In this document: positions 1 to 64,000 of the stretch, one piece after another
How the letters are laid out: every line of letters starts with the position of its first letter
Numbering within the stretch: position 1 is the stretch's first letter
Assembly: GCF_003265705.1 (NCBI RefSeq)
Contig: NW_020312775.1
Span: 9,350,821 to 9,414,820 of the forward strand
From: Callorhinus ursinus
Taxonomy: Eukaryota; Chordata; Mammalia; Carnivora; Otariidae
Length of the DNA: 64,000 bases
Direction: 5' to 3'
Position numbers and translations under genes: made by a program
Notes under the pieces: generated by a model
Databases searched by the model: none
What the model saw: only the letters and a program-made list of their open reading frames with translations
Told to the model about the DNA's origin: nothing

Positions 1-338
1 AAGACTGTTGAATCACAGATCTGTACTTCTGAAACAAATAACGCAACATATTTTAAGAAAAAAGAAAAAGAAGAAGATAGCAGGAGAGGAAGAATGAAGG
101 GGAGTAAATCAGAGGGGGAGACGAACCATGAGAGATGATGGACTCTGAAAAACAAACTGAGGTTTCTAGAGGGGAGGAGGGTAGGGGGATGGGTTAGCCT
201 GGTGATGGGTATTAAAGAGGGCACATTCTGCATGGAGCACTGGGTGTTATGAACAAACAATGAATCATGGAACACTACATCAAAAACAAATGATGTAATA
301 TATGGTGATTAACATAACAATAAAAAAATTATAAAAAA
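1..338 (+). mobile_element. L1 3' UTR/end, carnivore type
   Basis: The fragment runs from AAGACTGTTGAATCACAGAT through a purine-rich block and GCATGGAGCACTGGGTG to AACATAACAATAAAAAAATT. The same module ends the L1 copies at 3228, 18535, 23188 and 52935. Its 5' part lies left of the window. Confidence 0.88.
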
Positions 339-3228
339 TTGAAGCAGTCATCCTAAATCTCCCAATAAACAAAAGCCCAGGGCCAGATAACTTCCCAGGG
401 GAATTCTATCAATCATTTAAGAAGAATTAATACCTATTCTTCTGAAACTGTTCCAAAAAATAGAAATGGAAGGAAAACTTCCAAACTCGTTTTCTGAAGA
501 TACCATTACTTTGATCCCCAAAACAGACAAAGACCCTATCAAAAAAGAGAATTACAACCAATATCCTTGATGAACATGGATGCAAAAATTTTCACCAAAA
601 TGCTAGCCAATAGGATCCAACAGTACATTAAAAGGATTATTCACCACGACCAAGTGGAATTTATCTCTGGGCTTCAATGTTGGTTCAACACCCACAAATC
701 AATCAATGTGATGCTATACATTAATAAAAGAAAGAACGAGAACCATATGATCCTCTCAGTAGGTGCAGAAAAAGCATTTGACAAAGTATAGCATCCTTTC
801 TTGGTCAAAACTCTTCAGAGTATAGGGATAGAGGGTACATACCTCAATATCATAAAAGCCATCTATGAGAAACCCACAGTGAATATCATTCTCAATGGGG
901 AAAAACTGAGAGCTTTCCCCTAAGGTCAGGAATGCAGCAGGGATGTCAACTATCAGCACTGCTATTCCACATACTATTAGAGGTCCTAGCCACAGCAATC
1001 AGATAACAAAAAATATAAAGCGCATCCAAATTGGCAAAGAAGAAGTCAAACTATCACTCTTTGTAGAGGATATGACACTTTATGTGGAAAACCCAAAAGA
1101 ATCCACCCAAAACTGCTAGAACTCATACAGGAATTCAGTCAAGTGGCAGGATATAAAATCAATGCACAGAAATCAGTGTCATTCCTATACACTAACAACA
1201 AGACAGAAGAAATGAAATTAAGGAGTCGATGCCATTTACAACTGCACCCATAACCATAAGATACCTAGGAATAAATCTAACCTAGGGGCAAAGTATCTGT
1301 ACTCAGAAAACTATAAAATACTCATGAAAAAACTTGAGGAAGACACAAAGATGTGGAAAAATGTTCCATGCTCATGGATTGGAAGAACAAATATTGTGAA
1401 GATGTCAATGCTACCTAGAGCAATCTACACATTCAATGCAATCCCCATCAAAATACCACCAACTTTTTTCAAATAAATGGAAGAAATAATCCTAAAATTT
1501 GTCTGGAACCAAAAAAGACCCCAAATAGCCAGAGGAATTTTGAGAAAGAAAAGCAAAGCTGGCAGCATCTCAATTCCGGACTTCAAGTTCTATTACAAAG
1601 CTGTCATTATCAAGACAATATGGTACTGTCACAAAAAGAGACACATAGATCAATGGAACAGAATAGAGAGCCCAGAAATGGACCCTCAACTCTATGGTCA
1701 ACAAATCTTTGACAAAGCAGGAAAGAATGTCCAATTGAAAAAGAGCCTCTTCAACAAATGGCGTTGGGAAAATTGGACAGCCACATGCAGAAGAATGAAA
1801 CTGGACAATTTCCTTACCCCACACACAAAAAATAGATTCAAAATGGTTGAAAGACCTAAATGTGAGACAGGAGTCCATCAACATCCTAAAAACACAAGCA
1901 GCAAGCTCTTCGACCTCTGCCACAGCAAATTCTTCCTAGTAATATCGCCAAAAGCAAGGGAAGCAAGGGCAAAAATGAACTATTGGGACCTCATCAAGAT
2001 AAAAAGCTTTTGCACAGCAAAAGAAACAGTCAACAAAACCAAAAGACAACTGACAGAATGGGAGAAGATATTTGCAAATGACATATCAGATAGAGGGCTA
2101 GTATCCAAAATCTATAAAGAACTTATCAAACTCAACACCCAAAGAACAAATAATCCAATCAAGAAATGGGCAGAAGACATGAACAGACATTTCTGCAAAG
2201 AAGATATCCAAATGGCTAACAGACACGTGAAAAAGTGCTCAATATCGCTCACCATCATGGAAATCCAAACCAAAACCTCAATGAGATATCACCTCACACC
2301 AGTCAGAATGGCTAAAATTAACATGTTAGGAAACGACAGATTTTGGCAGGGATGCAGAGAAGGGGGAACCCTCCTACACTGTTGGTAGGAATGCAAGCTG
2401 GTGTAGCGACTCTGGAAAACAGTATGGAGTTTCCTCAAAAAGTTGAAAATTGAGCTACCATACAATCCAGCAATTGCAGTACTGGGTATTTACCCCAAAG
2501 ATACAAATGTAGGGATCCAAAAGTGTACGTGTACCTGATGTTTATAGCAGCAATGTCCACAGAAACCAATCTGTGGAAAGAGTAAAGATGTCCATCGACA
2601 GATGAATGGATAAATAGAAGTGGTATATATATACAATGGAATATTATGCAGCCATCAATAGGAATGAGATCTTTCCATTTGCAACTACGTGGATGGAACT
2701 GGAGGGTGTTATGCTGAGCGAAATAAGTCAATCAGAGAAAGATATGTATCATATGACCTCACTGATATGAGGAATTCTTAATCTCACGAAACAAACTGAG
2801 GGTTGCTGGAGTGGTCGGGGGTGGGAGGGATGGGGTCGCTGGGTGATAGACATTGGAGAGGGTATGTGCTATCATGAGTGCTGTGAATTGTGCAAGACTG
2901 TTGAATCACAGATCTGCACCTGTGAAATATATAATAAAATATATTTTAAAATAAAAAGAAGAAGTAGAAGCTAGCAGGAGGGGAAGAATGAAGAGTGGAG
3001 AAAATCAGAGGGTGAGACGAACCATGAGAGACGATGGTCTCTGAAAAAAACTGAGGGTTCTAGAGGGGAGGGGGATGGGAGGATAGGTTAGCCTGGTGAT
3101 GGTTATTAAAGAGGACACGTTCTGCATGGACCACTGGGTGTTATATGCAAACAATGAATCATGGAACACTACACCAAAAATTAATGATGAAATGTATGGT
3201 GATTAACATAACAATAAAAAATTTTAAA
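339..3228 (+). mobile_element. 5'-truncated L1 with ORF2 remains
   Basis: The element begins within the reverse transcriptase domain (SPGPDNFPGEFY-like translation near 372) and runs to a full 3' UTR and A-rich tail near 3228. The largest intact piece is the ORF2 C-terminal part, open from 1477 to 2388 (303 codons, starting ILKFVWNQKRPQ and containing YWDLIKIKSFCTAKETVNK). The catalytic motif near 1060 reads F-V-E-D instead of F-A-D-D, and there are several frameshifts, so the enzyme is dead. It is a relatively young copy compared with its neighbours. Confidence 0.9.
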
Positions 3229-3571
3229 AAATAGCAGACTGGAAGAAGGAGAAGAATGGATATGCCACCTGGAGCACCAGAGTAATGGAAAGCAATCAAG
3301 CTGAACAGGAGAGAAGACAATAATAAAAAATGAAAATAAACTTAGAATATTCAATGACACCATTAAGCAGAGTAACATTTGCATTATAAGGATCCCAGAA
3401 GGATAAGAGATAGAAAAGCAGACAGAAAATTTATTTGAAGAAATAATAGCTGGAAACATGCGAAATATGGAGAGGAAACAGAAATTCAGATCCAGGAGGC
3501 ACAGAAAGCATGCCCAGAATCAACCCAAACAGTTCCATACCAAGACCCATAGTAATTAAAATGGCAAAAAA

Positions 3572-3766
3572 GTGGGCCCCTGTGTGGCTCAGATGGTTAA
3601 GTGTCTGTCTTCAGCTCAGGTCATGATCCCAGCGTCCTGGGATCGAGTCCCACATTGGGCTCCTTGCTCAGCGGGGAGTCTGCTTCTTCCTCTCCCTCTC
3701 CCCCTGCTTGTTCTCTCTCTGTATCTCTCGCAAATGAATAAATAAAATCTATAAAAAAAAATAAAA
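3572..3766 (+). mobile_element. CAN SINE
   Basis: The head GGGCCCCTGTGTGGCTCAG, body TCATGATCCCAGCGTCCTGG and tail AATAAATAAAATCTATAAAA are typical. It is inserted in an L1; GCAAAAAAGTG before and AAAAAAAGTG after suggest the duplication. Confidence 0.88.
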
Positions 3767-6700
3767 AAATAAAAAAAGTGATGATAAAGGGAAAATTTTA
3801 AAAACAGCAAGAGGGAAAAAAGAAAACCAAAAAACAGTTATATGCAAGGTGAAACCTGTAAGACTATAAAGTGGTTTTTCAGGAGATAATTTGCAGATCA
3901 GAGAAAGTGGCATGATATATTCCAAAATGCTAAAAGAAAAACAAACAAACAACAAAAAGAAAACAAAACAGCAGCCAAGAATGTGCTCTCCAACAATGTT
4001 ATAATTCAAAATGGAAAGATAAAAAATTTCCAAGACAAACAAAATTTAAAGGAATTCATAACCACTAAACCAGCCCTACATGAAATGTTTCATGTCCCTC
4101 TTTGAGTGGAATGGAAAGATCATAAGTAGGAGTAAAAATAGTAGGAAACACAGAAGCAGTGAAATAAAATATATCTATAAAATTCAATGAAAGGATTAAA
4201 ACATGGGGGAAGAGGAGTAAAGAATGGATTCACACTTAAGCATCCATCAACTTAATCTACACTGCTACATGCATAAGATGTTATATTAAAACCTAATGGC
4301 GACCACAATTCAGAAACCAGTGATATACAAAAAAATAAAGAGAAAGGAATCCAATTATTTCATTAAAAAAGCCAACAAACAATGAGAGAAGAGAGCAAGA
4401 GAAGAAAGGAACAAAGAACTACAAAAACAATCATAAAAGAGTAACAAAATATAGCAAGTACAAGCCTATCAGTAATTACTTTGGATATAAATGGATGAAA
4501 CACTCCAAACAAAAGATATAGTGTGATGGAATGGATGAAAAAGCAAGACTCATCAATATTCTCCCTAAAACAGATTGATTTTAGACCTAAAGACAAATGC
4601 AGATTGAAAGTGAAGGAATAGAGAAGAATTTATCATGCAAGTGGATATGAAAGAAAAGCTGGAGTAACAATACTTATATCAGACAAAATAGATTTTAAAA
4701 CAAAGACTGTAACAAGATACAAAGGTGGACACTATAAAATTGCAAAGGGAACAATCAAACAAGAAGATATAACAACTGTAAATATTTATACATCCAACTT
4801 CGGAGCACCCAAATAAATAAAATAGTTAAACATAAGAGAAGAAATTGATATAATACAATAATGGTAGGGAAATGTAATATCTCACTTATGTCAATAGATC
4901 AAAACAAAATCAACAAGGAAACAGTGACATTGGATGACACACTGGGCCAGATGGATTTAACAGGTATATTCAGAACATTCCATCCTAAAACAAGAGAATA
5001 CATTTTTTTTTTAAGTGCACAAGGAATATTCGCTAGAATAGACCACATATTAGGCCACAAACAGGTTGAAGTTATACCATGCATCTTTTCCAACCACAAT
5101 GCTATGAAATTAGAAATCAACTACAAGAAAAAAATCTGGAAAGAACACAAATTCATGGAGGTTGAATAATGTGCCAATAAACAATGAATGGGTCAACCAA
5201 GAAATCAAAGAGTAAATAAAAAATACATGGAGACAAATGAAAATGAAAATACAATGTCCCAAAATCTTTGGAATGTAGCAAAAGCTGTTCTAAGAGGAAA
5301 GTTTATAGCAATAAAGGCTTACCTCAAGAAGCAAGAAAAATCTCAAATAAATAACCTAACCTTTTATCTAGAGGAGTTAGAAGGAGAAAAATAAACGAAA
5401 ACCAAAACCAGTAGAAGGGAAGATATAACAATGATTAGAGCAGACATAAATGAAATACAAACTAAATAATAATAATAATAATAATAGAACATACCAATGA
5501 AACAGGGATCTGGTTCTTTGAAAGGATCAACAAAATAGATGAACTTTAACCAGTCATAAAGAGAGAGAGAGGGGGAGAGAGAGATGATTCAAATGAACAA
5601 AATTAGAAATGAAAGAGGAAAAATAACAACTGATACCTCATAAATACAAAGAATTATAAGATAATATTGTAAAATTATTTGCCAATGAATTGGACAATGT
5701 CGAAGAAATGGATAAATTCCTAGAAAAAAATATAACTTCCCAAAACTGAATCAGGAAGAAATAGAAACTTTCAATAAAATGATTACTAGCAATTAAGTTG
5801 AATCAAATAATCCAAAAACTCCCAGCAAGCAAAAGTCCAGGACCAGTTGGCTTCACAGGTGAATTCTACCAAACATTTAAGGAAGAGGTAATACCTATTC
5901 TTCTCACACTATTCCATGAGATAGAAAAGAAATTAAAACTTCTAAATTTATTCTATGAGGCCAGCATTAAGCTGATACCACAGCCAGAATAGATACTAAA
6001 AATAGAAAAATAAAGGCCAATATTTCTAATGAACATACGTACAAAAATCCTCAACAGAATATTAGCAAACCAAATCCATAATATATTAAAAGAAATCATT
6101 CACCACGATTAAGTGGGATTTATTCCTGGGATGCGAATGTAGCTCAATATTCACAAATCAATTGATGTGATACATCACATCAACAAGAGAAATGAGAAAA
6201 AAACATGATCATTTCAATAGAAGCAGAAAAAGCATCTGACAAATACAACATCCATTCATAATAAACACCCTCAACAAAGTTGGTTTAGAAGAAACATAAA
6301 TCAATAATAAAAGCCACGTATGAAAAACCCACAGCTAACATCGTAAACAATAGGAAAAACTGATGGCATTTACCTTAAGATCAGGAACAAGACAAGGATG
6401 TCCACTCTCATGACTTTTATTTAACATAATACTAGAAGTCCTGGCCACATTCAGACTAAAATAAAATAAAAGGCATTCAAACTGGTAAGGAAGAAGTAAA
6501 GCTTTCACTATTTGCAGATGACCTGATGCTATATATAGAAAACAATAAAGACTTGACCAAAAAACTACCACAAAGGATAAATGAATTCAGTAAGTTTTCA
6601 GGATTCAAAATCAATATACAGAAATCCATTTCATTTATATATATTCATAATGAAGTAGGAGAGATAGAAATTAAGAAAAAGTTCTATTTACAATTGTATC

Positions 6701-7060
6701 AAAAACAATAAAATAACTTGAAGTAAACTTACCCAAAGTGAAGAAAGACCTGTACTCTGAAAACTATGAAGCAATGATGAAATAAAGACAACACAAAGAA
6801 ATGAATTTTTTTTCCAAGCTCATGGATTGGAAGATCAATTATTGTTAAAATATCCATACTACTCAAAGCAATATACATATTCAATGCAACCCCTAACAAA
6901 ATACAAACAGCATTTTTCATAGAACTAGAACAAATAATCCTCAAATGTGTATGGAACCCAAAAAAGACCACAAATAGGCAAATAAATTTTGAAAAAGAAA
7001 ACTAAATCCGGGGTTTGATGATTCCAGATTCACTACAAAGCTATAACAATCAAAACTATG

Positions 7061-7252
7061 GGGGCGCCTGGGTGGCTCAGTTGGTTAAGTGACTGCCTTT
7101 GGCTCTAGTCGTGATCCCGGAGTCCTGGGATCGAGTCCCACATCGGGCTCCCGGCTCAGCGGAGAGCCTGCTTCTCCCTCTGACCCTTTCCCCCCTCATG
7201 CTGTTTCTCTCTCTCTCTCTCTCAAATGGATGAATAAAATCTTTAAAAAAAT
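7061..7252 (+). mobile_element. CAN SINE with 13-bp duplication
   Basis: The head GGGGCGCCTGGGTGGCTCAG starts the element. AATCAAAACTATG at 7048-7060 recurs at 7253-7265, exactly bracketing it within an L1 ORF2. Confidence 0.92.
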
Positions 7253-9922
7253 AATCAAAACTATGGTACTGGCACAAAAATGGACATATAGGTCAATAGA
7301 AGAATAGGGAGCCCAGAAATAAAACCACAGTTATATGGTCAATTAATCTCCAGCAAAGGAGGCAGGGATATGCAATGGAAAAAAAAGAGCCTCTTCAACT
7401 AACGGTATTGGGGAAACTGAGAACTACGTGCTAAAAAATAAAACTGGACAACTTCCTTATACACAAAAATAAACTCAAAATGTCTTAAGGACCTAAATAC
7501 GAGACATGAAACTAGAAAATTCCTAGACAAGAACACAGGCATTAATTTCTGTGACATGGGCTGTAGCAACATTTTTCTAGATATGTCTTCAAATAAAAAA
7601 ATGGTCAGAAGATATGAATAGACATTTTTTCAAAGGAAAAAAAACCGATGGCCTACAGGCTCATGAAAAGATGTTCAATATCACTCATGCTCAGAGAAAT
7701 GTGAATCAAACCCACAATAAGATATCACCTCACACCTGTCAGAATGGCTAAAATCAAACACAAGTAACAACAGTGTTGGTGAGGATGTGGAGAGAAAGGC
7801 ACTCTTGTGTACTGGTGGTGGAAATGCAAACTAGTGCAGCCACTGTGGAAAACAGTATGGAGGCTCCTCAAAAAAAATAATAATAGAGCTACTATATGAT
7901 CCATAAATTCCACTATTGGTTATCTGTGCAAAGAATAAAAAAAAACTAATTCAAAAATATATATTCCCTCTATGTTTATTGCAGCATTATTTACAATAAC
8001 CAAATTATGAAAGCAGCTTGAGAGTCCATCAACAGATGAATGGACAAAGAAGATATAGAGATAGAGATAGAGATAGAGATACATATATAATGGGATATTG
8101 CCAGCCATAAAAAAACATTTGTCATTTGCAACACATAATATGGATCTAGAGAGTATAATGCTAAGTGACATAAGTCAGTCAGAGAAAGACAAATACCATA
8201 TGGTTCCATTTATATGTGAAATTTAAGAAACAAAACAGATGTTCAAAGAGGAAAAAAGAACCCCCAAAACAGACTTTTAACTATAAACTAAGAACAAGCT
8301 GATGGTCACCAAAAGGGATGTGTGTGGTCTGACAGCTGAAATAGGTGATGGGGATTACAAGTACACTTATCATGATGAGCAGAGTAAGGTATAGAATTTT
8401 TGAATCACTATATTTTACACCTGAGACTAATATAACACTGTTGATCTGTATTGGAATTTTTTTTAAAAAAATCATCTGAATAGATGCAGAAAAAGCATTT
8501 GACAAAATTCAACATCTGCTCATGATAAAAACTTTAAACAAAGTTAATTTGGAGGGAACATACCTCAGTGTCTTAAAGGCTAAAAGCCAGAGCTAACATT
8601 TTACTCAATGGTGATTACACTTACTTAATGGTGAAAAATTGAGAGCTTTTCCTCTATTGTAAGGGAAAGAAATAGGTGTCCATCTTCACCACTTTTATTC
8701 AACATAGTACAGGGAGTCCTAGCCACAGCAATGAAACAGAAAAAGAAATTAGAGGCATCCATATTGGAAAAGAAGAAGTTAAACTGTCATTATTTTCTGA
8801 TGACATGATATTTTAGATGAGAAACCATAAAGATTCCACCAAAAAACTACTAGAAGTAATATGTGAATTCAGTAAAGTTGCAGGATAGAAATTTAATACC
8901 CCATAATTGGTAGCATTTCCATAAACAAATAATGAAGTAGCAGTAAAAGAAATTAAGAAAAAAAACATTTACAACTGCACTGAAAAGAATAAAATACCTA
9001 CGAATAAATTTAACCAAAGAGATGAAAAATCTGTACTCCGAAAACTATAAAACACTGATGCAAGAAATTGAAAGCTACACGACAAGTGGAAAGATATTTC
9101 ATGCTCATGGATTGGAAAAAATTAATATTGTAAATGTCCATATTATCCATAGTGATATACAAAGCCTATGCAATACCTGTAAAAGCACCAACAGCATTTT
9201 TCACAGAACTAGAACAATCATAAAATTTGTATGGAACCACAAAGCCCCTGACTAGCCAAAGTAATCTTGAGAAAGAATAACAAAGTTGTAGGTATCACAA
9301 AATTCCAGATTTCGAGATATACTACAAAGCTGTAGTCATCAATATAGTATGGTAGTGGCAGAGAAATAGATACATGGAGCAGTGGAACAAGAAAGAGAGC
9401 TCGGGAAACAAATCCAGTGTTATATGGTCAATTAATCTATGACAATGAAAGCAAGAATATACAATGGGGGAAAGACAGTCTCTTTAAGAAATGGTGTGAA
9501 AACTCCACAGGTACTTTTTTTTTTTTTTGCACAGGTACTTTAAAAAGAATGGAACTGGACCATTTTCTAAAACCACACACCAAAAACTCATAAAGGAATA
9601 AAGACATAAATGTGAGACCTGAAACCATAAAACTCCTAGAAAAGAACATAGGAAGTAATTTCTTGGACATCACCTTAGCAACATTTTTCTAGATCAGGTT
9701 CCAAAGGCAAGGGAAGCAGAGGCAAAAATAAACTATGGGACTACATCAAAATAAAAAGCTTTTCCATAGCTAAGGAAACCATCAACAAAACTAAAAACAA
9801 TCTACTGAATAGTAGAAGATATTTGCAAATGATATATATGATAAGGGATTAATATCCAAAATATACAAAGAACTTATATAACGCAACACAAAGAAAGTAA
9901 ACAATCTGATTTAAACAAAGAA

Positions 9923-10008
9923 TTATGGCACTCTACATCAAAAACTAATGATGTAACATATGGTGATTAATATAACCTAATAAAATAAAATAAAAATAAA
10001 ATAAAAAT
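9923..10008 (+). mobile_element. Short L1 3' tail inserted in an older L1
   Basis: CTCTACATCAAAAACTAATG and GTGATTAATATAACC followed by repeated AATAAA match the extreme 3' end of the carnivore L1s. On either side the ORF2 sequence of the host L1 resumes (before: GATTTAAACAAAG; after: ATCTGAATAGACGTC). Confidence 0.75.
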
Positions 10009-10455
10009 GTGTAGACTATCTGAATAGACGTCTTTTCAAAAAAGACATTCAGATATTCAACATAGACTTGCAAAGTGGCTCAACATCAGTAATTATCAGG
10101 GAAATGGAAATAAAAACCATAATCAGATATCACTTATACCTGTCAGAATGGCTAAAATCAAAAAGACAAGAAGTAATGTGTTGGTGAGGATGTGGAGGAA
10201 AAAGAACCTGATATACTGTTGTTGTGAATGTAAATTGGTGCAGCCACTGTGGAAAACAGTATGGAGTTTCTCAATAATTGAAAATACTAATACAATATGA
10301 TCCAGTAATTCCAATACTGGGTGGAATTAGCCAAAGAAAATTTAAATCTTACTTCAAAAGGATATATGTACCCCTTTGTTTATTGAAGAATTATTTACAA
10401 TAGTTGAATATGGAAGCAACCTAAGTGTCCACCAATAGATGAATGGATAAAGAAG

Positions 10456-10457
<2 letters not shown>

Positions 10458-10505
<48 letters not shown>
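10458..10505. repeat. (AC)n microsatellite
   Basis: This is a pure dinucleotide run of about 24 units inside an L1 3' region. Confidence 0.97.
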
Positions 10506-10508
<3 letters not shown>

Positions 10509-11980
10509 AATATTGTGGAGCCAAAAAAACCCAAAACCCCAAAACCAAAAACAAATGAACAAGACTGTGCCATTTGTGAAAACAAGATGGACTATATTAT
10601 GCTAAGTGAATTAAGGCAAACTGTGAAAGACAAATAACATATGATTTCACTCATATGTGGAATCTAAGATAAAATGAATAAACAAACAAAAAACAGAGTC
10701 ATATCTGTAAATATATCCAGGTATGGACTGAATGCCATGGGGATAAAAGTAACAGCATAAGGAATATAATCAATAATATTAAATAGTGTTAGTATTGTAA
10801 TAGTAATGATATCTACACTTGTGGTCAGCATATCATGATGTATAAACTTGTTTAATCATTATGTTGTACACCTCAAAATAATATAACATTGTGTGTCAAC
10901 TGCACTTAAATAAAATAATTATTAAAAAAATATCAAGTACCCAAGTAACTACAGTTTCACATGAAATGAATCCCTTAATGCAAAAACAAGAAAGAGGGAG
11001 CATTAGTACCAATTTTACAGAACAAAGGAGGATTTAAAGCGGGTGTTATGAACAAGTGTACACCAACAATTTGCATAACATTGATTAAATGGACACATTT
11101 TTAGAAATACACAATCTACCAATATTAAACCATCATGAAACAGAAAATCTGAACAGAGCTATAATTTTAAGAAGATGTGGTCTCCCCATAAAGTAATCAA
11201 AAGTATCCACCAAAGGAAAGCTGAGGGCCACATGATTTATTGGTCAGTTTTTCCTAACATTTAGAGAATTAACACCAATCCTCTCATCTTCTTCAAAATA
11301 CTAAAGAAGTAATTCTTCTAAGCTTATTTTATAAGGTAAGCATTACACCGACATCAAAGCCAAAAAATTTCAATGTAATACTAGCAAACAATTCAGCAGC
11401 ATTAATAAAATGATAAGACACAATAGTAAAGTGGGATTTATTCCTGGAATACAAGGGTGATCATATGAAAACCAATCAATTGACACATTGGCAGAATGAA
11501 GGGGAAGGGAAGACACATGAGCATCTCAACTGATGCAGATAAAAGTACGTGACAAAATCCATCATATTTTTATGATGAAAACACTGACCAAATTAGGAAT
11601 AGAAAAAAGCTGCATCAACATAATAAAGGCCTTATATGGGAAACACAGGGCTAACATCATACTCAGTGGTGAAAGATTGAAGACTTTTTTTTAAGATAAA
11701 GAACAAGATAAGGATGACAATTTTACCATCTCTATTCAATATAGTACTGAAACTGTAAGTCAGAGCAATTAGGCAAGAAAAATAGGTAAAATGCATCTGC
11801 AGTGGAAAGAAGAAACTAGACACCAATAAATAGAAAGGTATCTCATGTTCCTGGATTAGAAAACTCAATGTTAAGATGGCAATATCACCCAAGTGATCTA
11901 CAGATTCAGTGCAATCTCTAACATAACACCAACATTTTTTTGCAGTGATAAAATAATCCATTGTAAATCCATATGAAATC

Positions 11981-12110
11981 GCTTTCTTTTTGCTTCTTTG
12001 TTTCTTAAATTCAACATATGAGTGAAATCATATGGTATTTGTCTTTCTCTTACTGACTTATTTCACTTAGCATAATACTTTCTAACTCCACCCATGTTGT
12101 TGCAAATGAC
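11981..12110 (-). mobile_element. 130-bp internal L1 piece flanked by a 15-bp duplication
   Basis: AATCCATATGAAATC occurs at 11966-11980 and at 12111-12125. Between them lies antisense L1 3'-region sequence (TCAACATATGAGTGAAATCA, CCCATGTTGTTGCAAATG). No poly(T) start is present, unlike a normal antisense L1 end. Confidence 0.7.
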
Positions 12111-12126
12111 AATCCATATGAAATCT

Positions 12127-12262
12127 CTAATATATAATTGATTATATATATAATCTATATAATTATGTAATATATAATCGATTTTATCTATATGTAATTT
12201 ATATAATAAATATATATGTAATTTATATAATTACATAATATTTAATTGATTTTATATAAATC
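12127..12262. repeat. AT-rich low-complexity tract
   Basis: The tract consists of repeats of TATATAAT, ATATAATTGAT and TTATATAATAAATATATAT, almost without G or C. It sits between two portions of the old L1. Confidence 0.8.
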
Positions 12263-14584
12263 CATTACTTGACTAATCATTAGGGAAACTCAAATTTCAT
12301 CCACAAAGAGATACCCCTTCAAACACATTGGGATAACTATTAAAAACAAAAAAACCAAAAAGAAAATAATGTGTTGGTGATGATGTGCAGAAATTGGAAC
12401 ACTTTCGCTTTGATGGGAATATAAAATCATGCAGCTGCTATGGGAAACAGTGTGTATGCTCCTCAAAAATATAAAAATACCATTAACATTTAATAATTTC
12501 ACTTCTTAGTATATACCCAAAAGAATTGAAACAGAGTTTCAACCAGATATTTGCACACATATATTCATAGCAGCAATATTCACAGTAACCAGAAGGTGGA
12601 AGCAAACCAATTGTTCACTGGTGAATGAAAGAATAAACAAAACATGGTATGTACATATAATGTAATATTGTCTAGCTTTAAAAGGAAAGGAAATTCTGAC
12701 AAATTGTATAACATGGATGAATTTTGAAGAATTATGCTCTAAGTAAAATGTACCAGTCACAAAAGGGTAACTACTTATGATTCCACTTTTATGAGGTACC
12801 TAGAGTTGTCAAATTCATAGAAACAGAAAATAAAGTGGTGGTGGCCAGTGGCTGAGGTGAGTGAGGAATGGTGTTTTTTTTGTTGTTGTTGTTTAATGAG
12901 TACAGTTTCAGTGTGAGGAGACAAAAAAAAGATCTGGACATAAATGATTGGTAATGTTTTCACAACAATGTGAATGTACTTAATGCCACTAAATTTCACG
13001 TTTGAGAGTGGTTAAATGGTAAATTTTATGTTATGTAAAAATAACCTAGCATAATGAAAAGGTGATTAATTATTACTTTGCTAACTATGGGGAGAACTAG
13101 TGTGGATAATCTTAGCATCACATATATTTAGCTATAATACAGTAAATATTTGAGGCAGTGATTGACCTTGTTTATATTTTGCATAAGGTTAAAATAATTG
13201 TTTTTTGCATCTCTTAGGAACCAATCTTAGGAGAAGCATGTCAAAGATACGCTGAATAGCAGGAAGACAGTCATTTAGGATTAAACTATTTTTTATTAAG
13301 TTTTTTGTTTTAATCCCAGTAAAATTAACATACAGTGCTATAATAGTTTCAGGTGTACAATATAGTGATTCAACAATTCTATACATTACTCAGTGCTCAT
13401 CATGAGAAGTTTACTCTTTAATCCCCATCATATATTTCATCCATCCTCCCACTCATCTGCCCTCTGGTAATCGTCACTTTATTCTCTATAGCTAAGAGTC
13501 TGATTTTAGGTTTCTCTCTCTCGCTCTTGCTCTCTCTTTCCTTTTGCTTCTTTGTTTTGTTTCTTAAATTCAACATATGATTGAAGTCATATGGTGTTTG
13601 TCTTTCTCTGACTTATTTCACTTAGCATAATGCTCTCTAGCTCCATCCATGTTGTTGCAAATGGCAAGATGTCATTCTTTTTTATGGTTGAATAATATTC
13701 CATGGTACATATATACTACATATTAATTATCCATTCATCTGGCGATGGACACGGGCTACTTCCATAATTTGGTTATTGTAAATTATGCTCCAATAAGCAT
13801 GTACATCTGTTCCTTTCAATTTTTTTGGTATTATTTTGGGTAAATACCCAGTACTGCAATTACTGAATCATAAGGTAGTTATATTTTTAACTTTTAGAGG
13901 AACCTCCATACTGTCTTCCATGGTAGTGGCACCTGTTTGCATTCCCACTGCCAATACAAGAAGATTCCTTTTCCTCCACATCCTCTCAAACACTGCTTTC
14001 TCCTATTGTTGCTTTTAGCCATTCAGACCAGCCATTTAGACCAGATGTGATATCTCATTGTAGCTTTGACTCGCATTTCCATGATAATGAGTGATGTTGA
14101 GAGTCTTTCATGTGTCTGTTGGCCATCTGAGTGTTTTTGTTTCTGTTTTTTGAAAAAAATCTATTAATCTGTATGTTTTCTTGGGAGAACTGTCCGTTCA
14201 TGCCTTCTGCCATTTTTAAAATTGGATTATTTGGGGTATTTTTGCTGTTGAGTTGTATGAATTCTTTGTATATTTTGGATACTAACCTTTTATCAAATAT
14301 GTTGTTTGCAAATATCTTCCTTTAGTAGTTTTCCTTGTAGTTTTGTTGATTGATTCCTTTGTTGTGCAGAAGATTTTTATTTTCATGTAGTCCCAACAGT
14401 TTATTTTTGCTTTTCTTTCCCTTGCTTCAGAAGACATATATACAAAAATGTTGCTAAGGCTGATATCAGAGAAATTACTGCCTTGCTCTTTTCTAGAATT
14501 TTTATGGTCTCATGTCTAACATTTAGGTTCTTAATCCATTTTCAGTTTATTTTTGTGTATGGTGTAAGAAAGTGGTCCAGTTTC

Positions 14585-14790
14585 GGGCACCAGGGTGGCT
14601 CAGTTGGTTAAGCGACTGCCTTCAGCTCAGGTCATGATCCTGGAGTCCCAGGATCGAGTCCCACATCGGGCTCCTTGCTCAGCAAGGAGTCTGCTTCTCC
14701 CTCTGACCCTCTTCCCTCTTGTACTCTCTATCTCTCATTCTCTCTCTCTCAAATAAATAAATAAAATCTTTTTTTAAAAAAAAAAGAAAG
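14585..14790 (+). mobile_element. CAN SINE, first of a tandem pair
   Basis: The head is GGGCACCAGGGTGGCTCAG and the tail AAATAAAATCTTTTTTTAAA. GTCCAGTTTC before it and a GTTCCAGTTTC copy after the second SINE (about 15025) indicate one target site in the antisense L1. Confidence 0.88.
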
Positions 14791-14793
14791 AGG

Positions 14794-15012
14794 GCGCCTG
14801 GGTGGCTCAGTTGGTTAAGCCACTGCCTTCGGCTCAGGTCATGATCCTGGAGTCCCAGGATCGAGTCCCGCATTGGGCTCCCTGCTCGGCAGGGAGTCTG
14901 CTTCTCCCTCTGACCCTATCCCCTCTGATGTGCTCTCTCTCTCTCATTCTCTCTCTCTCAAATAAATAAATAAAATCTTTAAAAAAATAAAAAAAATTAA
15001 AAAAATTAAAAA
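14794..15012 (+). mobile_element. CAN SINE, second of a tandem pair
   Basis: The head GGCGCCTGGGTGGCTCAG follows directly on the A-rich tail of the preceding SINE in the same orientation, implying insertion into that tail. It ends in AAATAAAATCTTTAAAAAAA. Confidence 0.9.
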
Positions 15013-16299
15013 AAGAAAGATAGTGTTCCAGTTTCATTGTTTTGCATGTTGCTGTCTAGTTCATCCAACATCAGTTGTTGAAGAGATTGTCTTATTTCCG
15101 TTGGATATTCTTTCTTGCTTTGTCGAGGATTAGTTGATGATAGAGTTGTGGGTTCATTTCTGGGTTCTCTGTACTGTTGCATTGATCTATGAGTCTATTT
15201 TTGTACCAGTACCATACTTTTTTGATCACTACAGCTCTGTAATATAACTTGAAACCTGGAATTGTGATGCCTCCAGCTTTGCTTTTCTTTCTCAAGTTTG
15301 CTTTGGTTATTTGGAGTCTCTTTTGGTTCCATATGAATTTTAGGGTTGTTTGTTCTAGCTTTGTGAAAAAAATGTTGGTATTTTGATAAGGATTACATTA
15401 AATGTGTAGATTACTTTGGGTAGTATACACATTTTAACAATGTTTGTTCTTCCAATCTTTGAGCATGGTATGCCTTTCCATTTTTTGTGTCATCTTCAAT
15501 TTCTTTCATCAGTGTTTTATAGTTTTCAGAGAACAGGACTTTTACCTCTTTGGTTAAGTTCTTTTTTTCTAGATATTTTATTGCTTTTGTACAATTGTAA
15601 ATGGGATTATTTTCTTCTCTTTCTGCTCTTTAATTATTAGTATACAGAAATAGAACAGATTTCTGTACATTGATTTTGTAACCTGAGACTTTACTGAATT
15701 CATTTATTAGTTCTAGTAGTTTTTTTTGTTGGAGTCTTTAGGATTTTCTAGGTATAGTGTCATGTTATCTTCAAATAGTGAAAGTTTGACTTCTTCCTTG
15801 CTTATTTGGATGCCTTTTATTTTTATTTATTTATTTATTTATTATTTATTTTCTCTGATTGCTGTGGCTTAGACTTCCAGTACTGTGTTGAATAAAAGTG
15901 ATGAGAGTGGATATCCTTGTCCTGTTCCTGATCTTAGAGGAAAAACTCTCAGTTTTTCCCCATTATGTATGTTAGCTGCTGGTTGCTCATTTTTCATATA
16001 TATGACCTTTATTATGTTGAAGTATGTTCCTTCTAATCTCCTTTTTGAGTTTTTATTTTTATCATGAATGGATGTTGTACTTTTTCTGCATCAATTTAAA
16101 TGATCATATGGTTTTAATATGATTAACCTTTTTAAAAAACCTACCACAGATCAATTATTTCCGATAAGAAAGAGTATTAGTGTTATCAATTATGATTCAG
16201 TGGTACGTTTCTCAGAAGAAAACATATAATATACATATTTATCCCTTTAGTCTTTTCTTCCCAAATTCTATCCTTTATATCACTGTTAGATCAATTTCC

Positions 16300-16630
16300 C
16301 CTAAAGAGTTTTCTTTGTGATATTCCACTCCCCTTAAATTTAACTGTCCCTTCACTACAAGTTAAAATCCAAAAGCTTCCACTTTGACATTCCAGGCTGT
16401 CAAATGATCTGGTACTTATTTGGGTTTTGAATTGTCCACCCAAATTGCATTTCAACCTAAAGTCTCTGCTTTTATCTACAAATCTATCTCCTTTATATCC
16501 ATGGTTTGGATTGTGAATTTTTCTAGACCTGAAATTCCCTTCATTATATTGTGTATATGCAAAGTACAAATTCTACTTCCTCCATGAATTTTTTGAGGAC
16601 ATCATCTCATACTGATCTCCATCTTCTGAA
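16300..16630. repeat. Possible L2-type remnant
   Basis: AAAATCCAAAAGCTTCCAC, CAAATGATCTGGTACTTATT and CTACTTCCTCCATGAATTT resemble LINE2 3' sequence. The level of divergence makes this tentative. Confidence 0.3.
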
Positions 16631-16687
16631 TTCTGATAACCTTATTAATTACAAATTTGTCACTTGGCCTTAAGTTAATATCTTTTA

Positions 16688-16736
16688 ACTATTATATATA
16701 AATATATATTATCTATAATATATATATTATATATAT
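16688..16736. repeat. AT microsatellite
   Basis: ATTATATATAAATATATATT and related alternating AT sequence occur in otherwise unique intronic DNA. Confidence 0.85.
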
Positions 16737-17301
16737 ACTATCTTGAAGAGAATGTGAATGTTATAACTACAAATCATGTGACCGAGTTATTGAAGAAACC
16801 TATCACACTTTATCCAAACAAATGTCTCCCATTTAAAGAAGTTACCTTTGAAAAATCAAATACTTAATACAATAGAGTTATTGTTCAAAATATAATTAGT
16901 ATCTCTTTTTGGGAATTCTTTCTGTATAGCTTTCATCCTTTGGGGACTAATATAATTTTTGAAGTAGTAAAGTCTTATTGATTTGAGATGGTGAATAGTT
17001 TCAGTGATATAGTTTGGCATTAAATTTCTTTATTCTTGCATCCCTTTTATTTCATTATTTTATAGGGTGATTTTCAAACAATAAAATAATATTTAAAGAA
17101 TATGTTTCTGATGATACACCTAAAATACATTAGAATTTCTTCAAAATATTTTGAGCCTAGGAGTAAGTGTGCAATTTTACAAAAAAAAATTAATCCTCTG
17201 AAAGGATTAACACTTATTTGGGAGACAACCTTCTAGTAGCCTAAAAATATTTCTCATTTCTGAAAAAAAAATACATACATAAATAAATAGAAATATTTTA
17301 C

Positions 17302-17514
17302 CGTTCCACACAGCCAGAAAGCCTGGAGCAATGGCTAGAAGCAGGGGCATCATGACCCCCAGCAACATATAAGAATCCATTGTATGCTGCAACTCCCACA
17401 CCTCCACGTCTTTTGGACATTGAAGCACACAGACTCCACTTGTTAGTGTGTGGGTCAAAGTATTCCATTGATTTGAGGCAGGAACTTCCATCACGACCAC
17501 CAATAGCATATAGT
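17302..17514 (-). CDS. KLHL4: KLHL4 coding exon, Kelch repeat 4 and start of repeat 5
   Basis: The exon has 213 nt, with acceptor GCTCTTTTTTCCTAG before ACTATATGC and donor GTGGAACG followed by GTAAAA. The translation [40 protein letters not shown], then [20 protein letters not shown] and [10 protein letters not shown] covers Kelch blade 4 and the first strand of blade 5. It ends two bases into an arginine codon, so at least one more coding exon with the rest of the propeller follows to the left of the window. From memory the usual mammalian sequence has LYVVGG, APASNH and SRLSDC at three of these sites. The differences may be lineage-specific, and none breaks the frame. Confidence 0.95.
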
Positions 17515-17533
17515 CTAGGAAAAAAGAGCAGAA

Positions 17534-17557
17534 GTGTGTGTGTGTGTGTGTGTGTGT
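17534..17557. repeat. (TG)n microsatellite beside a KLHL4 acceptor
   Basis: A run of 12 TG units lies on the plus strand 20 nt upstream (in transcript sense) of the repeat-4 exon acceptor. It is read as (CA)n in the pre-mRNA, a type of tract bound by hnRNP L. Confidence 0.9.
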
Positions 17558-18013
17558 ACATGTGTGTGTATAAAACGTTTTCAGTTTGTGCATCAAATAA
17601 ATGTGAAAGCACCTTGTACAAAGCATTTCAAGTTTATGACTATATGTTCTACTCCCTTAGTATTTTGTAGTGGATGCCCTGAGTTTGTGAATGGATAATT
17701 ACTTAAAGGCACTTTTCAAGGTCTAATCCACTCCAAACCTCCCAGGCTTCATCATTTTTGTGAAAGTTTGACACAATGGACTAAAACATTCCATGAGAAA
17801 TGAAAACAGAAAGAGAAAGGAGATATCAAAAGCATTGGCAGTATTTGTCAATGCCTCAATAAACCTGGAAATTAAAATATAAAAAGGGTAGGTAGGATGT
17901 TTCCAAAGACTAACTCCAGCAACTTTATGATTTTAGCTAGGTTCAACTGCATAGCATTAAAATCCCTCTTATCTTTATGAACTGTTTTACTTAGTATTAA
18001 AAACATTTGTCAT

Positions 18014-18535
18014 GAAATAAGTCAATCAGAGAAAGACATATATCATATGATCTCACTGATATGAGGAATTCTTAATCTCAGGAAACAAACTGAGGGTTGC
18101 TGGAGTTGTGGGGGGTGGGAGGGATGTGGTGGCTGGGTGATAGACATTGGGGAGGGTATGTGCTGTGGTGAGCGCTGTGAATTGTGCAAGACTGTTGAAT
18201 CATAGACCTGTACCTCTGAAACAAATAATACATTATATGTAAAAAAAAAAAAAAAAGAAGAAGAAGATAGCAGGAAGGGAAAAATGAAGGAGGGGAAATC
18301 GGAGGGGCAATGAATCATGAGAGACTATAGACTCTGAGAAACAAACTGAGGGTTCTAGAGGGGAAGGGGGTGAGGGGATGGGTTAGCCTGGTGATGGGTA
18401 TTAAAGAGGGCACGTTCTGCATGGAGCACTGGGTGTTATATGCAAACAATGAATCATGGAACACTACATCAAAAACTAATGATGTAATGTATGGTGATTA
18501 ACATAACATAATAAAATAAAATAAAATATATTAAA
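18014..18535 (+). mobile_element. Young 5'-truncated L1 3' end with duplication
   Basis: The element runs from GAAATAAGTCAATCAGAG to AACATAACATAATAAAATAA and an A-rich tail. AAAACATTTGTCAT at 18000-18013 is repeated at 18536-18549, and the site reads TATT/AAAA, the usual L1 endonuclease target. It lies in the intron between the repeat-3 and repeat-4 exons. Confidence 0.9.
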
Positions 18536-18549
18536 AAAACATTTGTCAT

Positions 18550-19449
18550 TAAGAAGACTAACTTAATAAACGACTAAGGGAATAAGATAGAATCAACAAA
18601 CTGGATTCTTTCCTAAGAAGATATATTAGCTATCCCATTTTTTCCATGAATTTTAGAATGCCAATTCTTACGATGAGCAGTATTTTAATCTAATTTAAAT
18701 TAATCCTGCATCAATAAAAAACATAAACATTTACTAAACCATGTTTATAACTGGTTCATGCTCAGTTGTGAATAATAGCAAGTCAGTAAAACAAAATTAA
18801 ATTAGACAAATTTGGTGATTTCAGTGTATTCTGTAATAGGTAGGAGATTGTTTCCAAGTCACCTGATACTGAGATCAGGCCAAAGATAATCAGATTTAGG
18901 AGTTTTAAGCTCTAAGACACTGTAAGACTGGGTATCCTCTTAATAGACATTTACTACTTCATGCACAAGGTGATAGAAACAATCTTTGTTGAAATTTCCC
19001 AGTTGTATGATGAAATATTGACTTTATATACAGTCAGTACAGACACGCAAGGCTGTCTCCCGCCACTGATCAATCTTGGTGTCTGAAATTGTCATCATTA
19101 AAGTTTCTCCTATATGCTGGTCATTGTTTCTAAAGGCCCCTTGTTAGAAAGGGCATAATTGCCTTGAAGAAGTAACAATTCAAAGATCTTAGCAACCTTT
19201 AATGTCATTGGATTTTAATATATTACCTTGCTGTCATAGGCAAGTGATCAGGAAGGGGGAAAGATTCAGAAAGATAAGACTCGGTGTAATTATAGAGTTG
19301 GGAACCCTGAACATTCAGGACAGTGAATGATAAAGAACAAAAAGACTTGCCCTATTACAAAACTAACCAGTTTTAATAAGAATAAGTCATGATGTAAAAA
19401 ATGGTAACTTCTTGAAGGCAAAATTGGAACTTCTTTGCCTATAAAAGTG
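18550..19449. other. Intronic DNA, nothing recognised
   Basis: Unique-looking AT-rich sequence between an L1 tail and an MER5 element, in the intron between Kelch exons. Confidence 0.6.
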
Positions 19450-19810
19450 CTTCTCAAATTTAATGTGCTCACAAATCACTTGAGGATATTTTTTAAATGC
19501 CAATTCTGATTCAGGAAGTCTAGGGTGAGGCTAAAATTCAGCATTTCTTTTTTTCTAAATATTTTATTTATTTGACAGAGAGAGAGACAGCCAGAGAGAG
19601 AACACAAACAGGGAGAGCAGGAGAGGGAGGAGCAGGCTTCCTGTAGAGCAGGGAGCCTGATGCAGGGCTTGATCCCAGGACCACGGGATCATGACCTGAG
19701 CTGAAGGCAGATGCTTAACCATCTGAGCCACCCAGACACCCCATCAGCATTTCTAAATAGATCTAAGGTAATGCTGATGCTGCTGGTCCCAGGACTACAC
19801 TTGAGTAGCA
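19450..19810 (+). repeat. MER5-type hAT element split by a SINE
   Basis: TGCTTCTCAAATTTAATGTG, AATCACTTGAGGATATTTTT and, after the SINE, TAATGCTGATGCTGCTGGTC and CACTTGAGTAGCAAGG resemble the MER5A non-autonomous hAT-Charlie family. Confidence 0.75.
19549..19743 (-). mobile_element. CAN SINE inside an MER5-type element
   Basis: The reverse complement body ends GAGCCACCCAGACACCCC. TCAGCATTTCT at 19538-19548 is repeated at 19744-19754. Confidence 0.92.
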
Positions 19811-20015
19811 AGGCAAGACAGAATATTTAATTAAATGTTCTTTTTAGACAAGGATTTTCAATGTAATGAAGGGGAAGTTCCAGCAAAGGACTTTTGTTAC
19901 TGATTACTAGGATGTCCTGGTCATTGAGAATGCTTATTGATTGATGGATCACATCACTGAAGTGTTGTACCACATGACCTGGGAGTAAAGAACATTCATA
20001 TTTGGGTTTACTCAC

Positions 20016-20178
20016 TTATTATTTAATGCAACAACACCAACTGTGCTTCTAGGAGTTGACATACTGGCCACATAATTCCATTGACGTCCTTCAGGGTCCC
20101 ATCTTTCTACGGTATTTAGATAACTCCATCCATCATGACCACCAACAGCATACATTGGTCCTTCAAGTGTTGTTACAC
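20016..20178 (-). CDS. KLHL4: KLHL4 coding exon, Kelch repeat 3
   Basis: The exon has 163 nt, with acceptor TTTTTATCTCCTAG before GTGTAACAAC and donor AATAATAA followed by GTGAGT. The translation [20 protein letters not shown] is followed by [20 protein letters not shown] and then [13 protein letters not shown], one full Kelch blade with GG, RWDP and the W-N-Y core. The last two bases (AA) join the first base of the next exon to encode lysine, giving ...NNK-LYAIGG. The reading frame is open into the upstream intron sequence, but the pyrimidine tract and the family alignment fix the start at 20178. Confidence 0.96.
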
Positions 20179-21609
20179 CTAGGAGATAAAAATAAGATGA
20201 GGTCTCACCTAGGTATACTGCACATAATGGATTTTTTTTCATTTTGCAAACAACTGGCTGTTTAAAAAATTGTTTTTGTTTATTAAATGGTTTTGTGTAT
20301 ACATTATAATTTCCTAATCTTGATATGAAATTAAAATGGTCTCTCAACCCTAGGAAATTTTCAGGCATAGTTACTGTATAATGGCAGGGTGTCATTGTTG
20401 TAATACTGAAGTTAATGGAAGTAGTGGAATACACCATTTCTAAGGATATAATAAAAAATGCAAACTATTTTTTCTGGCATAATTTCAACATCATTTTTTT
20501 AAATATAAGGGATAGATTAGACATCTATACTGAATCTTAGATAATGCTTAGGTTATTCATAGATTTGATTATTCATAGGTTAACTGTAGTAGGTCTTTTT
20601 AACCCCTGCTTTTTATTATAGTGATAAAAAATATTCACATGAGATAACCAAATAAACAGGAATTTTTGAGGTTTAGTTAGAAATTTGTTCCATTACATAC
20701 TGTGAATTGCCCCTATCTAACTGCTTCTCTGGGAATTCACATAATTAGCCTTTTCCCCCCACCTTCTTCACCATCTCAATTAGCATCTCAGTGGTATAAC
20801 TTCATCACTTCTACCTTCTTAGTAATATCAATAAGATTTTAAAAACTTGCTATGATTTCTCTGTAAGATATGTTTTCTAAGTAATGTCTAGGAATCACAC
20901 TGACACAACTGAGCTGAATAAATATATAGTTTATCATTTGACATGGACACTTTTTTAGATAATGTGGGAAAAAAGACAATACCAGTCCTGAATCTGCCAC
21001 TTTTTAGATGTGTAAGTCAGTTCTTAAAAAAAATAAGGCATTTATTATGCTTTTTAAACAAACTCTATGATATTGAAAATTTATGGAGTCTAGCATGAAG
21101 AAAGATGTACCCTGACAAATATTCAGAAGAATCAAAGTTCCCAACTGTTTCAGAAGTGTCCCCTTCACCTTAAACTTCTTGGGAGTCTCTAGCTTAAGTA
21201 TAACTTAGAGTTGCTCTCAATCAAAACAGTTTTTTCTAAATACCCTTGCTTTGGACCTGCATCCCAAGCCTTTGCTGAAATACAGATTTGCCCCTTATAG
21301 GAAGGGACAAAGTTCATCAAATTAGAAACACAATGTCTTTCCATCATCAAGTACTTTTTGTTTCTTCTAAATTTAGTTTAGAAGAAAACTCCCTATTGTA
21401 GTTTTATGTTCCTCAATGATGTATTCCTTCCAAACTTTTTATTCTTCCTAAAGTGGTACCCTTTTAAAATACATTTAAAGGGAGGCAGGATTAACAAGTA
21501 TGACATCTGAAACAAGAAAAAAATGTTTCACAAATTTTACCATTTGATTCAGCTTTTCAGCATTTTGGAGACATTTTGACTAAGGGTTTGGCTAAATCCC
21601 AGTAATGTA
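20179..21609. other. Intronic DNA, nothing recognised
   Basis: Intron between the repeat-2 and repeat-3 exons. No repeat or RNA gene was identified apart from the L1 tail at its far end. Confidence 0.6.
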
Positions 21610-21722
21610 CACTCATGATGAGCACTGGGTGCTGTATGGAATTGTTGAATCACTATATGGTACACATGAAACTTATATAATACTGTATGTTAATTATACT
21701 GAATTAAAATAAAATAAAATCT
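21610..21722 (+). mobile_element. Short older L1 3' tail
   Basis: ACTCATGATGAGCACTGGGT and TTGAATCACTATATGGTACA through ACTGAATTAAAATAAAAT match an older carnivore L1 end. A diverged duplication (AATCCCAGTAATGTACA and AATCTCAATAATGTACA) appears to flank it. Confidence 0.7.
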
Positions 21723-21806
21723 CAATAATGTACAGCTGTATTAATTTTTTAAAAAAGATCTACTAATGATCCATTCTTTAGAAACTTTGTAACATTAAGC
21801 TCTTAC

Positions 21807-22031
21807 CTAAGCCATGCCTGTGTGTTGACATGGGAGGCATCACAGTCCAGATTTTGCCAACTGGATTAAAACATTCCACAGTATTCAAAGTTTTTAAACC
21901 ATCTCTTCCTCCCACGACATAGAGCTTATTATCAATAACTGCAACTCCAAACTGAAGCCTACGGCCACTCATGGTGCCAATATGTAGCCAGCTGTTGGTT
22001 CTGAGATCATATTTTTCGATTGTAGTGGTAC
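21807..22031 (-). CDS. KLHL4: KLHL4 coding exon, Kelch repeats 1 and 2
   Basis: The exon has 225 nt, with acceptor CCTTTTAAAAG before GTACCACTAC and donor GGCTTAG followed by GTAAGA. The translation starts [20 protein letters not shown], finishing Kelch repeat 1 with its Y-D...W signature. It continues [20 protein letters not shown], entering repeat 2 ([17 protein letters not shown]), and ends STHRHGLG. The spacing between GG, Y/F and W residues is canonical for a beta-propeller blade. Kelch propellers bind substrates of the ubiquitin ligase; the substrate of this protein is not known to me. An open frame starting at an internal methionine (21972) is only the 3' part of this exon. Confidence 0.96.
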
Positions 22032-22739
22032 CTTTTAAAGGGATATTAAAAATGGAAACATTGCTTGTATAAAAATTTTAGTTGGCATCATTCATATTAT
22101 ATTTATGTACCTATAATTTATAGAATAGAATCAGTGATTGCAACTCAAATTTAAGTACCCAATGATTCTCTAACCTGGCTGACAAGGTAAAGGTTATATT
22201 TTGCTACCATCGGATCCAAATGGAAGAGTCAGAATAAAACAGTTCATTTAATATATATGGTTTGTATACTTGTAATGGTTTCTTTGGCTATACTATGCTA
22301 CTAGTAGTACTAACACAGGTGTCAACATGATAATTTGAATCTATTACTAACTCTTTACACATCCATTACTATTTTAATTACCTATGGTCATTCAATATAT
22401 GAGTTTATGTCCTTTTATTTTATTCAGTTGTGTGTACGTTGATTTAAAATACAAGTGACTAAAGAAACAAGAATGAAAATTCCTTTTAAAAGGGCCTTTA
22501 GTGCTGATTCATACAATTTTCCATGACAGTAAAATGAAGGATTATAATTAAAAATAGACTAGGATTATTTATAATTATTTATTATATTTAAGAATTTAGT
22601 TCTGAGATATTACCTACTTCATGTGTTAATAAAAGTTCATTTTCTAGTCAATTAGTAAAATGTTAATTTTGCTATCATAGTATACTGTCACTACTGCCAT
22701 AGTAAATTGCCACTACTTCATAATAAATTGATAACTTTT

Positions 22740-23760
22740 ACATCCATGTTCATCAGTAATATCGGCCTGCAGTTTTATTTTTTAGTGGAGTCTTTACCTG
22801 GTTTTGATATCAGGGTAATGCTGGCCTCATACAATGAATTAGAAATGAAATAAGTCAAGCAGAGAAAGTCAATTATCATATGGTTTCACTTATTTGTGGA
22901 ACATAAGGAATAGCATGGAAGACATTAGGAGAAGGAAGGGAAAAATGAAGGGGGGGAATTGGAGGGAGAGATGAACCATGAGAGACTATGGACTCTGAGA
23001 AAAAAAACAGGGTTTTAGAGGGGAGGGGGGTGGGGGATGGGTTAGCCCGGTGATGGGTATTAAGGAGGGCATGTACTGCATGGAGAACTGGGTGTTATAT
23101 GAAAACAATGGATCGTGGATCACCACATCAAAAACTAATGATGTATTGTATGGTGACTAACATAACATAATAAAATTTTAAAAAAAGAAAGTTTTCCTTC
23201 CTTTTCTATTTTTTGGAATAGTTTGAGAAGAATAGGTACTAAATCTTCTTTAAATGTTTGGCAGAATTACCCTATGAAGCCATGAAGCCCTGGACTTCTG
23301 TTTACTGAGAGACTTCTGATTACTGATTTAATTTCTTTTCTGGTTATCGGTCTATTCAAGTTTTCTATTTCTATTTTGGTAGTTTATATGTTTCTAGAAA
23401 TTTATCCATTTTTTCCAGGTTGTCCAATTTGTTGGCATATAATTTTTCATAATATAATTGTTTGTATTTCTGTGGTGTTGGTTATTTCTCCTCTCTCATT
23501 TGTGATTTTATTTATTTGGGATCTCTTTTCTTTTTGATAAGTCTGGCCAGACCTTTATCAATTTTATTTTTTTCATTTTTTGAAACAACTAGCTCCTAGT
23601 TTCACTGATCTGTTCTATTTTTTTCTTAGTTTCTATACCATTTATTTCTGCTCCAATCTTCATTATTTCCTCTCTTCTGCTGGCTTATGTTTCATTTGTT
23701 GTTATTTTTCTAGCTCCTTTAGTGCATAATAAATTGTCATTTCTGTGAGCAATGCTTTTT
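22740..23760 (-). mobile_element. Antisense L1 ORF2 fragment
   Basis: Reverse-complement ORF2 sequence flanks an inserted young L1 tail: TCATCAGTAATATCGGCCTG before it, and TTTGGAATAGTTTGAGAAGA and TCCATTTTTTCCAGGTTGTC after it. It is heavily mutated. Confidence 0.8.
22846..23188 (+). mobile_element. Young L1 3' end nested in the antisense L1
   Basis: This is a full 3' UTR module from AAATAAGTCAAGCAGAG to CATAACATAATAAAATTTT. It includes a G-rich tract at 23020-23041 with runs of 4, 6, 5 and 3 guanines, a quadruplex-type pattern. Confidence 0.85.
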
Positions 23761-24495
23761 TACCAGTCATTCACAATAGCTGCTGCTATTTTTTAGTAAA
23801 AGTTGATTTTGCACAAGGAAGTTTCTGACAAATAACCAAGGTGGAAAGTAAAGATTTATTATTCACACATATAGTGTACTTAAGACTGCTTTTGGCAGAT
23901 TTACGGAATTTCATCACAAATGCATAGAGCCAACCATTGGAATAAGCGAAAAACACTTTTCATTGTTATTCTACTGGGCAATTTGTGGAGAAAATATAAT
24001 TCATTAGTTATGATGAAAATATGTTTACATCTGAACTGTATCCACTGACCAATTATAATGCTATGGTATGAGATCAGACCAAGTCAAAATTTAAGCAAAG
24101 TATATTGTATCTATGGCTGCTTCTGAAAGTTTTTCTATATATATTAGCTTAGTGAAGACAGTGTTTATTTCTTTTCTGTAATTTTAGATCTTTTCTGATG
24201 AATAGTGTACTGTAAGTATTTATGTCTCAAGAGTTTGGATTTTCACAATAAAACTTGTGTATATACAGATACTCATTATCTTTTATCTTTAATACCTCCA
24301 TCTTTCACTGATAAGATGGATTTAGCTGAATGCTGATTTACAGATCAACAATTGCTAAATGGACTGCATTTACTACTGAAAGGTCAAATAACACCACTTA
24401 GAAGAATATCTTTTCTACAATAAATATCTCCGGATGATCCTGTTAAAACTGGAATATCTACAAACACGCATCAACTTTCACTCTGTCAACCAGCC

Positions 24496-24710
24496 CTTTT
24501 TTTAAATATTTTATTTATTCATCTGAGACACAGAGATACAGAGAGAGAGAGGAGAGAGGATAGAGCCTGAGCAGGGAGAGAAGCAGAGGGAGAAGGAGAA
24601 GCAGGCTCCTCGCTGAGCCAGGAGCCCGATGTGGGGCTCGATCCCATGACCCTGGGATCATGACCTGAGCCGAAAGCAGATGCTTAACCATCTGAGCCAC
24701 CCAGGTGCCC
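24496..24710 (-). mobile_element. CAN SINE
   Basis: The antisense body with CTGAGCCACCCAGGTGCCC head is flanked by CAACCAGC at 24487-24494 and 24711-24718. Confidence 0.9.
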
Positions 24711-25460
24711 CAACCAGCTCATTTTTTTCTGAACTTTTTCAGATCTTTCTACTTCCTCATTCTAATCTTCCCAAATCTGTCTTCCTATCCACTTCTTCCT
24801 ATTTTAACCATTTATTTCAAACTCTTTTCATTAGTGGAATTAAACAAAAAGCGAATTTAGATTAGGAAATGAAGACTAGGCTGCTCTACTTACTAAAATT
24901 ATAGAAATATTAATAGTGGTCAGGAAATTGTACAAATCTACATTAATCAAGTGCATACAGAAGATTTACACTGAAATAATGTAGAAGTCTGTTTTATGCC
25001 AAGTTAGTTTTTTTTTTCTGAGCATTAGATGAAATATAGAAGATTAATATATCCCACATCTCTTATTTTTGTCTATGAACATATATAACTGGTAGTTCTA
25101 TATCTTGAATTCTGAGGATTTCTTCAGCCCATTTACCTACCTCCACTATTGCTTCAACTAATCAAAATGTAAATCTCCTAGCTGGCCTACTATGCCAGCT
25201 CTACATTTGATGGGAAAACTTAAATTAGATTTTTTTTTTTTACTGATGTCTCTCCTTAGGACTCATTTTATGATGTTTCTGTGTATATAAATCTTCTTCC
25301 CTAAAACATTGAAATATTGTTTCTCAATTCATCTCTAAGCTCTTATTGGACCCTCATTTATGATCTGGTCAAGAGGAAACAAAACCAACCTAACGTAGTA
25401 TTGTTGAGAACATGATAGCTCCTATAGCTGTGAATATATCTGATTTAGCGATTTTCTCCT

Positions 25461-26028
25461 TCTATTTTTTTTTTTTTTAGTGTTCCATGATTCATTGTTT
25501 GCGTATAACACCCAGTGCTCCATGCAGTACATGCCCTCCTTAATACTCATCACCATGCTAACCCATCCCCCCACCCCCCTCCTCTCTAGAACCCTCAGTT
25601 TGTTTTTCAGAGTCCATAGTCTCTCATGGTTCATCTCCCCCTCCGATTTCCCCCCCTTCATTCTTCCCCTCCTGCTATCTTCTTCCTTTTTTTTTTTAAC
25701 ATATAATATATTATTTGTTTCAGAGGTACAGGTCTGTGATTCAACAGTCTTACACAATTCACAGCACTCACTATAGCACATACCCTCCCCAATGTCTATC
25801 ACCCAGCCACCACATCCCTCCCACCCCCCACCACTCTAGCAACTCTCAGTTTGTTTCCTGAGATTAAGAATTCCTCATATCAGTGAGATCATATGATACA
25901 TGTCTTTCTCTGATTGACTTATTTCACTCAGCATAATACCCTCCAGTTCCATCCACGTCATTACAAATATATATACAATGGAATATTATGCAGCCATCAA
26001 AATGAATGAAATCTTTCCATCTATTTTT
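25461..26028 (-). mobile_element. Antisense L1 3' end with an inverted 5' segment
   Basis: A poly(T) start at 25463-25479 leads into the reverse complement of the L1 3' UTR and end of ORF2 up to about 25970. From there to 26020 the sequence TACAATGGAATATTATGCAG to ATGAAATCTTTCCAT is L1 in the opposite, plus, orientation. TCTATTTTT at 25461-25469 is repeated at 26020-26028. This is the classic product of twin priming during L1 insertion. Confidence 0.82.
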
Positions 26029-26669
26029 AAAATGATCTAAAAATAACTATATTAGCCTCCCATTTATCCCATGGCATACTGCCTCTCAGAATTCATTGTT
26101 TTTAATAAGTGAAAAGTTACTGCATACCTTTATGTACAAAAGCCGAAAGTTTACCATTTGACCATTTTTTAATGTTGACTCTGTGATCATACAACTTTCT
26201 GATGATTCTTTTAATATACATGGTAGGAGTTACAGTTAGCCCCAGCCACTTGTGTGATGCCTATATCTACCAACTAATTCCAAGTTAACTGTATGAGTCA
26301 AAAAAAAAATTAAGGACAGAAGAAGTACTGCATTTCCTAGACATCAAAGGGGGAAAATTCAGAAAATATCTTTAAAAAATGAAATAATGCACTCTAAGAA
26401 AAAGCACGCATATTGAAATTATTTTTATAGTTTTATGAAAGAACAGAAATGTAATACTGATTTATATAGATAAATGTTACCCCTTTAATGTTTTGTTATA
26501 ACTTAAGGTTATTTTTCTTTCTTTTTTTCTTTCTTTTCTTTCTTGTGCCTAAGTGCTCAACCTGGTTTTTCTATAGATTCTAAGACCCTTAAAAAGAGAG
26601 GTCAGTTTTTGTTTTGCTCTTTCTTCAAAAATAGTGGCAGTATAGCAAAAAGGAATATATAATTTAAGT

Positions 26670-26850
26670 AAGAATTCCACTTCCAGTCTTTCTAGATGTT
26701 TGTCCTTGGGTTGGCTATGTTACCTTAAGAGCCTCAGTTTCCCCATCTGCAAAACTGCAATACTATCTTGTAGCATTACTGTGAGGATTAGAAATTATGT
26801 TTGCAAAATGCCAATGAAGGATGAAGAACTCAAAAATAGTTTTTTACTAT
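26670..26850 (+). repeat. MIR SINE
   Basis: GTCCTTGGGTTGGCTATG, AGCCTCAGTTTCCCCATCTG and ACTGTGAGGATTAGAAATTA match the MIR core in order. Confidence 0.8.
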
Positions 26851-27815
26851 TATTGTAGTTGTCTGCAACTTCCCATAGGGCCTTTTTTTTTCTCAACACA
26901 CTAGATACTCATGAAGTCTCAAATGAAACTTAGTTCCTTCCATATGAAACTGTGGTAATAAAGTCAAGGGGATTATAGGTTCACATTTCAGTCATTCTTA
27001 AAAAATCTGATAAGGAACTGTAGATACTTATTACTATTTTTTGTAACACATTTATTTTTTAATATAACTTAACAGGAAGCTGAAAAATAACAAAGATAGG
27101 GAACAAACAAACAAAAAAACACAAAGTGTTCCATTTTTTTTCACTTTGCAGGTTAAACTATTATTTTTAATTAGAAACAGGATAACTATGCTTGCATTTT
27201 CTATGTAGTTCCCTTTAAATTTAAATATCAAACTAGACACCTTTTAAAGTGTTGTTAATATTCATTCTATTCAACAAAATGTAATAAAATATCAAGTTAC
27301 CAGACTTGCAATTAATTATAGGATCTCACTGCATTTGTTATTTTCTGAAGAGCATTAGTTCTGTGAAGTTACTTTGCTACTTTATAAATAATTGCATTTA
27401 CAAGCTCTTGTTTTATAGGTTTATGATTAATTAGCAAATTTCTTATACTGTCTTTCAATTTCCAATTACACATATCAAAAGAAAGAATTGGTTTCCAGTG
27501 GCACAGAATTTTGACTTTTGCATTATTTTCTACAAGGTATCAAATAACATTTCTATGCATGATTTGGCAGATTTTAAGTAGTTTGATTTGAATTTCTACA
27601 CAACCCATATCTTAATTACAAAATTCTTGCCTCATTGTCTTGGAAACATGGGTCTACTGACCAAGAAATCAAGTCAAAAAAGGCAGAGATATAGAAAAAT
27701 GGGTTCTCAGAAGGGTTCAGAGAAGACATGATGTCCTCAGAAAGTTGTCCCTTTTCCCTTTGATTAAATTCTTATGTAAAATCATTACTTTTTTCCAGGT
27801 TTAAATTGCTGACCT

Positions 27816-28319
27816 TGTTATCAACAATAACAGCATTCCAATTGGTCTTAAGGTTTAACTTACTTCAAGCTATGCACTCCTGGTTTGCTGACCTAAGTCC
27901 TAAAACTAATCCACTTTCCTTGAGATTCTGCAGATCATTGACCTTGAGGAATGAAGGACCAGACTTTCCCAGAAGATAAGGCCTGGCTACATTTGAAAAC
28001 AGCTGCCACTGATGCCAACAAGTCTGTTCCAGGTCATGTTGACATACAACGAACTGCCTGAGCACCAGCTTCTCCTGCACATAGCCAGCTATTCCCCACA
28101 CCTCCCCACTAAAACTCTATGGATTTTCTGGGCTGGGAAGATGGTCTTTGGGATATTAGTCCAACATCTTCCCAAGTAGCTGGCTTCTTGAATAAAGCAA
28201 CCTTTCCTTTCCCACCATTACTTGTCTCTCAAGTATTGTTTTTCAAGGGGAAAGCAGCCAAACCTGAGTTAGGAAATGGTTCTGTCTGGTAAGAGACGGA
28301 ACCATTTCCTAACCTCACA
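27816..28319 (+). repeat. 5' LTR of a class I endogenous retrovirus
   Basis: This 504-bp block is repeated, with about 80 percent visible similarity, at 34023-34522 in the same orientation. Shared landmarks are the TTACTTCAAGCT start region, TTTCCTTGAGATT, AAGATAAGGCCTG, a TTGAATAAAGCAACC-type polyadenylation signal (AATAAA at 28191) and TTACTTGTCTCTCAAG downstream. The start at TG 27816 is less certain than the end at CTCACA 28319, which is followed by a primer-binding-site-like TGGTGAGCTAGCCAAG at 28321. A 20-bp hairpin lies at 28268-28313. The two LTRs differ substantially, so the insertion is old. It is opposite in orientation to the host gene. Confidence 0.85.
28268..28313 (+). other. 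20-bp hairpin at the end of the 5' LTR
   Basis: GTTAGGAAATGGTTCTGTCT at 28268-28287 and AGACGGAACCATTTCCTAAC at 28294-28313 are inverted repeats with one mismatch, which would be a G-U pair in RNA. The loop is the six bases GGTAAG. The structure lies at the U5 end, just before the primer-binding-like site. The right arm is absent from the 3' LTR. Confidence 0.8.
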
Positions 28320-31300
28320 TTGGTGAGCTAGCCAAGAGTTGTGCTTCCAATTTATCTAGCCAACCCCCTTGGGATTCCTGGGATGGAGCAGTTGGCCAAG
28401 ACAGGGCCAGGCCTTACCCATTCATTTCCCAAGCCGGTGGCTATGATAGTTGGAGCCATCTGCTTGTGGTTAGTCAACCCTAGGGTGGAGAATTTAAAGG
28501 ATTTTCCCAAGCATTTGCCCAAACTCCTTTTGCTTCAGGGAGGCTCCCTGTCTTCTCCAACCTGGTGTGGACTGCTTACTTTTGCTTTTTGTTGGTGAAG
28601 AAACATGCATCTGTTCATCTGTTTGAGCTGAGATCTAGGATCAAGTCAGTCCACTGACATGCATTCTGGGAGTTTTTTTTCTATGTCATCTGAACTTTTA
28701 GCCATTTGGACCTTTCTGGGTCAATTTGTGGTACCACTGGTAAGAGAAGTGACTCAGAAGTGATTCCATACTGGTCTCTCCTTGAAGGAGAGGAATCCGT
28801 CTGTCTCAGAAGCACCTTGTCTGTTTGTCTGATTGTATGTTTTAGGAATCTGCATAGGAATGGGAGGATTTAGTTTTGTTCCATCTGAGAGCACACTGGA
28901 GTGAATTCTGTTTGATGGGCATACTTATAGTTATGATTCCATATCTTTAAAAAATGGTATTTTATTGTAACACTTCCTGGCATATGTATGTTTTGAGCCT
29001 GAAAGAAAGAGGCCATTAAATGGGTCTCTAAATTATTACACTCTTGTAAATTGGAGTTGTATTGTCAGAGATCAGATAAATGACATGAAATTCCCTACAT
29101 TCAGGCTTTTATATTACTTCATAATAAAGATGCTGCACAGAAAGGGACCTAATTGATGGTCCAGAGAGATAAGGAGGACAAAAATCTAAGACACCTGACC
29201 TTCCTAATAATCAGAATAATAAAGAAAAGTAGGAGGAATACAGGCAGACACTGGAAATCCTAACTCCATCTGCTCAAGCACTAACACCAGAACCAATGCC
29301 CAACCCACTGCCTGCTTTTCCACCTCCACCAGAAAGCTGTAAAGCAAAGGAGAAAAAACAAAACAAAACAAAACAAAACTGTTTTTCAGGAAGGAGAGAC
29401 AGAAAATGGAGATGGAGGAATGTTAGTCCGAACTTTAAATCTGCCTCTGGCCGTGCCAGTGGCACCCCTGCTGCTTCTTGCTCTGCTTTCCCTCTCCTTC
29501 TTTTGTTGTACCAAAATGGGTGCCTCTCACTCAGTGGCTCCCATACCATCCTTGGTGCGTTCAGCACCATTGACTCCTGCTCCTCCTAGCCTCACTACTG
29601 AAGAGCAAAAAGCATCCTAAGCCATTGGGTCACATCCTTATGATGTTCAAACTGGAACAACTCCTAAATCAACATGAAGGGACCCAAGGGCTCACCTGGA
29701 CTTAAACTGCTCACTTCAGATTTCTCCACAAGAGGCCCAGATAAAATTGACAGTGGGAAACAAATTAATTGACTTTTTAGTGCACAAGGGTGTAACATAT
29801 TTGTTATTAAAGCCAATCAAAGTTGATGGTTTAATTAAAATAGACATGTTTTTTGGAGTTATCATCATCAAATATAATACAGATAACTAGCTTTTATTCT
29901 ACCTAAATATTAGTTAAATTCTTGTTGTAACTGTTACAATTTGTCAATAACAATTAATGATTTATTTTATCTAATGAAGTTTACATGGGTAAATGTTAAG
30001 AACAAGTAGGTTGAATAGATAAAAAATGTGTAAAGGTAAACTTTTAAATAGCTTCCAAAATCTTTGGTAACTTGAAACTTTGAAGTTTTGCTAGGTTAAA
30101 TAATAAATTGGGTTAAATTCATTGGATGTCCAAATCTTTACAAAATAAGATAAAATGTTAATGTTTTAACAATTACTAAATATAGGTTTATCTGATTTTG
30201 GCTTCTTATTACAGAAAACTAAATATACTTGGGTCTGCTAATAAGCATGTATTGTGCTTTATTAAAAAGTTCTATGAAAACAATCACATTTTATAAAATA
30301 TAAAATATATTCATAAATTTGCCAATCTAAAAAATTCTGGTCTAATAGACCTTCCACAACTGGTTACTACTTAGTTTTCACTGGAGAAAGGTTTCTGAGA
30401 GTTAAAATTTTGATACATGTGATTGAGACTGCTAGAAATGGTAAGGAAAACAACTCTGTACATAGGAAAATAGGAGATATGTAAGAAAGGCATGAGGAAT
30501 AAAAATACATTTTTTTGAGGGGAGAAAAAGTAATTTTTCCTAAAATAAGACTGGCTATTTAAGAGAGGTAAGAGTTATGACAAAATTTGATTTAAAAAAG
30601 CAGTTAGAAAGTTTATGAAGGGAATCTTTGGAAAAAAAATATTTATGGTAAGGACTCACTAAGATTGGAATAAATGAATTTTAAAAGTACAGTGATATAA
30701 GATTGGAATTTGTTTTTTGTCTAGAAATTGGCTTAACTTTGTTAAAAAGACAAAATTTATTTTATTGTTGGTCTGCTCTTAATAAGAAATTATAAACAAA
30801 GTATTTTATCTTTAACTGCACAGAAAAACGAAGTTTCTATGTTTGTTTTTAATTAGGTCTTTGATTACTAAATCTTCTCAATATTAAAGGAACTAAGTTT
30901 TGCTAACAACTATGTAACCCTTTATTTTTGCCTGTGGGATCTCTTATTGTCACCTTGGTCAAATAAATAATAAAATTTAAATTTTATAGTGATCTATGAT
31001 CTTATTTAGGCATGTAGTTTAGAATCTTCTGAAGTTCTTAACAAACTTACTAAAAATTCAAATTCTAAATAAAGTCTTTTTGATTTATTAGTCTTGTTTA
31101 TTTGGTATGTTAAGTTACACTGGAAGCATTGTCAAACATATAATGATTAATTTTCTTAGGTTATATTATGTGGGTAAATGTCAGGGTGGTTTTAAAAGTT
31201 ATGTAAAATTCCTAAAATTTTAATATATCTTGGCATAATGTCATCACATGTAATTCTAATTATTAAAATGTTCTGCATCACAGAAATAACTGCATTTCCT

Positions 31301-31323
31301 TGACAACTACATTATAATAAACT

Positions 31324-31503
31324 GTTTTTAAAAAGATTTTATTTATTTGAGAGAGAGAGAACACATGAGAGGGGGGAGGGTCAGAGGGAGAAGCAGACTC
31401 CCTGCTGAACAGGGAACCCAATGCGGGACTCGATCCTGGAACTCCAGGATCATGACCTGAGCCAAAGGCAGTCGCTTAACCAACTGAGCCACACAGGCGC
31501 CCC
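31324..31503 (-). mobile_element. CAN SINE in the retroviral interior
   Basis: ATTATAATAAACT at 31311-31323 and 31504-31516 brackets an antisense SINE ending GAGCCACACAGGCGCCCC. Confidence 0.92.
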
Positions 31504-31873
31504 ATTATAATAAACTCTTATCAGATTTTTAAACATGGCCGTTTTTGAATCTTTTGTCCCTTGCAATTATTCTGATGTTCTTGCAAATGCTTTTCAGCTT
31601 CAAGGAGATTCCTGAAAAGGACTTTTGACAGATGCAGGTCTGATACTTTTAAGATCATAAAATTAAACTAAGAATTTCCAGAACTAATGGAAAAACTGCA
31701 TTCAAACAGAGCAAGAATTAACAATATGAGACTAAAAATTTTTAAAAATGATTATATTTTTATAATTCTTATTTAAATCATTGCTGTTTCTCTAATGTTT
31801 TCCAAATTTAAGGACACTTTTTCTCTTAAGATATCTATGACTTACAGAAATTTGGTAAAAATATTCTTTTGTA

Positions 31874-32070
31874 GGAACACCTAGGTGGCTCAGTTGGTTC
31901 AGTGTCTGCCTTCAGCTCAGGTCATGATCCAAGTGTCCTGGGATCCAGTCCAGCATTGTGTTCCTTGCTCAGCAGGATGCCTACTTCTCTCTCTGCCTGC
32001 CCCTCTCCCTGCTTGTGCTTTTGTTCTCTCTCTTTCTCTTTGACAAAAACAAATAAATAAAATCTTTAAA
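31874..32070 (+). mobile_element. CAN SINE in the retroviral interior
   Basis: The head is GGAACACCTAGGTGGCTCAG and the tail AATAAATAAAATCTTT. AAATATTCTTTTGTA occurs at 31859-31873 and at 32071-32085. Confidence 0.92.
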
Positions 32071-33264
32071 AAATATTCTTTTGTAAACAAACTGAAATAT
32101 TTATTTTTCTCCCTACCTGATCCCTGAAGAATTTGGAAACTCTTAAGGAATATTCTTTCTGTCATGGTAATAGTCATTATTTGCATAAATTCAATGTAAA
32201 TGGGTACTTCTTATAACAAGATACCATTGGAAACATTGGTTATTTTACCAAGGCTTTAAGTGGAATGTCATATTTAAGAAAGACATACATAGACTCAGAT
32301 ATAACCAGACAGCTTTAAGGAACTAAAGTTGACTGTATGGAGCCAGTAAAGACCCTTGGAAATGTTGGCCTGGCACATTGCTTACAGAGTTCCCGCCAGC
32401 CTTACTGGGTGAGTAAAAAATATCAGTTCTTGGAAGGTGCAGGAATCTCAAGATATTTCAGGGACCTCAGAAAAAAAGAAATCACTCAAATCTACAGGTA
32501 TTACAGGCAAATCTTATGACAAGTTTTTGACTTGGCTTCTGGCTTTGAGAGGCTATTGAAAGTTTAATCTAAAATTCATTGGAAAACCTTCCACCAAAGC
32601 AGGTTTTAAAACAATCTCTATGGTCAATCACCATTCTTGCTGTACTTATATAAATAATTATATAAAAATTAATTAAATTTATTAAAACTAAACTTATCTT
32701 ACAAACAAATTAGTCTTAATTTGTCTATCTTTGACAGGAGTGAAGGTGAATTTAGAGAGCAAGATTATATTTCATTAACACACCTTCATGGATGTTAGAT
32801 TCTAATTCTGATTATCTTTGAGTGTTTGTTGTTTCCTTATAAAACTGAGCTGGATCTAAATTCTTCTGGTTTCCTCCAATATCTGGCTATGACTTTCCAA
32901 AATAACGTTTCCAATGTTCTCCTATTCTCTTGTCTTAAAATAATTAAGAAATAAAACTGCCTTTTTTCCTGAAGCCCTGAAAATTGAAGCTAGACAACTC
33001 AGGAGAAACTTCAGAGAAATTGCCACAATAGCTCATATATAGACAATCTTCATGCCTGTTGCTCTATGAACCACTAAAAAGAATCACTGGAGACATTTAA
33101 ACTATAAACCATAAAAATCCATCAGATTGCCAGTGTCTGTTCCCACTCCATCTGAGGATGCTTTGAGCCTGACATCTAAAACGCCTCTCATTGGGACTAC
33201 TTAGAACCAGATACTGGGTTTATAATTTGCTCCAAGCATTAACCTTTGTTTTTTGTTTGTTTCC

Positions 33265-33375
33265 ATAGACATTGGGGAGGATATGTGTTGTGGTGAATTG
33301 TGTAAGACTGATAAATCACAGAACTGTACCCCTGAAACAAATAATACATTATATGTTAATAATAATAAAAGAAAG
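33265..33375 (+). mobile_element. Short L1 3' UTR piece inside the retrovirus
   Basis: ATTGGGGAGGATATGTGTTG, TTGTGTAAGACTGATAAATC and CTGAAACAAATAATACATTA correspond to the mid-3' UTR of the carnivore L1s seen elsewhere in the window. The fragment is internal and ends in a TAA-rich run. Confidence 0.72.
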
Positions 33376-34022
33376 TACACCAACCTCAGTAATAGAATAT
33401 TTTATATAGCTTACATACGTTTGTGTTGCTATGCTCTCAATGTGTGTAGCTGTTTTTAAGATTACTCAGATAAAATTCATCTGAAGATATGGGGAAAAAT
33501 GCCTCTTATTAAGTACCTGATTGCTTGCTGAACAAGGTAGAGTTTATATAATAGCAAACACTGATTGCTGTACCTATATTATCTAGTCCTTGGAAGTAAG
33601 AACCCAGAGAGACAAAATCAGGCAGCAAGCCACATGGCTGCAACAGGCCCTTGCCCACAACATCCCATTTTTCCAGGGTGGCTGGGACTGGTTTACTGAT
33701 CTATTCTCTTTGAAACGTATTTTCTTTTGGTATCAAATCAATTTTAGAGGGAATGATAAAATTGGGCTTAACTGTACTGTTACTATTCCTTAGACTATAC
33801 TTGGGGATAAAGTTAATGATGCCATGTAGTGCCAAACAATGTAGAAAAATGAGATAAAAAACTACCTCTGATACCCCTCCATGAGAACAAGGAACCAAAA
33901 GCTAAATCCTGCACTCATGTCAAATCCTTCCATTCCAAACCCCATAGTCTGCCCTAATTCAGCTTGAAGCAGTTATAGATGATGGACCTCTATGTATGTT
34001 CCATAGAAATGGAATGAAGGAT

Positions 34023-34522
34023 TGACAATGGGGATTTGTAACAGCACTCCAACTGGTATTAATGGTTAATTTACTTCAAGCTTATGCACTCCTTGTTTGT
34101 TGACCTAAGTCCCTTGGTTTATAATAGAATTAACCTACTTTCCTTGAGATTTTGCAGACCATTGGCCTTAAGGAATGAAGGGCCAGACTATCCCAAAAGA
34201 TAAGGCCTGACCACATTTGAAAACAGCTGCCCAGCAAGTCTGTTCAAGGTCATGTTGACATATGTTTAACTGCTTGACATATGATTAACTGCCCCTGTAC
34301 ATAGCCCCCACCATTTCCCAAACTTCTCTTTTAAAACCCTCTGGTTTCATCTATACTGGGGAGATGGTCTTCAGGACATTAGTCCACCATCTTCTCAAGA
34401 TGCTGACTTTCTGAATAAAGTAACCTTTCTTTTCCCACCATTACTTGTCTCTCAAGTATTGACTTTCACATGGCAAGCAGTTGAACCTCAGTTTGGAACC
34501 AGTTTTCTATCCTGTAGCACCA
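34023..34522 (+). repeat. 3' LTR of the endogenous retrovirus
   Basis: This is the partner of the 27816-28319 LTR, opening TGACAATGGGG directly after a purine-rich tract. AATAAA is at 34414, followed by the same CTTTTCCCACCATTACTTG block. It lacks about 17 bp corresponding to the right arm of the hairpin in the 5' LTR. The right boundary near TAGCACCAACA is approximate. The two LTRs are too diverged for me to identify a convincing duplication at the outer edges. Confidence 0.83.
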
Positions 34523-34947
34523 ACACTTCAAGATTCTTTGAAACTGGTCTTTAAGCGTCTAATAGGAACTTAACATCAAGGCCCCCTTCTATTTCTGTCA
34601 AAAAACAAATATGCTTTTCTTTATACAAATTTGCTAAACCCTTCTATTTATGATAAACCTTAAGTAAGTTTTCCCTGAAAACATCTTATATTGCAAAGCA
34701 AATGCTTAATTTAAAAATTGTTTCCATAAAATAAAAGTACCTATTAAGAGCTTAGCTAACAGTAATTAAAGGATTATGTCCCATAAGGTAAGAAAAAAAT
34801 TGTAAAATTACATAAATTATGCTATTTATTAAAATTAGCTTTAAATGCACAAAATTAAATATTGCTTTAATTCCACCTTCATAATTTCGGGGGTGTTGAG
34901 AACATATTTTTTTGAATGATACTTTCTAAATTAATCGTTTCTGTTAC

Positions 34948-35134
34948 CTTTCATAGCATCCATGCCTCCCACAGCATAAAGTGCCCCCACAGTTGATTTT
35001 CTAGGCTTTGTCCGAGGGCTTTGCATCATAGGTCTTCTCTCAGGTAACAGATGGTATTTCATAGCTTCCATTAGGAGCTTCTGACACTCAAGATCACCAG
35101 CAAACATAGAGCTGTTTTCAAGATCCACCAGTAA
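34948..35134 (-). CDS. KLHL4: KLHL4 coding exon, end of BACK, linker and first Kelch strand
   Basis: The exon has 187 nt, starting in phase 0 after ATTACTTTTCAG and ending AAAG followed by GTAACA. The translation begins [20 protein letters not shown], the last BACK helices, then [16 protein letters not shown] basic, serine-rich linker ([15 protein letters not shown]) leads into the first Kelch strand, [13 protein letters not shown]. The double-glycine GG motif of Kelch repeats appears here for the first time. The single G at the exon end combines with GT of the next exon to encode glycine. It is separated from the next exon by a 12.9-kb intron carrying an endogenous retrovirus in the opposite orientation. 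Confidence 0.95.
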
Positions 35135-35418
35135 CTGAAAAGTAATGATGCATGGTATATGAAGTAAATAACCTACCATTAAAAATAACATATTTTTGCT
35201 TATATAACCTTGGAGAAAACTTGAGCTAATTCAAATGTAAAAGTGTTAGTATTTTAAGTTACTTAGTAACATATGTTTATGTTCACTTATGATTTAAAAT
35301 GATTAAAGATCTCATAGTAGTAGCTACTGATCTGTTCAGATTTATTTGACATATTATACATCTTTTGAATAGATACACATATAATATCAAGAAGCGAAAG
35401 TGAAAAGACACTTAGAAA

Positions 35419-35465
35419 ATGGGTTACTGAAAGCAGTTCACAATGGGTTACTGAAAGCAGTTCAA
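35419..35465. repeat. 24-bp tandem duplication
   Basis: AATGGGTTACTGAAAGCAGT plus TCAC is followed at once by a second copy ending TCAA. Confidence 0.9.
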
Positions 35466-36439
35466 GAGACTATCTATGTCTACACAAAACAAGCATCTTC
35501 CAGTCTACTGCATGTAGCCAAATAAGCAGCTACCTAATTGATGGATTTAGAGAAGTTGGTACAAGCATGCCCAGTTAAAATAAAGTAACATCACCCATAA
35601 AGAACTGCGTCTTTATCATCAAATCACTTTTGTAAAGTATTCTGAAAGTAGATGCTTTTTATCTTACATGTACATGTGTACATCAGTAAAGCATATGTGT
35701 TAGTAGGTAGCCAAAATATTAGCAATAGTAGATGATCAATCCTTTCTAACTACCATTGCCTGGCAGACACTAAGACCCTCACTGAATGGGATAAAAGCTA
35801 AGTAAAATATTTTTCTTGAGGTGAGCTGAGAAGTGAAGAGCTTGTTTCAGAATTTTACCAAGGGTCATTTATATTGGTTCATTGGAGTTTTGGGTCTACA
35901 GTATTATACGACATTGAGAGGAATTGCAGTTTGGAGTGGAAATGCTAATCTCATCCCATAAAACTTCCCTGAAATTTCCTGTTCTGCAGTACTTAATCCC
36001 AGCTTAGTTCTCTTATGGATCACTATTTTAACTTGGCTGGTGAGACCTCAAGCATTTCCTTAATGCATATGCTGCTGAAAATAAGTTTGAAAACTGAGTT
36101 ATATAACTTTTTTCAAAATATTCTTCAGGGATTTACCACCATTCTCTTCATATATTTCATTTCTAGAGTATTTTTTTAAAGTCACTATTAAAGTTGTTTT
36201 GGAAGGTATATATTCTGTATGATATTACCTACCACTGCCATCATTAGGAAAAGTTCACAACAGTCCACACTTTAGGCATAAGGCATACTCAGGGATGGGA
36301 AGCCAAAGACCATTTTTTGTGTGTTTGGGCTGGAAATTTCTCCTCATTCCAATAAAGTAAGACAAGTCCTAACTAAGCAGTTTGCTGAAAGAACATATAG
36401 AAAAAGCAATATAAAGTTAAGGTCCTCTGATCCATTATA

Positions 36440-36640
36440 CCAGGGCATCTCAATTTTTTTTTGCATATCTAAGAATCATCTAGTGAACTTATTAAAACAT
36501 GGATTCCTTGACCTCACCCCCATAAATTGTTTCAGTACGTCTGTGGTGGAGGCTTGGAAAACTGGGTTTCTAACAATATCTCAGGAAATACTAAGCTGCT
36601 AGTTCAGGGTCATTTTGAGTAGCACTGCCTTAGAGAATCT
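36440..36640 (+). repeat. MER5-type hAT element
   Basis: AAGAATCATCTAGTGAACTT, AAACATGGATTCCTTGACCT and TTTTGAGTAGCACTGCCTTA follow the MER5A order. Confidence 0.75.
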
Positions 36641-37671
36641 AATAAATCATATAGACCCTCTCATGAGAATAAGGCATGCAAGTGTACACACATTCACACA
36701 AACATAAAATTTCCAAAGATTCTGAACCTTGGTTCTAAAGTTACATGTATATTTTAATGTTTCTCTTTTTGGTGTTACCATTGCCTTGCCCTTTGAATAA
36801 ATTTGCTATACCCAAGAAAGCAGTCAGTGTTCTTTCATTGCATATGGATAAATTCTTTATAGTAGATATGTAGCTCCATTGATTTAATTAACAGATAAAA
36901 GTAAAAAAAAGTAGAGAAATCATCAGTAAATTAATATTCTATTTTTCAATATTAGTATTTAATTAGTAATTGTTGAAAATTGATTAATTTTAATGTTTAT
37001 GAAACTACTGATCCACTAGATCTAGATGAAGCTCTTCCTTCCAATGTGGATGATATTTGATGAATTCAGTCACAAGCTATATAATATATGAAATGTGCAT
37101 ATATGCAATATATTTATATATATACAATATATAATTGATATCTACTATTGATCAATTTGCTACAGAGAAAAATTGTTATCACCAATGGTAGAAGTATATA
37201 ATGAGACTGCACTCCAACCTCACTAAGCTTCACTTACTAAAATTCAGTATAAGGTAGGTCAATCCCAAATTATATCCAAGGATATTTGTTTTCAGAATCA
37301 TTTTTACTATTATCCTCCAGCATGTATGATAAGGTTGTAATTATAATGATTCTGTAGTTCATCTGAAGCTACTATAGTATGATTTCAATCATAGCAGGTA
37401 ATTAACCATGTTAGTATTAGCCAGACTAACTCCTTGATAAAGCTCCTTTGGGATGCTACTATATTGGTTATTATCAGCTTGCCTAGACGGTGGGCAGGAA
37501 AAGAAAAAAAAAGCCTCGTCATTTTCTCTGCTTCTTACAAGTGCTGTTTGATAAGAAACTAAAGAATATGCTTTCTTAGATTTTTTTTTTTAGGGATTAT
37601 CTGTAGCTTATTTTTTCTACTTGTTTTCTCTGCATCATAAATAGTGCTAATTGAAGGTTGGATATGTCCTT

Positions 37672-37757
37672 CTATGAGACAAATACTATACACTCCAGTT
37701 AACAGAAATCCTATGAGACAAATACTATACACTCCAATTAACAGAAATCCTATGAAT
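37672..37757. repeat. 39-bp tandem duplication next to the BACK exon
   Basis: The 39-bp unit starting CTATGAGACAAATACTATAC occurs at 37672-37710 and 37711-37749 with one mismatch (CCAGTTAAC against CCAATTAAC), followed by a partial third copy. It lies about 80 nt into the intron downstream of the BACK-exon donor. Confidence 0.93.
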
Positions 37758-37839
37758 AAAATAAAATTAAACAAAAAAAGAATGGATTTATGTTTAGCGG
37801 TAGTTTAGAACTATATGTTACCTGGGTAAATTTCCATAC

Positions 37840-38052
37840 CTGTGGTGGAAGTAATGGCAGTCTGATATAAGAAAGCAACATTGCTAGGTCTCGTTGCCTA
37901 GCCTGCACATCATGCCCCACCCACTGCATTAAAGCGTGGAAAATTGTTTCTTCATCAGGCACATTAATGTCATCACTGCACAGAAGTTTTGAAATTTCAT
38001 TAGCTGGAAGCAAGAGGAATTCTTGGTTCTTTATTACCTCAATGAAGTGTTC
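37840..38052 (-). CDS. KLHL4: KLHL4 coding exon, BACK domain
   Basis: The exon has 213 nt (71 codons) and is phase 0 at both ends. The acceptor is CTTTTCTAG before GAACACTTC; the donor is CCACAG followed by GTATGG. The translation runs [20 protein letters not shown], then [20 protein letters not shown], and ends in the helix with [12 protein letters not shown], all typical of BACK. The chosen donor is the one that joins LLPPQ directly to LLVDLENS in the next exon, as expected for the family. A second, stronger-looking in-frame donor (CCCAG then GTAACA) lies 18 nt further at 37822 and would insert six residues, VWKFTQ. That longer form is possible but not supported by homology. Confidence 0.94.
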
Positions 38053-39239
38053 CTAGAAAAGAAAGGTTTTCTATTGAAACTTTGTACTTTAGAAATGTCT
38101 TAACCAAACAAACATATGAACATTTTGCTTTGTTAAAATTCAGAAAAGACCAGAGGGACAGGTATATGCTTTTATAACAAATAGGTGTCATTGCTGCCTG
38201 TGACAGAGGGCATGGGGAGTCTTCTGAAGTTGAGGAGCCAAATGTTTCCCCTGAGAATTATTTATTGAACACAAAGGGATTAATTGCTTCATAGGCCACA
38301 TGGGTAGTGCCTGAGTTGATACCAGTGCTTTCCTCTCCTAGCTGTTGTGGGTGGCAACAACTTACAACTCCAGAATTGATTGATGTTGAGTTGGTCTTTA
38401 GCCAAAACCCTTAAGAAAAAGGGTGGAAATTTTCAAGGGGGAGGCTACCTTGAAGACCTGGGAGAGGTAACTCTGGCTGTGCATTTGAGGGGGCAACATA
38501 CTGAATTCCTTTGAGTTGAGACAAACAGATTGATGACAAACTCTTTTCTCTTATGGAAAAGCATGATCTATTAACCAAGGCAAAGTTATATTTTACAATG
38601 GATAATACACAGATTTAGGACAATACAAAAGGGACTCTTATGGAGTTATTTTTTAGGGGGGGTGAATGGAATTGTCTTGCAATTTTTATATATTATTCCT
38701 TAATTCTCTCTTCTGTCACAGTGTTATATTTTATCAAGTATCAAATTTCAGGCAGCTGTGTTTCAAATTTTTTCATCAAAACACCACTATATATTTTTTC
38801 TTATTTATAATGTTGCATATTTTTCTATACAACACAATTACCTTTTTCAACATTTTTCATAGTAAAAAAAATCTCGTTTTAAATGTGATATACTTCCAAA
38901 ATGGAGATAAACCTGTCTAGTTGATAATTTATGTTGCCAAATAAAGAGATATTCTTGAAGCAGCTTAAAACAGCCTCTAAATAAATTGGGGGAATCTTGG
39001 ATAAATCAAATCACTACCTCAGCTCCACTCAGAGTTTAGTCATTGTTGAACTGAGTTAGCGTAATAGTAAAATTATTCATACAAAAACCATTGTTTGATA
39101 GACCCATCAGAGAGCTCTGGTACCATAAATTCCAAGCTAAATTGTCTATTTAAATGAAGAGCCCTCTCGTGACTAAGGTAAACAATTAAGAGAAGACTAC
39201 TGTTTTTAATGTAGCAGATGTCCCTGGTTGAAAACCCTC
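38053..39239. other. Intronic DNA with a GC-richer patch
   Basis: From about 38190 to 38530 the sequence is richer in G and C than its surroundings (GAGGAGCCAAATGTTTCCCC, AAGGGGGAGGCTACCTTGAA). It may be an unrecognised LTR-type repeat or a conserved non-coding element; there is no open frame. Confidence 0.4.
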
Positions 39240-39500
39240 TCACCTACAGCAAAGTAATGGAACTAGTACTATAACTAATAATATGTTACATTTGTACAGC
39301 ACATCACACTTTCACAAACATTAAGTCAAAAAAAAAACATTAAGTCATCACCAATATGATCTTGTAGGTGGTGAAATTATTCTGATGAGAAAATAGGCTA
39401 TGTGAATTGTTTGGTCTCCTGTGCAATAAATGGCAAAGTATAGATTCAAACTTAAGTCTTTAGGTCTACTCCATTTTGCTCAACACTGCAACTGCCTTTC
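39240..39500 (-). repeat. MIR SINE
   Basis: TTACATTTGTACAGCACAT, AAGTCATCACCAATATGATC, GAAATTATTCTGATGAGAAA and a trailing GATTCAAACTTAAGTCTTT are the reversed MIR order. An internal 20-bp duplication around an A-run (ACATTAAGTCA twice, 39318-39347) is present. Confidence 0.7.
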
Positions 39501-40194
39501 ATAAGTGATATAATTTTTGTGAATGGGTTAAGGAAAAGATAAAACTCTAAAAATGTATGGTTACCTATTACTGGTAGTGTATGTAAACTCAGAGTTTATA
39601 TCGTTGTCAATATGACGGAAAACCCTTTATCTCATTCTCCTTTCTATCCACTCTCCAATGAAAGAAAAGAAAAATAGAAAGCTAATGAGAGAGAGAGAGA
39701 GATTGGCCTAGTCGGTAAAACCTACTCAATGGCTAATGTGGATCATAGAAAAATCTATCAAATTTGGTTATGCATTTAAAAAGTTAAGAAATGATTCAAA
39801 TAGTTTATATGATGGTCAATTTATATAGTGGGAAATTAGAGTTATGATAGAATTTGTTATGGTCCCAGAGAAACTTCCCAATGAGATTACTGAAAATTGT
39901 TTGGCAATATAGTAACCTAGTCTAAATAAAATATATATATATTGATTTAAAGTATACACATGGCACTGCAATATCCAGTACTGCAGAGAAATATTTAGTT
40001 AAGCTTAAAGATTAATTTTAAATTGTTTTATTTTTGAATTATTTTGTTTCTAATCTCAAGATAAACACTTTCTTCTATATACCTTTCCAAGAGGTTTGAT
40101 ACTCATTTTTTAATCCACACTTACTTTGTTGTAAAACTTACTAGATAAACATAACATACTTGCTGAGTGTTTCATCAGTGCAGACTACTATTTA

Positions 40195-40377
40195 TAGTAT
40201 TATGATGGCTAATTTAATGTGTCAACTTGACTTAACCATGGAGTGTCTAGACTTTGTATCAAACATTATTCTGGGTGTATCTGTGAGGATATTTCTGAAT
40301 GAAGCCCATTTACATTAGGGAGGGAGATTATGTTTTACACCGTCTAATATTCAAATGTTTGTAATTGAGTCTTGAAA
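40195..40377. repeat. Ancient interspersed repeat, class uncertain
   Basis: GATGGCTAATTTAATGTGTC, ATCAAACATTATTCTGGGTG and GTGAGGATATTTCTGAATGA are phrases I recognise from a widespread mammalian repeat, but I cannot name the family safely. Confidence 0.4.
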
Positions 40378-40393
40378 GTTCAACATTATTCTT

Positions 40394-40590
40394 TTTTTTA
40401 AAGATTTTATTTATTTATTTGACAGAGAGATACACATCAAGAGAGGGAACACAAGCAGGGAGAGTGGGAGAGGGAGAAGCAGGCTTCCCACGGAGCAGAG
40501 AGCCTGATGAGGGGCTCAATCCCAGGACCCTGGGATCATGACCTGAGCCGAAGGCAGACGCTTAACGACTGAGCCACCCAGACGCCCTGA
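40394..40590 (-). mobile_element. CAN SINE
   Basis: The antisense body is flanked by GTTCAACATTATTCTT (40378-40393) and GTTCAAAATTATTCTT (40593-40608), one mismatch apart. Confidence 0.92.
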
Positions 40591-41467
40591 GAGTTCAAAA
40601 TTATTCTTAAAAAATAAAATTATTTGTATTTTTATAATATCAATACAGTATTACAAAAACATTATTATAGCAAGACCGTTGCCTCCTTTGCTTTATTTAT
40701 AGTAGATACTAAAATAACTGAAGAAAGGGAGTTAAGTGAGACAGCAGTAATGTGCTTTTTGCAAATCCTGCTTTAACACTCAGTTTCAGCCACATAATAA
40801 GAAAAGGAAGACAAGTTCATTTTGAGGAACAAAAATAATTCAAGCTGTTTATCAGAATGTGTTTTGACAGTGAGAGTAAGATAACAGACAGGAAACTTAA
40901 TACTTAGTTTAAGAATTTAAGTAAATTAACAGGTAGTTTTCATGTTTGGCTTTTGTGGTAGGATTATTCTTTGAGCTATATAACTGATGTTCCTATAGAC
41001 TATATGGCATCCGTATTTAGCACATAGGAATATAAATAGTATGATTCGGTAACATATGTTAAACTCTCAATCCATTATAATATAATTCTCCCCAAAATAC
41101 TATAGTTTTAGGACTTTGTTTGAAACTTCAAATTTTGAACAATGACCAGGGATGGGAAAAAGAGGGAGAAAGTTTTACAAGGAAAATTTAGAGTATTCAA
41201 ATATTGGAAAGTTGAAAAATTTAAGATCTGTATTAAATGTTAACAAAATATTGTTTATATGCCTCTCAATCATAAATTCATAATGTTAATTTTATTTTTA
41301 GATGTGATTCTCTATTGTTTGCTTTTATGTACTTACCTCTTTGTTTTTGAATCTTAAATAACCATAGCAATTTTCTTAGAGTGAAAGATTTATCTTTTTG
41401 ATCAGATTTTACAGAAAGTTCCATCTCATAATTTTCCTGCTTCAGGGGTTCAAAAGTTCACTTTCTT

Positions 41468-41496
41468 TTTTTTTTTTAAAGATTTTATTTATATAT

Positions 41497-41531
<35 letters not shown>

Positions 41532-41678
41532 TTTGACAGAGAGAGAGAGCACGCATAAGTAGGCAGAGAGAGAGGGAGAAACAGGCTCCCTGCTAAAAAG
41601 AGAGCCTGATCCCAGGACCCTGGGATCATGACCTGAGCCAAAAGCAGCCGCTTAACTGACTGAGCCACAGGTGCCCTA
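41468..41678 (-). mobile_element. CAN SINE with expanded TTTA tail
   Basis: AAAAGTTCACTTTCTT (41452-41467) and AAAAGTTCATTTTCTT (41679-41694) flank it. The tail carries a (TTTA)n run at about 41484-41533, an expansion of the normal AATAAA-rich tail. Confidence 0.9.
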
Positions 41679-42124
41679 AAAGTTCATTTTCTTCTTTGCA
41701 TCAGGGAATTATTAGCATTAATGGTAATTTAATATCCTCTGACTACTTTTTCTGGTCTCCCTACAATCTATATTTCACGTCACTGTCACTTGACTGAATA
41801 AAGATAGTCTTATCCGATCCAATTTTAAAAGAATTAACACATACAAACATGTTCAGTTAATTTATTATGATTACTTATAGAATTGAGAAGGATTTTAAGT
41901 TAGTTACGTTAAAGGATTGAACTGCAAGTCATTTTTAACCAAAATAGCTATTTTTGTTAAGACATAAAATATCCATTCAGTAGAATTAGTTGCTTTTGAT
42001 AGTTCTTAAGCTCTTCCACTTAATATTGATCTATTAATTAGTTTTTGTTCTTATTGAATGTTTTTATATTGAATTCCTTTTCTTATTGAATGTTATTTAA
42101 CTTTCATTAGAAATCATAATGTAT

Positions 42125-42653
42125 ACACTTTTAGAAGCTAAAATTCTAATATTACAAAAAATCAAGCACAAAGAAACAAATGATCTGATTAAAAAATGAG
42201 CAGAAGACATGAATAGATATTTTTCCAAAGAAGACATATAGATGGCCAACAGATACATGAAAAGATGTTCAACATCACTCATCATCAGAAAAATATAAAT
42301 GAAAATTACAATGAGATATCACTTCACACCTGTCAGAATGGTTAAAACTAACAGCACAAGAAACAAAAGATGTTGGTGAGGATGTGGAGAAAGAGGAACC
42401 CTCTTACACTGCTGTTAGGAATGCGAACTGGTGCAGCCACTCTGGAAAACAGGATGGAGGTTCATCAAAAAGTTAAAAATAGAACAGCCCTATCATCCAG
42501 CAATTGCACTACTAGGTATTTACCTAAATAATACAAAAATACTAATTTGAAGGGATGCATGCCCCCTGATGTTTATAGCAGCATTATCAATAATTGCCAA
42601 ATTGTGGAAAGAGCCCAAATGTCTATCAGCTGATGAATGAATAAAGAAGAAAT

Positions 42654-42688
<35 letters not shown>

Positions 42689-43068
42689 TACTCAACCATC
42701 AAAAACAATGAACTCTTGCTATTTGCAACAATGTGGTTGGAGCTACAGAGTATTACACTAAGCAAAATATGTCAGTCAGAGAAAGGAACATACCATATGC
42801 CTTCACTTATGTGTGGAATTTAAGAAACAAATGATCACAGGGGGAAAAAAAGAGAGACAAACCAAGAAACAGACCCTTAACTATAGAAAACAAACTGATG
42901 GGTACCAGAGAGCAGGTAGGTGGGAGGATGGGTTAAATAGGTCATGGGGATTAAGGAGTGCACTTGTGATGAGCACCGGTGCTGTATGTACATGTTGAAT
43001 CACTAAATTGTACACCTGAAACTAATAGTGCACTGTATGCTAACTAAATGGAATGTAAATAAAAACTT
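42125..43068 (+). mobile_element. L1 3' part, ORF2 end to tail
   Basis: The sequence GATTAAAAAATGAGCAGAAG, the ACTTCACACCTGTCAGAATG block and the tail AACTAAATGGAATGTAAATA are an older L1 end. It contains a TG microsatellite (42654-42686). Confidence 0.85.
42654..42686. repeat. (TG)n microsatellite
   Basis: A pure TG run lies in the older L1 3' region, at the position where related copies have TATATA. Confidence 0.95.
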
Positions 43069-43078
43069 AAATCACGGA

Positions 43079-43244
43079 TGGGCACTTGGGTGGCTCAGTC
43101 AGTTCAGCATCTGCTTTCGGCTCAGGTCATTCTCACAGGGTCCTGGAATTGAGTCCCACATCAGGCTTCTCCCTCTCCCTTTGCCTGCCTCTCCCACTGC
43201 TTGTGTTCTCTCTCTCTCTTTCTCTGTCAAATAAATAAAAATCT
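43079..43244 (+). mobile_element. CAN SINE, plus member of an inverted pair
   Basis: The head GGGCACTTGGGTGGCTCAG starts after AAATCACGGA (43069-43078); the body ends AATAAATAAAAATCTTTTT. An antisense SINE abuts its tail. The target duplication reappears at 43453-43462, after both. Confidence 0.88.
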
Positions 43245-43425
43245 TTTTTTTAAAGATTATTTAATTATTTGAGAGAGAGAGGAGAGCATGAGAGGGGGAC
43301 GGGCAGAGGGAGAAGCAGACTCCCTGCTGAACAGGGAGCCTGATGTGGGACTCGATCCTGGGACTCCAGGATCCTGACCTGAGCTGAGGGCAGTCGCTTA
43401 ACCAACTGAGCCACCCTGTTGCCCA
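43245..43425 (-). mobile_element. CAN SINE, minus member of an inverted pair
   Basis: The antisense body runs from TTAAAGATTATTTAATTATT to CTGAGCCACCCTGTTGCCC. It lies tail-to-tail against the preceding SINE and probably inserted into its A-rich tail, since AAATAAATAAAAATCATTA resumes afterwards. Confidence 0.88.
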
Positions 43426-43842
43426 AATAAATAAAAATCATTAAAGAAAAAGAAATCACGGACAGTATATTTTCCTAATACTGTGGATATGACTTGAAAT
43501 ATTTCCTTAAATGATTTAATTTTTTGCAGTATTCTCATTTCTCCAAGCTTTGAGATTTAATTAAACCTTTTCAGTTTAAAAAATGAGAAACTTGCTTGAG
43601 TACAGCTCAACCAAATATTTTTATCTAATATCCATTATGTGCAAGTCATTTGCAAATTATATAAATTTATATTGCTCTTCAATTTTATCCCAACATTATA
43701 GTCTTTCCATTGGAAAGGCTGTGTGTATATATACACACACACACATGCATATGTACAAATACATATCAGTAAACCAGTCAGTAAGTCAGATATTGTGTTA
43801 ATATAATATTACTACAAGTTAATTTGAAGCAATTTATTTTAC

Positions 43843-44039
43843 CATTGTGTACTTATGTGCCACACTTAGGAGCTCTGTACAGCCCTGAGCATCTCCAAAT
43901 GATCGAATTCCTAAGCAGTTTGAAGGATGGAGCTGCTTTATGAGATAATTGGAGCAGACTTCAACGACTTGAGTCAGCTGCAAGAGACAAGCTGCAGCCA
44001 ACAAATTTTCAATAGTATCTTCTTTTAACTGCAGAACAC
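43843..44039 (-). CDS. KLHL4: KLHL4 coding exon, end of BTB and 3-box/BACK start
   Basis: The exon has 197 nt, with acceptor ACCATCTAG then GTGTTCTGCAG, and donor ACAATG then GTAAAA. The first two bases complete the glycine of the YTG motif. The translation continues with [20 protein letters not shown], the alpha-helices closing the BTB domain. It then has a cysteine-containing helix ([13 protein letters not shown]) followed by [17 protein letters not shown], the hallmark start of the BACK domain. It ends at KYTM in phase 0. In this family the [10 protein letters not shown] region and the 3-box that follows contribute to cullin-3 contact. The exon is open throughout and no unusual change is evident. 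Confidence 0.95.
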
Positions 44040-44347
44040 CTAGATGGTTTGAAAAAGTAAAGAATGATTATATGTCCCAAAAGTAAGACACATATATGCT
44101 AACTAGTTGAATTTTTCAATTTCTCTCATTACTAGGGCTATCTTTTCTAGTGCACAGTAACCACTATGGAAATACCTTTCAAAGCCAACATATGCAAGGG
44201 AGTCTGTAATAACATTAATAAGATGGCTGAAGGTAGCCAGACTAGATTATCAAAAACAACTGTAGCAAATGAACAGTGAACACCTTTATTGTAAAGAACA
44301 GCAACTTGTTATTTCTTTGTCATCTTAGACCTCATCTAAATCTTATA

Positions 44348-44432
44348 TCAATCATTGAACACTACATCTGAAACTAATGATGTACTATATGTTGGCTAAT
44401 TGAATTTAAATAAAAAAAGAAAAAAATCTACA
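44348..44432 (+). mobile_element. Short L1 3' tail
   Basis: ATTGAACACTACATCTGAAA, ACTAATGATGTACTATATG and GGCTAATTGAATTTAAATAA form the last 80 bp or so of an older carnivore L1. Confidence 0.75.
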
Positions 44433-45329
44433 ATTCTTTCACCTAAATTAAATAAATAAGTAAACAGATAAATAAATAAATCTTATATAAATAACTGTAA
44501 ATACCATGACTCAAGGAGTATTTTGTCATATTGTATAATGACCATACAGGTAACTATCATTTGTATGGAAAAAAAATTGATAACTAAGTAGAGCATTGAG
44601 GTTATATGTCTATATTTTTGTGTGCCTGTCTGCATTTATTAGCTGATAAGGATGAATTTGCTCAGATATTATGCCTGGAACTGATACCTGGTATTGTCTC
44701 AAAAGAAAAATAATATTGTTAACAGTCCTCAAATAAATGTTTGTATGATCATTTTCTTAGATATAAAAAACTGGCTCTGTTTGAAAATATCTGTGAAGAG
44801 ATTTTTTTTAGAATGAGATCAGAGCTATGTAAGCTATTTCCTTTATATTGAGATATAATATATATATATTTAAATATGTATGTATGCACATACATATAAA
44901 ATTTTCAGAGGAAGCATTGTTGATGACTTATTGCAAATGTAAGTTATTTTGCATTTTGTTATATCCTTTTTTTGTTTTAGCCAAAGTATAAGTAAGTTAT
45001 AAAAAATGATATTTCATATGGAGTATATGTACTATAAACTATTTCTTTATATTTTCTCCTTGTAAGATGCCTTAATATGGATTCTATATGGTTTTACAAG
45101 CATAAATAAAAGAGTAAATACATACTGTGAGATGCTCTTTATTTGTTTCAACCTCTAAAATATGTGGTGAAAGGGTCTTGTCCATCAGCAGACTTTCTTG
45201 AGTTGTTTGTTTTTTGTCATGGATTTTGAAGGGAGAGACCTGCCTATATCTCATGAGACCCAGAGAAGTTATAAACTATTCTCAGATTCAGATCTAAGAT
45301 TCACCTGCTACAGACATTGAAACTTGGCC
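44433..45329. other. Intronic DNA, nothing recognised
   Basis: AT-rich sequence with short TATA runs between an L1 tail and the old L1 at 45330. Confidence 0.55.
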
Positions 45330-45666
45330 TGGTTATTCAGAAGAATATTAATTTCTTAATGAACAAAATCATAAAATCTTAGAAGAAAATAGTAAAAAAT
45401 CTCCTTGACATTGGTTTTGGCAATAATTTCTTGGTAATACACCAAAATACAGGCCACAAAATCTAAAATAAACAAGTGGGACTACATCAAACTAAAAAGC
45501 TTCTGCACAGAAAGGAAATATAAAATATATTGAAAAGGCAATCTACAGAATGAGAGAAATATTGCAAACCATATATCTGATAAGGGGTTAATATCTAAAA
45601 GATATAAAGGATTCATATAATTCAATAGCATGAAAACAAATAATCCAATTAAAAAAAGAACAACTA

Positions 45667-45859
45667 GGGGCTCCTGGGTGGCTCTGTGGGTTAAGTGTGT
45701 GCCTTTGGCTCAGGTCATGATTTCAGGGTCCTGGGATCCAGCCCTGCATTGGGCTTTCTGCTCAGCAGGGAGTCTGCTTCTGTCTCTCCTTCTGCCCCAC
45801 TCCCCCTCATGCTCTCCCTCTCCCTCTCTCAAATAAATAAATAAAATCTTTACAAATGA
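45667..45859 (+). mobile_element. CAN SINE in an old L1
   Basis: The head is GGGGCTCCTGGGTGGCTCTG and the tail CAAATAAATAAATAAAATC. It interrupts L1 ORF2-derived sequence. Confidence 0.88.
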
Positions 45860-46179
45860 TAAAAATAAAAATAAAAAAGAGCAAGTAAACTGGATCTTTT
45901 TTTTTCCCCAGAAATGACATACAAATGACAAATAGGGATATGAAAATGTGCTTAAAATTACTAAATACCAGGGAAATGTGAATCAAAATCAGAAGAAGGG
46001 ATAGCCAATGTTGGTGAGGTTTTGGAGAAAAGAGAAACTTTATGCACTGTTTGTAGGAATGTAAATTAATACAGCATTATGGAAAACAGTATAGTGGTTC
46101 ATAAAAAAATTAAAAAATAAAACTACCATATGATCCAAAAATCCTACTCATGATTATATGTACAAAGAAATGAAATCAG

Positions 46180-46185
46180 GTGCTC

Positions 46186-46236
<51 letters not shown>

Positions 46237-46286
46237 GGCCCCTGCGCAAGGATGACACGCAAATTCGTGAAGCGTTCCATATTTTT
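46180..46286 (+). ncRNA. U6 snRNA retrocopy, full length
   Basis: All 107 bases, from GTGCTCGCTTCGGCAG through the ACAGAGA box and AGC triad region to the terminal ATATTTTT, match the mammalian U6 spliceosomal RNA as I know it. It is the 5' portion of a composite retro-insertion and sits inside an old L1. It therefore lacks the upstream TATA and proximal and distal sequence elements that drive real U6 genes, and is best called a processed U6 pseudogene. The absence of visible mutations suggests recent insertion. It is antisense to KLHL4, in the intron between 47743 and 44040. Confidence 0.93.
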
Positions 46287-46593
46287 TATTGAGGAGGGCA
46301 CGTTCTGCATGGAGCACTGGGTGTTATGAACAAACAATGAATCATGGAACACTGCACCAAAAACTAATGATGTAATATATGGTGATTAACATAACAATAA
46401 AAAATAAAAAAATAATAACTTATATGGGCCAATATCTTAATGCATACTGTAATATTTCTAACAGCAAAAACCTAAGAGCAATTTAAGTGAACATAAAAGG
46501 GAAACCGTTAAGCAAATTATATTTTATAATGAAATGGGCTGTTTAATCACCACTGAATTTACGATCAAATAAAAAATATAACTGTGAAAAAAA
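46287..46593 (+). mobile_element. Truncated L1 3' end plus transduced flank, joined to U6
   Basis: Immediately after the U6 T-run comes TATTGAGGAGGGCACGTTC, the last 120 bp or so of a young carnivore L1 3' UTR. It ends AACATAACAATAAAAAATAA near 46412. About 170 bp of different sequence follow (46420-46586), with AATAAA at 46569 and a poly(A) run at 46587-46596. The sequence AAAGAAATGAAATCAG occurs at 46164-46179 and again at 46594-46609, forming a 16-bp target-site duplication that encloses U6, L1 and the extra segment as one insertion. The extra segment is best read as a 3' transduction from the source L1's flank, itself looking like an older L1-derived sequence. Confidence 0.85.
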
Positions 46594-47245
46594 AAAGAAA
46601 TGAAATCAGGATCTTAAGAGATATCTGCACTCCCATGTTTGTTGCACTATTATTTATAATAGCTAAATGGAAACAACGAACCTAAATGTCCTTCAACAGT
46701 TGAATGGATAAGGAAATATATCTATTTTTTTTCTGATTTCTTAGAAATGGCAAGTAGATTGGTGGTTGCTAGGGACTGGGAGGGGGAACTGGGGAGGTGT
46801 AGGTCAAAGGGTGTAAACTTTCAGTTATAAGATTAAATAGTTGTGAGGATCTAATGTACAGCATGGTGTCTATAGTTAATAATATGGTATTCAGTAATGT
46901 ATACTTGAAAACTGTTGAGAGTATATCTTAAGGATTCTCGCCACAAAAAAAGGAATTAACTATTTGAGATAATGTGTGCATTAATTACCTTCATCTATGT
47001 AATCATTCCACTTGTGTATGTATAGCAAATCATCACATAGTATAATCTAAATATATAAAATTATATTTGCCAATTATTGCTCAATAAAGTTGGAATATAT
47101 AAATAAATACTTATTGGCCTCCAAACTCATCTTGTTACCTTTGTCTTATAGTTTGAGTAAATATGACTTTATTATTTCAAAGGAAGAGACTATGTCTCTA
47201 ATATAGAGTTGGAATACTACAATTCTAGTTTTTACAAATGAGAAT

Positions 47246-47458
47246 GGGGGTGCCTAGGTGGCTCAGTTGGTTAAGTGTCCAACTCTTGATTTCAGCTCAG
47301 GTCATGATCACTGGGTCTTAGGATCAAGCCCCGCATTGAGCTCTGAGTGCTGAGCATGGTGTCTGCTTGAGATTCTCTCTCCCTGTCCCTCTGACCCTCT
47401 CCCCTCTCATATACTCTAAATAAATAAATAAACGAATAAATAAATAAATAAATTTAAA
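47246..47458 (+). mobile_element. CAN SINE, older subtype
   Basis: The head is GGGGGTGCCTAGGTGGCTCA and the body has the TCTGCTTGAGATTCTCTCTC variant. It has a long AAATAAATAAATAAA tail and short AAATGAGA flanks on both sides. Confidence 0.85.
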
Positions 47459-47589
47459 AAATGAGAAAATACCCACACCATTCAAGAGAGAGACAGACAT
47501 GTCCTTGTATTTTTGTGTTAAAATAGCTTTATTCTCTCATGGTCAAAATTTTTATAACATATTATTTATGTCTTATTCTTTTATACTAC

Positions 47590-47740
47590 TGAATTTAAAT
47601 TCTGATTCTGCCCCTTACTACCTTGGGAAAGCTACCTAACTGGTTGATCCTTCAGTTTTCTCATTTCTAGTTGGAATAATAATGTAGATTATATAATGTA
47701 GGGTTATTGTGAGGATTGAATGACTTAATTCATGCCACTT
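47590..47740 (+). repeat. MIR SINE adjoining a splice donor
   Basis: CTGATTCTGCCCCTTACTAC, CAGTTTTCTCATTTCTAG and TTATTGTGAGGATTGAATGA match MIR. Similarity runs to within a few bases of the KLHL4 donor at 47743. Confidence 0.78.
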
Positions 47741-47743
47741 TAC

Positions 47744-47880
47744 CTGTGTAAGCATACTGCACCAAGGAATTAAGTGCATTAGGATCAACTCCTTCCATCT
47801 TGACCTCTTCTTGTTTGGCTTCAAGCACATCATTAGTAAACATTGCAGCAAAATAATCAGACACTGCGCTGAGAACCAAC
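47744..47880 (-). CDS. KLHL4: KLHL4 coding exon, BTB core
   Basis: The exon has 137 nt. The acceptor is CCTATTTTAAG followed by GTTGG, and the donor is ACACAG followed by GTAAAG. The first G completes the arginine of the PAHR motif. The translation [20 protein letters not shown], then a basic-acidic strand and [16 protein letters not shown], is the classic BTB core: the L-x-S-x-S-x-Y-F-x-A-M-F helix and the final A-Y-T-G turn. The exon lies only 387 nt from the preceding exon, the shortest intron in the window. An MIR repeat almost touches the donor on the intronic side. The translation is intact throughout. Confidence 0.95.
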
Positions 47881-48267
47881 CTTAAAATAGGAATGTTTCA
47901 TAGGAACTTAAATTAGTCAGTAGTCTCATTGAAAATCATGAAGTACAATCAGTAAGTTTGTAACACTGCTGAGTTTGTTATCTGCATGAATCTTGCAGAG
48001 TTTAGTAAAGTGTAGTGAAATTAGAAAGGTAAATTAAGTAGGTTGATTTTCTTTTGAGGGTTTGTGCTGTTTTGCATCAATTTCTCTGAAGTTTGGCTCT
48101 TCTAAATATCACACAAGGAAATGGATCATATATGCTAATGCTTTTTCAATGTAGGAAGATAAGAAAATATTCTCCTCAGCATTCTAATTTGTTTTCAATG
48201 GACCAGTTCATTCTCATTCACATGCTATACTCATGAAACTCATATCTATCTGCATAAGGATACTTAC

Positions 48268-48435
48268 CGATGGGCTGGGATTCGGAGGTGTCCAGCAATA
48301 AGTAGTACATCACACAGTTGTTTCTCTTTCAGGTAGTTCTCCATTTTGTGGAGAGTTTGCTCTGCATGGTTTATAGCATGGAACTGCTCCTCAGATCTGT
48401 TGACACTCATTTCTTCAGGATTTTGTGTATCCAAT
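48268..48435 (-). CDS. KLHL4: KLHL4 coding exon, start of BTB domain
   Basis: This is the most upstream exon found, 168 nt and 55 full codons. The acceptor is a pyrimidine tract ending TTTCAG before ATTGGATAC; the donor is CATCG followed by GTAAGT, a strong consensus. The first base completes a codon begun in an earlier exon, so a further coding exon exists upstream. The translation begins with an acidic, poorly conserved stretch (LDTQNPEEMSVN). It then enters the BTB domain: EQFHAINHAEQTLHKMENYL followed by the KQLCDVLLIAG strand and the conserved R(I)PAHR. BTB domains mediate dimerisation and cullin-3 binding. No minus-strand frame resembling the expected N-terminal exon of about 140 codons was seen from 48436 to 64000, so it probably lies beyond the window. 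Confidence 0.93.
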
Positions 48436-48939
48436 CTGAAAGGTGGGTAAGAGGGAGAATATGGTTTATTCTCTTAGTGAGTGTGCAAATGTCCAGTGGA
48501 AATTTGGACACACCAACTTCTAAAAGAAATGTACTGGATTAAAGTTAAATTAAAATTTGTCCTCCAATTTTAAATATTTCGCTATAATTACTAATTTTCC
48601 ATTAAAGTGAAGTATCATAGTGCATAGTAATACTTGGAATGGAACCATAAATATGTATAGTTCCATTGAAGGGCTAATGGTAATTTTTATATGTACAAAC
48701 ATAAATTTCAAAATGCTAGCCTCTTTCTTTGTTTTTTATTGGTATCACAATTATGCCATTAGGCATAAAATTGTAGTGATGATTCAAAATACATTTCAAA
48801 TTTAATTATGTCCTGAAGCTTCTCCATGGAATATTCATTATGTGTTTCTTGAAGAATCTCAAACTTAAGAGTTCCATAACATTCTTTACAATGTCAGCCC
48901 CATCAAGAAAATATACAATTTCCATATTTTATATCTTTT
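48436..48939. other. DNA upstream of the first exon found, no gene
   Basis: This is the start of the next upstream intron in transcript sense. It contains the pyrimidine tract and acceptor of the 48435 exon and otherwise unique AT-rich sequence. Confidence 0.6.
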
Positions 48940-50320
48940 TTCCAGATTTATTGAGATATAATTGATATATAACATTGTGTGAGTTTCAGGTGTACAGTGT
49001 AATGATTTCATATATGTATATATTATAAAATTATTACCAGAATAAGGTTAGTTAACACATCCATCACCTCACATAGTTACTATTTTTCATGTGTGTGGTG
49101 AGAACACTTAAGATCTAGGGTCTTAGCAACTTTCAAGTGTACAATACAATATTGTTAACTATAGTCACCGTGCTGTACATTAGATCCCCAGAGCTTATTC
49201 ATCTTCTTTTTTTTCCAGATCAATAGATTTTATTTTAATTTTTACTTTTTTTAATTTACATTCAATTAGCCAACATATAGTACATCATTAGTTTCAGATG
49301 TAGAGTTCAATAATTCATCATTTGCATATAACACCCATTGTTCATCACATCATGTATCTCCCTTAATGCCCATCATGCAATGACCCCACCCCCACCCACC
49401 TCCCCTCCGGGAACCCTCAGTTTGTTTCCTGTAGTTAAGAGCCTCTCATGGTTTTTCTTCCTTTCTGATTACTTCCTATTCAGTTTTCCCTCCCTTCTCC
49501 TATGATCCTCTGCACTGTTTCTTATATTCCACATATAAGTGAAACCATATGATAATTGTCTTTCTCTGATTGACTTGTTTCACCCAGCACAATACTCTCC
49601 AGTTTCATCCACATCAATTCAAATGGTGGGTATTCATCCTTTCCAATTGTTGAGTAATATTCCATTGTATATATATACCACATCTTCTTTATCCATTCAT
49701 CTGTCGATGGACATCTTGGCTCTTTCGTCTTTTTTTTGTTTGTTTTCTATTTTTTATTTTTTTATTATTATGTTCAATTAGCCAACATATAGTACATCAT
49801 TAATTTTTGAAAGAGTGTTCAACAATTCACTAGTTGCACATAAAACCAGTGTTCATCACAACACGTGCCCTCCTTAATACCCATCACCCAGGTACCCCAT
49901 CCCTCCACCCCTTCCCCTCTGCAACTCTCAGTTTGTTTCCTGGAGTCTAGAGTCTCTCATGGTTTGTCTCCCTTTCTGATTTCTTCCCATTCAGTTTTCC
50001 CTCCCTTCCCCTATGGTCCTCCATGCTATTCCTTATGTTCCAAATATGAGTGAAACCATATGGTAATTGTCTTTCTCTGCTTGACTTATTTCATCAGCAT
50101 AATCTCCACCAGTTCCATCCATGTCCATGCAAATGGTAGATATTCATCCTTTCTGATCGCTGAGTAATATTCCATTGTAAATATGAACACGTCTTCTTTG
50201 TCCATTCATCTGTTGAAGGACATCTTGGCTCCTTCCACATTCCAAAGATCCAGATGTAGTGAAAACAAGGAGCACATGCACCCCAATGTTCATAGCAGCA
50301 ATGTCCATAATAGTTCTTTC
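48940..50320 (-). mobile_element. Cluster of three antisense L1 3' ends
   Basis: Three blocks follow one another. 48940-49215 is an old L1 type (TTATTGAGATATAATTGATA). 49225-49725 (CATTCAATTAGCCAACATAT) and 49738-50320 (GTTCAATTAGCCAACATATA) are two younger L1 ends with nearly the same internal order. They lie beyond the most upstream KLHL4 exon found. Confidence 0.8.
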
Positions 50321-51614
50321 ATCTTCTAACTGGAAATTTGTACCTTTTGACTATTTAAGCAAATATGATGACTGTTGAATTTACAATGAAGAAAGTTGTC
50401 TACATGTTTTTTCAGCAACACACAATGGTGGAATTTAAATATTAACACAAGCATATAGAGGCTTACAATCAGTAGAAACTTAATGCTTGGATGAACATAC
50501 TTAATTTTTTTACTATTGTCTTTCTTGCTTTCAGGCATCATTTTCCAACCACCATTAGTTTTAGTTTCCCCCACCCCTAACTCGGCCTGTGTTTCTTTCA
50601 AGATAATTGGTCCTGGGCGACATTAATTTCTGTTTAATTTAAATAAATGATTCACCTCTGAATCTTCTTTTTTTTTAATCTCTGAATTTTCTTAACCTTT
50701 AAAGGCTCTTTTGGACATTCAGTTCACAGTATTACATGGATACTTGAGGTAGCATGGTATGAATATCCTTAAAAATTGTCTGCTACAAAATATAATTGTT
50801 TTTGAGAGGAAAAATACCTTCTCACCATAGGCAAGAAATCATTCAGGTTTCACTTAACTCGGTTAAGGAAACCTAATCTTTCCTCTGCTCAACTAATGGT
50901 TTGATTTACACTGAGTCAATCAAACATCAATGTCATATTATTTAGCTTTCCTCATGTATACTCCATCATTTATTGAAGAGGAGCATATTCTAAAGGAGGA
51001 ATATATTTTGGGAAGTTCTGGCCAGGAAATAATTTTATTCTGTGAAATTTCTTCAGCCTAATTTGGTTAAGGACAAAAAAATCATTTTTAATTACTGACT
51101 AGTTTGGGATGTGTTTACTTGGGCACACAAATTTATTAGATATCTGCAGTATTATTTATAATTAAAATACAGATTTTTAGAATCAAAATCCTATCAACAT
51201 GAACCACACACAATTTTGTTATGTTTCAAAAGACAAAGGCCACTGTGGCTTGTGTCTCATTAAGAAGTAAGAAATTAGTACACAAAGAAATATGGATATA
51301 TCAATTTATTGCATCCAAAATATAACATACATATTAAGCTAAATATATAAATTATTATAATCTATTCTTGGTCATTATCTAAGCAGACTGTAATAAAACA
51401 AGTCAAGTAAGCAAAACAACAACAACAATTAAACTATTGAAACATAACCCAATCTGAATGAGTTCCCAGAGCTCATAAATTACAATTCTCTTGCTTCCAT
51501 TTTAAATATTGTAATGTTAGGTCAGATGTTACAATGGAAGCCAATGCATCAGACAATGTTCTTCCCTTTTCTTTATTATATGATATCTACAGATGGTGAC
51601 ATGGGAGGCAGCAT
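50321..51614. other. Unique-looking AT-rich DNA, no gene
   Basis: The 91-codon minus frame at 50326-50601 lacks features of the expected KLHL4 N-terminus. No repeat family was recognised. Confidence 0.5.
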
Positions 51615-51845
51615 GCTGAAATGAAAAAAGCATCAAAATGTCTAGTTTTAGTTCCTGCCTTTGTATACAAGCTGAGTGATCTTGGGCAAGTCACTTTATC
51701 CTTCTAAGCTTTAATTTTCTCCTATAAAATGGAGATAAAAATAATACTAATACCAATACTACCAACAGTAATGTTTATGTCACAGGGCTCTTCAGATGAT
51801 TACATGAGAAAATGTACATGAAAGTCTCTGTATAAAGGTTAAATT
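51615..51845 (+). repeat. MIR SINE
   Basis: GAGTGATCTTGGGCAAGTCA, CTTTAATTTTCTCCTATAAA and ATGGAGATAAAAATAATACT are MIR core and 3' region. Confidence 0.8.
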
Positions 51846-52039
51846 TTATGTTAAGTTCATCCTAACTACCAAGATGTAGTATTTCCATAAATATCTTTAA
51901 AACATTTTTGTATGGAACTGTTATTCATTTAATTAATAGACTTCAATTTTTAGAACAGTTATAGAATTATAAAAAAAAACTTTGAAAAGTACAGAGAATT
52001 CTTTACTTTTGGTTGTCATAACTATGGAAGGGTGTTACT

Positions 52040-52165
52040 GGCATAAATTGGTAGAGGCCAGAGATACTAGTAAACACACTATAATGCACAGGGCAGCCCT
52101 CTACAATAATTGTTCAGCCAAAAATTTCAATGGTACCAAGTTTGAAACACTCTGGTCTACCTCTT
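52040..52165 (-). repeat. MER20-type hAT element
   Basis: ATGCACAGGGCAGCCCTCTA, AATTGTTCAGCCAAAAATTT and CCAAGTTTGAAACACTCTGG match the reversed MER20 element. Confidence 0.65.
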
Positions 52166-52309
52166 AATTCTATAGTTAGTTTTTTAAGAATTTGAAAGCA
52201 GAGGCTATATTTAAAGAACAATAATAAAGGATGCACCTAATACAATATTTTGTACACAATTAACATGTAATCACTGATTTAATATATAAGTCTAATATCA
52301 GTGACTAAA

Positions 52310-52935
52310 TATGAAATCTTGCCATTTGCAACGATGTGGATGGAACTGGAGGGTGTTAGGCTGAGCGAAATAAGTCAATCAGAGAAAGACATGTATCATA
52401 TGACCTCACTGATATGAGGAATTCTTAATCTCAGGAAACAAACTGAGGGTTGCTAGAGTGGTAGGGGGTGGTAGAGATGGGGTGGCTGGGTGACAGATAT
52501 TGGGGAGGGTATGTGCTATGGTGAGCATTGTGAATTGTGTAAGACTGTTGAATCACAGACCTGTACCTCTGAAACAAATAATACATTATATGTAAAAAAA
52601 AAAAAAAAAGGAAGAAGAAGATAGCAGGAAGGGAAAAATGAAGGGGGGGAAATCGTAGGGAGAGATGAACCATGAGAGACTAAGGACTCTGAGAAACAAA
52701 CTGAGGGTTTTAGAGGGGAAGGGGTGGGGGAGGGGTTAGCATGGTGATGGGTATTAAAGAGGGCACATACTGAATGGAGCCCTGGGTGTTATAAGCAAAC
52801 AATGAATCATGGAACACTACATCAAAAACTAATGATGTAATGTATGGTGATTAACATAACATAATAAAATAAAAACTAATGATGTATGGTGATTAATATA
52901 ACAATAAAAATGAATAAAAAATAAAATAAAATATG
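52310..52935 (+). mobile_element. Young L1 3' end with duplicated terminus
   Basis: The element starts in the last ORF2 codons (TTGCCATTTGCAACGATGTG) and includes the whole 3' UTR. It has two successive termini: AAAACTAATGATGTAATGTA to AATAAAAT, then AAAACTAATGATGTATGGTG to AATAAAAATG. Confidence 0.85.
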
Positions 52936-53089
52936 TTCTGATTTAACAAAAAATATTCTACATTAACTTTTTTTTACTATGGCAAAATGGGTAAATTTAT
53001 TGAGTTTTGAGAATGAGGAGGGGAATATGGGCAATCATTACAAAGAACCATTATTGTTAATAACATTTTACCATACCAAAAATCTATTT

Positions 53090-54149
53090 TAGACCAAAAT
53101 TTTTAGAATAGTTTTAAATTTACAGAAAAAATGGAAATGATAATAGAAATTTACAGATCCACACTCAATTCTCCCTTTATTATTAGTATCTTAGATCAAT
53201 ATGTTACTTTTTTATAATTAATAAACCAAATACTGATATGTTTTTATAGACTAAAGTCCATACTTTTTTCAGATTTCTTCACTTTTTACTTAATGCCCTT
53301 TTACTATTCCAAAGTCTGTATATCTTGCAATAACTTCTTCATTTACTCCATTACTGCCTTCATTTCTACTTAAGTTAATTTTCTTGTAATGAAATGTTTT
53401 AATTCCTTCCTCATTTCTAATTGTGAATATTCTATATATATTTCCTTTTTGGTTACCATTGAGATTGCATATAATAACCTAAAGTCATAACAATTTATTG
53501 TAACTAGATAAATCTAACCACATCACGTAGACAATGATTCAATTGCATAGAAAACTGATTCCTTTATAACTATGCTCCTCCCTTTATGTTATAGACATCA
53601 CGAGTTACATTTTTATGTATTGTGTACCCGTTATCACAGATTTATATTCCTTTTTATGTTTCAGACTCATAACTCCTATAGAAGAATAAAAAGTGGTTAT
53701 GAGCCAATATTATATTAATACTTGTTTTTATAACTTGTTTTTATATTTGCCATGCATCTTCCATTTTCTGAGGACATTATATTTTTGTTTTGAGTTACGG
53801 TCTAAGATCTTTACTGCCAACTTGAAGGATTCCCTTTAATAGTTCTTGTTGGCGAGGTCTAATGGTAATAAACTCTCTTTGTATTTATCTAGGAATATCT
53901 TAATTTTGCCAGACACAGAATTATCAGTTCACTTTTTCCAGTACTTTAAATATATCATCTCAATGTTTTTTTGCCCTATGAGATTTCTGCTGATGGAACC
54001 ACAAATGATGTTATTGATGATTACTTATATGTAACTTCCCACACTAATTTCAAAATGTTGTTTTACTTCTGACAGTTTGATTACAATGAGTCTTCTCTGG
54101 GTCTATTGGATTTATCCTTTTGCATTTCATTTAGCTATTTGTATTTTAT
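53090..54149 (-). repeat. Probable very old L1-type sequence
   Basis: Phrases such as ACTAAAGTCCATACTTTTTTC, TTTTACTTAATGCCC and TTTGATTACAATGAGTCTTC resemble antisense ancient mammalian L1 3' regions. Similarity is weak and boundaries are uncertain. Confidence 0.4.
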
Positions 54150-55235
54150 TTATTTTTTTATATTTTATTTTATTGAAGTATAATTAACATACAGTGTATA
54201 TTAGTTTCAGGTGTACACCATAATGATTCAATAATTCTATACATCACTCAGGGTTCACCATAAGTGTAGTCATCATCTGTCAACAAACATTATTGCAATC
54301 ATATTGACTATATTCCTAATGCTATATTTTTCATTTCTGTGACCTATTTATTTTATAAATTGAATTTTGAACTTCTTGATCTTTACTTATTACACCCATC
54401 CCCCCACCCACCTACCTCTGGCAACCACCATTTCCCTGTATCTAAAGATCTGGATATCTGTGTGTATGTGTCTTTCTCTGTTTTTTTTTTTTTTTATTTG
54501 AGTATAGTTGACACAAAATGTTACATTAGTGGGGCACCTGGGTGGCTCAGTCGTTAAGCGTCTGCCTTCGGCTCAGGTCATGATCCCAGGGTCCTGGGAT
54601 CGAGCCCCGCATCGGGCTCCCTGCTCGGCGGGAAGCCTGCTTCTCCCTCTCCCACTCCCCCTGCTTATATTCCCTCTCTCGCTGTTTCGCTGTCTCTCTC
54701 TCTCTGTCAAAATAAATAAATAAAATCTTTAAAAAAAAATGTTACATTAGTTTCAGGCATACAACATAGTGATTTGACTTCTCTATAGGTTATGCTATGA
54801 TCACCAATACTGTAGCTACCATCTGTCACCATACATTGCTATTACAATATTATTGACTATATTCCCTATGATGTACCTTTTATTCCTGTGACTTATTCAT
54901 TCCATAATTGGAAGCCTGTATCTCTGACTCTTCTTCACCTATTTTGCCCATCCCCCCACATGCTTTTCCTCTTACAACAGTTTGTTCTCTGTATGTATAG
55001 ATCTCATCCTGCTTTTTGTTCATTTATTCATTTGTTTTTTTTAATTCTACATATAAGTGAAATCATACGGTATTTGTCTTTTTCTGACTGACTTATTTCA
55101 CTTAACATTATACCCTCTAGATCCATCCATGTTGTTGCAAATGGCAAGGTTTCATCCTTTTTATAGCTGAATGATATTTCATTTAATATCTATCTCACAT
55201 CTTCTTTATCCATTCCTTTATCAATGGACACTTGG
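54150..55235 (-). mobile_element. Antisense L1 3' region split by a young SINE
   Basis: AGTATAATTAACATACAGTG and TTTCAGGTGTACACCATAAT open an antisense L1 end. A second antisense 3' module starts at about 54482 (T-run then TTTGAGTATAGTTGACAC). It is interrupted at 54531-54735 and continues with TTTCAGGCATACAACATAGT to about 55235. Confidence 0.78.
54531..54735 (+). mobile_element. CAN SINE, near-consensus young copy
   Basis: The head is GGGGCACCTGGGTGGCTCAG and the CG-rich body CGGGCTCCCTGCTCGGCGGG is preserved. Perfect 16-bp duplication AAAATGTTACATTAGT lies at 54515-54530 and 54736-54751. Confidence 0.93.
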
Positions 55236-55700
55236 TTCTATGCCTTTACAGCATTTGAACTATGGTAAAAGGCACACTGTAATATAACTTCATTCAGATC
55301 TTTAAATTCAAACTTGGAGGATTTTTTGAGGCTCTCCAAGAATGTCTTTAAAGAGTATGTATTTTTTTATTTATATTGCCAAATAGCCTTCCAAAGAGAC
55401 TGCTAAAATTAACTCTCACTAAAAATTTAAGATAATACGTTCAATTTTTTCTCACAGTAAAATTGTTATAAAATAGTTTTGCAGCAAAAGCAAACTGAAG
55501 GGCTTATTTTTCTGATGTCTGTTTTACTACTCTTCAGAAAAACACAGAAACCTTCAATATTATCCTTAAAATTAAATAAAATCAGACAACAGTAACTTCT
55601 GTAATATCAACACTATGGTGGATCAAGAAACTCCATACCCTCATTCTCTCATGGAAACATCAAGTAAAGAAATACAGACTGATTAAAATAGCTTTGTGAG

Positions 55701-55897
55701 GGAAGCCTGGGTGGCTCAGTCAGTTAAGTATCTGCCTTGGACTCAGGTCACAATCCTGGAATCCGAGGATCGAATCCTGCATGGGGTTCCCTGCTCAGTG
55801 GGGAGTCTGCTTCTCCCTCTGACCCTCCCCCTCTCATGCTCTCTCTCTCTCTCTCACCCTCTTTCTCTCAAATAAATAAATAAAATTAAAAAAAAAT
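55701..55897 (+). mobile_element. CAN SINE
   Basis: AAAATAGCTTTGTGAG (55685-55700) and AAAATAGCTTCGTGAG (55898-55913) bracket a SINE with head GGAAGCCTGGGTGGCTCAG. Confidence 0.92.
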
Positions 55898-56952
55898 AAA
55901 ATAGCTTCGTGAGAGCTCTGGAAACAAGTCGAATTTATGTAGCAACAAAACACATGCCTAATCAAGAAAAAGTCACATTCAAATGAATAAGAAATTTCAT
56001 GATATTTATGCTTGCTCTTGTACCACCCCTTCACAGACTAGCATGGTGCAATTGGAAGAAAACAGATTATACCTTGATTCCTTCCTCAGGATACGAGAAA
56101 AATTGTGGAACATATTTGCCACATTCTAGCCTGTCTGTAGACCACCCAGAAACTCTTTTCAATATTGCTTAGTTTAGAGCTCAGTTGAAAGTGTCAGTAA
56201 AGTTTGGATCTCAGGTTAGAAGCCCCAAAAGTTAGTGGCATGCATCACAGCACATGAAAACTGTGGAGGGACTGCAGATCCATGAACACCTGGGGTAAGG
56301 AATTATGAGCAAAAAATATATCCAAAGCTGCTAAAAGTAGGGGTGAGACATGAAGAAATTAAGACATGTATAAGTAGCCATATAAATGAGAAGTTTGAGT
56401 AAAAAACACCCATTCAAGCCCACAGAAAGTCCATGTCCAGAAAAGGTCTGATAAAGAACTCAAACCTTAATATTGGGCTGATTAGTAAAATACTTCCCCA
56501 CAAGGACCATTATGCAAAGATTTGTAAAGATGGCTGTCTTTCCAAATGCCCATTTTTGACAGAAGATCAGAAGACACACTAAGTAACATGGAAACATGGC
56601 CCATTCCAAAGGAACAAAATAAATATACAGAAACTGACTTAAAGCACTATAGGTTTTCACATTTTGTATAAACAGTATTCTTAAATATCCTCAGACAGCT
56701 AAGTTAAAACAAAAAAGAGCTAAAGTAGATCAGAAAAACAATATATGAAGAAGAAAGTATCAACAAAGATATAAAAATTTTAAAAAGAACCAAACAAATT
56801 CTGGATCTGGGGACTACAATCCTGAATTGAAAAATTCACTAGAAACCTTCAACATCAGAAATGAACCAGTGTAAGAATCTGTGAACTTGAAGACAGGTAA
56901 TATGAAATTATAAAATCTGAGAAATATGAAGAAAAAAATGAAAACAGTGAAT

Positions 56953-57172
56953 GGAGAGGCGCCTGGATGGCTCAATCAGTTAAGCTTCTGACTCTTGATT
57001 TCAGCTCAGGTTATGAACTCAGGGTCATGGTGTCAAGCCTCCCACATTAGGTTCTGCACTCAGGGTGGAGTCTGCTTGAGATTCTCTCTCTCCCTCTGCC
57101 CGTCCCCCAGCTCGTGTGATCTCTCTCTCTTTTCTTCAATAAATAAAATCTTAAAAAAAAGACAAGAAAAGA
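56953..57172 (+). mobile_element. CAN SINE, older subtype
   Basis: The head is GGCGCCTGGATGGCTCAAT and the middle TCTGCTTGAGATTCTCTCTC. AAAACAGTGAAT flanks it at 56941-56952 and 57173-57184. Confidence 0.9.
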
Positions 57173-59574
57173 AAAACAGTGAATAGAACCTTAGAACTTA
57201 GAACTTTATGGAACGTCATAAAAATACCAATATTTGCATAACTGAAATCCCAACAGAAGAGAGAAAATAACAGTCAGAGAGCTTGTATGAAGATATAATG
57301 GTAAAGAATTCCCCAAATTTCAGGTAAGATATAGATTTAAAATACAAGTAACTTTACAACAATAAAAACACTCAACAAAGTAGGTTTTGAGGGAGTATAC
57401 CTCAAAATAAATAATAAAGGCCATTTATGAAAAACCCAAAGTTAGCATCATATTCAATGGTGAGAAACTGGCAGCTTTTACTCTGAGATCTGGAATAAGA
57501 AAGAATGTACACTCTCACCACTTTTATTTAACATAGTACTGGAAGTCGTAGCCACAACAAGAAAAAGCAATAAAAAGTATCCAAATTGGAAAGGAAAAAG
57601 TAAAACTCAGACTTTGCAGATGACATGATATTATATATGGAACACCTTAAAGACCCTGCCAAAAAACTACTGGAACAAGTACATGCATTCAAGTAAAATA
57701 ATAAGATATGAAATCAATGTACAGAAATCCACTGCATTTCTATACATAATGAAGTAGCAGAACAAGAAATTAAGGAAACAATCTCCTTCACAAATGCAGT
57801 AAAAAGAATAAAATACCTGAGAGTAAGCTCAACTAAGGAGGTGAAAGACCTGTATTCTGAAAACTATAAAACACTGATGAAAGATACTGAAGATGGACAA
57901 ACAAATGGAAAGATACTCCATGCTCATGGATTGGGAGAATGAATATTATTAAAATGTCCATACTACTCAAAGCAGTCTATGCACTTAATGCAATCTCTAT
58001 CAAAATATCAGCAACTTCTTTTCACAAAACTAGAACAAATAATAGTAAAATTTGTATGGAATCACAAAAAACTCAAATAGCCAAAACAATCTTGGAAAAA
58101 AACAGAACTGGAGGTATCCTAATCCCAAACTTCAAGATATACTACAAAGCTGTAGTAATCAAAATAATATGGAACTGGCACAAAAATAGACACATGGATC
58201 AACAGAACAGAACAGAGAGCCCAGAAATAAAGCCACGATTATATGGTCAATTAATCTACAACAACAAATAAAGGCAAAAACCTGCAATGTGGCATAGTAT
58301 ATTCAAAAAATGGTTTGGGGAAAACTGGAAAGCTACATGCAAAGGAATGAAAGTGGGTCACTTTATACAGCATACACAAAAAACATTCAAAATGGATTAA
58401 AGACCTATATGTGAGAACTGAAACCATAAAACTAGAAGAAAACTTAGGCAGTAATCTCTTTGATATCACTTATAGAAACATTTTTCTAGACAGGTCTCCT
58501 TTGGCAAAGGAAACAAAAGCAAAAATAAACTATTGGGACTACACCAAAATAAAAATTTTGCACACCACAGGAAACCATCAGCAAAACAAAAAAAAGAACC
58601 CAATGAATGGGAGAAGATATTTACAAATGATATATCTAAGAGGCAGTTAATATGCAAAATATATGAAGAACTAATACAATTCATCACGAAAATCAAATAT
58701 TCTTATTAAAAACTGGGCAGAGGACCTGAGTAAACATTTCGCTAAAGAAGACATACAGGTGGCCAACAGACACATGAAAACATGCTCAATTATTGCTAAC
58801 CATCAGGGAAATACAAATCAAAACCACAATGAAATATCACCTTATACTTGTCAGAATGGCTAGAATCAAAAATACAAGAAACATCAGTGCTGGTAAGGAT
58901 CTGGAGAAAAAGAAACTCTTGCTTTGTTGGTGAAAATGTAAATTGGCACAGCCACTATGGGAAACAGTGTGGAGTTTTGTTAAAAAAATTAAAAATAGAA
59001 ATACCATATAACACAATAATTCCACTACTAGGTATTTACTCAAAACAAAAACACTAATTCAAAAAGATATATGCACCTTTATGTTTATTACAGCATTATT
59101 TACAATAGCTAAGATATGGAAGCAACTAAAGTGTCCATTGCTAAAGAAATGGATAAATAAGATTATATATAATATATATAATACAGACTATATATACAAT
59201 TGAATATTAGTCATAGAAAAGAATGAAATTTTGCCATTTGAAGGGACATGAATATAGCTGCAGAGTATTATGCTAAGCAAAATAAGTTAGTCAGAGAAAG
59301 ATCAATACCATATGATTTCACTCATATGTGGAATTTAAGAAACAAAAAAGCAAAGGGAAAAAACAGAATGGAAGGCAAACCACAAAACAGACTCTTAACT
59401 ATAAAGAACAAACTGATAGTTAGCAGAGGGGAGAGGGGTGGGTGTATGGATTAAATAGGTGGTGGGGATGAAGGAGTGCACTTGTGATGAGCACTGGGTA
59501 TTGTACAGAAGAGTTGAATCACTATATTTTACACCTGAAACTAATATTACACTGTCTATTAACTAACTGGAATT

Positions 59575-59775
59575 ATTTATTTATTTATTTATTTATTTTT
59601 AGATTTCATTTCTTCATATGAGAGAGAGAGCACAAGCAGGGGGAGGGGCAGAGGGATAAGGAGATGCTGGCTCCCCGCTGAGCAGGGAGCCAGATTCCTG
59701 GCTTGATCCCAGGACATTGGGATCATGACCTGAGCTGAAAGAAGATGCTTAACCAACTGAGCCACCCAGGAGCCC
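59575..59775 (-). mobile_element. CAN SINE, minus member of a head-to-head pair
   Basis: CTAACTGGAATT at 59563-59574 recurs at 59776-59787, bracketing an antisense SINE with a (TTTA)n-type tail. It sits in the terminus of an L1. Confidence 0.9.
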
Positions 59776-59800
59776 CTAACTGGAATTTAAATAAAAACTT

Positions 59801-59988
59801 GGGACACCTGGGTGGCTCAGTCTGTTAAGCATCCAAATTTTGGTTTTGGCTCTGATCATGATGCAGGGTCCTGAGATCAAGCCCTGTGTTAGACTCCTCA
59901 CTCAGCAGAGAGTCTGCTTTCCTCCTCTCTGCCCCCCCCGACTCATGCACTCTCTCTAAAATAAATAAATAAATCTTTAAAAATCAAT
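59801..59988 (+). mobile_element. CAN SINE, plus member of a head-to-head pair
   Basis: The head GGGACACCTGGGTGGCTCAG begins about 25 bp after the head of the antisense SINE. The body ends AAATAAATAAATCTTTAAAA. Confidence 0.88.
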
Positions 59989-60014
59989 CAATTAATCAAT
60001 CAATAAATAAATAG

Positions 60015-60430
60015 TTATTAAGGAGGGCATGTGTTGTGATGAGCACTGGGTGTTATACACAACTAATGAATCATTGAACACTACAGCAAAAACTAATGAG
60101 GTACTTACAGGGGCTAAGTGAACATAATAAATTAATAATCAAATATGTTAATTAATTAAATGCATGTGTAGAAGCAAAAAAAAAAGAGAAACAAAGCAGA
60201 TGAACAAAGGGAATAAAAGACAAACAAAAATGAGACTGTTAAATATGGAGAAGAAACTGGTGGTTGCCAGATGGGAAATGGGTTGGGTGATTTGTAAAAT
60301 TGTTGAAGAGTATTAAGAGTACACTTATTGTGATGAACACTGAGCAATGCAGAGTGCTGAATTGCTATATTGTACACCTGAAACCAATAAAACACTTTAT
60401 ATTAGTTATACTGGAATTTTATAAATAAAT
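60015..60430 (+). mobile_element. Two consecutive L1 3' tails
   Basis: TTAAGGAGGGCATGTGTTG to AACATAATAAATTAATAAT (60015-60140) is one carnivore L1 terminus. A second, older one follows at 60190-60430 (GGTGGTTGCCAGATGGGAAA to CTGGAATTTTATAAATAAAT). Confidence 0.75.
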
Positions 60431-60708
60431 ATCAATCAATCAAAACAAAAACTTCATGAGGCTGGAGTGGGCACTGAAAGAACTGACAGTTGCCTTATCT
60501 GGTACTTCTTATAAACTTATTTCTCTTCAGAGTTTCTACATATTGGGAGACACAGAAGTATATCTAATTTTATTTTATAATAAACTATATAATTTATAGT
60601 TAGAATTATGGTGCAACTTCCCATGTAAAAACAAAATAGATTTTATTTTTGTCTATGCTTATCAGAAAAGGAAAACTTACACATCCTCATATATTACCAA
60701 TACAATAG

Positions 60709-60937
60709 GAAGAAGAAGAAGAGGAAGAGGAAATGGATGAAGAAGAAGAAGAAGAGGAAGAAGAAGAAGAAAAAGAAGAAGAAGAAAAAGAAGAAAAAGA
60801 AGAAGAAGAAGAAGAAGAAGAAGAAGAAGAAGAAGAAGAAGAANNNNNNNNNNAAGAAGAAGAAGAAGAAGAAGAAGAAGAAGAAGAAGAAGAAGAAGAA
60901 AAGAAGAAGAAGAAGGGAGAGGGGAAGGGAAGGGGAA
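60709..60937. repeat. (GAA)n microsatellite containing an assembly gap
   Basis: A GAA/GAAGAG-rich purine tract is interrupted by ten N at 60844-60853. Long poly-Glu and poly-Lys frames come from this repeat and are not genes. The true repeat length is unknown because the gap sits in the longest pure run. Confidence 0.95.
60844..60853. other. Assembly gap, 10 N
   Basis: Ten undetermined bases lie in the middle of the GAA repeat. A fixed run of ten usually marks a gap of unknown or estimated size. Confidence 0.99.
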
Positions 60938-60956
60938 GAAGAAGTCTATTTACTGA

Positions 60957-61165
60957 ATGTCAGTTATGAGCCAGGCAATACAGTTTATATTTCCTTATAT
61001 ATTAACCCACTTAATATTCACAGTCTATAAGTTAAATTTTATCTCCATTTTTTCAGATATAGAAATTAAGGCTCAAAAAGATTTAAAAATTGTACAATAT
61101 TATACAGTTAATAAATCAAGAGTTGAGTATCAAGCCAAGATCTATCTGGCTCCCTTTTTTCTAGT
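60957..61165 (-). repeat. MIR SINE
   Basis: GAGCCAGGCAATACAGTTTA, ATTAACCCACTTAATATTCA and CCATTTTTTCAGATATAGAA follow reversed MIR order, directly after the GAA microsatellite. Confidence 0.75.
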
Positions 61166-62894
61166 ATTCCACAATACCATTATGTACTTTATATTGCACA
61201 TTTAATTCATAGGATGTTAGAATCTTTGTGTTGTCTTCTATACAGTAATTTAAGCTGGTACAGATAAAATATATATTTATTCTAAAGAAAATGTTAGATT
61301 TCAGACAGTTTTATAACTTCTATTATTTCAGAAATTATTAACTTCTGTAAACTTCTTAATTCACTTATTACACTGATAAAATATAAGGATTACAAATTAG
61401 TGGCCTGGAAATCACATTTTTAGCTCAAGATATTTTAAGGTAGGATAAGAAAGGATTTGGGGATTGTTTAGCTTAGAAGTCATTTGAGAAGTGCATTAGT
61501 TTCCTTGGCTGACTAATTTTAGCAGTTTTAAATCCTTTAATTTTAGAACTTGTTTCATGAAGAGAGGGCTTTTGAAGCTATGCCATTTACTGTTCTCTAA
61601 AAAAAAAAATCTTATTTATGGATATTTTTAAATAAAAACTATTTTCTTCACTACCAGATTTTAGTGGAGATATATGAAAGGAGGAAATGGTGTTTTTTTA
61701 AATAATATTTCCAGATTGATAATGAAGTGTTTTTATTTTTTAATTTATATTTTTAGCCTCTTGTACCAAATATTTGATTTGTACTGTACTTGGAAAACAG
61801 GAACTACAAGAAAAAATAAAAGCACAATGGGTTTTCTCTTAATCTACTAGCTTTGTTGCAATTTGCACATATGATTTATTTGAATACTTGGGCCATGCAC
61901 AGTGTTCTTGTTTTTTTTTTTTTAATCATACTATTACCAAACCCAAACTAGAGCTGTTAATGAGGTACTGACAGAAGTAGAAATGCTAAATTGAAGTGAT
62001 TACACTCTCTCAATGACTTAAGAATGCTATATGCAAAGCAGTACAGGTAGTACAATCCTTTAAGCCCATGATTGGCACTCTGAGAATCATACCACTGTTT
62101 TGTTTGCTAAATATGTTTTTCAGATTTCTAAACCATCTTTATGATAAAATGAATCTGGTTATATGTTTCTTCAGATATTTTAAATAGTCAGGGCCTGATA
62201 TTATAGAAAGGAAACATGAGTGGTATTTTTTTAGAATGTTGTGTGACAAAACTAAAAGATAAATGTAATTCATACATGGAATGACTTTGAAAAAACATAA
62301 TAATAGATTATTTCCGTTCTCAACACTGGATTAAATTTGAATCTAAAACAGCAAAATATAAACTGAGTTGAATATTTTGGGGAGATTTTTTCCCTATTCA
62401 TAGTACTTATGAATTTGGCACATAGATATCTAAGTAAGACAATGTGTCAGGATCCACTCACTAAGAAGGGTGTTCAAGAGAATAAAAGAAAAAGAAGTCT
62501 CAGAAAGCAAAAAGCCAGCTATACAGACAGATGAAGATATATTCTATATTCACATTAACTAAAATAACTGCCCTGTCAAACTTCATTAATTTGGAATTCA
62601 TGAATTCAGAATTTGCAAAACTTCAGAAGGATGATAGACTGATACTGTTAAAAAAGTTTAGCAAACCAATTAGTCAACAACAAAAGAGAAATATCAACTA
62701 ACGAGAAGATACAGCAATGAGAGCAAAACTCTCTAAAGGCCTGATATAGAAGGAAAGCCAATTTCTTCCTAAGTCAACATGACTGTATATAAATGCGTTC
62801 AAACCAAAAATCTAATTCATAGCCTGCCACACATGAAATGTAAATCTGTTTGTAAATGAGTAGCCTAAAGGAAAACTCTTGTCCTTCAAATATT
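61166..62894. other. Unique-looking AT-rich DNA, no gene
   Basis: The longest repeat-free stretch at the right end. I saw no convincing exon, RNA gene or regulatory motif. Confidence 0.5.
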
Positions 62895-63970
62895 TTTAAT
62901 TTAATAATTCTAGTATAGTTAACATACAGTGTTTTATTAGTTTCAGGTGTACAATATGGTGAGGCAACAATTCCATACAAAACCCAGTGCTCACCAGACA
63001 AATGTGCTCCTTTACCCCCATTGTCTATTTTACCCATCACCTCACCCACCACCTATCTGCTAACCATCAGTTTGTTCTATTTTTTTTTAAGATTTTATTT
63101 ATTTATTTGACAGAGACAACGAGAGAGAGAACACAAGCAGGGAGAGTGGGAGAGGAGAAGCAGGCTCCCCGCCGAGCAGGAAGCCCAATGTGGGACTCGA
63201 TCCCAGGAACCTGGGATCATGACCTGAGCTGAAGGCAGACACTTAACCGACTGAGCCACCCAGGCGCCCCAGTTTGTTCTATATAGTTAATAGTCTGTTT
63301 CCTCATTTGTTTGGTTTCTATATTCCACACATAAGTGAAATCATACGGTATTTGTTTTTCTTTGAATGACTTATTTTCCTTATCATTATATTCTATAGTT
63401 CCATCCAAGTCATTCCAAATGATAAGATTTCATTATTTATTGTGGCTGAATAATATTCCATTATATATATGCCACATCTTCTTTATCCATTCATCAGTTG
63501 GTGAGTCCTTGGGTTGCTTCCTTAATTTGGCTATTGTAAATAATGCTGCTGTAAACATATGGTTGTATGCATCCCTTTGAATTAGTGTTTTTGTGTTATT
63601 TGGATGAATACCCAGTAGTGTGATCACTGGATCATAGGGTAGTTCTATTTTTACTTTTTGGGGAACCTCCATACTGTTTTCCAGATTGGCTGCACCAGTT
63701 TGCATTTCCACCAGCAGTGCAAGAGTATTCCCATTTCTCCACATCCTTGCCAACACCTCTTGTTTCTTATGTTTTTGATTTTAGCTAATCTGACAAGTGT
63801 GAGATGATATCTCATTGAGGTTTTGATTTGCATTTCCCTGGTGTGTTATGTTGAGCATCTTTTCATGTGTCTGTTGGTCATCTGTATGTCTTCTTTGCAG
63901 AAATATCTGTTCATGACATCTGCCCATGTTTTAATTGAATTATTTGGGTTTTGCATGTTGAGTTGTAGTT
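62895..63970 (-). mobile_element. Antisense L1 3' end to ORF2 with a SINE
   Basis: The element opens AGTATAGTTAACATACAGTG and runs antisense through CCATTTCTCCACATCCTTGC to CATGTTTTAATTGAATTATTTGG. A SINE interrupts it at 63081-63270. The last 30 bases of the window (AGGGGCAGAGGGA) could be the start of another antisense SINE. Confidence 0.82.
63081..63270 (-). mobile_element. CAN SINE in an antisense L1
   Basis: AGTTTGTTCTAT at 63069-63080 and 63271-63282 brackets an antisense SINE ending CCACCCAGGCGCCCC. Confidence 0.92.
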
Positions 63971-64000
63971 TTTAAAGGGGAGTAGGAAGGGGCAGAGGGA

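Follow-up and report, generated by a model that had tools for sequence, protein, structure and literature searches.

How did a U6 snRNA copy, the end of a young L1 and a third segment come to lie in one retro-insertion, and does the third segment lead back to the L1 that moved? The case is found in a stretch of 64,000 nucleotides of Callorhinus ursinus DNA on contig C1, which was analyzed as a whole and is called the window. A first-pass annotation had described U6, a young L1 end and a segment with its own AATAAA and poly(A) (here, the tag) within one 16-bp duplication. This anatomy was confirmed by reading of the sequence, a repeat scan and Rfam. The features are as follows.

45980..46163, + strand: host sequence 5' of the insertion, the ORF2 3' region of an older L1.
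46164..46179, no strand: 5' target-site duplication AAAGAAATGAAATCAG, 16 bp, or 17 bp counting G 46180, which is common to U6.
46180..46286, + strand: full-length U6 snRNA copy with T5 at its end; a sixth T (46287) belongs to U6 or L1.
46287..46401, + strand: young L1 3' end, 5'-truncated, up to its own AATAAA; of 30 genomic copies, 15 agree with it at every base.
46402..46413, + strand: A/T-rich L1 tail; its A7 may be L1 tail or the A7 of the parent locus, and the border to the tag is ambiguous.
46414..46586, + strand: 173-nt tag, copied from C90:7745288-7745460 (L005 from 1514), with 3 substitutions.
46568..46573, + strand: polyadenylation signal AATAAA of the tag.
46587..46593, + strand: poly(A), absent from the parent locus sequence, which has CAGAAAATG.
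46594..46609, no strand: 3' target-site duplication AAAGAAATGAAATCAG, from the repeat scan.
46610..46740, + strand: host L1 continuing 3' of the insertion, from the joined-flank alignment.

Within an old L1 relic, the perfect 16-bp duplication encloses U6, ~120 nt from the very 3' end of a young L1, and the 173-nt tag. U6 (46180-46286) corresponds to Rfam RF00026 with 118.8 bits and a complete model (1-105); it is in sense with the L1 and complete at both ends. With other L1 3' ends inside the window, the L1 part shares up to 93% identity, and its first 115 nt, counted from 46287, are identical to 15 of the 30 young genomic copies compared. Between the L1 A-tail and the tag, A/T-rich sequence blurs the border (about 46396-46416). 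The older host L1 had been said to resume right after the insertion, and it does so from 46610 onward. Once the host flanks are joined, they can be aligned through the junction with five other L1 copies of the window (68-71%), which supports one insertion into an old L1 by a single target-primed event. The target, GTAC|AAAGAA, agrees only in part with the L1 endonuclease type TT|AAAA. We read the composite as a single retro-insertion because of the one duplication, the fit of the empty site, a poly(A) that is not encoded at the parent locus and the finding of only one other tag copy. That U6, the L1 end and the tag were inserted separately at the same site is highly improbable. No point in favor of this was found, the single 16-bp duplication surrounds all parts, the host sequence fits across the junction, and the repeat scan of 45900-46800 shows no second duplication flanking a single part. 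In the old L1, a chance TATA-like TTATAT is located at 46154-46159, 21-26 bases upstream of the inserted U6.

A 160-nt query from the tag, used in a genome search that passes over common words, finds exactly two places in the 2.67-Gb assembly: the window and C90 (98%, 3 substitutions). The same search gave no sibling insertion with this tag, and a BLAST comparison at E 0.01 gave no further match to positions 46414-46586 within the 64-kb window. After GTG, the window turns to A's from 46587, and C90 continues with CAGAAAATG. As C90 holds the sole other tag copy found and diverges where the poly(A) starts, it was taken as the parent locus. Its breakpoint reads AATTATT|AAAAAAATAACTT; the site is uninterrupted at TATT|AAAAAAA, with a SINE and other sequence upstream. 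Within C90:7737300-7747000, the L1 end of the window, a 1.6-kb L1 3' reference and U6 gave only short matches (E 0.2 or worse), and for U6 there was nothing but a 14-nt match at chance level. Since no L1 stands beside the tag at C90, the tag, judged from the assembly, names a place and not a surviving source L1. The expectation that it could identify the active source L1 was thus disappointed, as the genome search led only to C90, without an adjoining L1 in the assembly. The proposal of a 3' transduction is plausible: the tag has its own AATAAA and poly(A), and the parent copy is without poly(A), but an L1 directly upstream at the parent is absent in the assembly.

In one of 16 segment-strand comparisons, the tag aligns to an L1 ORF2 segment at 59000-59600 with a score above all 300 shuffles. 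For the host segment, 6 of 300 shuffles scored at least as high, and the remaining comparisons were within chance. Hence, the tag is probably ancient L1 relic sequence. Two other assignments were rejected. The tag as part of the host L1 is ruled out by the second copy on C90 and by the fit of the host without the tag. It is also probably not ordinary unique flank but an ancient L1 relic, though only one other place matches.

The first-pass annotation expected a U6-L1 chimera with a 3' transduction to be unusual in a carnivoran. However, the same genome contains at least two further U6-L1 composites with 3' additions, L002 and L025. L002 (C29:10868240-10868724) has a 16-bp duplication, and its U6-L1 junction base is identical to that of the window. 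The parent of its tag is C52:6768595-6768839 (98%), with the breakpoint GGTCTT|AATAGTTGG. An L1 directly upstream of the C52 tag is absent; in the 3.2 kb compared, the only L1 match is an old 54-nt piece on the opposite strand, located downstream of the tag. L025 (C92:30813828-30814636) has a 17-bp duplication, and its tag parent is C7:120230856-120231176 (97%), with the breakpoint GAGAC|AAAAACTG. Here, the L1 part of L025 found only short chance-level matches. In the assembly examined, none of the three parent loci (C90, C52, and C7) has an L1 directly upstream, where about 8 kb of flank was checked at C90 and about 1.5 kb at C52 and C7. Two of the three parental breakpoints are L1-endonuclease-like, namely TATT|AAAA at C90 and TCTT|AATA at the L002 parent; the third, GAC|AAAAAC, is not TT|AA. 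In the two parent regions with TT breakpoints, 94 of 629 and 26 of 193 local A-runs follow TT.

We consider it probable that the assembly lacks the source L1 and that a read-through transcript from it was joined to U6 during reverse transcription. The source L1 would formerly have stood at C90, at TATT|AAAAAAA. Its transcript would have passed its own weak signal and ended at the AATAAA in the C90 flank. The L1 endonuclease would have nicked the old L1 in the window, and the read-through RNA would have served as template from its poly(A) onward, first over the tag and next over ~120 nt of L1. Copying would then have moved to U6 RNA and proceeded up to its 5' end, either by a template jump or along an RNA to which U6 had been ligated beforehand. 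Later, the source L1 would have been lost, or it would lie on a haplotype outside the assembly. This origin is supported by the fit of target-site duplication and empty site, the complete sense U6, the tag at two places only and the TT breakpoints in two of the three parents. Against it stand the absence of an upstream L1 in all three parents, the lack of a sibling of the window's tag and the third breakpoint, which is not TT|AA. Finding no L1 at any of three parents is not improbable, about 1 in 8 on our own neutral estimate, because about half of the source insertions are expected to be lost.

The L025 tag was found at a third place, which bears on the C7 parent. L114 (1427-1626, C91) is an insertion with an 18-bp duplication that combines an inverted L1 piece with the final ~100 nt of the C7 tag and A's. 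Its L1 piece matches an older subfamily copy at 48/52 versus 45/52 for the L1 of L025, and its tag is more diverged. By its layout, L114 looks like a twin-primed relative. One source L1 at C7 would not easily explain both because the L1 piece of L114 is nearer to the older subfamily (48/52) than to that of L025 (45/52). Two different L1s, now absent from C7, would explain the pair, as would RNA recombination.

The latter leads to a second explanation, which we regard as unlikely, for the window as well. Here, reverse transcription would start on a polyadenylated C90 transcript, jump at the A-run to the poly(A) of an L1 and then to U6. No L1 would ever have been at C90, and the product would look exactly like a 3' transduction. 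The absence of an L1 directly upstream in all three parent loci agrees with this, as does the common RNA end of L114 and L025, whose L1 pieces are of different type. Tripartite chimeras by double jumps have been published, as far as the consulted part of PMC2104539 goes. Fusions of U6 to other RNAs indicate that non-L1 RNAs enter the pathway (L056, L069, L031 with a SINE between, and L106 with SINE sequence), although these U6/non-L1 fusions could also have arisen as transductions that lost their entire L1 part to truncation. Three of the non-L1 fusions have a flanking duplication: L056, L069 (one mismatch) and L031 (SINE between). Such recombination, however, requires two jumps and a hypothetical C90 transcript. 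Moreover, TT just outside the breakpoint in two of the three parents is predicted by an endonuclease site and not by a jump. The composite has three origins, U6, L1 and tag; the L1 and the tag may have been one RNA or two.

A third explanation is that a U6/L1 chimera came first. In its favor, the window and L002 share the base at which U6 meets L1, and this base directly follows a G-rich tract on its 3' side. In that case, a U6/L1 composite would have inserted at C90 and been transcribed from a neighboring promoter, and the window would be its read-through daughter. We hold this to be quite improbable, even with the identical junction base of L002 next to a different tag. The exact U6 5' end in the window and L002 is expected of U6 RNA, not of a start by read-through. 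The L1 parts of the two copies differ at sites, for example CACC/CATC, which are also variable among ordinary young L1s, and C90 has no U6 beyond the chance-level match. Not only in these two but also in L008, the L1 part begins directly 3' of the G-rich tract of the L1 3' UTR (e.g., L075 upstream of TATTGAGG). A quadruplex prediction gave three layers for the L075-type sequence and two layers only for L076. Among the junctions of 20 strict U6/L1 loci, three pairs coincide (0,0; 12,12; 58,58). None of 30 genomic L1 copies fetched by a pattern starting at the junction base is truncated there; L008 is. A junction hotspot just 3' of the G-rich tract is unproven because the T-tail of U6 favors sites after T.

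The frequency of such composites was assessed on the best-scored genome hits, with 40 of 1489 candidates scored, and on 36 exact matches to the U6 3' end. Counts are lower bounds; masked copies were missed, and L049 was left out of the classification. The classification covered 49 distinct U6 sequences that have a 3' end, the window's among them. By a strict rule, 20 count as joined to the L1 reference, and 4 have a SINE nearby, including L031, whose copy is interrupted by the SINE. The other 25 include plain poly(A) copies, a pair of U6 copies at L023 that lack L1 and are likely genes, and several U6 joined to longer or older L1 parts, which the strict rule left out (e.g., L027 and L028). A duplication was recognized in 16 of the 20 U6/L1 loci by a scan that missed the 11-bp duplication of L006, located directly after its L1 tail. 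Three of the 16 have a long 3' addition; with the window set aside, as its addition was the reason for choosing it, the count is 2 of 15. The distance from the L1 AATAAA to the duplication is 192 bases in the window, 300 in L002 and 396 in L025. In L012, the addition is shorter, at about 41 nt, and the duplication is imperfect. For plain young L1s, a duplication was found in 8 of 30 (six by script, L092 by eye, and L082), with a 3' addition in one of the eight. L082 (C1:3979342-3982376) is a plain young L1 without U6 that has a ~150-nt 3' addition, AATAAA, poly(A) and a 17-bp duplication. With 3/16 chimeras (2/15 without the window) versus 1/8 plain young L1s, in sets that differ in ascertainment, the rate of 3' additions to U6/L1 chimeras is not extraordinary. 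The same survey gave direct fusions of U6 to short, poly(A)-terminated non-L1 sequences at L056, L069, L066, L108 and L031, and fusions to SINE sequence at L106 and L061/L062.

That the fusion of U6 to L1 is in itself unusual in a carnivoran is likewise not supported, as table 2 of PMC4476161, in the portion consulted, lists retrotransposon-associated U6 copies in cat (17), dog (26), panda (5) and ferret (11). Carnivoran U6/retrotransposon copies are thus already published, and the structure is not unique in the genome. We filed the feature as a U6/L1 chimeric retrogene; it looks like a 3' transduction and may work like one but is unproven as such. PMC13174262 describes human U6/L1 chimeras with full-length sense U6, formed via ligation or template switching, and its consulted sections discuss transduction as 5' additions only. 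As in the chimeric retrogenes of these two papers, a full-length sense U6 and a 5'-truncated L1 3' end lie within a target duplication. In the sections consulted, however, additions are 5' of the L1, whereas the third segment here is 3' of it. As in L1 3' transductions (PMC9311842 and PMC13009371, consulted in part), the L1 end is followed by sequence with its own signal and poly(A) that is traceable to one locus. In contrast to those, the parent locus is without L1 in the assembly, and the 5' end is U6. The consulted part of PMC2104539 reports tripartite chimeric retrogenes, among them mouse B2-U6-L1 with 15- and 16-bp repeats and fungal WEIRD-SINE-LINE, and reads them as double template jumps. 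These also have three sequences in one duplication, but their 3'-terminal part is the LINE, whereas the composite in the window has in this position a segment that came from another locus and is probably an ancient L1 relic. A literature search by title and abstract opening, with key older papers outside its reach, gave none on U6/L1 chimeras with 3' additions.

3' tags serve to trace active L1 sources, and tracing of this kind may not in every case reach the mobilized L1. If tags of U6/L1 chimeras repeatedly point to loci without L1, as did all three here, either short-lived source L1s are common in the lineage or some apparent transductions are RNA recombination.

Two minor observations were made. 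U6 copies lie at near-equal coordinates on the similar-sized contigs C142/C143, C62/C63, C86/C89 and C127/C128, as if both haplotypes were partly present. In the window, 20012-20437 on the − strand is a probable exon with a Kelch motif.
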